A program made the translations under genes and the position numbers. From positions 1,240,001 through 1,304,000 of the forward strand of contig NZ_CP142435.1 in the NCBI RefSeq assembly GCF_039830095.1: 64,000 bases of DNA, in the 5' to 3' direction. Positions 1 through 64,000 of the stretch are shown piece by piece (within the stretch, counting starts at the first letter, position 1; each line of letters opens with the position of its first letter). This DNA is from Dolosigranulum savutiense. GTDB lineage: Bacteria > Bacillota > Bacilli > Lactobacillales > Carnobacteriaceae_A. The notes beneath the pieces were generated by a model that made no database searches, had not been told where the DNA came from, and saw only the letters and a list, made by a program, of their open reading frames with translations.

Positions 1-1068
1 AATGCTGCGACATATGAAGAAGCAACTAAATGGTTAACTGGTCGTTACGCAATTGACCCGAACTATCACTTGAAATTAAACGAATTAATTAAGAAATACA
101 ACTTAACTCGTTTCGATGTTCAAACAAGCGGTCAAGCATCACCTTCAACAGAATCAGCAGTTGAAAAAGCGGTCGAAAAAGCAGCTGAAAAACAAGCAGA
201 AAAACAATCAAATGGATCAGCTCAATTACGTTCAGCTAAGCAAGCTCAACGTAAACAAGAAGCACCAGCAAAAGAAGAAAAAGGTGCCAATAAACCAGCT
301 GAATCTAAACAAAAACCAGCCAAACCAGCTAAAGAAGAAGTTATTGAGCCAAAAGAAACTGAAAATAAAGTTAAACCAGCTGAAAAACCACAACCACAAG
401 CCAAACCTGAAGCGAACCAACAATCAAATGCTAAATCTGGCAAAACATACACGGTTCAACCAGGTGACTCACTAAGCGGTATTGCTAGCAAAACAAACTC
501 AACGGTAACTCAAATTGTAGAAGCCAACAAAGGGTTAGATGCAGGGAACTTACAAGTCGGACAAAACATTGTAACACCAGCGAAAGAAGCAGCCAAACCT
601 GAACAACAAGTGGAAACACCGAAACCAGCTGCAAAACCAAGTACGTCTCCAGAAACACCATCAAACGCACAAGGTTGGGTTCGTCCAACTGCTGGTGTGG
701 TAACCTCTCGTTATGGATGGAGAAGTTACCCATTGGATCCATCTCGTCGTGATTTCCACACGGGTGTTGATATTTCATCAGGAACAAATTCTCCTGTTGT
801 TGCTGCGAAATCTGGAACAGTCGTCGCTTCAAACTCTGGCTACAACTGGGGTTACGGTAACTATGTAGATATCGATCATGGGGATGGTTTTATGACACGT
901 TACGCTCACTTAGCACCAGGCTGGAAAGCATCAGTCGGTCAAAAAGTTGCTGCGGGTGAACGTATCGGTACACAAGGTACAACTGGGGCATCAACAGGTG
1001 TTCACTTACACTTCGAAATTCACAAAAATGGTAAACACACTAACCCAGAAAACTACATGAAATTCTAA
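1..1068 (+). CDS. Bifunctional peptidoglycan hydrolase, 3' part (GH73 end + LysM + M23), 5'-truncated by window edge
   Basis: The reading frame is open from base 1, so the gene starts upstream of the window; the first in-frame TTG (base 70) is not a convincing start. The first ~38 residues (YEEATKWLTGRYAIDPNYH, then LIKKYN) look like the end of a GH73 N-acetylglucosaminidase domain. A long K/P/A/E-rich linker follows (about bases 130-430), then one LysM (about 445-585, VQPGDSLSGIA) that binds peptidoglycan, a second short linker, and a C-terminal M23 (LytM) zinc endopeptidase (about 680-1065). The metal ligands HTGVD and HLHFEI are present, so the peptidase looks active. It should act outside the cell on wall glycan and peptide bonds, in growth or cell separation. 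The GH73 catalytic part lies outside the window. Confidence 0.88.
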   Translation, partial: NAATYEEATKWLTGRYAIDPNYHLKLNELIKKYNLTRFDVQTSGQASPSTESAVEKAVEKAAEKQAEKQSNGSAQLRSAKQAQRKQEAPAKEEKGANKPAESKQKPAKPAKEEVIEPKETENKVKPAEKPQPQAKPEANQQSNAKSGKTYTVQPGDSLSGIASKTNSTVTQIVEANKGLDAGNLQVGQNIVTPAKEAAKPEQQVETPKPAAKPSTSPETPSNAQGWVRPTAGVVTSRYGWRSYPLDPSRRDFHTGVDISSGTNSPVVAAKSGTVVASNSGYNWGYGNYVDIDHGDGFMTRYAHLAPGWKASVGQKVAAGERIGTQGTTGASTGVHLHFEIHKNGKHTNPENYMKF

Positions 1069-1082
1069 CAATAATTAAACAT

Positions 1083-1121
1083 AACCTAGCGATTGTATCA
1101 AGTCTACAATGGCTAGGTTTT
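1083..1121 (+). terminator. Terminator after the wall hydrolase
   Basis: Inverted repeat AACCTAGC/GCTAGGTT extended inward by ATTGTA/TACAAT around a 7-nt loop, ending in TTTT. It lies just after the stop codon and ahead of the pyrF promoter. Confidence 0.75.
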
Positions 1122-1174
1122 GCTATGTCAAATATTCTCCCGGTAAAGAATTTTGTAACTTTTGAGGAAATATC

Positions 1175-1203
1175 TTGACATCTAACCGGACACTGACTAA
1201 ACT
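1175..1203 (+). promoter_or_regulatory. pyrFE promoter
   Basis: TTGACA (1175-1180), 17-bp spacer, TAAACT (1198-1203). The AAAGGAGG ribosome site and the pyrF ATG follow about 27 bp later, so the leader is short with no room for an attenuator. Confidence 0.65.
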
Positions 1204-1229
1204 AATAAAGGAAATTAAAGGAGGCGCTT

Positions 1230-1928
1230 ATGACACGACCAATTATTGCTCTAGATTTTAGTAGTTTTGAAGAGACGCTAGATTTTTTAGATTTATTCGA
1301 TGAGTCTTTGTACGTCAAAATCGGGATGGAAAGTTATTTGTTAAATGGTCCGCACGTGATTCGGACGATTCAGGAGCGAGGCCATCAGATTTTTTTAGAT
1401 TTAAAGCTTCATGATATTCCAAATACCGTTGAACGAACGATGCGTGGATTGGCAGAGCTTGGTGTGGATATGGTGAATGTTCATGCACAAGGCGGGTCTA
1501 AAATGATGCAAGCAGCGGTAGAGGCCTATAAGGCTGTTCATCCTAGTGGGACGGTGCTGGCAGTGACGCAGCTGACTTCATTGAGTGAAGAACAGTTTAT
1601 CCAAGAGACTAAAAGTCAATTGTCTTTAGAGGAGAATATTATTCATTATGCTCAGTTAGCGCAACAATCAGGTGTTGATGGCGTAGTGTGTTCACCGCTG
1701 GAAAGTCAAGCCGTTCATGCAGCTTGTGGGGAGGAGTTCTTGACGGTGACTCCCGGTATTCGACTGAGTGATGCTCAAGCCGATGATCAATCGCGTGTAG
1801 TGACACCGAATCGGGCGAGTCAGTTAGGGTCTGATTATATTGTGGTGGGACGACCGATTACACTAGCTGATGATCCCGTACAAGCTTATCAGCAAATAAA
1901 AACCAATTGGGAGGGACAAGATGAATAA
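1230..1928 (+). CDS. pyrF: Orotidine 5'-phosphate decarboxylase
   Basis: Catalyses the last step of UMP synthesis, OMP to UMP, in the cytosol. The 232-residue length is normal for the bacterial enzyme. The TIM-barrel active site is visible as FLDLKLHDIPNT (catalytic Lys-Asp region), with phosphate-binding segments TPGIR and VVGRPIT near the C-terminus. The start ATG has a strong AAAGGAGG site 5 nt upstream. It overlaps pyrE by 8 nt, so the two are translationally coupled. The pair is separated from pyrBCD by a YjiH-type membrane gene, unlike the single large pyr operon of Bacillus. Confidence 0.96.
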   Translation: MTRPIIALDFSSFEETLDFLDLFDESLYVKIGMESYLLNGPHVIRTIQERGHQIFLDLKLHDIPNTVERTMRGLAELGVDMVNVHAQGGSKMMQAAVEAYKAVHPSGTVLAVTQLTSLSEEQFIQETKSQLSLEENIIHYAQLAQQSGVDGVVCSPLESQAVHAACGEEFLTVTPGIRLSDAQADDQSRVVTPNRASQLGSDYIVVGRPITLADDPVQAYQQIKTNWEGQDE

Positions 1929-2541
1929 GATAACAGCCAAAGAGATTGCCCAGCATTTACTAACTATTGAAGCCGTTGAACTGCGACCAGATCAACCTTT
2001 TACTTGGTCGAGTGGGATTGAATCCCCTATTTACTGTGATAATCGTAAAATTATTGGTCAGCCAGCTGTGCGAAAGCAAATCGTAGAGGCCTTTTGTCAG
2101 TATTTAACCTCTAAATTAAGTGATATTGATGTGATTGCGGGTACTTCAACGGCGGGCATTCCTCATGCAGCCTTTATTAGTCAAACATTGGATATGCCGA
2201 TGAGTTATGTCCGCGGTAGTAAAAAGTCACATGGTAAACAAAATCAAATCGAAGGGGCTCAAGTTGCTGGTCAACGTGTTGTAGTGATTGAAGATTTGAT
2301 CTCAACAGGTGGGTCCTCTTTGGAAGTGGTGGATGCATTGCGAGCAGCTGGCGCAGAAGTAGTGGAAGTGGTCGCTATCTTTACCTATGGGATGGACCGA
2401 GCGCGAGCAGCCTTCTCTGCTCAACAAGTCCCTCTTCATACATTATGTGACTTAGATACGTTGCTTGCGGTCGCTGAAGAAGCCGAAAATATTACTGCTG
2501 AACAAAAACAGTTAATCGAACAATTCCGTGATTTGTATTAA
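1921..2541 (+). CDS. pyrE: Orotate phosphoribosyltransferase
   Basis: Transfers phosphoribose from PRPP to orotate, giving OMP, the substrate of PyrF. 206 residues, typical length. The PRPP-binding loop VVVIEDLISTGGSS is clear, as is the N-terminal TWSSGIESPIYCDNR segment typical of the family. The ATG lies inside the 3' end of pyrF. A hairpin follows the gene at 2560-2592. With pyrB, pyrC and pyrD the window holds four other de novo steps; carbamoyl-phosphate synthase and pyrR are not here. Confidence 0.96.
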   Translation: MNKITAKEIAQHLLTIEAVELRPDQPFTWSSGIESPIYCDNRKIIGQPAVRKQIVEAFCQYLTSKLSDIDVIAGTSTAGIPHAAFISQTLDMPMSYVRGSKKSHGKQNQIEGAQVAGQRVVVIEDLISTGGSSLEVVDALRAAGAEVVEVVAIFTYGMDRARAAFSAQQVPLHTLCDLDTLLAVAEEAENITAEQKQLIEQFRDLY

Positions 2542-2559
2542 AAAGTCGCGATGGAATAA

Positions 2560-2592
2560 AAAATGTGTGGGGTAGCATGCCCGACACGTTTT
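2560..2592 (+). terminator. Terminator after pyrE
   Basis: Hairpin with outer AAAA/TTTT, then GTGT/ACAC and GGG/CCC around an 8-nt loop, with one T-G wobble and one G-G mismatch. The closing TTTT acts as the U-tract. Confidence 0.6.
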
Positions 2593-2635
2593 CATTAAAA
2601 AAGAGTGAAATAATTGGGAAAAAATAGGTCATTTG

Positions 2636-2665
2636 TTGCAATGATTGATTTGTTTGTGGTATTTT
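2636..2665 (+). promoter_or_regulatory. Possible promoter of the YjiH-type gene
   Basis: TTGCAA (2636-2641), 18-bp spacer, TATTTT (2660-2665). It sits after the pyrE hairpin and 50 bp before the start codon. Only a moderate consensus match. Confidence 0.4.
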
Positions 2666-2715
2666 CTTAGAGGATTACGAAAGTACGTTGACTTAAAGAG
2701 ACTATGGAGGACAAT

Positions 2716-4080
2716 ATGTCAAACAAATCAAACAAATTGAAATTTATCGGCTTGTCATTGTTAGGGACGATTTTTTTCTTAGTGCCGATGACGATTAATG
2801 GTGAAAGCCAAATATTATTATCGCATATAACTACATTGATTACAGAGAACTGGGTCGATCCCTTTATCTTATTTACACAATTTTGTATGGGAATTGTACT
2901 GATTGGGACGATTATCTTTTTGTTCTATGAGAGTGAGTACGAGCCGTTGAACGAGGTATTCAAGACGACACCGGTGAATGTGGGCCTTCGACTTTCGGGA
3001 GCCTTTATTTACTTGATGGTGTTGAATCGTTGGTTTAGTGGAACGACAGTGGGCGATCTTATCCTACATGAGGATACCGGTGGAGTGATGGCGGGGGAAG
3101 ACGGGTTATTGACTGTTCTCTATATTACATTCTTTATTGCAATTTTGACTTTGCCGTTGTTAACGCATTTTGGGATGGTGGAATTCATTGGAACATTGTC
3201 AGGAGATGTGATGAAAAAGTTATTCAAAATTCCAGGTTCATCGGTCGTCAACGCCTTGGCTTCATTTGTTGGCGATGGGACGATCGGGATTGTAGTTACA
3301 GATAATCAATATAAGCGAGGTTATTATACGAAGCGAGAGGCTTATATTATTGCATCTAGCTTTTCGATTGTAGGGATTGCCTTTGCTGCAGCGGTGGCCA
3401 ATGAATTGCAATTGGGTCATATTTTTCCGATTTATTACATGTCCATCTTACTGACAACTTTAATGATTGCCTTTGTGATTGCGCGACTACCGCTAAAAAA
3501 ATACCCGGATGAATATTATAAAGGAAAAGAACCGAAAAAAGAACGCCGCTCTCAAGATGGCTCTACATTCCAGCAGGCGTATGAATCTGCCGTAGAGCAA
3601 GCAGCGGATGTTGATGTATGGGACGCGTTCAAAGAAGCATGTGTGGATGTTATTAATATTTATGTGGGGTTTTTGCCAATTATTATGGTAGTAGGGACGA
3701 TTTCGTTAGTTATTGCGGAGAATACGCCTGTGTTCGATGTGATTAGTTATCCGTTTATTTATATTTACCAATTTTTAGGATTTGGGGCAGAAGCGGCCCA
3801 AGCGATGGCACCTGCTTCACTGGCTGGATTTGCCGATATGTATTTGCCGGCCTTGTTTGTAACAGGAGTGGAATCAGAAGCCGCGCGCTTTTTCATCAGT
3901 GTTTTAGCCTTTACGCAATTGGTCTTTATGTCAGAGACGGGAATGATTTTTATTAAGACCGAGATCGGCTATAACTTTTTAGATATTGTCAAGCTGTTCC
4001 TGTTCCGGACAGTCTTGTCGTTGCCGATTATTTATGGAATTACGCGATTACTTGCCGCGTTGAATATTATTTCATTTTAA
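2716..4080 (+). CDS. YjiH-family multi-pass membrane protein (nucleoside recognition/Gate domain)
   Basis: 454-residue polytopic membrane protein with about ten hydrophobic segments and a charged cytoplasmic loop in the middle (KKYPDEYYKGKEPKKERR). It resembles YjiH proteins, which carry the Gate domain also seen in nucleoside transporters. The substrate of the family is not established. The ATG at 2716 is chosen because GGAGG lies 5 nt upstream; the in-frame ATG at 2704 lies directly on that ribosome site. It sits between pyrFE and pyrBCD, so a nucleobase- or nucleoside-related role is possible, but it has its own terminator and probably its own promoter. Confidence 0.75.
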   Translation: MSNKSNKLKFIGLSLLGTIFFLVPMTINGESQILLSHITTLITENWVDPFILFTQFCMGIVLIGTIIFLFYESEYEPLNEVFKTTPVNVGLRLSGAFIYLMVLNRWFSGTTVGDLILHEDTGGVMAGEDGLLTVLYITFFIAILTLPLLTHFGMVEFIGTLSGDVMKKLFKIPGSSVVNALASFVGDGTIGIVVTDNQYKRGYYTKREAYIIASSFSIVGIAFAAAVANELQLGHIFPIYYMSILLTTLMIAFVIARLPLKKYPDEYYKGKEPKKERRSQDGSTFQQAYESAVEQAADVDVWDAFKEACVDVINIYVGFLPIIMVVGTISLVIAENTPVFDVISYPFIYIYQFLGFGAEAAQAMAPASLAGFADMYLPALFVTGVESEAARFFISVLAFTQLVFMSETGMIFIKTEIGYNFLDIVKLFLFRTVLSLPIIYGITRLLAALNIISF

Positions 4081-4091
4081 GATTTGTCAGG

Positions 4092-4119
4092 AGCCGAATG
4101 CATCTGTGTTCGGCTTTTT
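4092..4119 (+). terminator. Terminator after the YjiH-type gene
   Basis: AGCCGAA/TTCGGCT stem, 10-nt loop, TTTTT tail. A clean rho-independent terminator separating this gene from pyrB. Confidence 0.88.
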
Positions 4120-5279
<1,160 letters not shown>

Positions 5280-5322
5280 TCGGTTGGTAACTTAGCAATT
5301 AAAGAAAGTGAGAGGATTTAGG

Positions 5323-6633
5323 GTGGCAGTACTTCTGAAGAATGGACAAGTATACACGGATGGGAGCTTCCAAGCGGTCAATATCATTTTGCGAGAGGGG
5401 ATTATTGAGCAGATAGCGCCGGGTCTGAGCGAAGCAGATGCAAGCGCAAGAGCCGGTGAGCTAGAAGCAGTGCGCGTGATTGATTGTCAGGGACAGCATA
5501 TTTGTCCGGGGTTTGTCGATATTCATGTTCATTTGCGCGAGCCGGGTTTTGAAGCGAAAGAGACTATCGAAACAGGGACACAAGCGGCGGCGCGCGGCGG
5601 GTTCACGACGGTTTGCCCAATGCCAAATACGAATCCGGTGTTAGACTCAGTCGCAAAGTTGGATCGTTTTCGTGAAATCGCGGCGCGCGGGTCGGTGCGG
5701 GTATTGCCATATGCGTCGATTACGCAAGGGCTGGCGGGCAGTGAGTTAGTAGATTTTGCGGCGCTGGCTGACAGGGGGATATTAGCGTTTACTGATGATG
5801 GGGTTGGGGTACAGGATGCTGATACGATGCACCGAGCGATGCAACAGGCTGCGGCGGTCGGGAAGGCGATAGTAGCCCATACGGAAGAGAATTCGTTAAT
5901 ACGTGGTGGTGCGATTCATGCGGGAGAGGCGAGTGAACGCTTAGGAGTGCCGGGGCTACTGTCGCTGACGGAATCGACGCAAATCGCGCGGGATGTGTTG
6001 TTGGCGGAGCATGCAGGGTGTCACTATCATGTGTGCCATGTCAGTGCTAAAGAGAGTGTCCGCGTAATCCGGGATGCGAAGCGAGCTGGCATCCGGGTTA
6101 CGGCGGAAGTATCACCCCATCATTTATTATTGGATGATGCGGCACTGGTTGAGGCAGATCCGAATTTCAAGATGAATCCGCCATTGCGAGCAGCTGAAGA
6201 TCGTCAAGCATTGATTGCAGGACTCTTAGATGGGACGCTAGATTGTATTGCTACCGATCATGCCCCACATACAGAAGCAGAAAAAGCGCAGTCCATAGAA
6301 AAAGCACCGTTTGGGATTGTGGGCAGTGAATATGCCTTTCAGCTGTTGTACACAGCCTTTGTGGAAAAAGGGCACTTTACCTTTGAACAGTTAGTGGCCT
6401 GGTTAACAGAAAAGCCAGCTGATATTTTTGGACTCGCATCAGGTCGCCTTGTTGAAGGCGCACCGGCTGATCTTACGGTGATTGATACGAATCGATCGTA
6501 CACGATTGATAAGGAAACCTTTTTATCAAAAGGACGAAATACGCCATTCCATGGGCGAGAAGTCAGTGCTGATGTAGTGCTGACAATGGTTGACGGAGAA
6601 ATTGTTTATCAATTAGAAGGGACGGATGAGTAA
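5323..6633 (+). CDS. pyrC: Dihydroorotase
   Basis: Cyclises carbamoyl aspartate to dihydroorotate. About 436 residues, with the type I/Bacillus-like amidohydrolase layout: N-terminal beta-sandwich strands, metal ligands [17 protein letters not shown], the histidines in CHVSAK and SPHHLLL, and the catalytic ATDHAPH motif. The GTG at 5323 is preceded by GAGAGGA with good spacing; the upstream in-frame GTG at 5308 lacks one. The first two thirds (about 5380-6120) are visibly richer in GC (GCG, CGC, GGG codons) than the neighbours, which may mark a recombined segment. It overlaps pyrD by 8 nt. Confidence 0.95.
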
Positions 6634-7543
6634 GATGAGTGAGACATTGAAGGTGAGTTTACCAGGGTTAGACTTGAAAAATCCCATTATGCCAGCATCG
6701 GGTTGTTTCCAATACGGGAAGCGATTTGCAAAGTTATTTGATTTATCGGAGTTAGGAGCGATTATTGTCAAGGCTGCCACACTTGAACCACGTGTCGGAA
6801 ATCCTAATCCACGTGTTGTCCGCGTGACAGAAGGATTGTTAAATTCTGTTGGCTTGAAGAATCCGGGGCTAGATCATATTTTAGCAGATGAATTGCCGTT
6901 CTTGGAGCAGTTCGATGTGCCCATTATTGCGAATGTTGCTGGGTCAGAAATTGCTGATTATGTCGAAACAGCTAAGCGTATCTCACAAGCGCCGAACGTA
7001 CAGGCATTGGAGCTAAATATTTCTTGTCCCAATGTAAAAGAAGGCGGCATGGTCTTCGGGACTCATCCAGAGAGTGCTCGCCGCTTAACGAGTGCGGTGA
7101 AGGAAGTCGCGGAGGTTCCGGTCTATGTGAAACTATCGCCGAATGTAACCAGTATTGTGGAGATGGCGCGTTCTGTTAGTGATGTAGCAGATGGAATTAC
7201 GATGATTAATACATTTGTTGGATTGCAATTAGATAAGAATGGTCGACCTGAACTAGGGAATAAAATAGGAGGCGTTAGTGGGCGTGCTATTAAGCCGATT
7301 GCGCTCAATATGGCCTATGAAGTCCGCCAAGCTCTACCGGATATTCCCTTGATCGCGATGGGCGGTATTGCAACGGTAGATGATGTATTGGACTATATTT
7401 CAGTTGGAGCCGATGCGGTAGCAGTAGGAACAGAGAACTTCAACAATCCCTATATTTGTAAAGAGTTAATTGCTGATTTAGAACAAGAAGTTGCTAAACG
7501 TAAATTAAACCACTTGTATGACTTAAAAGGCCGCGCTTTGTAA
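6626..7543 (+). CDS. pyrD: Dihydroorotate dehydrogenase, class 1B catalytic subunit type
   Basis: Oxidises dihydroorotate to orotate with FMN. 305 residues. LNISCPNVK carries the active-site cysteine, and [22 protein letters not shown] and MGGI follow the class 1B pattern of Bacillus PyrD rather than class 1A. The class 1B enzyme normally works with PyrK, an Fe-S/FAD subunit that passes electrons to NAD, usually encoded next door. No pyrK is in this operon or window, so the partner must be elsewhere or another acceptor is used. The ATG overlaps the pyrC stop; ATG 6635 is an alternative start. Confidence 0.92.
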
Positions 7544-7557
7544 TATAGTGAAGAAAG

Positions 7558-7589
7558 CATCTCACCCGCAGCATAAGTGAGGTGTTTTT
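7558..7589 (+). terminator. Terminator of the pyrBCD operon
   Basis: CATCTCAC pairs with GTGAGGTG (8 bp, one T-G wobble) around an 11-nt loop, followed by TTTTT. Confidence 0.85.
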
Positions 7590-7664
7590 ACTTTGTTCTA
7601 GAGGTTTCTTTATTTTTAGCAGTATTCTTAAACTCTTTTTAAACCTTTTGCGAAGTGGTTACGC

Positions 7665-7670
7665 TATAAT
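7665..7670 (+). promoter_or_regulatory. Putative -10 of the mvaS promoter
   Basis: A perfect TATAAT 30 bp before the mvaS start, downstream of the pyr terminator. The -35 region is a poor match. Confidence 0.5.
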
Positions 7671-7700
7671 ATGAATAACTAACTTGTGGAGGAGCTTATT

Positions 7701-8870
7701 ATGGATATCGGAATTGATAAGATTGGATTTTATACACCGCGCATTTATGTGGATATGAAGAAATTAGCAGAAGAACGTGGTATTGATCCTAACAAATATA
7801 CGATTGGTCTCGGACAAGAGCAGATGGCAGTTGCACCGCTAAGTCAGGATGCAGTGACGATGGCGGCTAATGCAGCTCTAGGCATTTTAGATGATGAAGA
7901 TCGTCAGCAGATCGATATGGTGTTAGTTGGAACAGAATCAGGAGTAGATCATTCGAAATCAGTGGCGGTTTGGGTGCATCAATTAACCGGTATCCAATCG
8001 CATGCACGGGCTGTGGAATTGAAACAAGCATGTTATAGTGCAACAGCAAGTTTGCAACTGGCGCTGGGTCACATTGCGCTTCATCCGCAGTCTAAGGTAC
8101 TGGTAGTCGGAACAGATATTGCAAAGTATGGATTAGAGACCGGAGGCGAACCGACTCAAGGAGCGGGCGCGGTAGCTATGGTCATCTCAGCTCATCCGCG
8201 GATCTTGACTCTTGCAGCCGATGCAGTGAGTTTAACACAGAATATTGCGGACTTCTGGCGCCCACTCTATGCTAAGTATGCGAAGGTGGACGGTAAGTTT
8301 TCGAATCAAGCTTACTTATCGACATTGACGGATGTATGGGAGACGTATAAAGACGTACATGGGCGTCAGTTAAGCGATTTTGAGACACTTTTATTCCACA
8401 CGCCGTACACGAAGATGGGAAGTAAAGCTATTAAGCAGTTGGCGCAGACGGAATCGACAGAGGATATTGAACGATTGCAGCGTTATTACGAGGCGAGTCG
8501 CTTATATAATAAACGGATTGGAAATATTTATACGGGAAGCTTGTACTTGAGCTTGTTGTCACTCTTAGAACAGGGAGATGAGTTAGCGGCAGGAGCACGT
8601 GTGGGGTTATTCAGTTATGGATCTGGAGCAGTCGGCGAATTCTTCACGGGAACAGTGCAGGCAGGCTACCGAGAGCATCTACACCGCGCGGAACATGAGG
8701 CATTGTTAGAGACACGCCGGGCATTATCAATTGCTGAATATGAAGAGTTGCTTGCAAGTGATCTGGATGAATCTGGTGAAGTAGAATTGTCGGAATTTAT
8801 CGCTCAGTCGGGTGAAGTGGTCTTAAGTGGTATCTCCAACCATATTCGTCAATATACGCAAGTGAAGTAG
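7701..8870 (+). CDS. mvaS: Hydroxymethylglutaryl-CoA synthase
   Basis: Condenses acetyl-CoA with acetoacetyl-CoA to HMG-CoA, the first committed precursor of the mevalonate pathway. 389 residues. With the start at 7701 the catalytic residues fall at the positions known for Gram-positive MvaS: Glu79 (GTES), Cys111 (QACYSA) and His233 (LFHTPYTK). This supports ATG 7701, which follows GTGGAGGAG, over the in-frame GTG at 7686 that lies on that ribosome site. It is followed 10 nt later by the thiolase gene that makes its substrate. Confidence 0.96.
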   Translation: MDIGIDKIGFYTPRIYVDMKKLAEERGIDPNKYTIGLGQEQMAVAPLSQDAVTMAANAALGILDDEDRQQIDMVLVGTESGVDHSKSVAVWVHQLTGIQSHARAVELKQACYSATASLQLALGHIALHPQSKVLVVGTDIAKYGLETGGEPTQGAGAVAMVISAHPRILTLAADAVSLTQNIADFWRPLYAKYAKVDGKFSNQAYLSTLTDVWETYKDVHGRQLSDFETLLFHTPYTKMGSKAIKQLAQTESTEDIERLQRYYEASRLYNKRIGNIYTGSLYLSLLSLLEQGDELAAGARVGLFSYGSGAVGEFFTGTVQAGYREHLHRAEHEALLETRRALSIAEYEELLASDLDESGEVELSEFIAQSGEVVLSGISNHIRQYTQVK

Positions 8871-8880
8871 GGGGTCAATG

Positions 8881-10092
8881 ATGGAGAACGTATATATTGT
8901 CGGGGCGAAGCGAACGCCGATTGGATCTTTCTTAGGGTCGTTGAAGTCAGTCAGTGCAGTGAAACTAGCAAGTCTGGCCATTCGTGGCGCCTTAGAACAA
9001 GCTCAGGTCCAACCGACTGATGTGACAGAAGTAATCTTAGGGAATGTGTTGTCAGCTGGCTTAGGTCAAGGGGTTGCCCGTCAAGCTGCCATTGGTGCGG
9101 GCTTGTCAATTGATGTACCGGCTTATAGTCTGAATATGGTTTGTGGGAGTGGCTTGAAGGCTGTTGCTAATGGGATGAGTATGATTCAGTCTGGTCTAGC
9201 ACAAGCAGTTGTGACAGGTGGGACTGAATCAATGTCTAACGCACCGTTTCTTGTGGGTGGCACGATTCGTTCCGGCCGTAAGATGGGGCATATGAATTTT
9301 ACTGACTCGATGTTGCATGATGGATTAACCGATGCTTTCGAAGGGTATCATATGGGCATTACAGCTGAAAATGTGGCGAGAGAGTTTGGCATTTCGCGCG
9401 GAGAACAAGATCAGTTCGCAATTCGCTCTCAAGAAAAAGCAATCATTGCTCAAGATAACGGAAAATTTGTGGACGAAATTGCACCAGTAGTGGTCGAAAC
9501 ACGTGCTGGCATAGAAGAAATTGCCGAAGATGAATATATTAACCGGACGACGACTTTGGAGAAGATGACTAATTTGCGCCCCGTGTTTAAAGCGGACGGA
9601 ACGGTGACAGCAGCCAATGCATCAGGACTTAATGATGGAGCGAGTGCAATTATTCTAGCGAGTGGCCAATTAGCAGCAACTCAGCAACTGCCCATTATGG
9701 CTGAAGTAGTAGCGATTGGGCAAGCTGGTGTTGATCCGAGTGTGATGGGAATAGGCCCCGTACCAGCGATTAAGAAAGCTCTTGAAGTGGCTAACTTGAC
9801 GCTAGCTGATATTGATTTATTCGAACTGAATGAAGCATTTGCGGCGCAATCATTGGCAGTCATGAATGAACTGGCTGCTGAGAGTGATGAGTCAGTAGAA
9901 GTACTGAGTGAACGCGTTAATGTCAACGGTGGTGCGATTGCACTGGGGCATCCAATTGGGGCTAGTGGCAATCGCATTCTGGTCACCTTGCTCTATGAAT
10001 TGAAGCGGCGCAGTCTAACTTATGGCTTGGCTAGTCTCTGTATCGGAGGCGGTATGGGCCTAGCTGTTATTATTAAAAATATCGAGGACTAG
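8881..10092 (+). CDS. Acetyl-CoA C-acetyltransferase (biosynthetic thiolase)
   Basis: Joins two acetyl-CoA molecules to acetoacetyl-CoA, supplying MvaS. 403 residues, a full-length thiolase. The nucleophilic Cys88 is in NMVCGSGLK; the C-terminal ALGHPIGASG histidine and SLCIGGGMG cysteine are present. Of two consecutive ATGs (8878, 8881) the second has the better spacing from TAGGGGGT. In Enterococcus and related bacteria this enzyme is fused to HMG-CoA reductase as MvaE; here it is a separate gene and the reductase lies beyond a toxin-antitoxin pair on the other strand. Confidence 0.95.
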   Translation: MENVYIVGAKRTPIGSFLGSLKSVSAVKLASLAIRGALEQAQVQPTDVTEVILGNVLSAGLGQGVARQAAIGAGLSIDVPAYSLNMVCGSGLKAVANGMSMIQSGLAQAVVTGGTESMSNAPFLVGGTIRSGRKMGHMNFTDSMLHDGLTDAFEGYHMGITAENVAREFGISRGEQDQFAIRSQEKAIIAQDNGKFVDEIAPVVVETRAGIEEIAEDEYINRTTTLEKMTNLRPVFKADGTVTAANASGLNDGASAIILASGQLAATQQLPIMAEVVAIGQAGVDPSVMGIGPVPAIKKALEVANLTLADIDLFELNEAFAAQSLAVMNELAAESDESVEVLSERVNVNGGAIALGHPIGASGNRILVTLLYELKRRSLTYGLASLCIGGGMGLAVIIKNIED

Positions 10093-10121
10093 TGGTCTAA
10101 TTTATCCTAAATGAATAAGTT

Positions 10122-10150
10122 TTTGGACCTTGTTAACATTATGCTATACT
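10122..10150 (+). promoter_or_regulatory. Promoter of the toxin-antitoxin pair, with internal palindrome
   Basis: TTTGGA (10122-10127), 17-bp spacer, extended -10 TGC-TATACT (10145-10150). The spacer holds the palindrome TGTTAACA (10131-10138), a plausible autoregulatory operator since many antitoxins repress their own promoter. Confidence 0.55.
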
Positions 10151-10180
10151 GAATACAATAGATAGCGAGGAGGAGTTAAT

Positions 10181-10690
10181 ATGGTAAGTACACATATTAT
10201 TGCGCAGTATTTAATTAGTGAATATGAACGTATAACTCGAACTAAATTTGATGACAGTGAGTTGAAATTGCAAAAATTAATGTATTTTGTTCAAAAAACT
10301 TCACTGGCATTTACTGGTGAGCCACTTATTGATGAAACATTTCAAGGGTGGAAGCATGGGCCAGTATTAACATCTTTACGCTTTTATTTTGATGATATTA
10401 AGCTGGTGAGAGATGATATAAAATTAAGTGAAATGGATGGATTCATTATTGAGAACACAATCTGTATGTATGGACAATATGCTCCGTGGAAACTCCGAGA
10501 GTTAAGTCATGAAGAGACTGCATGGCAGAATGCTCGAAAAGGTTTAGGGGTGGATGACTCAGGCAGTCGGGCACTATCTATTGAAGATATTAAAAAAGAT
10601 GCAGCAAACATTCGACTGTATGATCATCAATATGACATGTATATAGATGAATTTGAAGATGTTGAAGAGGAGTTCGTTAGCCTTGGCTAA
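10181..10690 (+). CDS. Panacea-domain (SocA/DUF4065-like) antitoxin
   Basis: 169-residue protein whose N-terminal half matches the Panacea/SocA-type fold: KLQKLMYFVQKTSLAFTGEP, then FQGWKHGPVLTSLRFYF. Panacea proteins act as antitoxins paired with many unrelated toxins and also as proteolysis adaptors; the pairing here is inferred from gene order. The ATG has AGGAGG 8 nt upstream. The stop codon overlaps the start of the next gene by 8 nt, typical of coupled antitoxin-toxin pairs. It is flanked by mevalonate genes that belong together, so the cassette looks inserted. Confidence 0.8.
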   Translation: MVSTHIIAQYLISEYERITRTKFDDSELKLQKLMYFVQKTSLAFTGEPLIDETFQGWKHGPVLTSLRFYFDDIKLVRDDIKLSEMDGFIIENTICMYGQYAPWKLRELSHEETAWQNARKGLGVDDSGSRALSIEDIKKDAANIRLYDHQYDMYIDEFEDVEEEFVSLG

Positions 10691-11081
10691 AGCAACAGAA
10701 TATATCGGTAAGTTAATGGCGGCGAGATTTCCTTATTACAATAATCAAGAAAATCGAATAAAGTTTAAGAAAAGACCTATTCTAGTTATAGGCGTTGAAA
10801 AGGAGCAGTTTCCTTGTGACGTTACAGTATTGCCGGTGTCTAAAGTAAGTCATAAGCGGCATATTCATCCAGAATATGATGTGGAAGTTAGTGGGGATAA
10901 GTGTGAACAATTAAAGTTACATCATTCACCATCATATATACGGACGCACAAAATTGCAACTGTACACAGCAGTGATATCAGTCATACAATTATTTCTGAT
11001 ATGCGAACGATTGATATGGACCTGTTCGACAAGATTAAAGTGTCTCATCAGAAGTTTGTCGAGAACACATTATTTCAATAA
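10683..11081 (+). CDS. Probable PemK/MazF-like toxin partner
   Basis: Small basic protein (about 132 residues from TTG 10683) without a confident family match by eye. The segment KKRPILVIGVEKEQF followed by TVLPVSKVSHKRHIHPEY resembles the core strands of MazF/PemK RNases (RP-hydrophobic strand, then a val/leu-P strand), with SYIRTHKIATVHSSDI where that family has its third core strand. AGGAG at 10668-10672 favours TTG 10683, which overlaps the antitoxin stop; ATG 10647 is an alternative start without a ribosome site. Expected to act as an mRNA interferase or growth inhibitor neutralised by the preceding protein. This is an inference. Confidence 0.6.
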   Translation: MAKATEYIGKLMAARFPYYNNQENRIKFKKRPILVIGVEKEQFPCDVTVLPVSKVSHKRHIHPEYDVEVSGDKCEQLKLHHSPSYIRTHKIATVHSSDISHTIISDMRTIDMDLFDKIKVSHQKFVENTLFQ

Positions 11082-11089
11082 TTTGAAAG

Positions 11090-11115
11090 AGAGCTCAGCT
11101 ATGCTGAGCTCTTTT
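11090..11115. terminator. Terminator between the toxin gene and mvaA (convergent)
   Basis: Perfect 10-bp stem AGAGCTCAGC/GCTGAGCTCT with a 3-nt loop and TTT tail. It lies between the convergent genes and can serve the toxin operon; the opposite strand has a shorter T-run (CTTTC). Confidence 0.85.
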
Positions 11116-11126
11116 CGTATTTATCG

Positions 11127-12422
11127 CTATTGGTTTAGATTTTTTAAGATGTGTTTAGCGGTGTCAAGGTTCATCTTAGGGGCTTGGGTGAGTTGATCGG
11201 CGACGTATTGGATGTGGTCTCCGGTTGCACCAGCACTGATGGCGAGTGAGCGAGCTTGCAGAGACATGTGGCCTTCTTGGATGCCTTCTGTAACCAGCGC
11301 TCTGAGTGCAGCGAAATTTTGAGCTAAGCCGACTGCGGCAACAATATGAGCGAGTACTTGAGCATTTGGATGGCCGAGAATCTGGTGGGCAAGTTGTGCA
11401 GTGGGATGGAAGCCAATTGATCCGCCGACTGTTGCTAGGGCAAGGGGAATGGTAATCTGACCGATTAATTCGCCGGAGTCAGCGACATGCCACTGGGTAA
11501 GCGGTTGGTATTGGCCGGAACGAGTAGCATAGGCATGGATGGCAGCAGAGGTGGCTCGCCAATCATTACCGGTTGCGATTGTGACGGCATCGATTCCATT
11601 CATGACCCCCTTGTTATGCGTGACTGCTCGATAAGGATCAGCTGAAGCGAATTGCCAAGCACTGACGATGCGGTCGCGGACTTTTTGGCCGGACCAGCCT
11701 TTTGTTTTCAAGTATTTTGGGTCAATGGCGCAAGTGACATGGACAAGTGCTTCAGTGGCGTAATTGGAGAGAATACTCATTAAGAGGTTCCCCTGTGTCA
11801 GCTCTTGAATCATTGGGGCAATGCCTTCTAGCATCGTATTTATCATATTAGCCCCCATTGCTTCACAAGTATCGACATATAGATAGACAACTAAAAACTC
11901 AGCTACTTCATGCGTGTGGTCAGCATCAGCTTGAACAGTACGTACTTCAACCTTCCGAGCACCCCCGCCACGTTTCACAATAGAAGGATAGGCAGCATTT
12001 GCTTGTTCAACTAATTCATCCCTAGCTGCTTCAATAGCTCGGATGGCTTCGGTCATATGAGGTACATTCTCTACGACAACTTGTCCAATCATTAAACGCG
12101 AATGATCCCCCGTCTGGAAGCCGCCACTCTGTCCAATAATTTTAGCCCCGAAACTAGCAGCGGCAATAACAGATGGTTCTTCAATAGCCATAGGAACGGT
12201 ATACGCTTGTCCGTCAATTAAGAAGTGAAAGCCTAATCCCATCGGCAAGCTATAGTTGGTGATGAAATTTTCGATCATATGGGTGCCCATCTCGTGAGGT
12301 AAGTCTAACGTTTGATTACGGAGCTGGTCACATTGCTTTGAATCAAGCAAGCCTGACAATTCGAGGGCCTCCAATTTTTCCGCATATGACTTCTTATAAA
12401 AGTGACGCAATGTATGATCCAT
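11127..12422 (-). CDS. mvaA: Hydroxymethylglutaryl-CoA reductase, class II
   Basis: Reduces HMG-CoA to mevalonate with four electrons from NAD(P)H, the rate-determining step of the pathway. 431 residues, the size of class II bacterial reductases. Conserved segments include ENFITNYSLPMGLG, EAMGANMINTMLEG, the catalytic lysine region THNKGVMNGIDAV, and a C-terminal GDHIQYVADQL holding the general-acid histidine. AAAGGAT precedes the ATG at 12422. It is not fused to thiolase. It is transcribed towards the toxin-antitoxin pair and divergently from comEA. Confidence 0.95.
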   Translation of the reverse strand: MDHTLRHFYKKSYAEKLEALELSGLLDSKQCDQLRNQTLDLPHEMGTHMIENFITNYSLPMGLGFHFLIDGQAYTVPMAIEEPSVIAAASFGAKIIGQSGGFQTGDHSRLMIGQVVVENVPHMTEAIRAIEAARDELVEQANAAYPSIVKRGGGARKVEVRTVQADADHTHEVAEFLVVYLYVDTCEAMGANMINTMLEGIAPMIQELTQGNLLMSILSNYATEALVHVTCAIDPKYLKTKGWSGQKVRDRIVSAWQFASADPYRAVTHNKGVMNGIDAVTIATGNDWRATSAAIHAYATRSGQYQPLTQWHVADSGELIGQITIPLALATVGGSIGFHPTAQLAHQILGHPNAQVLAHIVAAVGLAQNFAALRALVTEGIQEGHMSLQARSLAISAGATGDHIQYVADQLTQAPKMNLDTAKHILKNLNQ

Positions 12423-12567
12423 GACTATCGATCCTTTCTTCTCATTTTATAGTAAGTATACCGTATATCGCTTAAAAATTCCTTAATCGTTCATTTTTTA
12501 ATTAAGTAAACTATTTTCGGAAGAAGTTGTGTATTTATAAGTTAAAGCCCAATGAGGAGGATTTATC

Positions 12568-13215
12568 GTGGAACAATTATGGGAGAAGTTGAAGGTGCAT
12601 TGGCAACTATTTGTAATCGGTGGTTTGGTGTTGGTATTAGGTGGGGTAATCTGGCTTCTGATGAGCAATTCTGCCGAAGTGGAAGAGGAGAATTCGTTAG
12701 ATGATTTATTGGCTGCTCAGATGGACGTCGCACCAGAGGAAGAAGTAGAACCTGCTGAATCGAAGTCGTCAGAACCAGAACTTTTTATGGTCGATGTGAA
12801 AGGAGAAGTGCATGCGCCGGGTGTCTATGAATTACCTGCAGATGGTCGGGTGAAGGATGCGATTGCGATGGCAGAGGGATTAACTGATGAAGCCAATGAA
12901 TTAGCAATTAACTTTGCCCAAAAAGTCGAAGATCAGATGGTGATTTATGTCCCGCATATTGATGATGATGCTGGGACGCCGGAGATTGCAGTAGCTGGAG
13001 CCGGAAGTGACTCCGGCGAGTTGGTGGTTAATATCAATACGGCCACCGAGCAAGAATTAATGACGCTCAGTGGAATCGGTCAAGCGAAGGCCCAACAGAT
13101 TATTCAATATCGCGAGGAGAATGGGCTGTTCGATACGCCGGAAGACTTGATGAATGTCTCTGGAATTGGTGAGAAAAGCTTCGAAACCTTGAAGGACAGG
13201 ATTAAAGTTAAGTAA
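12568..13215 (+). CDS. comEA: Competence protein ComEA (DNA receptor)
   Basis: Membrane-anchored double-strand DNA receptor of the transformation machinery. 215 residues: one N-terminal membrane helix (about 15-33, LFVIGGLVLVLGGVIWLL), an acidic linker, a SLBB-like domain (about 72-130, VDVKGEVHAPGVYELP) and two helix-hairpin-helix units at the C-terminus (LMTLSGIGQAKAQQII and DLMNVSGIGEKSFETL) that bind DNA. The start is GTG with AGGAGG 8 nt upstream. comEC follows after 21 nt; the comEB gene found between them in Bacillus is absent. Confidence 0.95.
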   Translation: MEQLWEKLKVHWQLFVIGGLVLVLGGVIWLLMSNSAEVEEENSLDDLLAAQMDVAPEEEVEPAESKSSEPELFMVDVKGEVHAPGVYELPADGRVKDAIAMAEGLTDEANELAINFAQKVEDQMVIYVPHIDDDAGTPEIAVAGAGSDSGELVVNINTATEQELMTLSGIGQAKAQQIIQYREENGLFDTPEDLMNVSGIGEKSFETLKDRIKVK

Positions 13216-13236
13216 AACAGGAAGAGGGGGCATCCA

Positions 13237-15567
13237 GTGAGTCAAAAGGGCATTTATCTCGGTATGATGGCGCTATTGGTGACAATTATGTGGTTAACGA
13301 ATGTTCATCTGATTGCTATTTTATTGCTTATTTATTGGATCGTGCGTATAGTTATCTTGGGGGATCGAGCTGTTATAGTCGGAGCCACCATTATAGCGGG
13401 CCTTATGAGTATTCGCATTTATCTTATGCCACAAGAAAGTGCTATCTGGCCAGTAAATCAAATAGAACCTATAAATGAGCAAACGATGCAACGTGAGATG
13501 TTCATCAAACCTACTACTGTTCAAATCGATGGCGATCGGATGCGATTCGAAGCCGTTGATCGGGTGACGGGTGAGTCTGTGATAGGCCGATATCAATTGA
13601 AGACATTAGCAGAAAAAGAAGCCTTCCAGCAACAACCGTTTAAGCGACCATTTTTGTTAGAAGGCCACTTGGAACGGCCGGCTGAGCATCGGAATCGGCA
13701 CCAATTTAATTACCGCCAATATTTAGCCCGTCAAGGGATCTATTATACTTTTGAAGTGGTAGAGCTAGTGCCAAGTAGGCGTGCTAAGCCACCTCTTGCT
13801 GTTCGAATTGATCGCTGGCGCCAGAGTTTATTTGACTATATCGACCACATCATGACTGAGAAAGCGGCGAATTACACGCAGACATTGCTTTTTGCTAAGA
13901 AGCACGCCTTGCCCAATGAAAGTATTGACTCTTACCGGTCAACGGGAATGATTCATCTGATCAGTATTTCTGGATTACATATCCAATTATTAATTACCGC
14001 CGTCTCGTATGTGCTGCTTCGTCTGCATGTCACCAAGGAAACCACTGCTAAAATATTACTAGGTATCTTACCTCTATACGGTATCATGGCTGGAATGGGC
14101 GTCAGTATTTTTCGAGCTGTGATGCAGTCAGCCATTTATTTTATTCTAACGTCTATGAATAAGCGCAGTTATCCACTTGATAATTGGTCGCTAGCTCTCA
14201 TTTTACTCTTGTTTTGGCGACCATTTAGTATCTTTTCGATCGGGTTCCAGTTGAGTTATCTATTGAGTGGCATGTTAATTGTGCTAGCTCATAATCGTCG
14301 CTTACAAAATTTACCGCACTATGTACAACCCTTTATATTGAGCTTCTTTGTTAGTTTGTTAAGTTTGCCGATTATTACGTATCATTATTTCGAATTTCCG
14401 CTCATTTCGATCGTGTTGAATACCCTCTTTGTCCCGTTCTTTTCGGTCATATTATTCCCAGCCGTTGTCATTAATTTTGTTGTGTCAATTATTATACCGC
14501 ATATCTTCACAGGAACGCTATTGAGCTATTTATTGACGATGACCGAACAATTTTTATGGGCAGTTAGCGATTTACCATTTGCTCGTTTGATTATTGGTCG
14601 CTTGCCACTGCACAGTATGATAGGGCTCGTGATCGGGCTGATTGGTTTGTTTATGAGCTTAGAGAAAAAACACGTATCTAAACGGTTAATGGTCGTTAGT
14701 TCTATGCTTAGCTTGATTTCTCTATTCTCAGTCCGGTACGGGCCATTAGGTCAAGTGATGATGATCGATGTCGGACAAGGCGACTCATTAGTCATCAAGC
14801 AACCGTTCAGTTCGGCTGGGATTATGGTGGATACGGGTGGTAAAATTTCGTGGCACCAACCGGAAGCATGGCGTGAGCGCCAGCAGACATACACGATTGG
14901 GAAGGATACTCTGGTGCCGACATTGACTGCGATGGGAATTACGCATCTTGAGCGTCTTTATATTACGCATCCTGATTTGGATCACATGGGGGAAATACGT
15001 GAATTAGCCGATCATTTTGATGTAAGAGAGATAGCTGGAACCATTCATACATTTCGTGATGAAACCTATCGATCACTCATGCAAGGCAAAGAGATGCCGC
15101 ATACTATTCTGGAAGCGCCGCAGGAAGTTAGACATGGGAAGCTGTCATTAGCATTGCTTCAGCCGATGGAACAGTTTGACTCTGATAATGAAAATTCTCT
15201 TATTCTCTATGGCGAGATGGGGGGCAAAAAGTGGTTGTTGACGGGAGACATTGAGCAAGCCGCTGAGCAGTCGATGATCGCTCACTATCCGAATCTACCT
15301 ATTGATATATTAAAAGTAGCCCATCATGGCAGTCCTTCTTCTAGCTCCGAAGCCTTCTTACAACAGTATCAACCGACTATCGGCCTTATCTCAGCCGGGG
15401 TGAATAATCAATTTAACCACCCTCATCCCGATGTGCTAGACCGTCTCACCGACTATGCTATCGAGATTTACCGAACGGATCAACAAGGAGGCGTCTGGTA
15501 CACGTATAGTTCCAATGATTGGCTCAATCAGCAACTAGCTGGTTTCCACACGGTTAAGGATGAATAG
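13237..15567 (+). CDS. comEC: Competence protein ComEC/Rec2 (DNA channel with metallo-beta-lactamase domain)
   Basis: Forms the channel carrying single-stranded DNA into the cell. 776 residues in three parts: N-terminal helices plus a soluble OB-like region (about 1-180), the ComEC competence domain with many membrane segments (about 205-500; FAKKHALPNE and MIHLISISGLHIQLL), and a C-terminal metallo-beta-lactamase domain (about 505-770) with THPDLDHMGE, LLTGDIE and KVAHHGSPSSSS intact. The latter is proposed to degrade the non-transported strand. The gene has no internal stop, so the DNA uptake module appears functional. Start GTG after AGAGGGGG. Confidence 0.95.
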   Translation: MSQKGIYLGMMALLVTIMWLTNVHLIAILLLIYWIVRIVILGDRAVIVGATIIAGLMSIRIYLMPQESAIWPVNQIEPINEQTMQREMFIKPTTVQIDGDRMRFEAVDRVTGESVIGRYQLKTLAEKEAFQQQPFKRPFLLEGHLERPAEHRNRHQFNYRQYLARQGIYYTFEVVELVPSRRAKPPLAVRIDRWRQSLFDYIDHIMTEKAANYTQTLLFAKKHALPNESIDSYRSTGMIHLISISGLHIQLLITAVSYVLLRLHVTKETTAKILLGILPLYGIMAGMGVSIFRAVMQSAIYFILTSMNKRSYPLDNWSLALILLLFWRPFSIFSIGFQLSYLLSGMLIVLAHNRRLQNLPHYVQPFILSFFVSLLSLPIITYHYFEFPLISIVLNTLFVPFFSVILFPAVVINFVVSIIIPHIFTGTLLSYLLTMTEQFLWAVSDLPFARLIIGRLPLHSMIGLVIGLIGLFMSLEKKHVSKRLMVVSSMLSLISLFSVRYGPLGQVMMIDVGQGDSLVIKQPFSSAGIMVDTGGKISWHQPEAWRERQQTYTIGKDTLVPTLTAMGITHLERLYITHPDLDHMGEIRELADHFDVREIAGTIHTFRDETYRSLMQGKEMPHTILEAPQEVRHGKLSLALLQPMEQFDSDNENSLILYGEMGGKKWLLTGDIEQAAEQSMIAHYPNLPIDILKVAHHGSPSSSSEAFLQQYQPTIGLISAGVNNQFNHPHPDVLDRLTDYAIEIYRTDQQGGVWYTYSSNDWLNQQLAGFHTVKDE

Positions 15568-15572
15568 AAACA

Positions 15573-15602
15573 TTCGGAAATCCGATTCGCATATGATATA
15601 AT
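15573..15602 (+). promoter_or_regulatory. holA promoter (extended -10)
   Basis: TTCGGA (15573-15578), 18-bp spacer, TGA-TATAAT (15594-15602). Perfect -10 with extension. Confidence 0.7.
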
Positions 15603-15675
15603 GCAAGGAGATTAATGCACAACATCACCTGCACATATAATAGTAGAAACATAACAAATAAGTAAGGAGGAGACC

Positions 15676-16719
15676 ATGAGTAACTTACAGCAACAATTAG
15701 CAACGATACGGCAAGGCACGGTGCAGCCTGTCTACTTAGTCTCCGGAACAGAACAGTATCTCATTGAACGCTTCAAGCAGACCATTATTACAGCTGTGCT
15801 GGATGGTGATACGAGCAGTGATTTTAATTTTACAACCTTTAGTATGGAAGAAGATGAACTGCAAGCAGCTGTTCAAGAAGCAGAGTCCATTCCATTCTTC
15901 GGGAAGCAGCGTCTGGTCTTCGTTACGCATCCAACTTTTCTAACCGGTAAGCCAACTAAATCTGACCCAGATCATAACTTAGAGGCATTAGTGAATTATT
16001 TGCAGGCACCGGCTGATTTTTCAGTATTGGTTATCTTTGCCCCATATGAGAAGCTAGATAAGCGAAAAAAAGTCACCAAAAGCTTACTGAAGCAAGCGGA
16101 AGTAATTGATGTGTCACCGATGGATACAAATGCCTTAGCACGCTATGTAAAAGAAGCCGTCCAAACACACGGGTATCAATTTCAAGATGGCGCGTTCAAT
16201 GCCTTGATGGAGCGAACAGATTATCAGCTAACAACGATTATGTCAGAGCTTCAGAAGTTATATCTCTATCATATGGAAGATAAGTACATTACGCGCCACT
16301 CTATCGATGAACTAGTCACGCGAACATTAGAGAGCAATATCTTTGAGATTAATGAATTAGTCCTGACCAAGCAAGCTAATCAGGCCATTCAAGTATTTGC
16401 CGATCTGCTCTTGCAGAAGGAAGAACCGCTCAAGATTCTCGCTATTATGCTGAGTCAGTTCCGCTTGCTCCTTCAAGTGCATATCTTGCGGGCAAAAGGT
16501 TACCAACAAGCTGAGATTGCGAAAGAAATTAGTGCGCATCCTTATCGTGTCAAGCTTGCTATGAAAACCGAACGGCGCTTTAATCGTGAGTTGTTAGCGC
16601 AAGCTTATCAACAACTGATCCAAGCTGAATATCGTATTAAGACCGGGCAAGTGGATCCCGAGTTACAATTTGAACTTTTTGTGATGCAGTTTACGGGACA
16701 GAAAGAATCGCAAACGTGA
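15676..16719 (+). CDS. holA: DNA polymerase III subunit delta
   Basis: Clamp-loader subunit that opens the beta sliding clamp. 347 residues, a normal length. The N-terminal PVYLVSGTEQYLIERF, the SIPFFGKQRLVFV stretch and the C-terminal helical collar (EEPLKILAIMLSQFRLLLQV, then VKLAMKTERRF) are typical of the HolA/YqeN family. The ATG follows AAGGAGGAG. In many Firmicutes this gene sits directly downstream of comEC, as here, often with rpsT after it; rpsT is not present. Confidence 0.93.
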   Translation: MSNLQQQLATIRQGTVQPVYLVSGTEQYLIERFKQTIITAVLDGDTSSDFNFTTFSMEEDELQAAVQEAESIPFFGKQRLVFVTHPTFLTGKPTKSDPDHNLEALVNYLQAPADFSVLVIFAPYEKLDKRKKVTKSLLKQAEVIDVSPMDTNALARYVKEAVQTHGYQFQDGAFNALMERTDYQLTTIMSELQKLYLYHMEDKYITRHSIDELVTRTLESNIFEINELVLTKQANQAIQVFADLLLQKEEPLKILAIMLSQFRLLLQVHILRAKGYQQAEIAKEISAHPYRVKLAMKTERRFNRELLAQAYQQLIQAEYRIKTGQVDPELQFELFVMQFTGQKESQT

Positions 16720-16855
16720 AATGGATGAAGACAAAGAAAAATATTTAAAATAAATAACTCATAATAATCAAAAACGTTAAAATAAATTAAATGTAACACA
16801 AATGAAATATAAAAGAAATATACTTGAAATATTCATATAAAATTCATAAATACTA

Positions 16856-16883
16856 TTGCATTTAACGGTAATCGTGGTATGAT
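16856..16883 (+). promoter_or_regulatory. Promoter of surface protein gene 1
   Basis: TTGCAT (16856-16861), 16-bp spacer, extended -10 TGG-TATGAT (16875-16883). The same TTGCAT-16-TGG-TATNAT arrangement precedes the second surface protein gene. A TGTAAC half-site lies at 16792-16797. Confidence 0.7.
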
Positions 16884-16953
16884 AGTGGTAGATAGAGGAG
16901 CAATAATAGACTTCTCGTTCAACTATTTATGCCTATTCAGGAGGGTGATTTCC

Positions 16954-18525
16954 ATGGTTGGAAAAAACAATAAACACGTACAATTACGTCAAGAAGCAGA
17001 CAAACAAACACGATTTTCACTTAAAAAATTAACAGTCGGTGTAGCATCCATTGCAGTCGGAGCAACATTACTACTTGGTCAACCGATATCAGTCAACGCA
17101 GAAGAACCAGCTACTACGCAAGCCGACCAATCCTTAGGCGAGTATAAAGAAGCAGCTAAGAAAGACTTAACGGATAAAAAAATTGAAAATGAACATCTAA
17201 ATAGCCTGATTGATAGTGCTGAGAGCAAAGAAGCTGTCGATAAACTTGTCGAACATTACGAGCACCCAGAACTGGCTGAAGATGTTGAAGCAGATGTTAA
17301 AGACCTTAAACTGTACAAAGCAGCTAAAATTGCTAAATTAAAAGCCAAAAACTTCGACAACGCAACATTCTTGAAAAAACTAGAAGATGCTGAAACAAAA
17401 GAAGGATTCGATACACTATTCACTGAACTGGAAGCTGAAGTAGATAAAAAAGAATCACAAACTGAAACCGAAGAAGCTCAAGAAATCGAAGAAAGTGCAC
17501 CAACGCAAGCCGCAGAATCTACGGAAACTGAAATCACTGAAGAGTCGAACCCAGCAGATAAAACAACGGAAACTGAAGTCACATCAGAAACAGAAGCAGA
17601 GGATAACTATGCAGAAGCTGTAAAAGAACTGGCTGACTTGAACCTTAGCGATACTATAAAAGAAGACTATGCTCAAAAAATCAAAGCGGCTGAAGATAAT
17701 AAAGAAGCAGTGAGCCAAATCTTGACAGAAGCAATGGCCTTAGCTGAACTGAACACTAAAAAAGATGCGGCTTTAGTTGAAATAGACCAAACGAACTTAC
17801 ATGTCGATGATTCGAATGAGTTAAAAGGGCGCATCGAAGTTGCCTCTTCTGCCGAAGAAGTGGATAACGTCTTAGTTGAGGCACAAAAACGTGCGGAAGA
17901 ACAAGCAAACCAAGCACAAAATGGAAAAGCTACCACCGAGGAAAAACCGGAAGCTAAGCCAGCACCAGAGAAAAAACCAGAAGATGCCCCTAAACCAGAA
18001 GAGAAGAAACCTGAAACCGATAAAAAACCGGCTCCTGAGAAGAAACCAGAAGCTAAAAAACCGGGAAATAAAAAGCCAGAAGAAAAGAAACCAGAAGCTA
18101 AAAAACCAGATACAAGTAAACAGCCAGAAAAAGGAAAAGAAGCTCAACCGCAAAAACCTGAACAAAAGCCAGACCAACAAAAGCAACCAGACAAGTCAGC
18201 CGACAAAGCTGCACAAGATAAAAAAGAGCAAGAACTAAAAATGGCAGCAGCGAAGGATGAAGCTAAAAAAGAAATCAACAATCTAGCTAACCTATCAGAT
18301 AAACAAAAAGGTGAACTGCTTGCTGGAGTTGATAAAGCTGATACACCAGCAAAAATTGGGGAAATCCTCGACTTTGCACGAAAATTAAACCAAGATCAAG
18401 CACCAAAACAACAGAAAAAACAAGGCGAACGCTTGCCAGACACCGCAACTGGCGCATGGGCATTGGGATTAATCGGTGCTACGGCGACCTTAGCTGGTTT
18501 TGGCATTAAAAAATTCAAAAAATAA
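16954..18525 (+). CDS. YSIRK-type LPxTG-anchored surface protein with helical GA-like modules
   Basis: 523-residue secreted wall protein. It has an N-terminal signal with a YSIRK-like motif (FSLKKLTVGVASIAVGA, 21-37), predicted cleavage near VNA-EE (~49), and a C-terminal LPDTA sorting signal (494-498) with hydrophobic tail and KKFKK. Between them lie three-helix-like units at about 62-104, 119-163, 218-263 and 265-315. The second (AAKIAKLKAKNF, DAETKEGFDTL) resembles the GA albumin-binding module. A T/E-rich stretch and a long KPE-rich wall-spanning region (~328-413) separate these from a further helical unit (430-480) placed just before the sorting signal. Start ATG follows AGGAGGG. Probable adhesin or serum-protein binder; the ligand is not known. 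Confidence 0.85.
   Translation: MVGKNNKHVQLRQEADKQTRFSLKKLTVGVASIAVGATLLLGQPISVNAEEPATTQADQSLGEYKEAAKKDLTDKKIENEHLNSLIDSAESKEAVDKLVEHYEHPELAEDVEADVKDLKLYKAAKIAKLKAKNFDNATFLKKLEDAETKEGFDTLFTELEAEVDKKESQTETEEAQEIEESAPTQAAESTETEITEESNPADKTTETEVTSETEAEDNYAEAVKELADLNLSDTIKEDYAQKIKAAEDNKEAVSQILTEAMALAELNTKKDAALVEIDQTNLHVDDSNELKGRIEVASSAEEVDNVLVEAQKRAEEQANQAQNGKATTEEKPEAKPAPEKKPEDAPKPEEKKPETDKKPAPEKKPEAKKPGNKKPEEKKPEAKKPDTSKQPEKGKEAQPQKPEQKPDQQKQPDKSADKAAQDKKEQELKMAAAKDEAKKEINNLANLSDKQKGELLAGVDKADTPAKIGEILDFARKLNQDQAPKQQKKQGERLPDTATGAWALGLIGATATLAGFGIKKFKK
17935..18192 (+). repeat. KPE-rich low-complexity wall-spanning repeat region
   Basis: Irregular short repeats of KPE, KKPE and APEKKPE encoded by A-rich codons, residues ~328-413 of the surface protein. 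Such regions thread through the peptidoglycan. Confidence 0.8.
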
Positions 18526-18551
18526 GTAACCATTCCGTGATTATTGAACAG

Positions 18552-18597
18552 TGATGAACCAAGTGGATAGTATACCAACTCACTTGGTTCTATCACT
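18552..18597 (+). terminator. Inverted repeat after surface protein gene 1
   Basis: GAACCAAGTG pairs with CACTTGGTTC (10 bp) and the outer GTGAT with ATCAC, around a 15-nt loop. There is no T-run, so it may stabilise the 3' end rather than terminate by itself. Confidence 0.55.
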
Positions 18598-18652
18598 ATA
18601 AATAATTCATTTAGTAAAAGACATAATTGCATAGATGCGGATAGATGGGTAT

Positions 18653-18668
18653 ATTACATTTGTGTAAC
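18653..18668. promoter_or_regulatory. Candidate operator, copy 1 (ATTACA-N4-TGTAAC)
   Basis: ATTACATTTGTGTAAC, an inverted repeat with one mismatch to the perfect copy at 18716. Upstream of the second surface protein promoter. The cognate regulator is unknown. Confidence 0.4.
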
Positions 18669-18715
18669 AAATTATGATAAAAACCTATTAGTAAAACATT
18701 GAGCTTATTCATTTA

Positions 18716-18731
18716 GTTACATGATTGTAAC
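18716..18731. promoter_or_regulatory. Candidate operator, copy 2 (GTTACA-N4-TGTAAC)
   Basis: GTTACATGATTGTAAC, a perfect 6-bp-arm palindrome with 4-bp spacer, 35 bp upstream of the -35 box. Its position suits an activator or distal repressor site. The two copies have centres 63 bp apart, close to six helical turns. Confidence 0.45.
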
Positions 18732-18766
18732 ATTCATAAAAGTATCATATTTACTTCCCAAATCGC

Positions 18767-18794
18767 TTGCATCTATTGCTTAATGTGGTATTAT
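18767..18794 (+). promoter_or_regulatory. Promoter of surface protein gene 2
   Basis: TTGCAT (18767-18772), 16-bp spacer, extended -10 TGG-TATTAT (18786-18794), with the same layout as the promoter of gene 1. Confidence 0.7.
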
Positions 18795-18866
18795 TGTATT
18801 GAATAGGGAAACCCTGTTCTCAATTTAGAGACTATTAGATAACGAATATATTAGGAGGATGATTCA

Positions 18867-20936
18867 ATGGTCGGAAAAAATAACAAAAAAGAGCAGTTGC
18901 GTAAGAACGCAACTAAGAACACACGTTTCTCATTGAAGAAATTAAGTGTTGGTGTCGCATCAGTCGCAGTCGGTGCTTCATTATTAGTAGGTAACGTAGC
19001 ACACGCAGAAGAAAACGTAGAAGCTAGATCAGAGCAACCAAAACAGGAACAGTTCAGCTACCAATTTATTGTTAACGGTGAAGAGCGAGCTTCTGTGGGA
19101 TATAATGCGTCAAACGTACAAGAGTTCATGAACTACTTAACTGGTTATGTCAGTAATGAGTTCCCTAACACTAAAGAATCTCCAAGATACGAATGGTCAG
19201 GAAATAGTGTAAAAGTTTATGTTAGTACAAAAACTGAAAATCCAACTCCAGCACCTACTCCAGAAGTAGAAGCTAAGGAAACATACAAATTTGTAGTTAA
19301 GCGTGAAGGTCAACAAGATCAAGTTCAAGAACTTGAGTTTAACTCACGTCAAGAAGCACAGGTTTATGCTGAATCTTTCCAGAAAGATCAAGCACGTGAA
19401 GGTGAAGTACTAGAGAGTGCTGATTATGGTCTTCCAGCAGACAAACAATTTACATTTGTCTACAAACAAGAAGCTCCAAAACATAAAAAAGAAGAGACTA
19501 AATTTGAATACCAATTTGTTGTAAACGGAGAAGAAAGAGCAGCTGTAGGATACACTGCTTCAAGTATTCAAGACTTCATGGATTATTTGACTGGTTACAT
19601 TAGCAATGAATTCCCAGATACTAAGAAATCTCCAAGATACGAATGGGATGGAAATAGCGTAAAAGTTTTCATTGAAACTGAAAACAAAGTTAAAGAAGAA
19701 CGTAAAGACTACAAACTTGTCTTCGTAGTAGATGGTGAAGAAGTATTGTCAGCTGATTACGAAAACCACACTTACGAAGAGTTCTACGCAAATGTTGCAG
19801 AAAACTTGAAAAATCAAGAAGCTAAAGGACGTTACAATACTAAGTTAGTTGTTGACGGTGGCGTATACACTTACACATTTGAAACACGTGCTCAAAGTGG
19901 AGAGCCTGAAAAACACGAAAAAGATGAACTTCCTAAAGAAAAAATCTTGGAGCTATACAAAGAACAGACAATTAAAGACTTAAAAGCTAGAGGATTTAAT
20001 AATGAATTTGTCTTTGGGGCTATTAACAAAGCTAATACAATTGAAGGCATCGACAGTATTGTGAAAGAGTTGAACTTAGAGCCTACTGCTGAAGAAAAAT
20101 TAGCTCAATACAAAGAAAAAACTATTAATGAATTAAAAGCTAAAGGTTTCAATAACAAATTAGTCTTTGATATCATTCGCCGTGCTAAAACTATCGAAGG
20201 TGTTGACAGTGTTGTGGCAAACTTAGACTTATCTGATCTTGACGAAGAAGCAGGTAAAAAATTAGACGCTGCCAAAGCTGGTGCGTTAGAAGATATCGCT
20301 GGCTTAGACTACTTCACAGCGGATGAAAAAGCTAAACTAGAAGACTTAGTAAATGAAGTTGAAAGTTTCGATGAGTTTGTTGAAAAAGTAGATAAAGCTA
20401 TCTCTGAAGCAATCGAAGAAAACGACAAACGTCATAAAGCAGCTCAATCATCAGAAGAAAAACCTGGTGACAAAGAAGAGCAAAAACCAGGTAAAGAAGA
20501 AGAAAAACCAGGTAAAGAGGAACAAAAACCTGGCAAAGAAGAGCAAAAACCTGGTAAAGAGGAACAAAAACCTGGTAAGGAAGAACAGAAACCTGGAAAA
20601 GAAGAAAAACCAGGCCAAAAAGAATCTGATAAAGGTCAGTTACAATCAGCTAAAGACAACGCTAAAGGTGAAATTGACAAGTTACCAAACCTTTCTGACA
20701 AACAAAAAGGTGATCTAAAAGCTGGTTTAGATAAAGCAGATTCACTTGCGAAAGTTCAAGAAATCTTAGACTTCGCACGTAAATTAAACAAAGACCAAGC
20801 GCCTAAACAAGAAGATAAGAAAGAAAACAAAAAAGGTGAACGTTTACCAGACACAGCAACTGGAGCATGGGCTCTAGGACTTGTTGGAGTATCTTCACTA
20901 CTTGCAGGTGCAGGAGTTAAAAAATTCAAAAAATAA
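18867..20936 (+). CDS. YSIRK-type LPxTG surface protein with protein G/L-like beta-grasp repeats and GA modules
   Basis: 689 residues. Signal with FSLKKLSVGVASVAVGA (21-37), cleavage near AHA-EE (~48). Four ~60-residue repeats follow: two near-identical copies (~63-122, ~212-272; YQF-VNGEERA, LTGY-SNEFP, SPRYEW-GNSVKV) and two related ones (~137-202, ~280-340). Their strand-strand-helix-strand-strand pattern resembles the immunoglobulin-binding beta-grasp domains of proteins G and L. Next come GA modules (~361-404, ~408-453; LKARGFNNEFVFGAINKANT) like albumin-binding PAB/protein G modules, a GA-like unit (~466-516), KPGKEEQ wall-spanning repeats (532-585), another helical unit (590-643) and LPDTA (660-664). 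Probable binder of host serum proteins; immunoglobulin binding is inference. Start ATG follows AGGAGG. Confidence 0.87.
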   Translation: MVGKNNKKEQLRKNATKNTRFSLKKLSVGVASVAVGASLLVGNVAHAEENVEARSEQPKQEQFSYQFIVNGEERASVGYNASNVQEFMNYLTGYVSNEFPNTKESPRYEWSGNSVKVYVSTKTENPTPAPTPEVEAKETYKFVVKREGQQDQVQELEFNSRQEAQVYAESFQKDQAREGEVLESADYGLPADKQFTFVYKQEAPKHKKEETKFEYQFVVNGEERAAVGYTASSIQDFMDYLTGYISNEFPDTKKSPRYEWDGNSVKVFIETENKVKEERKDYKLVFVVDGEEVLSADYENHTYEEFYANVAENLKNQEAKGRYNTKLVVDGGVYTYTFETRAQSGEPEKHEKDELPKEKILELYKEQTIKDLKARGFNNEFVFGAINKANTIEGIDSIVKELNLEPTAEEKLAQYKEKTINELKAKGFNNKLVFDIIRRAKTIEGVDSVVANLDLSDLDEEAGKKLDAAKAGALEDIAGLDYFTADEKAKLEDLVNEVESFDEFVEKVDKAISEAIEENDKRHKAAQSSEEKPGDKEEQKPGKEEEKPGKEEQKPGKEEQKPGKEEQKPGKEEQKPGKEEKPGQKESDKGQLQSAKDNAKGEIDKLPNLSDKQKGDLKAGLDKADSLAKVQEILDFARKLNKDQAPKQEDKKENKKGERLPDTATGAWALGLVGVSSLLAGAGVKKFKK
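20460..20621 (+). repeat. Tandem KPGKEEQ-coding 21-bp repeats
   Basis: About seven units of roughly 21 bp encoding KPGKEEQ/KPGKEEE. This is the wall-spanning region and a likely site of length variation by slippage. Confidence 0.9.
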
Positions 20937-20965
20937 TAAATCATTAGTTTTTTGAAGCATCAATC

Positions 20966-20990
20966 AGGAGGGCGTAAGCTCTCCTTTTTG
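20966..20990 (+). terminator. Terminator after surface protein gene 2
   Basis: 8-bp stem AGGAGGGC/GCTCTCCT (one G-T wobble) with GTAA tetraloop, followed by TTTT. Confidence 0.9.
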
Positions 20991-21033
20991 AGTACATAAA
21001 TTTTTAAGGGAGCTAAAGAGAGTTCGTATAAAC

Positions 21034-21050
21034 TTTGACCTTCATTGACA
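21034..21050. promoter_or_regulatory. CtsR box 1 (inverted orientation)
   Basis: TTTGACC-TTC-ATTGACA is the reverse complement of a CtsR operator (RGTCAAA-N3-RGTCAAA): both heptads are recognisable with 3-bp spacing. It lies about 63 bp upstream of the -10. Confidence 0.65.
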
Positions 21051-21089
21051 ATAGAAGCATGATATTTTTGTGATGATAGGAGCTGAATC

Positions 21090-21118
21090 TTTTCATATGG
21101 GGGAATAATTGGTATAAT
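21090..21118 (+). promoter_or_regulatory. ctsR-clpC promoter
   Basis: TTTCAT (21090-21095), 17-bp spacer, perfect TATAAT (21113-21118). A CtsR box starts 10 bp after the -10, covering the likely transcription start. Confidence 0.7.
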
Positions 21119-21127
21119 ATAAAAAAA

Positions 21128-21144
21128 GGTCAAATATAGTCAAT
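21128..21144 (+). promoter_or_regulatory. CtsR box 2
   Basis: GGTCAAA-TAT-AGTCAAT matches the direct heptad repeat recognised by CtsR. It overlaps the transcription start region, so bound CtsR would block the promoter. Confidence 0.85.
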
Positions 21145-21173
21145 GATGAAGAGATGAAAGGAGGATGATGTGA

Positions 21174-21647
21174 GTGGGTTATCAGAATATGTCAGATATT
21201 ATTGAGGCATACTTGAAGCAAGCCTTAAGTGAACAGGAACAGGTCGAAATTCGGCGTAGTGAGATCGCTAGTCGGTTCGATTGTGTGCCGTCCCAGATTA
21301 ATTATGTGATTAATACCCGCTTTACGGTTCAGCAGGGATATTTGGTTGAGAGTAAGCGTGGTGGCGGTGGTTATATTCGCATTATGAAGGTGAAGATGTT
21401 AGAAGAGTCGGATATTCTGGATCGGATGATTGATCTGATTGGAGACAGAATTGATGAGAAAGATAGCCTCGCCATTGTCCAGACATTATATGATGAAGAG
21501 GTCTTATCCCGACGCGAATCGAAGTTGATGTTAGTGGCAATGGAGAAGACACTTTATACCGGTAAGGCAACGGTCGATAACTTGATTCGAGCAAACATAC
21601 TGAAGTCAATGCTTAGTGCTCTTCGTTATCGTAAGCCTGGCGTATAG
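21174..21647 (+). CDS. ctsR: Transcriptional repressor of class III heat-shock genes
   Basis: Represses clp genes at normal temperature and autoregulates. 157 residues. The winged helix-turn-helix carries the family hallmarks RSEIASRFDCVPSQINYVI and the glycine-rich wing VESKRGGGGYIRI that senses heat. The C-terminal dimerisation domain is complete. The start GTG has AAAGGAGG 9 nt upstream. clpC follows after 27 nt; mcsA and mcsB, which lie between them in Bacillus, are missing, as in streptococci and lactobacilli. Both CtsR boxes upstream support autoregulation. Confidence 0.96.
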   Translation: MGYQNMSDIIEAYLKQALSEQEQVEIRRSEIASRFDCVPSQINYVINTRFTVQQGYLVESKRGGGGYIRIMKVKMLEESDILDRMIDLIGDRIDEKDSLAIVQTLYDEEVLSRRESKLMLVAMEKTLYTGKATVDNLIRANILKSMLSALRYRKPGV

Positions 21648-21674
21648 AGAATGCTCAAGAAAGAGAGATGATAT

Positions 21675-24173
21675 GTGGTGAAAGAATTATTTACACCAAA
21701 TGCTAAAAAAGTTTTGTTACTTGCAGAGAAAGAAGCGCGACATTATAGTCATCATGCAGTGGGGACGGAGCACTTATTATTAGGATTAATTCAAGAGACA
21801 GATGGTATTGCGGGCAAGGTTTTGCGTGAGCTTGATGTGACGATGGAAGCTATCCGTGATGAGATTGAACAGTTTACAACCTTTCAATCAACGGAACAAG
21901 TGACGGTTAATCAGCCGTTACAGTATTCGCCTCGAGCTCATGAGATTGTTACTTTTGCGGCAGATGAGGCGCGCAAGATGCAACGAAAAATTGTGGGCAC
22001 AGAACACTTATTACTCGGCTTATTGCGCCATGAAGATATTTTAGCGAGTCAGATTTTACAAAATATAGGGATTGATTTACCGACTGCGCGGGCGGCTGTG
22101 TTGAAGAAGTTTGGTATTGAAGAGCCTAAACAGCGACGTTCGAAGGCGAAATCAACCAAAAAAGCAACAGGGCAGAGTGCAACGCCAAAAGGAACCCCTA
22201 CGTTAGATGCATTGGCACGTGATTTAACGCAACAAGCTCAGGAAGGAAAGCTTGATCCGATTATTGGACGTGACCGAGAGATTCGTCGTATTGTCCAGAT
22301 CCTTAGTCGTCGGACGAAGAATAATCCAGTTCTAGTTGGCGAACCGGGTGTGGGAAAGACGGCGATTGCTGAAGGGATTGCACAACAAATTGTATCTGGT
22401 GAAGTGCCGCCAGTGTTGCAAGGCAAGCGCTTGATGACACTCGATATGGGTTCACTCGTGGCGGGCACGAAGTATCGTGGTGAATTCGAAGAACGGATGA
22501 AGAAGATTATTAATGAGATTTATCATGATGGGAATGTGATTCTATTCATCGATGAGCTTCATACCTTAATTGGTGCGGGGAGTGCAGAAGGGGCGGTTGA
22601 TGCGTCTAACTTATTAAAACCTGCGCTAGCTCGCGGTGAATTACAGACAATTGGGGCAACGACGCAAGATGAATATCAGAAGCATATTGAACGCGATGCG
22701 GCTTTAGAACGTCGCTTCGCTTCAGTGAAGATTGAGCAACCAACGCCAGAAGAGACGATTGCAATTTTAGAAGGCATTAAGCCGGCTTATGAGCAACATC
22801 ATGAGGTGGCCTTCGATGAGGAGACGTTGACGGCTGCAGTGAAGTTGTCTGCGCGTTATATTACGGACCGCTTCTTACCGGATAAAGCGATTGACTTAAT
22901 AGATGAAGCGGCAGCGAAGGTTATTATTGATAATAGCCAGTCAATCGGTTCAATTGGGAAAGAACGCCAACGCTTGCAGCTGCTGAATCAGCAAAAAGAA
23001 CAAGCGATTCAGGAGCAAAATTTCGAACAAGCAGCCGAATATCGTCATCAAGAAATGAAACAACAACGTAAAGTAAAACGATTATTGCAAAAAGAACAAG
23101 CCGCTGGGAGCCAGCAGCAAGTGGTGACACCGGAAGATGTGGCGGATGTTGTCTCGCAGTGGACGGGGATTCCTGTCAATGAACTTCAACAAGAAGAGAG
23201 CGAGCGTCTATTAAACTTGGAGGCATTGTTGCATGAGCGAGTGGTCGGGCAAGAAGCAGCGGTTAAAGCAGTGGCGAAGGCGATTCGTCGAGCGCGTAGT
23301 GGATTAAAAGATCCGAATCGTCCAATTGGGTCTTTCCTGTTCTTAGGGCCAACCGGTGTGGGTAAGACGGAATTAGCGAAGGCCTTGGCCGAAGCAATGT
23401 TTACGAGTGAAGATCACCTCATTCGAGTGGATATGTCTGAGTTTATGGAAAAACATAATACGAGTCGTTTAATCGGTTCACCACCAGGATATGTTGGTCA
23501 TGATGAAGGCGGGCAGTTGACGGAAAAAATTCGTCAAAATCCGTACTCGGTCGTTCTGTTAGATGAGGTTGAGAAGGCTCACCCAGATGTCTTCAACTTA
23601 CTGCTTCAAGTCTTAGATGATGGGCAGATTACAGATGGGAAAGGTCGCTTGGTTGATTTCAAGAATACGGTGATTATTATGACATCGAACTTGGGAGCGA
23701 CAGCATTGCGCGATGAGAAGACAGTCGGGTTCGGTGCGAGTGATAGTTGGTCCGATTATAAGGCAATGAAAGATCGCGTCTTGAAAGAATTGAAGAATGA
23801 GTTTCGTCCAGAGTTTATTAACCGAGTCGATGAGTCAATTGTGTTCCATTCATTAGAACAAGACCATTTACGCGAGATTGTTGAGTTGTTGAGTGAAGAT
23901 ATTGTCGGTCGCTTGGCTGAGATGAATATTGACTTGAAGATCACGCATACGGCGATCGATGTCATTGGTGAGGTGGGCTACAACCCAGAATATGGGGCAC
24001 GACCACTCAAGCGTGCCATTCAGACCGAGATTGAAGACCGCTTAAGTGATGCGTTGTTAGCTCGGGAGATTATTCCAGGTGATAAGGTTACGATTGGGGC
24101 ACGTTCTGGAGAGATTTATCTAAAAGTCCGTGAACGAACCGCTTCGGAAGAAAAAATAGCCGAAACAGTATAA
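21675..24173 (+). CDS. clpC: ATP-dependent Clp protease ATPase subunit ClpC
   Basis: Hsp100 unfoldase that feeds proteins to ClpP and disaggregates damaged proteins. 832 residues. Order: two Clp N-terminal repeats (~1-145), first AAA+ module with Walker A GEPGVGKT (~223) and [12 protein letters not shown], a UVR-like coiled middle domain ([15 protein letters not shown], ~440), second AAA+ module with [16 protein letters not shown] (~560), and the D2-small domain with [12 protein letters not shown]. The start is one of two consecutive GTGs (21675, 21678). It is under CtsR control through the upstream boxes. Confidence 0.96.
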
Positions 24174-24188
24174 TTTTAGTGCTGGATG

Positions 24189-24197
24189 TGATACAAT
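24189..24197 (+). promoter_or_regulatory. Extended -10 promoter of the small membrane protein gene
   Basis: TGA-TACAAT just after the clpC stop, 29 bp before the start codon. The -35 is weak. Confidence 0.5.
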
Positions 24198-24225
24198 GGG
24201 GCTAAATCATGGAGGAGGAATTCAT

Positions 24226-24549
24226 ATGTTCGATCAGAAAGATACAACAGGTATTCTAGTTGGAATTGGAGCTGCCGTAGCAGTTGGGTTAGGTGTCTTT
24301 GCGTTCTTCGCTAGCTCAGAGGAAGCGCGCGAAAAAGCAGAAGCACTGGTTAACCGCCAACGTGCTAAGCACCTTGTCCGTAGCAAATTCAACGGCAACA
24401 AGACAATTTTGAAAGCTGTGGACAAGCTTGGGGATAAAGAAGTAAACAACTTATTAGCTGTTCTTGATAAGGCTGATAACTTCGGTGACAGTGTATCTGA
24501 TTCAATGAGCGATGCCAAAAAATACATCACGAAAAAATTAATCAAATAA
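24226..24549 (+). CDS. Small single-pass membrane protein of unknown function
   Basis: 107 residues from the ATG at 24226, which has AGGAGGAATTCAT directly upstream; an earlier in-frame ATG at 24196 lacks a ribosome site. One N-terminal membrane helix (about residues 9-31, GILVGIGAAVAVGLGVFAFF) is followed by a basic, helical cytoplasmic tail (EEAREKAEALVNRQRAK, KAVDKLGDKEVNNLL). I do not recognise a family; the shape recalls YtxH-like stress proteins, but the sequence does not prove that. It has its own promoter after clpC and is followed by a strong terminator. Confidence 0.75.
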   Translation: MFDQKDTTGILVGIGAAVAVGLGVFAFFASSEEAREKAEALVNRQRAKHLVRSKFNGNKTILKAVDKLGDKEVNNLLAVLDKADNFGDSVSDSMSDAKKYITKKLIK

Positions 24550-24557
24550 GCAATCGC

Positions 24558-24581
24558 CACTTAAGACAGTAAGCTTAAGTG
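24558..24581. repeat. Inverted repeat ahead of the terminator
   Basis: CACTTAAG/CTTAAGTG, perfect 8-bp arms with an 8-nt spacer, abutting the next hairpin. Confidence 0.6.
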
Positions 24582-24627
24582 AAAAACCCGCAGCGACTCC
24601 TTCAGTGGATAATCGGTGCGGGTTTTT
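24582..24627. terminator. Bidirectional terminator between convergent genes
   Basis: AAAAACCCGCA/TGCGGGTTTTT, 11-bp stem with A-tract and T-tract on its two sides, so it works for both the small membrane protein gene and the minus-strand regulator. Confidence 0.9.
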
Positions 24628-24666
24628 GTATGATTATGAGAGATAGGTGACTGGACGGAGGAGTCA

Positions 24667-25539
24667 TTAAATCGTCAATAAGTAAGCAAGGAAGAGGTCA
24701 TTCATATCTTTAAGTGAGAGGTCGGTTGTTTCGGTAAATTTATCCATTCGGTATTGTAAGGTGTTGCGGTGGATGTAGAGAGATTTAGCGGCTTCGGATA
24801 AGTTCCGTTGATTATCCCATAAAGCTTGGATGACGTCGATCCATTCTTGATTGTCTGTTAGGTGTGTTCTTAACTCTTGCAAGATAACACTGCGCTCACG
24901 ATTGATCGTTGTGTAGTAAGATACGCCAACACTGGTGAGATTCAATAGGTTATTGGAAGCTATGCGTCGCTGTGATTGGAAGATAGCTAATTCTTCTTGT
25001 AGCAAGTCACGCAAGTTGTTATTGGTTGGCCAGAAGCGACCAATATAGGCGGTTAGCTTCACCGAATAATCTTCTTCGAGTGTCTGCAAAATGCCGCGCC
25101 ACTCAGTAGGATGAAAATCAGCTGCAGCGTTAGATTGGATAAAGAGGCAGTGATTGGTAGCGTAATAGAATACATCCAGTACGCCACTGAACAGGTTTTG
25201 GATTGATTGTTGCCAATAAGCTTGATCTAAGGCCTCTCCCCGAAAGTCGAGATGAAGTTGGATCATCCGTACAGCTGTCTGTGTGGTCGGGAGTGGTTGA
25301 TCGGGCTGTTTTAAGTAGTTAAGCCATGAAGACACGTCAATAGCATCGGTTGGCTCCGCGTCTATTAATTGCATTAATAAGGCTTGCTCGCGCGAGGTTA
25401 AGTCTGCTTTTGGGATGAGTAGCCACTGATCATTATATGGAACAGCATAATTTGCCACAGATGATTCAGGAACGGGGGATAAACGGGCAGATGGGAATAG
25501 TTGGTGTAATGATTCATTCGTCAATGGGAACACCCTCAC
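24667..25539 (-). CDS. PucR/CdaR-type transcriptional regulator
   Basis: About 290 residues. The C-terminal ~60 residues (LWDNQRNLSEAAKSLYIHRNTLQYRMDK region) form the helix-turn-helix of the PucR/CdaR family; the R-x-T-x-x-Y-R-x-x-x motif is typical. The N-terminal part is divergent and gives no ligand. Such proteins regulate sugar diacid, purine or other small-molecule use. It is transcribed divergently from tadA, and no neighbour suggests a target pathway. The start is uncertain: GTG 25539 is used here, while TTG at codon 6 has a better spaced GAGG. Confidence 0.75.
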   Translation of the reverse strand: MRVFPLTNESLHQLFPSARLSPVPESSVANYAVPYNDQWLLIPKADLTSREQALLMQLIDAEPTDAIDVSSWLNYLKQPDQPLPTTQTAVRMIQLHLDFRGEALDQAYWQQSIQNLFSGVLDVFYYATNHCLFIQSNAAADFHPTEWRGILQTLEEDYSVKLTAYIGRFWPTNNNLRDLLQEELAIFQSQRRIASNNLLNLTSVGVSYYTTINRERSVILQELRTHLTDNQEWIDVIQALWDNQRNLSEAAKSLYIHRNTLQYRMDKFTETTDLSLKDMNDLFLAYLLTI

Positions 25540-25617
25540 TTTCTATCGTATATTTATTGTATCATTAATGGGGCGCTTGAGACAATCAACGGGAAATATT
25601 TATGAAAGGAAGATTGA

Positions 25618-26106
25618 ATGGAAGGGACACAGCACGAATTATTTATGAGAGAGGCGCTGAAGGAAGCTGAAAAGGCGCGTGCGTTGGATGAAGTGCCGAT
25701 CGGGGCAGTAGTAGTTAGAGAGGGTCAAATTATTGGGCGAGGCCATAACTTGCGTGAGTCGACCCATAATGCCACGATGCATGCGGAGATGGTGGCGATT
25801 CAAGAAGCGAATGAACAATTGGTCAATTGGCGACTGGAAGAATGTGATCTATATGTGACAGTGGAGCCTTGCGTGATGTGTGGTGGGGCCATTATTTGGT
25901 CACGGATGCGAGCCGTTTACTTCGGAGCTCATGACCCAAAAGGGGGCGCGGCGGGCAGTCTGTTGAACGTGTTAGAAGATGATCGCTTCAACCATACCGC
26001 TACTGTTTATAGTGGCATATTAGCTGAAGAAAGCCAACGCTTATTAAAAGATTTTTTCCGCGAATTGCGCAAGCGAAAAAAGCAAAAGAACGGAGAACAT
26101 TCTTAA
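25618..26106 (+). CDS. tadA: tRNA-specific adenosine deaminase
   Basis: Converts adenosine 34 of tRNA-Arg(ACG) to inosine, needed to read CGN arginine codons. 162 residues. Zinc and catalytic residues are present as ATMHAEMVAI (His and Glu) and VEPCVMCGGAI (two Cys). The ATG follows AAAGGAAG. Often followed by ffs and dnaX in Lactobacillales; here a 260-bp gap leads to rnfC and I see no SRP RNA in it. Confidence 0.95.
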   Translation: MEGTQHELFMREALKEAEKARALDEVPIGAVVVREGQIIGRGHNLRESTHNATMHAEMVAIQEANEQLVNWRLEECDLYVTVEPCVMCGGAIIWSRMRAVYFGAHDPKGGAAGSLLNVLEDDRFNHTATVYSGILAEESQRLLKDFFRELRKRKKQKNGEHS

Positions 26107-26235
26107 TGAATAAGCCAATTAGTAAACAATGTAAAATAGGAAAAAATAGCGGTCTCGCTTTAATAATACTTATTTAATAAGCGATAGGAATGAGGGAGTC
26201 TAACAAATAACGGTACAGGAAATTCGTTGTTTTCC

Positions 26236-26264
26236 TTTACATTTCAAGGGATGTTCGGTATCAT
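26236..26264 (+). promoter_or_regulatory. rnfCD promoter
   Basis: TTTACA (26236-26241), 17-bp spacer, TATCAT (26259-26264), leaving a ~100-nt leader before rnfC. Confidence 0.6.
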
Positions 26265-26367
26265 ATAAATATAATTTATAATGAAGTTAATGAAGACTAG
26301 CCAGTTATCTATAGGAATTAGCCGAATAATTGGTAATAGATATAAATAATAGGAGAGGAAGACAGCT

Positions 26368-27696
26368 ATGAGTCATCGGGCGATTACGTTAAAACAAGTG
26401 CATAAAGCAACTTTCCCAGAGACACATCGCGAGCGAACGGAGAACAAGGCAATCGAAACGGCTGAAGTTCCAGGGATTCTGGTGTTCCCTATGACGATGC
26501 ATATCGGTGCCCCGGCAAAACCGACTGTAAAAGTTGGTGATTATGTAAAGGTCGGGACTATGGTAGGAGAAGCACAAGGGGTTATCTCCGCTAATGTTCA
26601 TGCATCTGTCTCGGGTGAAGTAATCTCGATTGAAGAGCGCGACTTAAATGGCCGTAAGAGTGAATGTGTGATTGTAAAAAATGATGACCAATATACCGAA
26701 GAACCAGCTTATTCCGAAGCAGGTGAGACGGTTGAAGGAGCATTAATCCCTGAATTAATTCGTCGTGCGGGAATTGCCGGTATGGGTGGAGCTCAGTTCC
26801 CTACTGATGTGAAAATGTCACCAGAAGATGGCGGCAAGATTGATACATTAATTATTAATGGGGCGGAATGTGAACCTTACGCGACATCTGATTTGCGGAC
26901 TTTAATTGAATATGCGGATGAAGTCATCGAAGGCGTGCGGATTATCGATGAAATCTTCGATGTGGAGAAGATTTATTTTGGCTTAGAAGATGATATGATG
27001 GAAGCTGCGGAAGTCTTGGAAGAGAAGACTAAGGACTTGGATAAGTTTGTGGTCAAAGTCTTGCAATCACAATATCCACAAGGGTCAGAGAAGCAATTAA
27101 TTGAGAATTGTACCGGTCGACAAGTGCCAAGTGACGGCTTACCATCCGATATTGGTTGTGTCGTCTCTAACGTGGGAACCTATCGAGCGATCTATCATGC
27201 AGTTCGTCTCGGGAAGCCATTAGTTGAGCGGGTAACGACTATTACAGGAACGCCAATCGCAGAGCCAAAGAATTTGCTCGTCCGTATCGGAACGCCGATT
27301 GATGACTTGATTGATCAGTGTGGTGGCTTCCAGGAACCGCCGCGAAAAGTCATTAACGGTGGACCGATGATGGGTCAAGCAATTAAAGATGGAAGCATTC
27401 CGATTAGTAAGGGAACAACACATGTAACTTTCATGACGGCAGAAGAAGTGAACTCAGATGAACGGACGGATTGTATTCGTTGTGCGGAGTGCTTGAATGT
27501 CTGCCCGGTAAGCTTGCAGCCGATTCTGATTAGTAATGCCTTCGAACGGGGCGATATCGAAGCGGCCAAAGCATTAGGGGCGATGGATTGTATCGAATGT
27601 GGAAACTGTTCCTTCATCTGTCCATCGAATATTCCATTATTAGAGAATATTCGCAAGTCCAAGCAAGCCATTAAAGAAATGGAGGCCCAAGCATGA
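26368..27696 (+). CDS. rnfC: Rnf-type electron transport complex subunit C
   Basis: Peripheral NADH:acceptor subunit of Rnf-like membrane complexes. 442 residues: N-terminal RnfC barrel/sandwich (PMTMHIGAPAKPTVKVGDYV), an NADH/FMN-binding core homologous to NuoF (GMGGAQFPTDVK, INGAECEPY), a SLBB-like part, and two C-terminal 4Fe-4S motifs, CIRCAECLNVCP and CIECGNCSFICP. All eight cluster cysteines are present. It overlaps rnfD by 4 nt. The other usual subunits (RnfG, E, A, B) are not in the operon, which ends in a terminator after rnfD. Confidence 0.92.
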   Translation: MSHRAITLKQVHKATFPETHRERTENKAIETAEVPGILVFPMTMHIGAPAKPTVKVGDYVKVGTMVGEAQGVISANVHASVSGEVISIEERDLNGRKSECVIVKNDDQYTEEPAYSEAGETVEGALIPELIRRAGIAGMGGAQFPTDVKMSPEDGGKIDTLIINGAECEPYATSDLRTLIEYADEVIEGVRIIDEIFDVEKIYFGLEDDMMEAAEVLEEKTKDLDKFVVKVLQSQYPQGSEKQLIENCTGRQVPSDGLPSDIGCVVSNVGTYRAIYHAVRLGKPLVERVTTITGTPIAEPKNLLVRIGTPIDDLIDQCGGFQEPPRKVINGGPMMGQAIKDGSIPISKGTTHVTFMTAEEVNSDERTDCIRCAECLNVCPVSLQPILISNAFERGDIEAAKALGAMDCIECGNCSFICPSNIPLLENIRKSKQAIKEMEAQA

Positions 27697-28778
27697 GTCA
27701 AACACGTACACGCTTAGCCGACTATGATTTAGTGACTGATGAGTCACCACATATTTTTGAACCATGGAGCTCACAGTGGAAGATGATGCAGGTCATTATT
27801 GCGCTAATGCTTCCGCTTGCAGCAGGGACGATTATTTTTGGCTGGACAGCGCTTCTTCATACGGGAATTGCTGTCCTGACAGCACTCGTTGTCGAAGGAA
27901 TTTATGAAAAAGTGGTTCGCCATCGCTTTACCTTGAATGACTTATCGGCGATTATTACCGGGATGTTGATCGGGTTAAGTATGCCGAATGGATCCTTTTG
28001 GTGGAGCACTGTTTTAGTGACCATTATTGCGATGTTAGTGAAGTTAATTCCAGGGGGTCTCGGTCGTAACCGCTTGAATCCGGCTGTGGCTGGACGAGTG
28101 GCTTACTTGCTGTTCCCGTGGTTCGTGAATCAACACTTCGCGAACTGGTTAGGAAAAGCTGGGGTAGAATTAGATTACATTACCTCAGCAAGTTCGGCCT
28201 CAGCGGTGCAATCCGTTGATGTGGATACAATTAGTCGTGTAACGCCACTTATTTTTGAATTTCGTAATGGCGGAGACTTCTCGCAAGCCCCACCGCTATG
28301 GGATTTATTCATTGGAAATCAAGGCGGCTGGGGAGGGGCATTCGGGGAAACCAGCGTACTGGTTATTAGTATTGCGCTTGCTTACTTAATTTATCGCCGA
28401 ATCTTACCGTGGAAAGTCCCCCTACTTTATATCGGTACGGTGGCTATCTTTATGTTCATCTATGGCGGTTTTGATGTGGAATATATGTTATATCATATTT
28501 TTAGTGGATCGCTCTTCTTTGCAGCTAGCTTTATGATTACAGATTATCCAACAAGTGGGATGACGCGCTTATCTAAGTGGGTCATGCCGATTGGGGCTGG
28601 AATTCTGACAGGTCTCTTCCGAACCCAAGGATTTTCTCCAGAAGGGGTCGGCTTGTCTATTCTCATTATGAACGCTGTGATTGTCTATGTTGACCGCATT
28701 GGAATGCATAAGATATATGGTCAAGATAAGCGTCCATTCCTTGGTCTAAGTTATAATGACCGCGAACCATTTAAATAA
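27693..28778 (+). CDS. rnfD: Rnf-type electron transport complex subunit D
   Basis: Integral membrane flavoprotein of the NqrB/RnfD family. 361 residues with about nine membrane segments and the GRNRLNPAVAGRVAYLLFPW motif typical of the family. The segment DYPTSGMT (~residue 286-293) occupies the place of the covalent FMN attachment motif that ApbE modifies; the match (SGMT for SGAT) is close. With RnfC it may pass electrons from NADH to an extracytosolic flavin or quinone. The ATGA overlap with rnfC shows tight coupling. Confidence 0.9.
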   Translation: MSQTRTRLADYDLVTDESPHIFEPWSSQWKMMQVIIALMLPLAAGTIIFGWTALLHTGIAVLTALVVEGIYEKVVRHRFTLNDLSAIITGMLIGLSMPNGSFWWSTVLVTIIAMLVKLIPGGLGRNRLNPAVAGRVAYLLFPWFVNQHFANWLGKAGVELDYITSASSASAVQSVDVDTISRVTPLIFEFRNGGDFSQAPPLWDLFIGNQGGWGGAFGETSVLVISIALAYLIYRRILPWKVPLLYIGTVAIFMFIYGGFDVEYMLYHIFSGSLFFAASFMITDYPTSGMTRLSKWVMPIGAGILTGLFRTQGFSPEGVGLSILIMNAVIVYVDRIGMHKIYGQDKRPFLGLSYNDREPFK

Positions 28779-28784
28779 AAAATG

Positions 28785-28834
28785 AAAATGAGTACTGAAC
28801 GTTTTAGAAATTGACTGTGCAGTACTCATTTTTT
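28785..28834 (+). terminator. Terminator of rnfCD
   Basis: AAAATGAGTACTG/CAGTACTCATTTT, 13-bp stem with a 22-nt loop and T6 end. Confidence 0.88.
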
Positions 28835-28921
28835 GAACGAAAAATTTAGCATTCTTCGGAGAGGTCTTGTATAATAAAAATTGAACAGTTAGTGAAAGTG
28901 ATTTCAAAAAAGGTTTTGCGG

Positions 28922-28927
28922 TATAAT
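28922..28927 (+). promoter_or_regulatory. Putative -10 of the ilvE promoter
   Basis: Perfect TATAAT 36 bp before ilvE; another TATAAT lies at 28870-28875. The -35 elements of both are weak, so which one is used is unclear. Confidence 0.5.
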
Positions 28928-28962
28928 GGATACAAGGGACAAACTTTTTAGGAGGTATCGAG

Positions 28963-30000
28963 ATGAGTAAGCAGTTAAGACCAGAGACAATTGATTGGAA
29001 TAGTTTAGGGTTTGATTATATTGATACGGATTATAGTTACTTGTCGCACTATAAGAATGGTGCATGGGATGAAGGGCAGCTGACGGAGAAGAGTACGATT
29101 GAGATTCATGAAGGGTCAACGGTGCTACATTACGGTCAACATGTCTTCGAAGGAATGAAGGCTTATCGAACAAAGGAGGGGAGCATTCAACTGTTCCGAC
29201 CTGATATGAATGCGGCGCGGATGAAGGAGAGTTGCGAACGCATTCTGATGCCAGCCTTTCCGGAAGAGCGCTTTGTTGAAGCAGTGAAGGAAGTGGTTCG
29301 TGCGAATGCGGATTGGGTCCCACCCTATGAGAGTGGGGGCACGCTCTACATTCGTCCGTATATGGTTGGTGTCGGCCCGAATATTGGCGTGAAGCCAGCT
29401 GATGAGTATATTTTTGGGATCTTCGTTCTACCAGTGGGCTCTTATTTCGAAGGGGGTCTGAAGCCATCGAACTTCTTAGTGACTGAATATGACCGGGCTG
29501 CACCAAATGGAACTGGAGCAGCCAAATTTGGTGGGAACTATGGAGCGAGCTTACACCCCGGAGTAGCGGCGAAAAAAGCTGGATTCGCCGATGCGGTGTA
29601 CTTGGATCCGAAGACACATACGAAGATTGAAGAAGTTGGAGCAGCTAATTTCTTCGGAATTACTCATGATGATCAATTCGTGACACCAAAATCACCATCG
29701 ATTTTGCCAAGTATTACGAAGAAGAGTTTGTTGTATTTAGCGGAGCACCGCTTCGGTATGGAAGTGATCGAAGGCGATGTGTATATTGATGAGCTTGATC
29801 GCTTTAAGGAAGCAGGCGCAATGGGAACAGCTGCCGTGATTGCACCTGTCGGAGGATTGCAATATAAAGGCGAACTACACGTCTTCTATTCCGAAGATGA
29901 AGTCGGTCCGGTTACGAAAAAATTATATGATGAATTAGTCGGTATTCAGTTTGGAGATAAAGAAGCACCAGCAGGCTGGATCCAAACCGTTGACGCATAA
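28963..30000 (+). CDS. ilvE: Branched-chain amino acid aminotransferase
   Basis: PLP enzyme that interconverts leucine, isoleucine and valine with their 2-oxo acids using glutamate. 345 residues, the size of the eukaryote-like (class with BCAT1/YwaA) type. The substrate-binding HYGQHVFEGMKAYR, the PLP-lysine segment AAKFGGNYGASL and EVGAANFFG are conserved. The ATG follows TAGGAGGT. It stands alone between two terminators, so a catabolic or salvage role fits better than a full branched-chain biosynthesis operon. Confidence 0.95.
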   Translation: MSKQLRPETIDWNSLGFDYIDTDYSYLSHYKNGAWDEGQLTEKSTIEIHEGSTVLHYGQHVFEGMKAYRTKEGSIQLFRPDMNAARMKESCERILMPAFPEERFVEAVKEVVRANADWVPPYESGGTLYIRPYMVGVGPNIGVKPADEYIFGIFVLPVGSYFEGGLKPSNFLVTEYDRAAPNGTGAAKFGGNYGASLHPGVAAKKAGFADAVYLDPKTHTKIEEVGAANFFGITHDDQFVTPKSPSILPSITKKSLLYLAEHRFGMEVIEGDVYIDELDRFKEAGAMGTAAVIAPVGGLQYKGELHVFYSEDEVGPVTKKLYDELVGIQFGDKEAPAGWIQTVDA

Positions 30001-30014
30001 TGAACTAAATCTCA

Positions 30015-30048
30015 CCACAAGAAGCTACTTTACGGTAGCTTCTTGTGG
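30015..30048 (+). terminator. Perfect 14-bp hairpin after ilvE
   Basis: CCACAAGAAGCTAC/GTAGCTTCTTGTGG with a 6-nt loop and no T-run. Likely the 3' end of the ilvE mRNA. Confidence 0.65.
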
Positions 30049-30104
30049 AAACTGGGGGACTGATTGCGTTTAATAGTTGTAAAAAGTATTGCCATCAATA
30101 AGGA

Positions 30105-30135
30105 ATATTGAGCAATGAAATAAATTTCTCAATAT
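30105..30135. repeat. Inverted repeat upstream of the ohr promoter
   Basis: ATATTGAG/CTCAATAT, perfect 8-bp arms with a 15-nt spacer, ending 13 bp before the -35 of the ohr promoter. Possible operator; no regulator assigned. Confidence 0.35.
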
Positions 30136-30148
30136 GAAATCGTTCTAC

Positions 30149-30177
30149 TTGCATTGTCAAGCGGGATGTCATATACT
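30149..30177 (+). promoter_or_regulatory. Promoter of the Ohr-family gene
   Basis: TTGCAT (30149-30154), 17-bp spacer, TATACT (30172-30177). About 75 nt of leader precede the ATG. Confidence 0.65.
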
Positions 30178-30258
30178 CACAGTAGATTCAAGTTTGATGC
30201 AGGTGGTGGGATCCTGCCGATAAATATTATCCCAACAATTTCATTAGGAGTGATACGG

Positions 30259-30690
30259 ATGTCAAATTACGAAAAGATTTTCTCAACAGTTGGTGTGAAT
30301 GAAAGTGGACGTGAAGGACGTAGTTACATCGAAGGGAAAGACTTCGAAGTCAATATTGCTGCGCCAGATAGTAAACAAAAAGATGCAACCAATCCAGAAG
30401 AATTATTCGCATTGGGCTATTCTGCTTGCTTCAATGGTGCCTTGCAAGTTGTATTGAAGGAAGCTGATGTGAAAGGGAAGTCAGTTGTCCGTCATGAAGT
30501 TGACTTGCTTAAGGGAGAAGGACCAGACTTCAAATTAGGTGTTACCATCGAAGTCGGAATTGAAGGGTTAGAGCCAGAAGAGGTTCAGCCATTAGCGGAT
30601 AAAGCACATGAAATTTGCCCGTACTCAAGAGCTGTCCAAAATGGTCATATTGATGTTGAAGTTAAAGGTGTTACGTTCAAAGACGCTTAA
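30259..30690 (+). CDS. Ohr/OsmC-family organic hydroperoxide resistance protein
   Basis: Thiol peroxidase that detoxifies organic hydroperoxides using two redox cysteines. 143 residues from ATG 30259, which has AGGAG upstream; longer in-frame readings begin in the promoter. The cysteines are in YSACFNGAL and EICPYSRAV, with the N-terminal ESGREGR segment of the Ohr subfamily. It has its own promoter and terminator. OhrR, the usual regulator, is not adjacent. Confidence 0.92.
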   Translation: MSNYEKIFSTVGVNESGREGRSYIEGKDFEVNIAAPDSKQKDATNPEELFALGYSACFNGALQVVLKEADVKGKSVVRHEVDLLKGEGPDFKLGVTIEVGIEGLEPEEVQPLADKAHEICPYSRAVQNGHIDVEVKGVTFKDA

Positions 30691-30705
30691 AAAACAATGA
30701 AAGAA

Positions 30706-30730
30706 AAGTCGGCTGTAAAGTCGGCTTTTT
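30706..30730 (+). terminator. Terminator after the Ohr gene
   Basis: AGTCGGCT appears twice as a direct repeat separated by GTAA; with G-U pairs the two copies fold into an 8-bp stem and tetraloop followed by TTTT. Confidence 0.7.
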
Positions 30731-30793
30731 GTTATGGGAAATAGTTGTGGAGGAGAGGGTTGGTCTCTATAGTGAATTTGAGGGAACTGAAGC

Positions 30794-30822
30794 TTTCAAC
30801 TCTGCGGAATATCCAGTATAAT
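30794..30822 (+). promoter_or_regulatory. Promoter of the YczE-like membrane protein gene
   Basis: TTTCAA (30794-30799), 17-bp spacer, perfect TATAAT (30817-30822). Confidence 0.65.
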
Positions 30823-30844
30823 GGAAAGGCTGAGGAGGGGTACG

Positions 30845-31495
30845 ATGAATAAGAAAAAATCATATTTAGCGAGGAAATTAGTTATACTAATAGTAGCCAA
30901 TATTTTAGCAACAGCCGGGATAGGAATGATTCTGCGGGCCGATATCGGGGTAAGTCCCTTCGATGCGTTTAATAAAAGTTTAGGAGATTTTTTAGGTGTG
31001 ACAGTAGGAACCGTTATGATTGCCATGAATTTATCTTTTTTTGTTCTCCAGCGACTTGTTCGCGGACGTGATTTTCCGAAGATAGAATGGTTACAGATTC
31101 CAGTCACTTTTTTGTTCGGCGCAATGGTTGACTTTTTTTATTATGTTGTTTTTCGAACGATGCCGGACAGTTATATTGGACAGTGGGGCTTGTTTTTAGT
31201 AGGGGTTGTTGTGTTGGTCTTTCATATTGGAGTCATTATGAGTATGCGATTGATTACAACGCCATTGGAAGGGCTCTGTCAAGCACTGAGTGATCATGTA
31301 CCATTGCGGTTTGCTCACCTAAGGTTGATCGCAGATGTGCTGTTAGTGGGTGCTATGATTGTGTTGATTCAGCTGGGAGCCGAGAATAATATTCGTGAAG
31401 GAACGGTTGTGTTGTTGTTCGCCTTCTCGATATTAATGGATTACTTCATGCAGTTGCAGCGACCTATTTTGGCGAAGTTTCACTTATTATCGTGA
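30845..31495 (+). CDS. YczE/YyaS-like integral membrane protein
   Basis: 216 residues with five or six membrane helices. It resembles the YczE/YyaS family (DUF6198): N-terminal IGMILRADIGVSPFDAFN and MSMRLITTPLEGLCQAL are typical signature stretches. The biochemical role of the family is unknown. The ATG at 30845 follows GGAGGGG; an upstream in-frame ATG at 30821 overlaps the -10 box. Not coupled to its neighbours. Confidence 0.82.
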   Translation: MNKKKSYLARKLVILIVANILATAGIGMILRADIGVSPFDAFNKSLGDFLGVTVGTVMIAMNLSFFVLQRLVRGRDFPKIEWLQIPVTFLFGAMVDFFYYVVFRTMPDSYIGQWGLFLVGVVVLVFHIGVIMSMRLITTPLEGLCQALSDHVPLRFAHLRLIADVLLVGAMIVLIQLGAENNIREGTVVLLFAFSILMDYFMQLQRPILAKFHLLS

Positions 31496-31527
31496 GGTGT
31501 TTTTAGCGGAGAAGCAACGGGGAGAAC

Positions 31528-31556
31528 TAGACTTTAAGGTGAAATTTCGATATACT
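31528..31556 (+). promoter_or_regulatory. tdk-prfA-prmC promoter
   Basis: TAGACT (31528-31533), 17-bp spacer, TATACT (31551-31556), 24 bp before the tdk ATG. Confidence 0.6.
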
Positions 31557-31579
31557 TAAGAGTAGAGAGGAGTGAAGGA

Positions 31580-32176
31580 ATGGCGCAATTGTATTATCGC
31601 TACGGGGCGATGAATAGTGGAAAATCGATTGAGATTTTGAAAGTAGCTCATAATTATGAGGAGCAGGATAAGCCAGTTTATTTGTTGACGAGTGGCTTGG
31701 ATACGCGAGATGCAGTAGGGAAGATTGCAAGTCGTATCGGTCTGCGGCGGGATGCGCATATCGTTGAGCGGGAGACGGATATTTATGAGGTGATTGTCGG
31801 TCTTGACTTCACTCCAGCGTGTATCTTAGTAGATGAGGCGCAATTTTTGAGTAAAGCGCATATTTATCAACTGGCACGGATTGTAGATGAATTGAATGTA
31901 CCGGTGATGGCATTTGGTCTGAAGAATGACTTCAAGAATGAATTGTTCGAGGGATCGAAGTACTTATTATTATTAGCCGAAAAAATTGAAGAGATGAAGA
32001 CAATTTGTTGGTTCTGTGGTAAGAAAGCAACGATGAATTTACGGTTCTCCGATGGGGTGCCGGTCTATGATGGGGAGCAAATTCAAATTGGTGGGAATGA
32101 ATCTTATTATCCAGTCTGTCGGGCACATTATCATAAGCCACCGTTGAATGAAGAAGGGAAGATTATTAGTGAGTAA
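31580..32176 (+). CDS. tdk: Thymidine kinase
   Basis: Phosphorylates thymidine (and deoxyuridine) with ATP for salvage. 198 residues, type II bacterial enzyme. P-loop GAMNSGKS, the ILVDEAQF Walker B and the zinc-binding lasso (CWFCG with later C and H) are visible. It overlaps prfA by 8 nt. The tdk-prfA-prmC-sua5 order is common in Lactobacillales. Confidence 0.95.
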
Positions 32177-33266
32177 TGAGAGTAATATTTTTGACCGATT
32201 AGTAGCGGTAGAAGCACGCTATGAGGAATTGAATGGCTTGCTGAGTGATCCGGATGTCATTACGGATACGGAGCGATTCAAGAAGTTAAGTAAAGAAGAA
32301 GCTAGCTTGCGTGAGACGGTTCATGAATATGGGCGGTATAAAGAGGTTCTGGAAGGGATTAAAGAGACAGAAGAGATGCTCTATGAAGGCGACTTAGATG
32401 CGGAGATGGATGAGTTAGCAAAAGCTGAATTGTCTGAGCTGTCAACTGAACGTGAGCAATTAGAAGAGAAGTTGAAGATGCTCTTGTTGCCAAAAGATGA
32501 AAATGATGAACGCGATATTATTATGGAGATTCGTGGGGCAGCAGGTGGTGATGAGGCACAACTCTTTGCTCGCGATTTATTCGAGATGTATAGCAAATAT
32601 GCTGATTCACAAGGGTGGAAAGTAGATGTTATGGATGCCAACTCAAGTGGAGTGGGTGGTTTTAAGGAGGTTATCTTCTCGATCTCGGGAGATAATGTCT
32701 ATGCGAAGTTGAAGTTCGAAAATGGGGCTCACCGGGTTCAACGGGTGCCAGAGACGGAATCACAAGGTCGTATTCATACATCAACTGCTACAGTCGTGGT
32801 GATGCCAGAAGCAGAAGATGTTGAGATCGATATCGATCAGAATGATATTCGAACGGATATTTATCACGCATCTGGTGCGGGTGGGCAGCACGTTAATAAG
32901 ACTGCTTCAGCTGTACGTCTTACCCATGAACCGACTGGCATTGTGGTGGCGATGCAAGATGAACGATCACAACTGAAAAACCGTGAAAAAGCGATGAAAG
33001 TCTTGCGTTCGCGAATTTATGACAAGATAAATAGTGAAAAACAAGCGGAATTAGATGCAGAACGTCGCTCAGCGGTTGGAACAGGGGATCGTTCAGAACG
33101 TATTCGAACGTACAACTTCCCTCAGAGCCGAGTCACTGATCACCGAATTAACTTAACCATCCAACAACTGGATAATATTTTAGGTGGCGAGTTGGATCCG
33201 ATTGTGGATGAATTAGTTATCTGGGAACAGACAGAGAAGTTGGAGCAGTTGAATCGTGATCAATAA
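32169..33266 (+). CDS. prfA: Peptide chain release factor 1
   Basis: Terminates translation at UAA and UAG. 365 residues from GTG 32169. The catalytic GGQ motif ([11 protein letters not shown]) and the stop-codon reading P-x-T motif ([13 protein letters not shown]) are intact; the latter marks RF1, not RF2. The start overlaps the tdk stop (GTGAGTAA) and has AAGGGAAG upstream. It overlaps prmC, whose product methylates the GGQ glutamine. Confidence 0.95.
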
Positions 33267-34113
33267 AGCAGTTATCACATATCGTGAGCTCCTCGATTGG
33301 GGAGCTTCTTTTTTAAAGCGATATGATATAGAAGAAGCTGTGGCGCGTTGGTTGTTGTTCGAACGGTTAGGCTGGACATTGACCGATTTTGTTCGGCAGA
33401 GTGAGCAAGTTGTGGAAGCTGGTGTTCGTCAGCAGTTTGAGCAAGATATTAAGCAAGCAGCGACACATTATCCCCCTCAATATATTGTGGGACATGAATG
33501 GTTTATGGACTATCCCTTTAAAGTAACAGAAGCCACCTTAATTCCGCGTCCAGAGACGGAAGCGTGGTTTAGTCAGTATGTGGAACAGCTACCTGATCGT
33601 TCACTAACGGTGGTGGATGTGGGGACGGGTTCAGGGGTGTTAGCGATTTGTCATAAGTTGGCTCGGCCACAAGATACGGTCTGGGCTGTTGATATCTCTG
33701 AGGCAGCATTAGCAGTAGCGCGGGAAAATGCAGCCCATTTGGGAGCGGAGGTTCAGTTTCTTTGTGGGGATTTGCTGAAGCCCTTCATTGAATCGAATGA
33801 GTACAGGGAAATAGATTTGATTGTGAGCAATCCACCGTATATTGGTGCAGAAGAATGGGATGATATGGATCAGTCGGTGCGAGAGTTTGAGCCGAAGCTG
33901 GCCTTATTTGCAGCAGATCAAGGTTTAGCTTTATATCGCCAACTTGCTAAGCAAGCAGCACAATTATTATCGGAATCGGGGCAGTTAATTGTCGAAATTG
34001 GCTTTCGCCAAGGAGAGGCTGTCCAAAAGATTATGCAAGCGAGTTTTTCACATCGTATTGTGAATATTGGACAGGATTTTAATGGATTAGATCGACTTGT
34101 CCACGTGAAATAG
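33256..34113 (+). CDS. prmC: Release factor glutamine methyltransferase
   Basis: N5-methylates the glutamine of the GGQ motif of RF1 and RF2 using S-adenosylmethionine. 285 residues: a helical N-terminal domain and a Rossmann methyltransferase with [13 protein letters not shown] and the substrate motif SNPPYIG. The GTG start overlaps the end of prfA by 11 nt. Followed by a gap with inverted repeats and DnaA boxes before sua5. Confidence 0.94.
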
Positions 34114-34137
34114 AGAGTTATTAACAGTGACGGACAA

Positions 34138-34189
34138 GTTGTGTACAACAGGAAGCTCCATTGAAACACTGTCAGAATAGTCTTCTGAC
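34138..34189. repeat. Two inverted repeats downstream of prmC
   Basis: GTTGTGTACAAC (34138-34149, 5-bp arms) and GTCAGAA-N5-TTCTGAC (34171-34189, 7-bp arms). No T-run. They lie just before the DnaA-box cluster and may be part of one regulatory site. Confidence 0.5.
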
Positions 34190-34208
34190 GGGGATGAATA
34201 GTGTTGGA

Positions 34209-34289
34209 TGTGGATAGTGTGGATAAATAGAGAGAACTTATAAACATGGGGAAAAGGAGATGTGGATAAAGTGGAAACAATGTGGATAA
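34209..34289 (+). promoter_or_regulatory. Cluster of DnaA boxes between prmC and sua5
   Basis: Three exact TGTGGATAA sites (reverse of TTATCCACA) at 34218-34226, 34261-34269 and 34281-34289, plus TGTGGATAG at 34209-34217 directly abutting the first. All share one orientation. This density within 81 bp is far above chance. No dnaA or dnaN gene is near, so this is not the usual origin context; a DnaA-titration or DnaA-regulated promoter site is inferred. Confidence 0.7.
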
Positions 34290-35266
34290 GTAGTGAACAA
34301 TTAGACCGAGCAGCCCAACTACTGCAATCCAAAGCAGTGGTTGCTTTTCCAACTGAGACGGTCTATGGCTTGGGGGCAGATGCGACCTCATCACAAGCTA
34401 TTCGAGGGATTTATCAAGCAAAGGGTCGACCGAATGATAATCCACTGATTGTCCACATTGCCCAAAGGAGTCAATTGATGGAGTTGACAACCCATGTACC
34501 GCTAAAAGCTCAGCAATTAATGGACCAATTTTGGCCGGGACCATTAACGATTATCTTGAATGTAAAAAGACAAGCGGTGGCTCCAGAAGTGACAGCAGGC
34601 TTATCGACCATCGCTATTCGTATGCCCGATCACGCGATTGCTTTGAATTTAATTGCTCAAGCGGGTCGACCGATTGCAGCACCGAGCGCAAATATATCAG
34701 GGAAGCCAAGTCCGACTACGGCTCAACATGTGATGGATGACTTAGACGGAAAGATTGCGGCGATTGTCGATGGAGGAGAGACCGGTGTTGGATTAGAGTC
34801 AACTGTGATTGATTTAACGAGTGATGTGCCGACTATTTTACGTCCAGGGGGAGTGTCAGCCGAAGCAATTATGTCGTGTATTGGGCCAGTGGAGGTCGCT
34901 AGTGGGGATAAACAGTCATCAGCACCGAAGTCACCTGGGATGAAGTATCGGCATTATTCACCAGATCAACCTGTCTGGATTGTGGAGACAGATTGGTCCG
35001 ATGTCGTGGCAAAATTGTTGAAAAAAGGCGAAAAAATTGGTATCCTGGCTAGTGACGATGTGTTGTCACAGTTTCAGACAGAAGCGACCGCAACATATTC
35101 GCTCGGCGCACAATCGGATGTCACACAAGCAAGTCAATTGCTCTACAGCGGTTTGCGCGCGTTAGACCAGACGGAAGCGACTATTATACTCGTTCAAGCT
35201 CATCCGAAGACGGGCCTAGGCGTTGCGTATATGAATCGCTTAGAGAAGGCTAGTAGTCAATGTTAA
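34271..35266 (+). CDS. Threonylcarbamoyl-AMP synthase (Sua5 type)
   Basis: Makes threonylcarbamoyl-AMP from threonine, bicarbonate and ATP for t6A37 in ANN-decoding tRNAs. About 332 residues, the long Sua5 form: YrdC domain (~1-205; VAFPTETVYGLGADA, KGRPNDNPLIVH) plus the C-terminal Sua5 domain after the linker KSPGMKYRHYSP. The start is uncertain. The AAAAGGAGAT site fits GTG 34271 (11 nt) better than GTG 34262 (2 nt) or ATG 34280. Two DnaA boxes overlap these candidates, so DnaA binding could affect its expression. Confidence 0.9.
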   Translation: METMWISSEQLDRAAQLLQSKAVVAFPTETVYGLGADATSSQAIRGIYQAKGRPNDNPLIVHIAQRSQLMELTTHVPLKAQQLMDQFWPGPLTIILNVKRQAVAPEVTAGLSTIAIRMPDHAIALNLIAQAGRPIAAPSANISGKPSPTTAQHVMDDLDGKIAAIVDGGETGVGLESTVIDLTSDVPTILRPGGVSAEAIMSCIGPVEVASGDKQSSAPKSPGMKYRHYSPDQPVWIVETDWSDVVAKLLKKGEKIGILASDDVLSQFQTEATATYSLGAQSDVTQASQLLYSGLRALDQTEATIILVQAHPKTGLGVAYMNRLEKASSQC

Positions 35267-35272
35267 GCCACT

Positions 35273-35278
35273 TATAAT
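35273..35278 (+). promoter_or_regulatory. Putative -10 of upp
   Basis: Perfect TATAAT directly after the sua5 stop and 22 bp before upp; the -35 is not convincing, so readthrough from sua5 is also possible. Confidence 0.4.
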
Positions 35279-35299
35279 GACAAAAGGAGTCGATTACTT

Positions 35300-35929
35300 A
35301 TGAAAAATGTACACGTCATTGATCACCCACTTATTCAACATAAATTAACTATCATTCGCGATAAAAATACGGGCACAAAAGATTTTCGGGATGTCGTTAA
35401 CGAAATTGCGCGTCTTTTGGCTTATGAAGTGTCGCGTGAATTACCATTGGAAGATGTCGAAATCGAAACCCCACTTGTCAAGACAACACAAAAAACAATT
35501 TCCGGCAAAAAAGTTGTTATTGTCCCCATTTTAAGAGCAGGTTTAGGTATGGTGGATGGGATGCTTGATTTAATTCCAGCTGCGCGTGTGGGCCATATAG
35601 GAATGTACCGTAACGAAGAGACCATGGAACCGGTCGAATACTTCTGTAAGATGCCACAAGGAATTGATGAGCGTGAATTGCTAATTGTCGACCCAATGTT
35701 AGCAACGGGTGGATCAGCAATTGCTGCTATCGATGCCTTGAAGAAGCGAGGCGCGAAGGAGATGAAACTGGTTGTCTTAGTGGCTGCTCCAGAAGGGATT
35801 AAGAAGATTAACGAAGCCCATCCGGATGTAGCTATCTACACGGCAGCGATTGACGAAAAGCTTAATGACAAAGCCTATATTGAACCAGGTCTAGGTGATG
35901 CTGGGGACCGCTTATTCGGGACGTTATAA
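35300..35929 (+). CDS. upp: Uracil phosphoribosyltransferase
   Basis: Salvages uracil to UMP with PRPP. 209 residues, normal. The PRPP loop [15 protein letters not shown] and uracil-binding [16 protein letters not shown] are intact, as is [13 protein letters not shown]. The ATG follows AAAGGAG. Together with pdp and tdk in this window it forms a salvage set beside the de novo pyr genes. Confidence 0.96.
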
Positions 35930-35941
35930 TTTAGAAGAATT

Positions 35942-35980
35942 AACAATAAAGTTCAGTTTCGGCTGAACTTTATTGTTGTT
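35942..35980 (+). terminator. Terminator after upp
   Basis: 15-bp perfect stem AACAATAAAGTTCAG/CTGAACTTTATTGTT with a 6-nt loop, followed by GTT. Confidence 0.8.
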
Positions 35981-36017
35981 TAAATAGTTGTATTATACAA
36001 ACTGATAGTTGGTTTTG

Positions 36018-36023
36018 TATAAT
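36018..36023 (+). promoter_or_regulatory. Putative -10 of the DUF1146-murA operon
   Basis: Perfect TATAAT 52 bp before the DUF1146 start. The palindrome TTGTATTATACAA (35988-36000) lies just upstream; the -35 is weak. Confidence 0.5.
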
Positions 36024-36074
36024 GGTTCATGAAATATATCAAAATTGTCAAAACGAGAAATAGGAGGATTTAAG

Positions 36075-36305
36075 ATGTCAGTTCATGCTATTCGTCCGAT
36101 TGTGGAAGTGATGTCGCATGTTTTATTTATTAGTATTACCTTCTGGGGGATGCAAGCACTGCGTACGGATAACTGGATTAAGAAGCATCATATCCCGCAA
36201 GCGCGCGTTCTTATCATCTTCTTAACCATTGCGATCGGTTATTTGGTCAGTTCATTTTTTATGGATATTCTCTTCTTTTCGCATAACATCCAATATTTGA
36301 CATAG
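36075..36305 (+). CDS. DUF1146 family small membrane protein
   Basis: 76 residues with two membrane helices separated by a basic loop (TDNWIKKHHIPQARV). The sequence and its place directly before murA match the DUF1146 (YwzB) family of Firmicutes. Function unknown. The ATG at 36075 follows AGGAGG. The usual upstream ATP synthase operon is not here. Confidence 0.85.
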   Translation: MSVHAIRPIVEVMSHVLFISITFWGMQALRTDNWIKKHHIPQARVLIIFLTIAIGYLVSSFFMDILFFSHNIQYLT

Positions 36306-36439
36306 GCGTGTCAAAAGGTGTAAAATACTTGACAGAGATGCTTTAAATTGCGTCTCATTCTTGTTAAAATAAAGAGACTTGAAATGAAATATAATTAACT
36401 ATGATTTGACTGATAAATGATTAAATTGGAGGCAACAAA

Positions 36440-37756
36440 ATGGATACGATTATTGTACATGGGGGCAATAATAAGTTAGAAGGTACCGTGAAGATTGAAG
36501 GAGCAAAGAATGCTGCCTTGCCCATTTTAGCAGCAAGTATTTTGCCAACTGAGGGCGTTAGTAAATTAACTAATGTTCCGAGATTATCAGATGTGTATAC
36601 CATGAAAGAAGTCTTGACACATTTGAACTTAAAAGTTGATTTTAATGAAGATAAAAATGAAATGTTGTTAGATGCAACAGCTGAATTGAATCCAGTCACA
36701 CCGTTCGAATACATGAGTAAAATGCGGGCATCCATCGTCGTGATGGGTCCTCTATTAGCGCGTCAAGGGTATGCCAAAGTAGCTCTTCCTGGTGGTTGTG
36801 CGATTGGAACACGTCCGATTGACCTACACTTAAAAGGCTTCAGAGCGATGGGAGTCGATATTAAGCTGGATGGCGGTCATGTGGAAGCAAGTGTGGATAG
36901 TCGCTTACGCGGGGCAGATATTTACTTAGATTTCCCAAGTGTTGGAGCGACACAAAATATTATGATGGCAGCAACACGAGCAGAGGGAACGACTACGATT
37001 GATAATGCAGCACGTGAACCAGAAATTGTTGATTTAGCTAACTTCTTGAACCAAATGGGGGCTAAAATTGTAGGAGCTGGAACGGAGACAATCCGTATCG
37101 AAGGGGTTGACAAGCTAGAATCAGTCGAGCACGCGATTATTCAAGACCGTATTGAAAGTGGTACGTTCATGGTGGCCGCAGCTGTAACGGGTGGCGATGT
37201 GTACATTAAGGACTGCATTACAGATCACAACCGCCCACTAATGTCAAAACTACGCGAAATGGGTGTCAAATTTATTGAAGATGAAGGTGGCCTCCGTGTC
37301 ATTGGTCCAGATGAATTGAAACCAACTGATGTGAAGACAATGCCACATCCCGGTTATCCAACTGACTTGCAAGCTCCAATGACGGTTGCTCAATTAATGG
37401 CACCTGGACAAAGTATTATGCGCGAGACAGTTTTCGAGAATCGCTTCATGCATATGGAAGAATTGCGTAAGATGAATGCGGACTTCAAGATTGATGATCA
37501 ATCAGCCATCATTTTTGGTGGGCGCCAATTGCAAGGTGCTCGCGTTCAGTCCAGTGACTTGCGTGCTTCATCAACGCTTGTGATTGCTGGCTTAGTTGCG
37601 AATGGGATTACACGCGTCACTAATCTGAAGCACTTAGATCGTGGATACTACAACTTCACCGAAAAAATGCAAGCATTAGGAGCAAACATCGAACGCGTCA
37701 ATGATGAAGTTGCTTCTGAAAAAGAAGCAACCAAAGAATCAATTAAAATTGGCTAA
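36440..37756 (+). CDS. murA: UDP-N-acetylglucosamine 1-carboxyvinyltransferase
   Basis: First committed step of peptidoglycan synthesis: transfers enolpyruvate from PEP to UDP-GlcNAc; the target of fosfomycin. 438 residues. The active-site cysteine is in [10 protein letters not shown], so the fosfomycin-reactive residue is retained; [11 protein letters not shown] and the DLRAS motif are typical. ATG follows GGAGG. murB, the next pathway gene, is 16 kb away. Confidence 0.96.
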
Positions 37757-37785
37757 GTATTAGTTCATACGTATCAGCCAGATAG

Positions 37786-37819
37786 AGCCACATAGACCAG
37801 ATAGGTTTGTGTGGTTTTT
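37786..37819 (+). terminator. Terminator after murA
   Basis: AGCCACATAGACC/GGTTTGTGTGGTT, 13 bp with G-T wobbles, 5-nt loop, T-run tail. Confidence 0.82.
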
Positions 37820-37852
37820 ACATAAAAAAATAGAATATCAGCCTATGAACAC

Positions 37853-37881
37853 TTGTTAGAAGTAAGGGAATGGCGTATACT
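37853..37881 (+). promoter_or_regulatory. potABCD promoter
   Basis: TTGTTA (37853-37858), 17-bp spacer, TATACT (37876-37881); leader of ~92 nt. Confidence 0.7.
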
Positions 37882-37979
37882 GAAAGATAATTCAAGGATT
37901 GCTAGCGATGCATATTATAGGAGTAAGCAGGTGACCTTTCTTGTTTATTAAAGAAATGACGATGGAGGATTTATGACAA

Positions 37980-39152
37980 GTGACTGAACCAATCATTAAA
38001 TTTCATAATATTTCAAAAACATTTGAAGATAGTGGTGTACAAGTACTGAAGAATATTGACTTTGAACTGGAAGAAGGCAAATTTTATACCTTGCTGGGTG
38101 CTTCTGGATCGGGAAAATCAACCATTCTTAATATAATGGTGGGTCTTTTAGAACCAACGAGTGGGGATATTTATTTAGATGGCGAGCGAATCAATGACTT
38201 GCCTACTCATCAGCGCGACATTCATACGGTGTTTCAAAATTATGCTCTTTTCCCGCACATGAATGTGTTTGATAATGTCGCTTTTGCGTTGAAGTTAAAG
38301 AAAGTTGATAAGAAAGAAATTGCTAGACGGGTAAAAGACACCTTAAAAATGGTCCGACTTGAAGGGTTTGAAAAACGTTCGATTCAAAAATTATCGGGCG
38401 GACAACGCCAACGTGTCGCGATTGCGCGAGCGATTATTAATGAACCGCGCGTCGTCTTACTTGATGAACCGCTCTCAGCACTCGATTTAAAATTACGAAC
38501 AGATATGCAGTATGAATTGCGAGAATTACAACAACGATTAGGGATCACATTTGTTTTTGTGACGCATGATCAGGAAGAAGCATTAGCTATGAGTGATTGG
38601 ATTTTTGTCATGAATGAAGGCGAAATTGTTCAGTCAGGGACACCGGTCGATATTTATGATGAGCCGATCAATCATTTTGTGGCTGATTTTATCGGCGAAT
38701 CCAACATTATTAATGGTATCATGATTGAAGATTACCTGGTATCCTTCAATGGAAAAGAATTCGAAGCAGTCGATGGGGGCATGTATCCGAATGAACCCGT
38801 TGAAGTAGTCATTCGGCCGGAAGATCTCCAAATTACGTCACCACAAGAGGGAAAATTGCAAGTTAAAGTCGATACCCAATTGTTCCGCGGGGTGCATTAT
38901 GAAATTATCACTTATGATGAGCTAGGAAATGAATGGATGATTCATTCTACGCGTAAGGCGACGGAAGGAGATATCATTGGCTTAAACTTTGGGCCTGAGG
39001 ATCTCCATATTATGCGTCTGGATGAAACAGAAGAAGAATTTGATGCCCGCATTGAAGAATATGTTGGAGTAGATGAACAAGCGGACGACCACATCAATGG
39101 TCAGAAAGATCCGTTAACTAATATTGGGCAGGAGGAGCGCTATGAAGAGTAG
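37980..39152 (+). CDS. potA: Spermidine/putrescine ABC transporter ATP-binding protein
   Basis: ATPase of the polyamine importer. 390 residues: Walker [11 protein letters not shown]-loop, signature [14 protein letters not shown], Walker [13 protein letters not shown], switch His in FVTHDQEEA, then a TOBE-type regulatory C-terminus. The start is GTG 37980, 11 nt after GGAGG. An out-of-frame ATG at 37973 lies closer to the same ribosome site but stops after four codons, which may reduce or couple initiation. In many Lactobacillales murB precedes potA; here murB is elsewhere. Overlaps potB by 11 nt. Confidence 0.95.
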
Positions 39153-39936
39153 ATCACGTTTTTTTTCAGTGCCGTACTTTTTTTGGATCCTATTATTTGT
39201 GGTAGCTCCAGCCATTCTTTTGGTGTATCAATCTTTTTTTGATATCCATGGCGAAGTGACATTGGCTAACTACAAAACTTTTTTTAGCTCGTGGACGTAT
39301 TTAAGAATGAGCTTCGATTCGGTGCTCTATGCGGGGATTATTACTTTAGCCACGCTGATTATTTCGTATCCGACCGCACTACTGTTAACCCAATTGAAGC
39401 ACAAGCAATTATGGATTATGCTCATTATTTTGCCAACATGGGTTAATTTATTATTAAAAGCCTATGCATTTATGGGAATTTTTGGCCAACAGGGTGGCAT
39501 CAATAGTTTCTTGTCGTTCATCGGCATCGGTCCGCAGCAAATCCTCTTTACTGATTTTGCCTTTATTTTTGTTGCTGCTTATATTGAGTTGCCGTTTATG
39601 ATTTTGCCGATCTTTAATGCCCTGGATGATATTGATCATAATGTCATTAATGCTAGTCGTGACCTTGGAGCGACTGAATTTCAAGCCTTCACTACTGTTA
39701 TCCTACCATTGTCTTTAAATGGTGTGAGAGCAGGCGTGCAGTCGGTATTTATCCCCAGTCTAAGCCTATTTATGCTCACACGCTTAATTGGGGGAAATCG
39801 CGTCATCACACTTGGAACAGCTATTGAACAGCATTTCTTAACGACACAGAATTGGGGAATGGGCTCCACAATTGGTGTTATTTTAATTTTGACTATGATC
39901 ATCATTATGTGGCTAACAAAGGAGAAGACGAAATGA
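39142..39936 (+). CDS. potB: Spermidine/putrescine ABC transporter permease
   Basis: First membrane subunit. 264 residues, six membrane segments, with the permease EAA-like loop ([22 protein letters not shown]) that contacts PotA. The ATG at 39142 follows GGAGGAG inside the end of potA. It ends in an ATGA overlap with potC. Confidence 0.94.
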
Positions 39937-40709
39937 AAAAATTTGCTAAGCTATATCTAGTACTTGTCTTTGCTTTATTATACATGCCTATTTTTTATTT
40001 GATGTTCTATTCCTTTAATCAAGGAGGAGATATGAATGGCTTTACGGGCATGACCTTGGAGCACTATCAGACGTTGTTCGAGGATACTCGTTTAATGACT
40101 ATTTTCCTACATACCTTTGTGCTGGCATTCAGTAGTGCGTTGGTTGCTACGATTATTGGAACGTTTGGTGCGATTTATATTCACCAAATCCGACCGAAAT
40201 ATCAAAATGCGCTTCTCTCAACTAATAATGTCTTGATGGTGTCACCAGATGTCATGATTGGCGCTTCTTTTTTAATTCTCTTTACTTTTTTGAAGTTTCA
40301 ACTGGGGATGTTTACGGTGTTTTTGAGCCACGTTGCGTTTTCAATTCCGATCGTTGTATTAATGGTGTTGCCTCGCTTGAAGGAAATGAATCAAGCAATG
40401 GTGGATGCGGCATATGATTTAGGAGCCAATGAATTCCAAGTGCTTAAAGAAGTGATCTTGCCCTATCTAACGCCGGGAATTATTGCCGGTTATTTTATGG
40501 CATTTACGTATTCATTAGATGATTTTTCGGTGACCTTCTTCTTAACCGGAAATGGATTCACCACATTATCGGTGGAGATTTATTCCCGAGCTCGCCGAGG
40601 GATTTCGTTAGATATTAACGCCTTATCTACCCTTGTTTTCCTTTTCTCTATTTTGTTAGTTATTGGTTATTATTATATTTCACAAGACAAGGAGGACCAA
40701 TATGAGTAA
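39933..40709 (+). CDS. potC: Spermidine/putrescine ABC transporter permease
   Basis: Second membrane subunit, 258 residues, six membrane segments; EAA loop DAAYDLGANEFQVLKEVILP. The ATG at 39933 follows GGAGAAG and overlaps the potB stop by 4 nt. Overlaps potD by 8 nt. Confidence 0.94.
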   Translation: MKKFAKLYLVLVFALLYMPIFYLMFYSFNQGGDMNGFTGMTLEHYQTLFEDTRLMTIFLHTFVLAFSSALVATIIGTFGAIYIHQIRPKYQNALLSTNNVLMVSPDVMIGASFLILFTFLKFQLGMFTVFLSHVAFSIPIVVLMVLPRLKEMNQAMVDAAYDLGANEFQVLKEVILPYLTPGIIAGYFMAFTYSLDDFSVTFFLTGNGFTTLSVEIYSRARRGISLDINALSTLVFLFSILLVIGYYYISQDKEDQYE

Positions 40710-41775
40710 GCTCTATTCATTCTTAATAGGTGTTTTAGGCATCATTGTCCTTTTAATGAGTGGTTCCTTCATCTTGCAGCAAAAAACAGAATCCACAACC
40801 CAATCTGATAAATTAGTTATCTACAACTGGGGAGATTATATAGATCCCGACCTGCTTAAAAAATTTACCCAAGAGACCGGGATTGAGATCCAATACGAAA
40901 CCTTCGACTCCAATGAGGCAATGTACACTAAAGTGAAGCAAGGCGGAACAACTTACGATATTGCCGTTCCAAGTGATTATATGATTGACAAGATGATAAA
41001 AGATGATCTCTTAGCCAAGCTAGATAAGTCGAAATTAGTGGGGATGGAGCATATTGGAGAGGAATTTTTAGGGAAACGTTTTGACCCACAGAATGACTAT
41101 TCTCTTCCGTATCTTTGGGGAACAGTCGGTATTGTGTATAATGAACAGCTAGTGGATCAAGCACCGATGCATTGGGAAGACTTATGGCGACCAGAATATG
41201 AAAATAGTATAATGTTGGTTGATGGAGCGCGTGAAGTTATGGGAATTGGATTAACTGCTCTAGGGTACAGTGTGAACTCTAAGGATATAGACCAGTTGCA
41301 TGCAGCGGAAGAAAAGCTCCAACAGTTAACACCGAATATTAAAGCGATCGTCGCTGATGAAATGAAAGGTTATATGATTCGTGGAGATGCGGCGATTGGA
41401 GTAACGTTCTCGGGTGAGGCGAGTGAGATGATTGAAGGGAATGAACATCTGCACTATATCGTCCCTTCAGAAGGCTCGAATCTTTGGTTTGATAATTTAG
41501 TCTTGCTGAAGAATATGGTTCATGAAGAAGAAGCCTACGCGTTCCTCAACTTTATGAATCAACCGGAAAATGCTGCGCAAAATGCCGAATATATTGGCTA
41601 TGCAACGCCGAATAACACCGCAAAAGCCTTATTACCTGATGAAGTAAAAGCAGATCCGGCCTTTTATCCAACAGAGGATGTGTTTGAAGAATTGGAAATC
41701 TATGAAAATCTTGGTGCAGAATGGCTAGAGATTTACAATGATCTCTATCTCCAAATTAAAATGTATCGCAAATAA
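40702..41775 (+). CDS. potD: Spermidine/putrescine-binding protein
   Basis: Extracellular substrate-binding subunit. 357 residues: N-terminal membrane anchor/signal (SFLIGVLGIIVLLMSGSFIL) and a PotD periplasmic-binding fold (VIYNWGDYIDPDLL, PYLWGTVGIVYNE, GVTFSGEASEM). There is no lipobox cysteine; as I recall streptococcal PotD also begins with an uncleaved anchor of this kind, so this is not a defect. The acidic residues that bind polyamine amines are in a conserved context (DGAREVMG, FDSNEAMY). Confidence 0.95.
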   Translation: MSKLYSFLIGVLGIIVLLMSGSFILQQKTESTTQSDKLVIYNWGDYIDPDLLKKFTQETGIEIQYETFDSNEAMYTKVKQGGTTYDIAVPSDYMIDKMIKDDLLAKLDKSKLVGMEHIGEEFLGKRFDPQNDYSLPYLWGTVGIVYNEQLVDQAPMHWEDLWRPEYENSIMLVDGAREVMGIGLTALGYSVNSKDIDQLHAAEEKLQQLTPNIKAIVADEMKGYMIRGDAAIGVTFSGEASEMIEGNEHLHYIVPSEGSNLWFDNLVLLKNMVHEEEAYAFLNFMNQPENAAQNAEYIGYATPNNTAKALLPDEVKADPAFYPTEDVFEELEIYENLGAEWLEIYNDLYLQIKMYRK

Positions 41776-41791
41776 GCAAGCATAACAAACC

Positions 41792-41845
41792 ATCGAGTAG
41801 GAGAGTAGCCGCTAAACGGATAAATCTTCTGCTCGATATTTATTT
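41792..41845 (+). terminator. Terminator after potD
   Basis: 13-bp stem (ATCGAGTAGGAGA/TCTTCTGCTCGAT, two G-T wobbles) enclosing an inner CCG/CGG hairpin, then ATTTATTT. Confidence 0.7.
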
Positions 41846-41983
41846 AAACGCATTGTGCTTGTTTACGACCCGTATAAGCGAAGTAAAAAAGAAAGATACC
41901 TTCCGTTATTTTACCTAGTATGTTCGTTAATCCGCAATATCAAAGAAATAAGCTACAGCTAAGTCGACCTTAACCCAATGAAA

Positions 41984-42012
41984 TTGACTTTTGGCGGATG
42001 ACATTATAAAAT
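41984..42012 (+). promoter_or_regulatory. Promoter of the candidate small RNA
   Basis: TTGACT (41984-41989), 17-bp spacer, TAAAAT (42007-42012): 5/6 matches at both boxes with ideal spacing. No start codon with a ribosome site follows before the terminator at 42131. Confidence 0.6.
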
Positions 42013-42018
42013 GAAATA

Positions 42019-42154
42019 AGTGGCAAGTATGCTTGAGAGTATCTATCAGAAAATCACTCAGATACTCTGATTTAAAAGACGTTAAAATGAATATTTAAAA
42101 ATGAATACATGATGATTAATCTGTGGGAAAAGATGGCGCAACCATCTCTTTTTT
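42019..42154 (+). ncRNA. Candidate small RNA (~135 nt)
   Basis: Bounded by the promoter at 41984-42012 and the terminator at 42131-42154. A 9-bp hairpin (AGAGTATCT/AGATACTCT, 42036-42068, 15-nt loop) lies near the 5' end and an A-rich single-stranded stretch follows. It does not look like SRP RNA, 6S RNA, RNase P or tmRNA. It could alternatively be a terminated leader of uvrC. Inferred from signals only. Confidence 0.4.
42131..42154 (+). terminator. Intrinsic terminator without an upstream protein gene
   Basis: AGATGG/CCATCT stem with 5-nt loop, then CTTTTTT. It lies 355 bp after potD, beyond potD's own terminator. Confidence 0.75.
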
Positions 42155-42192
42155 GGAGAAGATATCATGTGAAAATATCTACAATTATCTTG

Positions 42193-42201
42193 TGCTATAG
42201 A
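42193..42201 (+). promoter_or_regulatory. Extended -10 promoter of uvrC
   Basis: TGC-TATAGA, 75 bp before the uvrC start. No clear -35. Confidence 0.45.
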
Positions 42202-42275
42202 CATAAGCGGGTAGGCAATTAGTGGCAATGAGTGAGCAGTTAATCAGTTTGATTGAATTAAAAGGAGGGATGTTG

Positions 42276-44063
42276 ATGGCAAGTGAACATATCGAGCGGA
42301 AATTGAAGGTGTTGCCTAAGGAGCCGGGCGTTTACTTGATGAAAGATGAAGCCGGTGAGATTCTTTATATTGGGAAGGCGAAAGTGTTGCGTAATCGGGT
42401 GCGGTCGTACTTCAAGAGTTCGCATACGGGGAAGACTGCCCGATTAGTGAGTGAAATTCGTGATTTTGAGACGATTATTACCTCGTCCGATAAAGAGGCA
42501 CTCCTCTTAGAAGTATCACTAATTCAAAAACACAAACCGCCATATAATATTTTACTGAAGTTTGGCACAACGTATCCCTATTTGAAGATTACGAATGAAG
42601 CGGATCCACAACTGATCATTGCCAGTGAATATGAAGATGATGGCGGGCAATATTTTGGGCCATATCCGAATGTGGGAGCGGCCATGCAAGTGCAACAGAT
42701 TTTACATAAGACCTATCCATTGCGGCGCTGTCCCAAGCGTCAGAATCGTGCCTGCTTATATTATCATATGGACCAATGTATTGGGCCATGTGTTCGAGAA
42801 GTATCGGCAGCGGAGTATCGCGCGCAGGTTGCTAAGATAAGGTCCTTCCTGAACGGCAATGTTTCTGAGATTAAGCAAGATTTGCAAGAGCGGATGCAGG
42901 CAGCTTCGGATGAGATGAATTACGAAGCAGCGGCTGAGTTTCGCGATCAAATTTCATATATTGAACAGACGGTTGAGAAGCAGTCAATTATTTCAGGAGA
43001 CTTTACACCGCGCGATTTCTTTAACTTCTATATGGATAAGGGATGGCTTTCGATTCAAGTGTTCTTCGTGCGCCAGGCGACATTGATTAAGCGTGATGTA
43101 GCCATGTTTCCATGTCATAGTGAGCCACAAGAGGAATTGTTGAGCTATATTGTTCAGTATTATCAGAATAAACAAAATCAAGTACCGAAAGAAATCTATG
43201 TGCCACCACTTGTTGATACGGAATTGTTGGCCGAGACATTACCGGGCCACCCCAAAGTGCATATTCCTCAACGTGGTGCGAAAAAAGAGATGCTCGAGAT
43301 GGCGTATAAGAATGCGAAGTTATCGCTTTTAGACAAGTTCCGCTTGATTGCGATGAAACAGCAGAAGACGACCGGTGCGATCGAAGAGCTCTCGGAGGTG
43401 TTGGGCTTAGGTTACTTAGAAGTGATTGAAGCATTTGATCATTCCAATATTCAGGGGACCAATCCAGTCTCAGCGATGGTTAGTTTCAAAGATGGGAAAG
43501 CCAATAAGTCCGGGTACCGCAAATATAAAATAAAAACAGTCGATGGTGCGGATGAAGCGGCGACGACGCGGGAGGTTATCCGGCGTCGGTACAGTCGCTT
43601 GTTGAAGGAAGAGAAGGCTTTGCCCGATTTGGTGCTGATGGATGGAGGCAAGGTGCAAGTCGGCGCTGCTCGTGAGGTGTTAGTGCACGAGCTGGGGCTA
43701 GACTTGCCCGTTGCTGGGATGGTGAAGGATGAGAAACACCAGACAGCAGGCTTGATTTTTGGGCCCGAGTTAGCAGCAGTGGATCTTTCCCCACGAAGTC
43801 AAGCTTTTCATCTCGTGCAACGTATTCAGGATGAGGTGCACCGCTTTGCGATTAGTTTTCACCGCAATGTGCGTAGTAAGAATAGTTTCACCTCAGAGTT
43901 GGACGATATTAAAGGAGTTGGCCAAAAGACGCGAACGAAAGTGCTTCGTCATTTTAAATCCATGCGTCGTCTAAAGGAAGCTAGTGTGGATGATATTCGT
44001 CAGCTGGGCATTCCCGAACAGGTTGCCCACCGAATTAAAGAGACTTTAAGTGATTATGACTAG
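42276..44063 (+). CDS. uvrC: UvrABC excinuclease subunit C
   Basis: Makes both incisions in nucleotide excision repair. 595 residues: GIY-YIG nuclease (~12-95; PGVYLMKDEAGEILYIGKAK), UVR domain binding UvrB (~200-235; AASDEMNYEAAAEFRDQI), RNase H-like nuclease (~375-530; ALPDLVLMDGG) and C-terminal helix-hairpin-helix (DIKGVGQKTRTKVL). ATG 42276 follows GGAGGG by 6 nt; upstream in-frame ATGs at 42222 and 42228 have no ribosome site. The GNAT gene follows after 18 nt. Confidence 0.95.
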   Translation: MASEHIERKLKVLPKEPGVYLMKDEAGEILYIGKAKVLRNRVRSYFKSSHTGKTARLVSEIRDFETIITSSDKEALLLEVSLIQKHKPPYNILLKFGTTYPYLKITNEADPQLIIASEYEDDGGQYFGPYPNVGAAMQVQQILHKTYPLRRCPKRQNRACLYYHMDQCIGPCVREVSAAEYRAQVAKIRSFLNGNVSEIKQDLQERMQAASDEMNYEAAAEFRDQISYIEQTVEKQSIISGDFTPRDFFNFYMDKGWLSIQVFFVRQATLIKRDVAMFPCHSEPQEELLSYIVQYYQNKQNQVPKEIYVPPLVDTELLAETLPGHPKVHIPQRGAKKEMLEMAYKNAKLSLLDKFRLIAMKQQKTTGAIEELSEVLGLGYLEVIEAFDHSNIQGTNPVSAMVSFKDGKANKSGYRKYKIKTVDGADEAATTREVIRRRYSRLLKEEKALPDLVLMDGGKVQVGAAREVLVHELGLDLPVAGMVKDEKHQTAGLIFGPELAAVDLSPRSQAFHLVQRIQDEVHRFAISFHRNVRSKNSFTSELDDIKGVGQKTRTKVLRHFKSMRRLKEASVDDIRQLGIPEQVAHRIKETLSDYD

Positions 44064-44081
44064 TTTATAGGAGGAGATGCA

Positions 44082-44636
44082 ATGATTAGAGAAGCAACAG
44101 CTGCGGATTTACCGCGTATTATTGAATTGAATAAAATTATTATGAATGATATGGAACACTCGATGTTGGCCAATAATGACTGGGCGACATTGAGGAAAGC
44201 GTTGGTTGAAGTGGGCCGACATCCAGAAATGAAGATGAACTTTCGCCATATTTTAGTCAAGGTGATTGATCATGAAGTTGTTGGATTTGTTTGTGGATAT
44301 GTGGGGGGCTTTCAGGAAAATCACGAGGTATACCATGAGCTCGAACAAAAATACGGGATTGACAATTTAGATCAATTCGATGAACGGGAGACATTCAATG
44401 AATGGTATTTGGATTCAATTGTTGTGTCGCCAGATTTTCAACGACGTGGTATCGGTTCTGAATTGATTGAAGCCGCTATGGAACGAGCACGTGATTATGG
44501 GCACGCGCGTATTGGGCTGAACTGTGACAAGACGAATGAAAAAGCACGAAAAGCCTACGAGAAACTTGGATTTAAGCCGATTGCAGAAGTAACATTGGAA
44601 GGTCATTTATACGATCATATGCAGCGCCGTTTATAG
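44082..44636 (+). CDS. GNAT-family N-acetyltransferase
   Basis: 184 residues with the GNAT acetyl-CoA fold: N-terminal IREATAADLPRIIELN, the core strand EWYLDSIVVSPDFQRRGIGSELI containing the pyrophosphate loop Q-R-R-G-I-G, and the C-terminal KARKAYEKLGFKPI. The substrate cannot be told from sequence. The ATG follows AGGAGG and the gene is probably co-transcribed with uvrC. Confidence 0.9.
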   Translation: MIREATAADLPRIIELNKIIMNDMEHSMLANNDWATLRKALVEVGRHPEMKMNFRHILVKVIDHEVVGFVCGYVGGFQENHEVYHELEQKYGIDNLDQFDERETFNEWYLDSIVVSPDFQRRGIGSELIEAAMERARDYGHARIGLNCDKTNEKARKAYEKLGFKPIAEVTLEGHLYDHMQRRL

Positions 44637-44648
44637 AATAGGAATTAT

Positions 44649-44677
44649 TTGGATTAAATCGTTTTTTGGTGTATGAT
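44649..44677 (+). promoter_or_regulatory. Promoter of the deacetylase gene
   Basis: TTGGAT (44649-44654), 17-bp spacer, TATGAT (44672-44677). Confidence 0.6.
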
Positions 44678-44761
44678 AGAAGTAACTTTTAGGGTGACTT
44701 TAAACAAATATTATAGAGACTATAAAATAGTGAACAAATAAAGAAAGTGAGTGACAAAACG

Positions 44762-46300
44762 ATGAAGCGTTTTTTCAAAGGAGTAGGTTATGGTCTACTC
44801 TGGCTAGTTAGTCTTGTTATAGTGGCGGTTGGTGTATTCTGGGCAACAGAACAAGGCATTATCGGTGAGTGGTTCCCACAATTCTCCTCTGAGCCAGAAT
44901 CAACTGTACAAGTGGATTCATTCGCAACTAATAACGGTAGTGATGCGTTTGAAGAAGCGGTCCATGTTCAGACTGGAAAAACATTCCATATGGTTGAGAC
45001 AGCTCCACGATTCCATGTAGCAGCGATTGATGAAGTAATTTCGAGTGCGATGACTGAATTGCGTCAACCTTTTGCTGAAAAGTACAATGAAGAGATGGAA
45101 AGACAGCAATTGGATAGTAAAGAACCGGTTGCTGAGCAGCGACCGTTCTATCAATTAGACTATGAAATCGAAGCAGTCAACGATTCTGTCTATGCGATTA
45201 CTTTTGAATCGATGATCTATAATGACGATACATTAGCTAACCGAGCTTCACAAGTTCTGCTAGTAGATGTGGAGGCAGAATCAGTTAGTCCATTAGCCGA
45301 CATATTTGAAACTAAAAATGAAACAGATGAAGCGGTAGCCACTGATGACGATACTCTGACAAATGAAGAATCAACCAAAGACAGTAAAGATAGCACGAAG
45401 TCATTAGTTGATTCTGTTCAAGAAGCACTTGCAAGTGAACATGGTGAAGATGTCAAACTAGCTACATTTACACAAGATTTCCCTACTATTGAGGCGCTAT
45501 TGCCTTACATGACAGTGAACAAAGCAGGGATTGCACTAACCTTCGATGCCGAGCAAGTTGCATCTGCTAAAGCAACAGCTGAGACTTATACAGTTGAGTT
45601 GTCGTGGGAAGAGTTGAATGCTTCGATTAACGATGAGTGGCGTGAACATCTCGATCTGCCAGAATTAACACCAGAAGTTGCCTATGCACAAGGGGATCAA
45701 CCTTGGACACCGGTAACCCGTGGACCCGCTTCGACTGATGGCAAGAAGCGAGTTGCTTTAACGTATGATGATGGTCCTGGTGGGGAAGAGACGACGGGAC
45801 GATTATTGAAGATGTTAGAGCAACATAATGCGAAAGCAACTTTCTACATGTTAGGTGATGTGGTCGAGTATAATCCTGAAATGGCACAACGCGTGCATAA
45901 AGCCGGTCATGAGATTGGTAACCATTCATGGGGACATCCGGTCTTGCCAAGTTTAGGACCAGCAGGAGCTGCTGAATCAATTGCTAAGGCAGAAGAAAGT
46001 ATTAAAAAAGCAGTAGGTAAAGGAACTAAGCACTATCGTCCACCATATGGCGAGCGTACGATGGAAGTTGATGAAGCGATTGGTAAACCCGCCATTCTTT
46101 GGTCAATTGATACGCAAGATTGGCGCACCCGTAATGCTCAAAGTGTCTTTGAAGAAGTTCGCTCAAAAGTACAAGATGGAGATATTATCTTAATGCATGA
46201 TATTCATCCAGAAACCATTGATGCATCTGCACTTATTTTGGATTACTTGGACAGTCAAGGATTCGAAATGGTCACCGTCAGTGAATTGATGGGTTACTAA
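44762..46300 (+). CDS. Membrane-anchored polysaccharide (peptidoglycan GlcNAc) deacetylase, PgdA-like
   Basis: 512 residues. One N-terminal membrane anchor (~9-30), an extracellular region resembling the DUF3298/RsiV-like part of streptococcal PgdA (~75-300) with an acidic insertion (~185-225), and a C-terminal NodB deacetylase (~330-512). Catalytic motifs are intact: TYDDGP (base and metal Asp), GNHSWGHP (metal His pair), RPPYGE and the terminal LMHDIHPET. Such enzymes remove acetyl groups from wall GlcNAc and raise lysozyme resistance; substrate assignment is by similarity. Start ATG 44762; GTG 44747 is the alternative. Confidence 0.87.
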   Translation: MKRFFKGVGYGLLWLVSLVIVAVGVFWATEQGIIGEWFPQFSSEPESTVQVDSFATNNGSDAFEEAVHVQTGKTFHMVETAPRFHVAAIDEVISSAMTELRQPFAEKYNEEMERQQLDSKEPVAEQRPFYQLDYEIEAVNDSVYAITFESMIYNDDTLANRASQVLLVDVEAESVSPLADIFETKNETDEAVATDDDTLTNEESTKDSKDSTKSLVDSVQEALASEHGEDVKLATFTQDFPTIEALLPYMTVNKAGIALTFDAEQVASAKATAETYTVELSWEELNASINDEWREHLDLPELTPEVAYAQGDQPWTPVTRGPASTDGKKRVALTYDDGPGGEETTGRLLKMLEQHNAKATFYMLGDVVEYNPEMAQRVHKAGHEIGNHSWGHPVLPSLGPAGAAESIAKAEESIKKAVGKGTKHYRPPYGERTMEVDEAIGKPAILWSIDTQDWRTRNAQSVFEEVRSKVQDGDIILMHDIHPETIDASALILDYLDSQGFEMVTVSELMGY

Positions 46301-46333
46301 CTCATCTAGTTTTTCTTAATGGAAAATGAATAA

Positions 46334-46376
46334 AAAGCCCTAGTCGTTTTACAATGTGTAAAGCGATTAGGGCTTT
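46334..46376. terminator. Bidirectional terminator between convergent genes
   Basis: 19-bp stem AAAGCCCTAGTCGTTTTAC/GTAAAGCGATTAGGGCTTT with two wobbles and a 5-nt loop, A-run before and T-rich after. Serves the deacetylase gene and the minus-strand LURP-like gene. Confidence 0.85.
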
Positions 46377-46377
46377 A

Positions 46378-46905
46378 TTAACAGTTGGCTTCTTGTAAAG
46401 TATTTCGATGTGCCGGAAGGTGTTCATTATTTTTGTTAACGGCATAGTGTTCAATAATGACAGCCAATATACAACATAGCGGTGCATGATGGGCTTTTTC
46501 AATGGAGAGTAAGGAACATTCCCCCGCGGACGTGAGTGCTTTATCTACCGTCATAATAAGTTGAGAACCACACGTAACCGTGTAATGTTGGGTTTTAAAA
46601 TCACCGGAAGCAATCCAATTAAATTTTTTGACTATATAATAAGGAGTGCCGATACCCAAAAAACCGGGATATTTTTTGATTTTTTCCGCTGGTTGTTGAT
46701 TAATCGTTAGCTGAAAGGTGGGAAAGAATGATAAGGTCTGTTGAGTGATTCGAATCAGACAGCGCCCTGTTACAGTATACAGTGAGAGTGTGTCATTGAG
46801 TTGGCCCCAACGTCCGATGATTAAGAAAACATCCTGGTTTTGCTCATTTTTAACCAGCATTTGGTTTTGGATTGATTGGTCATCGGAGATCATATAGAGT
46901 TCCAT
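46378..46905 (-). CDS. LURP-one/YxjI-like hypothetical protein
   Basis: About 175 residues, mostly alternating beta strands, with FFPTFQLTINQQPAEKIKKY and VTCGSQLIMTVDKAL following the pattern of the YxjI/LURP-one family (tubby-like C-terminal fold). Function unknown; the related tubby fold binds phospholipids. No signal peptide. ATG at 46905 has AAGGAG 10 nt upstream; GTG at 46914 is too close to it. Single gene with its own promoter. Confidence 0.65.
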   Translation of the reverse strand: MELYMISDDQSIQNQMLVKNEQNQDVFLIIGRWGQLNDTLSLYTVTGRCLIRITQQTLSFFPTFQLTINQQPAEKIKKYPGFLGIGTPYYIVKKFNWIASGDFKTQHYTVTCGSQLIMTVDKALTSAGECSLLSIEKAHHAPLCCILAVIIEHYAVNKNNEHLPAHRNTLQEANC

Positions 46906-46937
46906 AGTCTTCACTCTCCTTCGTTAGCGTTATCTTT

Positions 46938-46966
46938 ATTATAGCATGATTTCTTAGTAGAGAAAA
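46938..46966 (-). promoter_or_regulatory. Promoter of the LURP-like gene
   Basis: On the minus strand TTTTCT, 17-bp spacer, extended -10 TGC-TATAAT. Confidence 0.7.
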
Positions 46967-46979
46967 TATCCCATCCATA

Positions 46980-47015
46980 TAACAAAGCAGTGCTCCCATA
47001 CTTGGAGTCACTGCT
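46980..47015 (-). terminator. Terminator after pdxK
   Basis: Minus strand: AGCAGTG-A-CTCC/GGAG-CACTGCT with a 7-nt loop and TTTGTT tail. Confidence 0.78.
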
Positions 47016-47033
47016 TGGTTTTAAATATAAGAT

Positions 47034-47852
47034 TTATTCAGCTTTTAATCGCTTGGCACTGTGGAAGACAGGTGCAACATGTCGATTATATTTAAAGCCA
47101 TATTGAATACCGGCATGGGTGAAGTCTTTTGCTTTAATGACGGCTTCTTTTGGACTTAAACCGTTCGCTAAGCCAGCTGTTACAGCTGCAGCAAAAGTAC
47201 ATCCTGCTCCGTGGTTGGAGGCCTCTTTAATTTTTTCAGCTTCAAGTATAATGAATTCCTGGCCATCATAGAAGATATCAATGGCTACTTCATCAGTAAT
47301 CCCTCGACCACCTTTGATAACAACGGTTTGAGCGCCTAAGTCGACAATGCGCTTAGCTGCTTCTTTCATCTCATCCACTGTTGTTGGTTCAGGCATATCA
47401 GCTAGCTGTCCTGCTTCGAATAAGTTCGGTGTTACTACAGTAGCTAGTGGTGTGAGGCGATCGCGCAGTCCTTTTGCTAATTCAGGATTTAAGACTTCAT
47501 CGTCCCCTTTGCACACCATGACCGGATCTAAGACAAAATTCGTCAGTTGGTGCTTTTTAATATAAGATTCAATAAGTTCGATTTGTTCGAATGTCGGCAA
47601 CATGCCTGTTTTGAAAGCATCGATTCCTTTATCAACTGATAGTGCTGTCTCTAGCTGTTCTTGGACAACATTGACATCAATCGGTGATACGGAGTGTTTC
47701 CAAGTGTCCGGATCCATCGACGCAACGACGGTTAATGTGGCAATACCGAATGTTCCATATTCAGCGAAGGTCTTTAAATCAGCCCCAATTCCAGCCCCTC
47801 CACTGGCATCATTACCGGCAATAGTTAACGCTACATTAGGCGTATTTTCCAT
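47034..47852 (-). CDS. Pyridoxal / hydroxymethylpyrimidine kinase (ThiD/PdxK family)
   Basis: 272-residue ribokinase-like kinase. TIAGNDASGGAGIGADLKTF at the N-terminus and the anion-hole motif NHGAGCTFAAA near the end are characteristic of the ThiD family; Gram-positive members phosphorylate pyridoxal and/or HMP. With no thi genes nearby, a vitamin B6 salvage role (PdxK) is more likely. ATG 47852 follows AAGGAGG. Promoter TTGAAT-17-TATACT lies directly upstream. Confidence 0.88.
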   Translation of the reverse strand: MENTPNVALTIAGNDASGGAGIGADLKTFAEYGTFGIATLTVVASMDPDTWKHSVSPIDVNVVQEQLETALSVDKGIDAFKTGMLPTFEQIELIESYIKKHQLTNFVLDPVMVCKGDDEVLNPELAKGLRDRLTPLATVVTPNLFEAGQLADMPEPTTVDEMKEAAKRIVDLGAQTVVIKGGRGITDEVAIDIFYDGQEFIILEAEKIKEASNHGAGCTFAAAVTAGLANGLSPKEAVIKAKDFTHAGIQYGFKYNRHVAPVFHSAKRLKAE

Positions 47853-47880
47853 AATTATTCCTCCTTCATAAGTTAATATT

Positions 47881-47909
47881 AGTATATAGTGCTTACATTG
47901 ATAATTCAA
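47881..47909 (-). promoter_or_regulatory. pdxK promoter
   Basis: Minus strand TTGAAT (47909-47904), 17-bp spacer, TATACT (47886-47881). Confidence 0.7.
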
Positions 47910-48120
47910 CTAATGTTCTTGTAATCTCTAATCGATCCATATCATTGTAATATTATTCACAAATACAATATTGAATATAAAGTGGTCGCATGAATGATTA
48001 TACGTATTGCCGGAAACGGTGTCTTAGCGGACTTGTGAAAAGTTAGTAATATAATAAAATTTTATTTATACATTGTTGTATCTTTAAATCTTGTGTAAAT
48101 TAGAGAGAGTCTGCTGAAGA

Positions 48121-48129
48121 TGCTATAAT
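48121..48129 (+). promoter_or_regulatory. Extended -10 promoter of the amidase surface protein gene
   Basis: TGC-TATAAT, 40 bp before the ATG. The -35 is weak. It does not share the TTGCAT-16 layout of the other two surface protein promoters. Confidence 0.55.
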
Positions 48130-48168
48130 ATGAGAAGTAAAGAGCCAATAAATATAAGGAGGACTTTT

Positions 48169-51100
48169 ATGAAAGAGCAATCACGAATGTATGGATTAAA
48201 GAAACGAATTATATTAAGTGTATCGGCAGCGACTTTATCAGCAGCTGGATTATTGTTGAATGACGGAGCGGTGCAAGCAGCGGAAGAGCCAAGTGGAGAG
48301 CCCACTGTCGAAGCAGTAGTGAACCAGTCGGAAGAAAGTCATGTTGCGGGAGCTGATTTTTCTGCAGTAGACGAAACAGGTGCTGATAGTGAGGAAACTC
48401 CTGACTATGCTCCGATCGAAGAGACAGAATCAGTCAGATCGTTAGCCGCTGAATTGCGAGAACATGATGCAATTGTTGCTGAAGCGGCTAAGATAGCCCA
48501 AGAAGAAAGACCCGTCGTTGCAGAAAAAGAGGAAGCAGTTTCAGAAGAGGTTCCAGTAGATGAATCAGCAGAAGTTATTGCAGCGAATAACGTCGAAAAC
48601 ACTGCGGAGAATACTTCAAAAACAACACCAGATATTGAAACTGTAGCTGGAGTAAATTCTGAGGTGGAAAATGAAGCAGAAGTTGAGCCAGAAACAGCAA
48701 TCAAAGCTGAATCAGGCACCCATAACGAGAAACCTTTCCAATTAACAAAAGAAATTTATCGTCAAGCAGGTGCGCGGGAGATGTCACGCTGGGTTCGTGA
48801 GGGCAAAACTACCCCAGAAGAATTAGTAAATATGGCGTATCAGATTATTGAAGAGACTGATCCGCAACTTAATAATATCATCGCATTGACAAAAGAAGAT
48901 GCTCTCAAAAAAGCGCGTGAATTAAAAGATACCGGTCAACCATTCTATGGTGTACCGATGTTATTTAAAGGACTAGGACATGCATTAGAAGGTACGCCAA
49001 ATTCGAATGGCTTAGTGAGTCAAAAAGATAATTTAGCGAAGCGTGATGCTCGTCGTGCCCAATTAATGCAAGAAGCGGGCTTTATCGGTATTGGAACAAC
49101 AACTTTCCCACAATGGGGATTAATTAATGTCACAAATTCAGATTTATATGGTAATACACGTAATCCATGGAATCCCGCCCATAACCCAGGAGGCTCTTCT
49201 GGGGGATCTGCAGCTGGTGTCGCAGCTGGCCAAGTTCCAGTAGCATCATCTAGCGACGCAGGTGGTTCTACACGAATTCCAGCCTCATGGAGTGGTTTAA
49301 TCGGAATGCATCCATCGCGTAACACGATGAAATGGGATGGTAACAGTGAAAATAATCAAACTAGTCACTTTGCCTTAATGAAAAATATGGAGGATTTAGC
49401 CGCTTTTTACGAATTTGCTTTAAAAAATGATATTGAGTTAGAAGATGTGTCATTAGAACGTGACAAACCGACAATTGCGTACACAACCAAAACACCAGCA
49501 GGAACACCAATTAGTCAGGATGCAGTGAGAGCCGTTCAATCTGCTGTGAAGTTTTTAGAAGAACATGGTTTTACGACGGAAGAGGTTGATTATCCAGTTG
49601 ATGGGAAAAAATTAATGGAGCAATACTATACGATTGCTGGTAGTAGTTTTGGTAGCTCGCGTATGAAGAGAGATCAAGTAGAATTGCTTACTTGGGGATT
49701 AAATCAGTTGGGATTAACACTAGATCGAGATGATAAAAAAGCAGCTTGGGAACATGCTCACGCAATTGCTGAGCAAATGACAGAATTTCATAAAAAGTAT
49801 CCAATCTTCTTGACACCAACAAATGCTTGGCCTGCTCCAGAAGCAGACTATCATCATATTCCAGATGAATTAAAACCTCTTATGGAAGATATGAGTAGTT
49901 TAAGTAAAGAAGAACGCTTAAAACTTATTTATGATCAGTGGCTACCAGCTTGGGAAAAAACACCGTATACCCAATTATCTAATTTAACAGGCAAACCTTC
50001 TATTAGCTTACCTACTTATGTAACAGAAGATCGTTTACCTATGGGAGTCATGTTCCACACTGAGCGAAACATGGATAAATTCTTATTACAATTAGGTGAA
50101 CTATTTGAACAGGGTGGTCAATTTATGATGAATAGTGACTACTCCACAAATAATTATAAATTACCTTATCATACGGATGCACTTGATGAAATTGAGAAAT
50201 TAGGACTTCTCTCAACAGAAGAGAAACTCGGCTTTAATGATCAAATTTTACAAACTACTTCTAGAGAAGCTGCTGATAAAATTGTAAAAGATGCTAAAAC
50301 GATGAATAAAACTTACTATCGTCAATCTTCTGCTAGTCACCTAACACGGCTTGTTAGAGCAAATAAGGTAACACCAAGACACTTGATTGATTTAGCCTAT
50401 GAAATTATTGAAGAAACAAATGGTAAGTTAAATAATGTTATTGCCCTAATTTCTAAAGAGGACGCATACAAAAAGGCGGATAAACTGAAAGATACGGGTC
50501 AGCCATTCTTTGGTATTCCAATTTTAGCGAAAGGTATCAATCATGTGTTTAAAGGAGTTCCTAACTCGTTAGGGTATAAATCCCGAAAAGATTATATCCA
50601 ACCATTAAATGCAACACAAATTGGTCGTTTAGAGCGAGCAGGCTATATTGCAATCGGTGTAACAACTTATCCACAAGGTAGTTTAAATCATGTGACACAT
50701 TCAGGATTGTATGGTGTAACACGTAATCCATGGAATACAGCACATAATCCAGGAGGCTCCTCAGGGGGATCAGCAGTGGCTGTTGCTTCAGGGCAAGTTC
50801 CTGTTGCTACAACTGTTGATGGAGGAGGTTCTACGCGAGTTCCTGCATCGTGGACAGGTGTTATTGGGATGCACCCAAGTGTGGGACAACTTAAGTGGGA
50901 TCGCAAGAAAGGGATCAGAAGCGACTTCGTAATGACGAAAGATATGGAAGATCTCATAAAAACTTATGAATTCCTATTAAAAAATGATATCGAAGAAAAT
51001 GACATATCATTGGAACGGGATAAGCCAACGATCGCTTATACCACACAATCACCTTTAGGAGGAGAAATTAGTTTAGATGCTAAGCGAGCAGTAGAAGATG

Positions 51101-53217
51101 CTGTAGCTTTCTTAAATGAATTAGGGTACAACACTAAGGAAGTAGATTACCCAGTCAGTGGAGAAGAGACAATAAAAACATTTATCACATACCTGGTGAC
51201 AGCAGCTCCAAAATCAGATAAATATGATCAGAATGAATATGATCCACTAATGTGGGCGCTAGCTCAAACAAGAGATACTCTAACATCAGAAGATATCCAG
51301 AAAGCTAATGAAACACGACAAAAAATTAGTAATGCTATGACAAAGTTTCATAAACAATACCCATTATTCCTAACGCCGACTAATGCATGGCCAGCACCTG
51401 AAGCAGACTATGTAGCGGCTTCAGAAGAATTACAACGACAGATGAAAGATATGAGCGAACTGAGTTCAGAGGAAAAGTTAGATTTACTTTACCAACAATG
51501 GTTACCTGGTCGAGAAAAGTCACCTTATGCTGTGCTTTCAAACCTAGCTGGCTCTCCTGCGATTACATTACCAACGGATATAACCAATGATCGGTTGCCG
51601 ATGGGAATTATGTTCCAAGCAGCGTATGGTAATGATAAATACTTACTAGAGATGGGTAAACTATTTGAGGAACATCAGAAGTTCATGATGAATAGTGATT
51701 ACTCTACAAATAATTATATCCTACCTGAAGAACGTCCAGCTAAACTAATTGTCTATGTTGATGGGGAAAAAGTAGTTGAAACAAAGCGCAAATTTAAAGA
51801 TATTACTGAAATTGAATCTTCAGCTGAACTAGCACCATATAAAGATGTTACTAAATATCGTGTGCGTCCAGATGTAAATCTTAATTTAGAAGAGATAGAA
51901 AATGGAGTGTACACGTATAATTATGGAACAACTTCCACCACAGAGAATCTCAATACAGTTGATGTTCCATTTGAGATAATTGAAGAAGAGAATCCAAATT
52001 TACTAGTAGGAGAAAGACGAACAAAAGTTGCAGGTATTGTGGGTAAAAAAGAAATCAAGACAGTCGTTATTACCTTCCAAGGTGAAGAGTTAGACCGTAA
52101 AATAACAGAAACGGTAGTTCAAGAGAAAGTTGATCAAGTTGTAGAAATCGGAACAAAAGCAGCTAAATTAACACCTGCCACTTCAGAGAAATCAGAAGAA
52201 TCTAAGAACGTTATTAAAGACTACTTCAAACTTATCGCTGACTTCGATGGGGAACAAGTTGTCTATGACCGCAAAGATTCTGATGTTTGGACCTCAGCGG
52301 AACACGCTCGCGAAGTGTATGATCAATACTTGCCAGAAGTTCTTGAGCGTGACGATAAGGAATATCAACGTGTAGATGTCACTTTTGTAGCATCGGAAAA
52401 AGAAGCAATTCTGACCTATGTATTTAAATTAAAAGCAAATCAAACAGAAGTCCCTACACCACCAGCTATTGAAGAAAGTGGATCAGGTCAAGCGGAAGAA
52501 CAGCCAGAACAACCTAAGCAACCAGAAATAGATGACAATCAATCAACTGGGGAAATTCCTGATACAACTGATGAAGATAATAAATTACCTGATGATTCGA
52601 AGATAGAGACAGGAAAAGGTGAAAGTCTCATTCGTCCGGATCAACCAGCATTTGAAGGTGGAGTGAATCATCATAAAGCAGCCACTCATGAAAAACCGGT
52701 ATTTCCACACCATCAACTACAAGCATTACTTCAAGTTGAAAAAAATAACGCAATAACATTTATTGCGACACTGCCAAGTTTAAATGAAGCCATTATAGCT
52801 AATTATCGAATAGCTATACAACAGGCAGAAAATGTGCCGGCTATTGAAACAATTATTCGCCAAGCAGTTGCGTTAAATGAAGAACTTGCGAGTGACGCTA
52901 TAATGAAAGGTAAAATTGATCAAACAGGAGAAAGTACGTCACAGGTTGTGGAAGAAGAATCTGATAAAAGAGTTGATCAATTAACTCAACCGAAAGAGTC
53001 AGCAAAAGAAAAGCAATTAGCGGAAGACATTGTTGAACGAACTCAACCGACAACTGATGATCTATCAGCTGTCAGCCAAGCAAATCAAGATAGACAACAA
53101 GAAAAACAAGGTGAGCGATTACCAGATACTGCTACTGTTTCATGGGTTCTTGGTCTTGTCGGAGCAAGCTCATTGCTAGCTGGAGCTGGCGTAAAGAAGT
53201 TTAAGAAAGACGAATAA
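48169..53217 (+). CDS. Giant LPxTG-anchored protein with two tandem amidase-signature domains and a G5 domain
   Basis: 1682 residues. Non-YSIRK signal (KKRIILSVSAATLSAAGLLL; cleavage near VQA-AEE), acidic spacer, amidase-signature domain 1 (~189-690) and domain 2 (~700-1185). Each keeps the Ser-cisSer-Lys triad: K267/S343/S367 and K788/S864/S888, in contexts NPGGSSGGSA and GGGSTRVPASW. Next come a small beta domain, a G5 domain (~1264-1331; VVITFQGEELDRKITETVV), a further domain with YVFKLKAN, P/Q-rich and GA-like helical parts, and the LPDTA signal (1651-1655). AS-family enzymes hydrolyse amides; the extracellular substrate is unknown. ATG 48169 follows AAGGAGG; an in-frame ATG at 48130 overlaps the promoter. 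Confidence 0.88.
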   Translation: MKEQSRMYGLKKRIILSVSAATLSAAGLLLNDGAVQAAEEPSGEPTVEAVVNQSEESHVAGADFSAVDETGADSEETPDYAPIEETESVRSLAAELREHDAIVAEAAKIAQEERPVVAEKEEAVSEEVPVDESAEVIAANNVENTAENTSKTTPDIETVAGVNSEVENEAEVEPETAIKAESGTHNEKPFQLTKEIYRQAGAREMSRWVREGKTTPEELVNMAYQIIEETDPQLNNIIALTKEDALKKARELKDTGQPFYGVPMLFKGLGHALEGTPNSNGLVSQKDNLAKRDARRAQLMQEAGFIGIGTTTFPQWGLINVTNSDLYGNTRNPWNPAHNPGGSSGGSAAGVAAGQVPVASSSDAGGSTRIPASWSGLIGMHPSRNTMKWDGNSENNQTSHFALMKNMEDLAAFYEFALKNDIELEDVSLERDKPTIAYTTKTPAGTPISQDAVRAVQSAVKFLEEHGFTTEEVDYPVDGKKLMEQYYTIAGSSFGSSRMKRDQVELLTWGLNQLGLTLDRDDKKAAWEHAHAIAEQMTEFHKKYPIFLTPTNAWPAPEADYHHIPDELKPLMEDMSSLSKEERLKLIYDQWLPAWEKTPYTQLSNLTGKPSISLPTYVTEDRLPMGVMFHTERNMDKFLLQLGELFEQGGQFMMNSDYSTNNYKLPYHTDALDEIEKLGLLSTEEKLGFNDQILQTTSREAADKIVKDAKTMNKTYYRQSSASHLTRLVRANKVTPRHLIDLAYEIIEETNGKLNNVIALISKEDAYKKADKLKDTGQPFFGIPILAKGINHVFKGVPNSLGYKSRKDYIQPLNATQIGRLERAGYIAIGVTTYPQGSLNHVTHSGLYGVTRNPWNTAHNPGGSSGGSAVAVASGQVPVATTVDGGGSTRVPASWTGVIGMHPSVGQLKWDRKKGIRSDFVMTKDMEDLIKTYEFLLKNDIEENDISLERDKPTIAYTTQSPLGGEISLDAKRAVEDAVAFLNELGYNTKEVDYPVSGEETIKTFITYLVTAAPKSDKYDQNEYDPLMWALAQTRDTLTSEDIQKANETRQKISNAMTKFHKQYPLFLTPTNAWPAPEADYVAASEELQRQMKDMSELSSEEKLDLLYQQWLPGREKSPYAVLSNLAGSPAITLPTDITNDRLPMGIMFQAAYGNDKYLLEMGKLFEEHQKFMMNSDYSTNNYILPEERPAKLIVYVDGEKVVETKRKFKDITEIESSAELAPYKDVTKYRVRPDVNLNLEEIENGVYTYNYGTTSTTENLNTVDVPFEIIEEENPNLLVGERRTKVAGIVGKKEIKTVVITFQGEELDRKITETVVQEKVDQVVEIGTKAAKLTPATSEKSEESKNVIKDYFKLIADFDGEQVVYDRKDSDVWTSAEHAREVYDQYLPEVLERDDKEYQRVDVTFVASEKEAILTYVFKLKANQTEVPTPPAIEESGSGQAEEQPEQPKQPEIDDNQSTGEIPDTTDEDNKLPDDSKIETGKGESLIRPDQPAFEGGVNHHKAATHEKPVFPHHQLQALLQVEKNNAITFIATLPSLNEAIIANYRIAIQQAENVPAIETIIRQAVALNEELASDAIMKGKIDQTGESTSQVVEEESDKRVDQLTQPKESAKEKQLAEDIVERTQPTTDDLSAVSQANQDRQQEKQGERLPDTATVSWVLGLVGASSLLAGAGVKKFKKDE
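48733..51720 (+). repeat. Tandem duplication of the amidase-coding region
   Basis: Two ~1.5-kb copies (48733-50160 and about 50263-51720) encode homologous domains with shared blocks such as DPQLNNIIAL/NGKLNNVIAL and FMMNSDYSTNNY. The DNA has diverged, so the duplication is not recent. Confidence 0.85.
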
Positions 53218-53230
53218 TTAAATCATAGTT

Positions 53231-53268
53231 CTACCAAGAAAGAGGCGCAAGCCTCTTTTTTCTTGTAG
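53231..53268 (+). terminator. Terminator after the amidase surface protein gene
   Basis: AGAGGC/GCCTCT with GCAA tetraloop, extended by AAGAA/TTCTT and CTAC/GTAG; T6 follows the GC core. Confidence 0.88.
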
Positions 53269-53388
53269 AAAATTGATGATGTGTGGTCTGTTAGAGAGTA
53301 ACTGTATTGACAGAGAGTTTCGATGAAAGGTCTTTTTTACAATCTTAATAAATTTGACAGTTATTGGTCTTCCTTTCGCAAGTAGTTG

Positions 53389-53397
53389 TGTTAAAAT
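53389..53397 (+). promoter_or_regulatory. Extended -10 promoter of murB
   Basis: TGT-TAAAAT, about 100 bp before murB. A TTGACA at 53354 is too far upstream to pair with it. Confidence 0.4.
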
Positions 53398-53499
53398 AGG
53401 GATTGGAGGAGCTGTCTGAGTAGAATAGAGATAGTTTCTGTGATAAGGATTGCTTATAGTTATGGCAATAGAGAAAATATTAAATAAAGGATTTTTAAA

Positions 53500-54408
53500 A
53501 TGGATTTAAGTGTATTGAAAGAAGTATTTCCGGCATCGGATATAAAATTAAATGAACCATTGTCAAATTATAGCTATACGAAGACAGGGGGACAGGCAGA
53601 TGCCTTAGTTTTTCCACAGAGTGTAGAGGAAACGCAAGCATTAGTTACCTATATCAAGGAGCAAGATTGGCCGCTGACGGTGCTAGGGAATGCCAGTAAC
53701 TTGATTATCCGTGATGGGGGTATTCGTGGGGTGACACTGATGATGACTTCGATGAAAGAGGTGCGCATCGATGGTGATACATTGACGGCGCAGAGTGGAG
53801 CCCGCTTAATTGATGTGTGTCAAGTTGCATTGAGTGAGCATTTGACAGGACTTGAGTTTGCCTGTGGGATTCCGGGAAGTATCGGCGGAGCAGTGTATAT
53901 GAATGCGGGAGCTTACGGTGGGGAAGTGAAGGATGTTATTGCGTCCGTTACGATGTTGACCGCTGATGGTGAGATTGTAGAGCGGAGCAATGAAGAGATG
54001 GACTTCGCTTACCGACATAGTTATGTGCAATCATCTGATGATATGGTCTTGGAAGTTGTGTTCCAGCTCGAAAAGGGAGAATACCCATTAATTGAAGCAA
54101 AAATGATGGAACTGACAGAATTGCGTGAAGCGAAACAACCACTAGATTTACCATCATGTGGTTCAGTCTTTAAGCGTCCTGAAGGGTATTATACCGGGAA
54201 ATTGATCCAAGATGCGGGATTGCAAGGTGTGACAATCGGAGGAGCACAAGTGTCGGAGAAGCATGCTGGATTTATTGTGAATATCGGTGGCGGGACTGCA
54301 ACAGATTATATGCAATTAATCGAACATATTCAAGAACAAATTTGGAAAATTTATAAAGTGAAATTGGAACGTGAAGTGCGCATTATTGGTGATGATACGC
54401 TTGATTAA
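53500..54408 (+). CDS. murB: UDP-N-acetylenolpyruvoylglucosamine reductase
   Basis: Reduces the MurA product to UDP-MurNAc with NADPH and FAD. 302 residues, type II (Staphylococcus-like). FAD-binding GNASNLIIRDGGIRG and GIPGSIGGAVYMNAGAYGGE, the catalytic serine in SCGSVFKRP, and the C-terminal VEREVRIIG-like end are present. ATG follows AAAGGA. In related genera murB lies upstream of potA; here it is followed after 29 nt by rpiA. Confidence 0.95.
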   Translation: MDLSVLKEVFPASDIKLNEPLSNYSYTKTGGQADALVFPQSVEETQALVTYIKEQDWPLTVLGNASNLIIRDGGIRGVTLMMTSMKEVRIDGDTLTAQSGARLIDVCQVALSEHLTGLEFACGIPGSIGGAVYMNAGAYGGEVKDVIASVTMLTADGEIVERSNEEMDFAYRHSYVQSSDDMVLEVVFQLEKGEYPLIEAKMMELTELREAKQPLDLPSCGSVFKRPEGYYTGKLIQDAGLQGVTIGGAQVSEKHAGFIVNIGGGTATDYMQLIEHIQEQIWKIYKVKLEREVRIIGDDTLD

Positions 54409-54437
54409 GGAGACGCTAACGAAAGGATGACTCCGCT

Positions 54438-55112
54438 ATGAATCTGAAGCAACAAGTAGGTATTGAGGCTGCAAAATTAGTAAAGTCAGGGATGACAGTT
54501 GGCTTAGGAACGGGTTCAACCGTGGATTATTTAGTAGAAGAATTAGGTCGATTAGCCCGAGAAGAAGATCTAGACTTCGTGGCTACCTCAACATCAACAC
54601 GAACTCGTCAACAAGGTGAGAAGCTGGGATTAACCGTTGTCGATATCGATGATGCTCCTCCCATTGATTTGACAATTGATGGTGCTGATGAAGTAGATCC
54701 TCACTTTAATGGGATTAAAGGGGGAGGAGCAGCTCATTTATTCGAGAAGATTGTCGCTATTAATTCGAAGCGGAATGTATGGATTGTGGATGAGTCCAAG
54801 CTGGTCGAACAGTTAGGTGCTTTTCCTTTACCAGTTGAAGTGGTGAAATTTGGAAGTCAGCGCTTATTTGATCATTTGAAGGCGTATGATTTACGGCCAA
54901 TATTTAGAAAAGATGAGTCAGGACAAAAATTGCTCACAGATGATGGGAATTATATTATTGATCTGCATCTGGAGCAGATTGAGAACCCAGCAGAGTTGGC
55001 GAGCTGGTTAAGTCGTCAAGTGGGTGTCGTTGAACATGGCTTATTTCTAGATATTGCAGATGCCGTGATCGTGGGTAGTAAGAGTGGACTGAAGGTGTTA
55101 GAGAAAAAATAA
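54438..55112 (+). CDS. rpiA: Ribose-5-phosphate isomerase A
   Basis: Interconverts ribose 5-phosphate and ribulose 5-phosphate in the pentose phosphate pathway, feeding PRPP and nucleotide synthesis. 224 residues. GLGTGSTVDYLV phosphate loop, DGADEVDP catalytic Asp, and KGGGAAHLFEKI are intact. ATG preceded by GAAAGGATGA. Ends before a terminator shared with kbl. Confidence 0.95.
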   Translation: MNLKQQVGIEAAKLVKSGMTVGLGTGSTVDYLVEELGRLAREEDLDFVATSTSTRTRQQGEKLGLTVVDIDDAPPIDLTIDGADEVDPHFNGIKGGGAAHLFEKIVAINSKRNVWIVDESKLVEQLGAFPLPVEVVKFGSQRLFDHLKAYDLRPIFRKDESGQKLLTDDGNYIIDLHLEQIENPAELASWLSRQVGVVEHGLFLDIADAVIVGSKSGLKVLEKK

Positions 55113-55120
55113 TAAAAAAT

Positions 55121-55162
55121 AAATTCCCAGCTGAATGCACTAAGGAGTTCAGCTGGGGATTT
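55121..55162. terminator. Bidirectional terminator between rpiA and kbl
   Basis: 15-bp stem AAATTCCCAGCTGAA/TTCAGCTGGGGATTT, one wobble, 12-nt loop, A-rich on the left and T-rich on the right. Confidence 0.85.
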
Positions 55163-55190
55163 AATAATGAGTGAATGATTGGTTTGGTTG

Positions 55191-56384
55191 TTAGTCAATT
55201 ATATGAAGTTCTTTACCGACTTTTTCGTAGACTGCGAGTGCTTCATCAAGCATATCTTTGGTATGCGCAGCAGTTGGCATGTTACGAACACGACCGGTTC
55301 CGCGTGGGACAGTTGGGAAGACGATTGATTTGGCATAGACGCCTTCTTCGTTGAGACGTTTTGAGAATTGTTGGGTTAGTTTTTCTTCACAGATGATACA
55401 TGGTGTGATGGGTGTTTCAGACTTCCCAATATTGAAGCCCAGCTCTTTTAGGCCTTTTTTCAAGTAGCGACCATTTTCCCATAGTTTGTCGTGGCGCTCG
55501 GTTGACGTCATGAGCTGGTCAATAGCTTCAATACAGGCAGCACAAGCTCCTGGTGTTAGTGATGTAGAGAATAGGAATGGACGGCCACGTACCTTCAACC
55601 AGTCAACTAATTCTTGGGTTCCAGCGACATAACCACCGACGACACCGATCGCTTTCGATAATGTGCCCATTTGTAAGTCAATTTTATCTTGGAGACCGAA
55701 GTGCTTGACTGTTCCCGCTCCTTCGCCCATTACCCCAGAACCATGCGCATCATCAACATACGTAATTAAGTCAAATTCCTCGGCGACCTCAATGACGCCA
55801 GGTAGGTTGGCTACATTTCCATCCATCGAGAAGACTCCATCTGTGATATACATAATTTTTTCGTATTGACCACTCTCAGTTGCTTCTTTTGCTTTTTGAC
55901 GCAAATCATCCATATCTTGGTGCTTGACACGAATAATTTTTGCCCCGGAGAGACGACACCCATCGATAATAGAGGCGTGGTTTAGCTCATCGGATAGAAT
56001 CGCGTCATTTTTACCGACAATAGCAGGAATCGCAGCCATATTGGAATTAAAGCCAGATTGAAGGGCAATGGCTGCTTCAGTCCCTTTGAATTCCGCAATT
56101 TTTTCTTCTAGTTCGCGGTGAATGGTCTGAGTTCCGTTAATGGTACGAACAGCTCCAGCTCCGACACCGTATGTTTCAGTTGCTTCGTTCGCGCGTGCAA
56201 TCAGTGCTTCATCGGTTGCGAAGCCCAGATAGTTATTGGACGATAAGTTAATTAATTCACGCCCATCAATTTGAATTTTTGCCCCATTTGGCCCTTGTAC
56301 TTCATCGATTTCATTGTACAAGCCATTATCTTTCAGTTCTTGTAAATTTTCTTCTAAAAATGTTTTTAATGTTTGACTGGTCAT
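55191..56384 (-). CDS. kbl: Glycine C-acetyltransferase (2-amino-3-ketobutyrate CoA ligase)
   Basis: PLP enzyme cleaving 2-amino-3-oxobutyrate with CoA to glycine and acetyl-CoA. 397 residues, alpha-oxoamine synthase family. [29 protein letters not shown] and the PLP lysine in GTLSKAIGV are conserved. The partner threonine dehydrogenase (tdh) usually next to kbl is absent from the window. ATG follows AAAGGAGG. The family includes close homologues such as BioF; length and N-terminus favour Kbl. Confidence 0.9.
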
Positions 56385-56442
56385 AAATAATCCTCCTTTG
56401 ATTATTTGTATGGATTAACATTTCACACGTGTAGTTTATCAC

Positions 56443-56469
56443 AAAAAAGCTCTATTTTCTAATAAGAGC
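56443..56469 (-). terminator. Weak terminator-like hairpin upstream of kbl
   Basis: Minus strand GCTCT-N11-AGAGC followed by TTTTTT. It lies upstream of kbl in its direction of transcription, so it could attenuate a kbl transcript from a distal promoter or stop antisense transcription. Confidence 0.35.
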
Positions 56470-56666
56470 CCTTTCATAAAAAAGAAAAATAGTTAAGTGT
56501 AGGTTGTTAAATTAGACTGCCTATCTAGTAGAATGAGTTACTTTAGGTGGAGCATCTGCATTCAATATTTGGTTTGACATAGACATTTTTTGTGCTAAGT
56601 ATGTTAAGGCAGAAAGAGAGTTAAATAGAGTTGTCAGCGGTTTAACAAGCATTTTTTGATGATTTC

Positions 56667-56675
56667 TGTTACAAT
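56667..56675 (+). promoter_or_regulatory. Extended -10 promoter of pdp
   Basis: TGT-TACAAT, 30 bp before the pdp ATG. Confidence 0.55.
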
Positions 56676-56705
56676 GAAAGCACTTAGGAAAGGGACGTGT
56701 TATAT

Positions 56706-58019
56706 ATGAGAATGGTGGATTTAATTGAGAAAAAGCAAAATCATGAAATATTAACAACTGCAGAAATTGATTGGTTAATTGACCACTTCACGACGGGGGA
56801 GATTCCCGATTATCAGATGAGTGCGTTTGCGATGGCGGTGTACTTCAATGAGATGACTGCAGAAGAATTAAGTGACTTCACGATGGCGATGGTGAACTCA
56901 GGGGAGACCATTGACTTATCAGATATTGCCGGTATTAAGGTGGACAAGCATTCAACAGGTGGAGTTGGGGATACGACAACTTTAGTGTTGATTCCATTGG
57001 TCGCGAGTTTAGGTATTCCAGTAGCGAAAATGAGTGGGCGTGGGTTAGGGCATACGGGAGGAACGTTAGATAAGTTAGAAGCCATTCCTGGATTCCATAT
57101 TGAGATTAGTCAAGCGGACTTTATTGATTTAGTGAATACGAATAAGTTAGCTTTGGCAGGACAATCAGGGAATTTAACACCTGCTGATAAGAAACTTTAT
57201 GCGCTCCGTGATGTGACAGGCACAGTGAATTCTATTCCACTGATTGCAAGTTCCATTATGAGTAAAAAAATTGCCTCAGGTGCTGATGCAATTGTGCTCG
57301 ATGTGAAGACGGGAGCAGGTGCTTTTATGAAGGAATTGGACCGGGCGGAGGAGCTTGCTCGAACCATGGTAAATATTGGTGCGCAAGTCAATCGCCAGAC
57401 GATGGCCGTGATTTCTGATATGAGTCAACCATTAGGCTATGCGATTGGGAACGGGTTAGAAGTGAAAGAAGCGATTGATACACTACGCGGTGAAGGCCCA
57501 GAAGACTTAACCGAGCTCTGTCTAGAATTAGGGGCACAGATGGCGTACTTAAGTGGTGAAGTCGACTCTATTGAAGAAGCAAAAGAACGGATGAAGCAAG
57601 CCTTAACAGATGGTACAGCGCTAGAAAAATTTAGAGAATTTGTGGTGGCACAAGGGGGAGATGGCTCAGTGGTGGATGAGCCGGAAGCTATTTTGCCACA
57701 AGCAGCCACAACAGTTGACGTAAAAGCAAAAGAGAGTGGTGTTGTCTCTGAGATTGTCGCTGATAAAGTGGGGACGGTCGCTATGATCTTAGGGGCTGGT
57801 CGTGAGACAAAAGATAGTGCGATTGATCTGTCTGCAGGGATTGTACTGCATAAAAAAGTTGGCGATGAGATTGAAGCAGGTGAAGCATTAGCAACGCTCT
57901 ATACGAATAAATCAGCAGAGGTAGTCGAGGAGGCAACCGAGCGCTTATTGGCTTATATTACAATAGCCGATGAAGCCTCAAAACCGACACTGATTCACCG
58001 CACTGTGACGGCTGAGTAA
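56706..58019 (+). CDS. pdp: Pyrimidine-nucleoside phosphorylase
   Basis: Phosphorolysis of uridine, thymidine and deoxyuridine to base and (deoxy)ribose 1-phosphate. 437 residues. Starts [10 protein letters not shown], as in Bacillus Pdp, supporting ATG 56706 over GTG 56697. The phosphate/nucleoside site [29 protein letters not shown] and [10 protein letters not shown] are intact. Together with upp and tdk it completes pyrimidine salvage. No deoC follows; azlCD do. Confidence 0.95.
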
Positions 58020-58028
58020 GGTGATTAT

Positions 58029-58721
58029 GTGTCTATAAAGGTTTTAAAACAGGCTTTACCAATCTTAGTTAGCTACTTTGCGATTGGATTAGCATGCGGC
58101 ATGGTGCTGTATGAAGTGGGCTACAGTGTTGTCCAAATTTTATTAACGAGTTTGTTTATTTATTCGGGTGCTGGTCAATTTTTAATTGCAAATATGACCA
58201 GTGTCGGTGCCGGAGTTTTTTCGATTATTTTAACAATTGCGTTCTTGAATGTGCGATTTATTTTAATGTCATTGAGCTCGGCGCAGATTGTGCGAGGCGA
58301 GTCGGGATGGATGAGTTTTCTCTTCGGAACAACGATTACGGATGAGACGTATGGAGTAAATTATACATTATTTCATCAAGAGGGCTCGGAGTGGACGGTC
58401 AAAGATGCCGTATCAGTCAATCTGTTAAGTTACATTGTCTGGGGCGGGGCGACAGTGTTAGGGGCACTCTTAGTGAGCTACATTGAAGTGGACACCTTCA
58501 TCATGAGCTATGGGTTAACAGCGCTGTTTATTTGTATGACAGTGAGCCACTTTAAGCATAAAGCGATGGTGCTGTCAGCTGTCTTATCTGCTGTGTTGAC
58601 GGTTATATTGCAAGTGTTGTTCGATAATAGCATGATCATTGTCATTGCTGCTGTGATTGCATCGTTCATTGGCTTCCGCTATCATCAATCAGTGCGGGAA
58701 GTAGGTGAGGTTCGTGAGTAA
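58029..58721 (+). CDS. azlC: AzlC-family branched-chain amino acid exporter, large subunit
   Basis: 230 residues, about seven membrane segments, with the AzlC signature FIYSGAGQFLIANM and LNVRFILMSLSSA. AzlC-AzlD pairs export branched-chain amino acids and analogues. GTG start 9 nt after the pdp stop with AAGGTGAT upstream. Overlaps azlD by 8 nt (GTGAGTAA). Confidence 0.92.
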   Translation: MSIKVLKQALPILVSYFAIGLACGMVLYEVGYSVVQILLTSLFIYSGAGQFLIANMTSVGAGVFSIILTIAFLNVRFILMSLSSAQIVRGESGWMSFLFGTTITDETYGVNYTLFHQEGSEWTVKDAVSVNLLSYIVWGGATVLGALLVSYIEVDTFIMSYGLTALFICMTVSHFKHKAMVLSAVLSAVLTVILQVLFDNSMIIVIAAVIASFIGFRYHQSVREVGEVRE

Positions 58722-59043
58722 CCAAGATTTTCTTATCATGTTAGTGGCGCTTAGTGCCTCAGCGATCTTGACGCGGTATCTGCCTCTTAAGTTATTGCAA
58801 GGAGTAGAGCTATCAGAAGACTTCAAGACGTGGATGAACTTTATCCCGGTATCCATTTTTGCTGCGTTAGTTGCGAGTGATGTTTTTCTAACGGACAGTG
58901 CTGAATTGGCGCTAAATCCGTTCACCAACCCACTAATTATTCCGTCCATTATTGTGTTCGTTGTGAGTAAGAAGACCGAGCATATGTTGTTGTCGGTTTT
59001 TGTAGGGATTGTCAGTGTCTTCCTGATGCAATGGATGATTTAA
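58714..59043 (+). CDS. azlD: AzlD-family branched-chain amino acid exporter, small subunit
   Basis: 109 residues, four membrane helices, with TRYLPLKLL and FIPVSIFAALVASDVF typical of AzlD. It works with AzlC. The GTG at 58714 overlaps the azlC stop and follows AGGTGAGG. Confidence 0.9.
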   Translation: MSNQDFLIMLVALSASAILTRYLPLKLLQGVELSEDFKTWMNFIPVSIFAALVASDVFLTDSAELALNPFTNPLIIPSIIVFVVSKKTEHMLLSVFVGIVSVFLMQWMI

Positions 59044-59237
59044 CCTCTCAACATCTCAACCTTGGCAACCGACAGGGACATATTATTTCTAATGTCAGTG
59101 TGAAATTTTAAAACGTAAGTTAAGAGTAGTATTTTTTCGAAAAAACCGTCTAGAGTGTAATTTACTATAAAAGAGCGGGATGTAGATATGAATAAGATAA
59201 AAAATCAGTATTACAGCTGGTGATTTGAGGTGTTAAC

Positions 59238-59726
59238 ATGCAATTTTTAGAGCCTTATCTTGATTGGCCTGATGTTTCAATGGATGAGTTAAATAAATAT
59301 TATAAAGCGTATGAATATCATTTAAGACGTGTCTGGCACCGATTTAATTCGTATACGTGTAGTGTCTTTTTAGGAGATATGTTTCATGATAGTAAGTTAA
59401 TAGATATTGAACTATCTAAAGTAGCTGGTATGGAAAAGACTGTCTTGATTTTGACATTTCAATTGTATGATGGCGATATTCGTTACAGTTTTTATGAAGG
59501 AGTCAAGCAGTTGGATGGTCATTTTCTGTTTAATCAAGGTATGTATGATGCGTATGGTGCGTATGGTGCGTATCATACGTATGACTTATTGCCCTATATC
59601 TTACTGAGTGAATGTACGATAGAAGCTGGGCTGTGCCGTCATGAGTATAGATTTGTTGACGATATGCGGTTAGTGATATTGAGTGAATCAGTTGTGATTA
59701 AAGATACAGTGCCAATGTATCTTTAA
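59238..59726 (+). CDS. Hypothetical protein with DAY/GAY tandem repeat
   Basis: 162 residues of unknown family. Aromatic- and acidic-rich, predicted soluble, no signal or membrane helix. Residues ~104-115 are a perfect tandem of tripeptides (DAY-GAY-GAY-HTY) encoded by four 9-bp units. The ATG follows GAGGTG. It lies alone between azlCD and the mevalonate operon. The composition resembles small immunity-type proteins, but I cannot assign a function. Confidence 0.7.
   Translation: MQFLEPYLDWPDVSMDELNKYYKAYEYHLRRVWHRFNSYTCSVFLGDMFHDSKLIDIELSKVAGMEKTVLILTFQLYDGDIRYSFYEGVKQLDGHFLFNQGMYDAYGAYGAYHTYDLLPYILLSECTIEAGLCRHEYRFVDDMRLVILSESVVIKDTVPMYL
59547..59582 (+). repeat. Four 9-bp tandem repeat units
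   Basis: GATGCGTAT, GGTGCGTAT (twice), CATACGTAT within the hypothetical gene; in frame, so slippage would add or remove three residues. Confidence 0.85.
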
Positions 59727-59764
59727 ATCGTTTAAAACGCAACTTGCTAATCAATTAACTATAG

Positions 59765-59811
59765 ACAAGCCTCGAAGATTAGATTTAATAAATCTAATCT
59801 TCGAGGCTTGT
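59765..59811. terminator. Perfect 22-bp hairpin between convergent genes
   Basis: ACAAGCCTCGAAGATTAGATTT pairs completely with its downstream copy around a 3-nt loop. There is no T-run on either side. It lies between the hypothetical gene and fni and probably ends both transcripts or stabilises their 3' ends. Confidence 0.7.
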
Positions 59812-59835
59812 GTTGTATAGTGGATATTAATAAAT

Positions 59836-60888
59836 TTAACGCTGGCTATATTGGGTGATATCGATTCCACGGGCATAGCACCAATGAGCGGTGTCACCAC
59901 GCAATATGAGTTGGGCTTGCTGTAGATGAGGAATTGATTGAGCTCCGAGAATAGTGTAAATTTTTGTCAGTGTTTCTTTCCACTGCTGGACGGTTGTAAT
60001 GGCTTGATCGATATCATTGAGAGCCAAGTGTAAAAATTCGCCAGATAATCCGACGAGATGAGCCCCAAGCGCAAGAGCTTTAGTCATCTCCAGTGGGGTA
60101 CGAATACCGCCAGATGCAATAATTTCAGCGGTTTTTAGAGAAACTTCCCCGGCTTCAAGTAAGGAGACCGGCGTTGTCTGGCCCCAATCTTCTAATATAT
60201 CCAGTTTATAATCTTTACGCCGGTAATTTTCAATCTGGGCAAAGTTCGTGCCACCCCGACCACTAATATCAATCGCATTCACTCCAATATCATCGAGTAA
60301 CTGAATTGTTTCGCGACTCATACCGAAGCCGACTTCTTTTACAATGATGGGAACGGAGATGTTATCGACAATTGCTTGAATATGGTCTAGCCAATGACGG
60401 AAGCTGCGATCTCCTTCAGGCATGACGATTTCTTGAGGAGCATTGACATGAATTTGAAGTCCATCAGCTTGGAGTAGATCAACCGCGCGCTGTGCATTTT
60501 CAACACTATGTCCGGCTCCTAGATTGGCTAGGATTAGACCATTTGGATGAGTTTGGCGGACAATCCGGTAAGAATCAGCCATATCAGGGAACTTTAATCC
60601 AGCACTGATTGAGCCGGTTGCCATCGCTAGATGACATTCTCGGGCAATAATGGCGAGCTTCTCATTGACGCGACCGGTCCATTCGCTTCCCCCCGTCATG
60701 GCGTTGATAAAGAAAGGAGCTGAGAAGGTTAGTCCAGCGACGGAGGTGGATAAATTCACGTCAGCCACATTGATACCAGGCAGTGAGTGATGGATAAATT
60801 GAACGTCACTAAATGGAGACTGTTGTCGGGGATAAAATTTTTCAGCTAAGGAGACGTGTTCATTTTTTCGGTTGGTTTGTTTTGGCAA
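59836..60888 (-). CDS. fni: Isopentenyl-diphosphate delta-isomerase, type 2 (FMN)
   Basis: Interconverts IPP and DMAPP using reduced FMN. 350 residues, typical of type 2. N-terminal NRKNEHVSLAEKFY, FFINAMTGGSEWTG, the FMN loop GRGGTNFAQIENYRR and SGGIRTPLEMTKALALGA are conserved. The start is TTG 60888 with AAAGGATGA upstream; no ATG or GTG fits the frame. The gene overlaps mvaK2 by 43 nt, a long overlap. Last gene of the mvk-mvaD-mvaK2-fni operon. Confidence 0.94.
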   Translation of the reverse strand: MPKQTNRKNEHVSLAEKFYPRQQSPFSDVQFIHHSLPGINVADVNLSTSVAGLTFSAPFFINAMTGGSEWTGRVNEKLAIIARECHLAMATGSISAGLKFPDMADSYRIVRQTHPNGLILANLGAGHSVENAQRAVDLLQADGLQIHVNAPQEIVMPEGDRSFRHWLDHIQAIVDNISVPIIVKEVGFGMSRETIQLLDDIGVNAIDISGRGGTNFAQIENYRRKDYKLDILEDWGQTTPVSLLEAGEVSLKTAEIIASGGIRTPLEMTKALALGAHLVGLSGEFLHLALNDIDQAITTVQQWKETLTKIYTILGAQSIPHLQQAQLILRGDTAHWCYARGIDITQYSQR

Positions 60889-61952
60889 GATGAGTCATCC
60901 TTTCGGGTATAAATAGCAAGGTTTAGCGGTGTGATACCGGCTTGTTGCCAACATTGTGTAATCTGATTAGCCATTGTTTGGTCATGGACAAGAGCAATCC
61001 CACAATCTCCACCACCGGCTCCAGATGTTTTGCCAGCTGCACCAAATTGTTCGGCACAGTCACATAACGTCTTCAGCATCGGGGTTTCGATGATCATTTG
61101 TCGTTGCTTAGCAAATAATTGGAGTAAGGCACGATTGCTCGTGAATGCGTCTGCCATCGCTGAGTGATTCTGTTCTTTTAGCCCTTGTACGAGTTGGTCG
61201 ACACAGTTTCGACTAGTAACTAAAAATTGAGACAGCTGTTGGTCAGTTAGTGGTTGAGGTTGACTAATAAGCTGTTCTGTAGCGGCAGGTTGCTTCGTCC
61301 AACCAACTAATAGGTGACAGTTAGCGGGGAAGGGGAGACGTTCAATCGATAGCTCAGGCCAAGGTGTCCGGATAGTGGCTAGCAGGGATGATGTATTTTC
61401 GTAAAGATTGCGGATGGCTTGGCGATTGGGTGAACGATACCGAATACAGCCCGTAAAACTACAGGCAGCTAAGTCTCCCAGTGACCCATGACTTCCTAAA
61501 GCAAGGTGAGCGAGTGCAGCCAATTTATACACAAGTAGCGGTGAGGTTGGCAGATCAGACCACTTAAGTAAACCGCGTACTAAGGCGACAGTCACGGCTC
61601 CACTTGATCCTAAGCCGATCTTTTGGCCATGCAGTTCTAAATCAGTTCGCAGATATAAATCATATGGACGAATTACGTTACCCAGTTCCCGTATGTAGCG
61701 TTCAATGAGCTGCAAAGTCTGTTGGATGAGTTCAAACGATGAAGGGAGTTCTGGACGGTCGTTCTTCCGACTAATTAGGAGAGGCGTGTCTGTATACCCC
61801 TCAGAGTAAAAAGAGCCGTTACTTGTTGTCGCTTCAGAGATTGTGAGTTCTAAGAAGCGATCTACCGCTATAATCACAGCAGGTTGTCCCGGGTGAGTAA
61901 CGGCGTATTCGCCAGCAAGATATAATTTTCCTGGAATGCGAACGGTGGTCAT
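60846..61952 (-). CDS. mvaK2: Phosphomevalonate kinase
   Basis: Phosphorylates mevalonate 5-phosphate to the diphosphate. 368 residues, GHMP kinase family: PGKLYLAGEYAVTHPGQPAV near the N-terminus, ATP loop GLGSSGAVTVALV, and the C-terminal TSGAGGGDCGIAL. ATG 61952 follows AGAGAGGA; an in-frame ATG at 61973 has no ribosome site. Third gene of the operon. Confidence 0.95.
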   Translation of the reverse strand: MTTVRIPGKLYLAGEYAVTHPGQPAVIIAVDRFLELTISEATTSNGSFYSEGYTDTPLLISRKNDRPELPSSFELIQQTLQLIERYIRELGNVIRPYDLYLRTDLELHGQKIGLGSSGAVTVALVRGLLKWSDLPTSPLLVYKLAALAHLALGSHGSLGDLAACSFTGCIRYRSPNRQAIRNLYENTSSLLATIRTPWPELSIERLPFPANCHLLVGWTKQPAATEQLISQPQPLTDQQLSQFLVTSRNCVDQLVQGLKEQNHSAMADAFTSNRALLQLFAKQRQMIIETPMLKTLCDCAEQFGAAGKTSGAGGGDCGIALVHDQTMANQITQCWQQAGITPLNLAIYTRKDDSSCQNKPTEKMNTSP

Positions 61953-61983
61953 GTTGAATCCTCTCTCTATCAATTTGTATCAA

Positions 61984-62994
61984 TTAGTTTGGTGTGATGT
62001 CGGCATGTACATGCTCTGGTAGCACAGTTAGTCCCGGTCCTGGTTGAGCTAAGATTAATTGAGCTGGATCGTAATACTTACTTAGGCGTTCTTTTATTTC
62101 TTTCAATTCTTGGGAAGTACCGATTAATTTAACATTTGGTCCGGCATCCATGGTGAAATAAACGTTGTAGCCTTCTTGGCGTAGTTGTCGGACGTGCTCC
62201 ATCGCGCGTAAACTTTCAGCTGACCAGTATGTGAACGGCGGATTAGCGCCTAAGTTAGTGCCGTGCATTTTAAGGGCATTCCGTTCAGCGATTTCTCCAA
62301 CTTGTTGTATATTTTGGTCGGTGATCGCTTGCCGCATGTCGGCCAAATCCAATTCGATAGTCTCTAACCAAGCAGGATAGAAGACTGAAGTCGCTACAGT
62401 TCGGCTCATACCTTCACTACTGGAGACAGCTTTTTGGCGACTATCTAAAATAATAAATAACATCCCAATATCCCAATGAGCATCATCGAGCGGTTTCGCC
62501 ACCGATGTTACATCTGAATCTCCTTTTTCCCACTCAACAAAACCACCAAAAATACTGCGGGAAGCGGAGCCAGATCCACGGCGAGCAAGTCGGGAAAGGT
62601 CGGTATCAGACAGGTTGAGTTCTAAGGCATTACTGGCAGCTCCCGCTAAGGCAGCTAAGCCAGAAGCGGAAGAGGCTAGTCCGGCTGCTGTAGGGACATA
62701 ATTGAGACTTGTAATCTTAGCATTGTAATCAACTTGAGCTATTTCACGGACTAAGTCAAGAATAATTTTGGCCTTTTTCAACGCAGCTCCACTTTGCTCC
62801 TGGCCATCAATCGTTAGTGTATCGGTAGTGAAGCGAGAATCGAATTGAACATACGTATCGGTGTAGAAGCTATCAAGGGTCAAAGAAATCGAATTGTTTT
62901 TGGGAAGTTTGAGGGCTTCATCCGCTTTCCCCCAATATTTAATGAGAGCAATGTTCGTGTAAGCACGTATCCAAGAGCTAGTATAAGTTGTCAT
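61984..62994 (-). CDS. mvaD: Diphosphomevalonate decarboxylase
   Basis: ATP-dependent decarboxylation of mevalonate diphosphate to IPP. 336 residues. N-terminal AYTNIALIKYWGKAD, phosphate loop PTAAGLASSASGLAAL, RRGSGSASRSIFGGFVEW and YFTMDAGPNVK with the catalytic Asp are conserved. The ATG overlaps the mvk 3' end by 17 nt; GGAGATTC lies upstream. Confidence 0.96.
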   Translation of the reverse strand: MTTYTSSWIRAYTNIALIKYWGKADEALKLPKNNSISLTLDSFYTDTYVQFDSRFTTDTLTIDGQEQSGAALKKAKIILDLVREIAQVDYNAKITSLNYVPTAAGLASSASGLAALAGAASNALELNLSDTDLSRLARRGSGSASRSIFGGFVEWEKGDSDVTSVAKPLDDAHWDIGMLFIILDSRQKAVSSSEGMSRTVATSVFYPAWLETIELDLADMRQAITDQNIQQVGEIAERNALKMHGTNLGANPPFTYWSAESLRAMEHVRQLRQEGYNVYFTMDAGPNVKLIGTSQELKEIKERLSKYYDPAQLILAQPGPGLTVLPEHVHADITPN

Positions 62995-63943
62995 CGGTGG
63001 AATCTCCTAACGAATTAATCCAAGTTTGAGTAGCGCCAGCTTGTTGTAAGGCGTCAGCGATTTGTTGGGCCTCTGCTTCAGTTGCAGCGAGGGCAATCAT
63101 ACATCCTCCACGTCCACTGCCTGTTAGTTTGGCGCCAAGTGCACCGGCTTGCAATGCAGTGAAGACTAACTGGTCGAGTTCAGGACTGCTGACCGTGAGT
63201 TGTTTTAATTGTAAGTGTGAGTTAGATAATATTTGACCTAATTGCTTTATGTTACCTGACAGAATGACCTCTTTTGCTTGATTAGCAAGTTGTCCCAGTT
63301 GCTGAATAGCTTCCAATGTCTTTGCAGGATAGTCGATAAGTAATTGTTGAATATCTGCAACAGCTTCCTTCGTTGAGCCCGTTACGCCTGTATCAGCGGT
63401 TATTAAGTAGCCAGATAATTGGAGGTCTAACGTTTCCGGTGGCTGGTCTTTGGTAAAATAGATGGGTGACTGTTGGAAAATCACTTCGGTATCAATGCCA
63501 CTTGCTTGACCGTGCACCATGTTTTCGGAAATAGAGACAAAATGAGTAAAGCTCGCTTCATCTAACTCAGCATCAAAATAGTCACATAAAGCTCTTAAGG
63601 TTGCACTTGCCACAGCAGCACTGGATCCTACACCTCGCTCAGCGGGGAGAGAGCTATCAATTGTTATATATAAGCCGTTCGCAGAGGTTTCTAAATATGT
63701 ACATACGGCTTGAATCATCTGATGAAGATGATTTAGTTGTTCGGAGGAAGCGAGTGGTCCGGTATAATAAGCACTGTCGATGTAATTCTCACCCGTACAT
63801 GGCTGAATACTAACTGAAACAGTTGCAGCAGTAAATGGTAGCGCAATGGCTGGCATATTATAAACCACCGCATGTTCGCCGATTAAGATCACCTTACCAT
63901 GGGCGATGCCGATCCCTTGTTTTGTCTGTGCGAGTGCATCCAT
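62978..63943 (-). CDS. mvk: Mevalonate kinase
   Basis: Phosphorylates mevalonate at O5, entry to the lower pathway. 321 residues, GHMP family: AHGKVILIGEHAVVY, ATP loop PAERGVGSSAAVASAT, and KLTGSGRGGCMIAL. Start: GAGAGGAG is followed by three consecutive ATGs; the third (63943) has the best spacing (7 nt). First gene of the operon, with its -10 (minus-strand TACAAT, 63983-63978) near the window edge; the -35 falls outside the window. Confidence 0.95.
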   Translation of the reverse strand: MDALAQTKQGIGIAHGKVILIGEHAVVYNMPAIALPFTAATVSVSIQPCTGENYIDSAYYTGPLASSEQLNHLHQMIQAVCTYLETSANGLYITIDSSLPAERGVGSSAAVASATLRALCDYFDAELDEASFTHFVSISENMVHGQASGIDTEVIFQQSPIYFTKDQPPETLDLQLSGYLITADTGVTGSTKEAVADIQQLLIDYPAKTLEAIQQLGQLANQAKEVILSGNIKQLGQILSNSHLQLKQLTVSSPELDQLVFTALQAGALGAKLTGSGRGGCMIALAATEAEAQQIADALQQAGATQTWINSLGDSTDDNLY

Positions 63944-63977
63944 CATCATTCTCCTCTCCAATCTATCGTTTATCTCT

Positions 63978-63983
63978 ATTGTA
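63978..63983 (-). promoter_or_regulatory. -10 of the mvk operon promoter
   Basis: Minus-strand TACAAT 35 bp before the mvk ATG. With a 17-bp spacer the -35 box would begin just beyond base 64000. Confidence 0.5.
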
Positions 63984-64000
63984 GCGGAAGAAAGTTAAAA

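Follow-up and report, generated by a model that had tools for sequence, protein, structure and literature searches.

Among the described systems closest to the locus analyzed here are surface proteins that join small beta-grasp domains to GA modules. A protein L-like factor of Finegoldia strain 12T306 combines B1 domains with GA modules, two of each (PMC5762925), and within GA modules the albumin site is held by helix 2 and the subsequent loop, where a Phe has been tied to human-albumin affinity (PMC3962080). Related modules occur in other surface adhesins: the beta-grasp module of the Staphylococcus protein SraP resembles protein L, yet has been proposed as a rigid stem, and the Lactobacillus mucus-binding repeat Mub-R5 has a beta-grasp B1 domain that is counted in the immunoglobulin-binding superfamily (PMC4047093). 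The Dolosigranulum protein reported here resembles streptococcal protein G in being wall-anchored, in carrying GA modules that match PF17573 and in presenting small strand-strand-helix-strand-strand (EEHEE) domains whose nearest solved relatives by predicted fold include it, but its beta-grasp domains show no sequence relation to those of protein G and stand N-terminal of the GA modules, the reverse of the order in the Streptococcus proteins L109 and L111, where GA comes before B. With Finegoldia protein L (PF02246) it has in common several beta-grasp domains combined with GA modules, and it differs from it in that a PF02246 match is absent. It also resembles SraP and Mub-R5, compared by description, in having beta-grasp modules akin to immunoglobulin-binding domains; the architectures of these adhesins are unlike that of the Dolosigranulum protein. 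PAB, whose GA module is similar to GA1 and GA2 described below, is not known to carry beta-grasp domains of this kind. On balance, we lean towards reading the protein as a sortase-anchored host-protein receptor that follows the plan of proteins G and L, in which two GA modules would bind albumin and the beta-grasp domains a second host ligand.

The open reading frame at 18867..20936 of the window (the whole 64,000-nucleotide stretch of DNA that was analyzed; coordinates below refer to it and, like this gene, to the plus strand) begins with ATG, contains no internal stops and encodes 689 amino acids, with limits identical to those given in the earlier note. From N to C terminus the protein comprises a YSIRK signal, four domains designated D1 to D4, the modules GA1, GA2 and GA3, a spacer, GA4 and an LPDTA motif. 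The YSIRK-type signal peptide (residues 1-49; 18867..19013) scores 32.5 bits with PF04650 and 42.6 bits with TIGR01168, both above cut-off, and the sorting signal (20844..20933) consists of LPDTA at residue 660, a hydrophobic stretch and a charged tail with KKFKK. The protein therefore has the YSIRK-type signal, LPxTG-like motif, hydrophobic segment and basic tail of a sortase-anchored surface protein, and the wall scaffold that the earlier note had described from the same stretch is confirmed. The LPDTA motif is also common to other wall proteins of the genome. An acidic, proline-containing spacer (20453..20606) is made of 21-bp repeats encoding KPGKEEQ, for which Tandem Repeats Finder reported 7.2 copies. 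A terminator-like hairpin with an 8-pair stem and a T tail, which is a pattern match only, lies 3' of the gene (20966..20985), and promoter-like sites were no more frequent than chance. A chance origin of the architecture is excluded because of the identity between its repeats and the matches to curated families.

The four domains D1 (residues 63-122; 19053..19232), D2 (residues 137-202; 19275..19472), D3 (residues 213-272; 19503..19682) and D4 (residues 280-341; 19704..19889) lie within residues 60-345, over which Pfam and NCBIfam gave no match above cut-off. They had previously been read as four repeats of about 60 residues, two of them about 80% identical. The highly similar pair is real and consists of D1 and D3, at a lower figure of 73% (44 of 60 residues). 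D4 is similar to both of them (shuffle z of 5.1 to D1 and 4.8 to D3, with scores reached by 0 of 500 and 1 of 500 shuffles, respectively), whereas D2, which showed no significant pairwise similarity to the other three (shuffle z 0.3-1.4), belongs with them solely through its predicted fold. Both D2 and D4 are about 20% identical to D3. Among 65 D1/D3 codons compared, 18 differ synonymously only and 21 non-synonymously, and over 60 codons dN is 0.16 and dS 2.07, the latter being near saturation, so that the rate ratio is rough. As far as such a ratio can indicate, D1 and D3 represent an old duplicate under strong constraint, even though the topology predicted for them is also found in the far less similar D2 and D4. 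The maintenance of 73% identity in D1 and D3 while that topology survives at about 20% suggests that a surface has been preserved for a ligand, with folding constraint or partial gene conversion as alternative causes.

The AlphaFold2 models of D3 (pLDDT 87.0) and D2 (pLDDT 86.6, with one of five models dropping to 63) both show the EEHEE order. Since the input alignment was shallow (four rows, D1-D4), their confidence depends on mutual support among the repeats. When these models were compared with the PDB using Foldseek, domains of proteins G and L, together with engineered variants of them, ranked first for D3 and for D2 (E about 1e-3 to 1e-1, with probabilities reaching 1.00 and target-length TM-scores of about 0.75 at best). 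In VIA-align, almost all of the matches listed for either model were protein G, protein L or derived constructs, with Z of 7-7.7 for D3 (1igd, Z 7.6, 2.0 A over 57 residues; 1mhh, Z 7.4, 2.1 A over 61) and about 7.5-9.5 for D2 (1pgx, Z 8.7, 2.1 A over 64; 1mhh, Z 8.2, 2.0 A over 63), where a Z of 7-8 may mirror a common arrangement and, the PDB being very rich in protein G entries, rank alone does not equal kinship. The predicted models of D2 and D3 accordingly present the protein G topology of a four-stranded sheet and one helix (Z 7.6-8.7 to 1igd and 1pgx) as well as a protein L-like beta-grasp fold. The assignment extends to D1 by its identity to D3 and, more tentatively, to D4 by its similarity to D1 and D3 and to two regions of an amidase wall protein considered below. 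A structural search against viral proteins yielded weak matches only. The AlphaFold check suggested in the earlier note, run on D3 and D2, thus did not refute its strand-strand-helix-strand-strand, beta-grasp reading of the repeat domains, which is supported by prediction. The fold by itself does not reveal a ligand, the small ubiquitin-like fold being widespread.

Kinship in sequence was assessed with family profiles and with a control set of ten genuine IgG-binding B domains drawn from Streptococcus genomes. The PF01378 profile gave no match in D1-D4, and the PF02246 profile none in D1-D4 or in the whole genome, in each case at E up to 10. Alignment of D1-D4 with the ten B domains by hhalign returned probabilities of 2.4% and 1.1%, and a D1-D4 profile searched against PDB chains found neither a protein G nor a protein L chain; as a positive control, the profile of the ten B domains recovered protein G chains with E as low as 1e-34. 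Invariant in these ten domains are the residues A-E..F..Y...N, then W and D (including the helix Glu and the strand 3 Trp), and they are not evident in D1-D4 by eye, that is, without residue-level structural alignment. The profile and hhalign nulls rule out sequence membership of D1-D4 in PF01378 or PF02246, and their inclusion in the protein G or protein L families is not supported on these sequence comparisons. Given the fold match of the models and the sequence nulls, the domains have a fold in common with proteins G and L to the extent that a prediction can tell, and family membership is not shown. Separately, a Streptococcus protein of about 417 residues (L108, in genome G772) contains two diverged PF01378 domains above cut-off and is possibly an undescribed protein G relative.

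The GA modules, by contrast with D1-D4, fall into curated families, and the two clear modules plus further GA-like units previously noticed are borne out by two PF17573 and two PF01468 matches, all above cut-off. GA1 (residues 357-404; 19935..20078) and GA2 (residues 408-451; 20088..20219) score 33.4 and 34.7 bits against the PF17573 cut-off of 25 bits, a model that is also matched by genuine modules of streptococcal protein G; as a control, L109, which also bears a PF01378 domain, scores 79.7 bits over two GA modules. In phmmer searches, GA1 is matched to the GA module of PAB (1gab, E 6e-4; GA1 NEFVFGAINKANTIEG, PAB SDFYFNAINKAKTVEE) and GA2 to 2n35 (E 9e-5), and the alignments with PAB (1gab/2vdb) and 2n35 cover the albumin-binding helix 2 and loop. 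At the aromatic position of helix 2 that contacts albumin, Phe is kept in GA1, and GA2 has Leu in place of Phe or Tyr. Within the genome, PF17573 is matched above cut-off by this gene only, with one sub-threshold match in the adjacent upstream paralogue. The other two modules are of the PF01468 three-helix type: GA3 (residues 464-511; 20256..20399) is barely above cut-off at 25.2 bits, and GA4 (residues 591-642; 20637..20792), located beside the wall anchor and common to the upstream paralogue, scores 47.3 bits. PF01468 has 108 matches in the genome, most of them inside one open frame of 6,654 residues (G000:C1:1439706-1459622, outside the window), which carries about 77 copies of a nearly invariant 177-bp repeat, every copy matching PF01468. 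GA3 and GA4 are not evidence of albumin binding. For GA1 and GA2, judged by their sequences, capture of serum albumin is probable.

Modules related to D4 were located elsewhere in the window by scanning 514 tiles taken from its open frames. The two best tiles fall in the same wall protein (48130..53217), which contains two amidase (PF01425) matches, G5, PF01468 and LPDTA; they lie at 51733..51936 (shuffle z 6.7) and 52210..52443 (shuffle z 5.3), with scores of 62 and 55 against 38 for the top tile of any other open frame, and are positioned between the catalytic domains and the anchor. A role as a serum-protein receptor is not expected of such a wall enzyme, and D4-type modules are therefore not restricted to serum-protein receptors.

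The gene is preceded by a paralogue (16951..18525) with a YSIRK signal, one PF17573 module, a PF01468 module and LPDTA, whose signal and last ~160 residues are shared with the product of 18867..20936 (56% identity). Its PF17573 module scores 24.4 bits, below the cut-off of 25, and the paralogue may be a second albumin-binding protein. The pair is flanked by what we take, from the translated sequences, to be holA-like and ctsR-clpC genes. The closest CtsR outside the own genome is that of the sister Alloiococcus otitis (74%), in which a catalase gene precedes ctsR and the gene pair is absent. The murJ primers published for Dolosigranulum pigrum (PMC10103046) find no exact match, but each matches once with a single mismatch, and the resulting product measures 224 bp, compared with 223 bp as published. 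This places the organism in Dolosigranulum with good confidence. Relatives of D1-D4 were sought with protein queries in 98 near relatives and with profile queries in overlapping genome sets from the order (395), the class (399), Streptococcus (247) and the phylum (398), and nothing convincing was found in either search; across about 1,200 different genomes (an estimated count, at one genome per species), no relative could be established over the whole domain. A scan of genome contigs with D1 and D3 gave no relatives, and tblastn in phages and plasmids gave no match and hence no indication of a phage or plasmid origin. Within one genome per species, D1 and D3 thus look lineage-specific. Two candidates were taken as chance matches, namely a zinc-ribbon membrane protein in which the match covers half the domain (L017, with L018 matching at the same length and region) and a histidine-triad-like protein (L027). 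In a GH20/G5 wall protein (L019), a D4-like strand-helix-strand region at residues ~505-563 lies between the enzyme and G5 domains; it was matched at E 0.006, but gave no domain-length alignment with D4 and was not significant in the pairwise test.

In the receptor reading that we prefer, the YSIRK signal would direct secretion and LPDTA would fix the C terminus in the wall, which the PF01468 module and the KPGKEE spacer would span, GA1 and GA2 would take up serum albumin, and the four beta-grasp domains, outermost on the chain, would expose surfaces that bind a second ligand from the host. The architecture, the predicted fold of D2 and D3 and the family membership of the GA modules, on which this scheme draws, were computed directly; the lack of any sequence relation of D1-D4 to proteins G and L, the relatives of D4 in an amidase/G5 enzyme and the Leu at the key aromatic position of GA2 speak against it. 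That the GA modules do not bind albumin and instead play a structural part, in the manner of the extended PF01468 arrays in giant wall proteins, seems unlikely: the abundance of PF01468 in the genome, concentrated in the 6,654-residue frame, and the fact that GA3 and GA4 are of that type are in its favor, but GA1 and GA2 match PF17573 together with the modules of protein G and align directly with PAB and 2n35. Similarly, we doubt that the beta-grasp domains form a stalk that projects other parts of the protein or spaces the GA modules. SraP, whose protein L-like module has been proposed as a rigid stem (PMC4047093), offers a precedent for a stalk, as do the D4-like regions interposed between catalytic domains and anchor in the amidase/G5 protein; however, D1-D4 occupy the N-terminal end, the most distant from the wall, and no further head domain lies outside them, and the sequence of D1 and D3 is kept far tighter than the fold seems to require.

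If the beta-grasp domains do bind a second ligand, as the receptor reading holds, its identity can be weighed from the same evidence. Secretory IgA is abundant in the nasal habitat (PMC10589987), and proteins G and L are the nearest folds of the modelled domains, which share their chain with protein-G-type GA modules. The same combination of domains occurs in Streptococcus and Finegoldia (PMC5762925). These observations would fit binding of immunoglobulin (Fab, Fc or light chain) by D1 and D3, making the protein a dual antibody/albumin receptor like protein G, but a sequence relation to proteins G and L is absent, the B-domain motif is not evident by eye, and similar modules stand in a non-receptor context in the amidase/G5 protein. 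The step from fold to immunoglobulin binding taken in the earlier note is hence unsupported, the more so given the SraP stalk precedent (PMC4047093), and we regard this ligand as a guess that is rather unlikely to be right. Alternatively, the domains may bind a different component of the host, for instance a mucin glycan, fibrinogen, alpha-2-macroglobulin or a complement factor, a possibility that we entertain tentatively and short of expecting it. The bacterium inhabits nasal mucus, D1 and D3 are under constraint, and the Lactobacillus mucus-binding repeat has a beta-grasp B1 domain (PMC4047093); against this stands the lack of any sequence match to such a family, Pfam and NCBIfam being silent over the four domains.

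Dolosigranulum, a genus of human nasal commensals, has repeatedly been linked to a healthy nose, and no serum-protein receptor of the genus was found in the literature searched. In a further reading, which we consider improbable, D1 and D3 would form a new family of immunoglobulin-binding beta-grasp domains without sequence relation to proteins G and L, and a health-associated genus would cover its cells with antibody and albumin of the host. Any new domain that binds antibody or albumin would also be useful in practice as an affinity reagent. Should the receptor reading be true, the protein G / protein L plan would have been realized with beta-grasp domains lacking visible sequence kinship, and the binding of albumin, and perhaps of antibody, would connect a beneficial commensal directly, and in a way that can be tested, with the immune system of its host.
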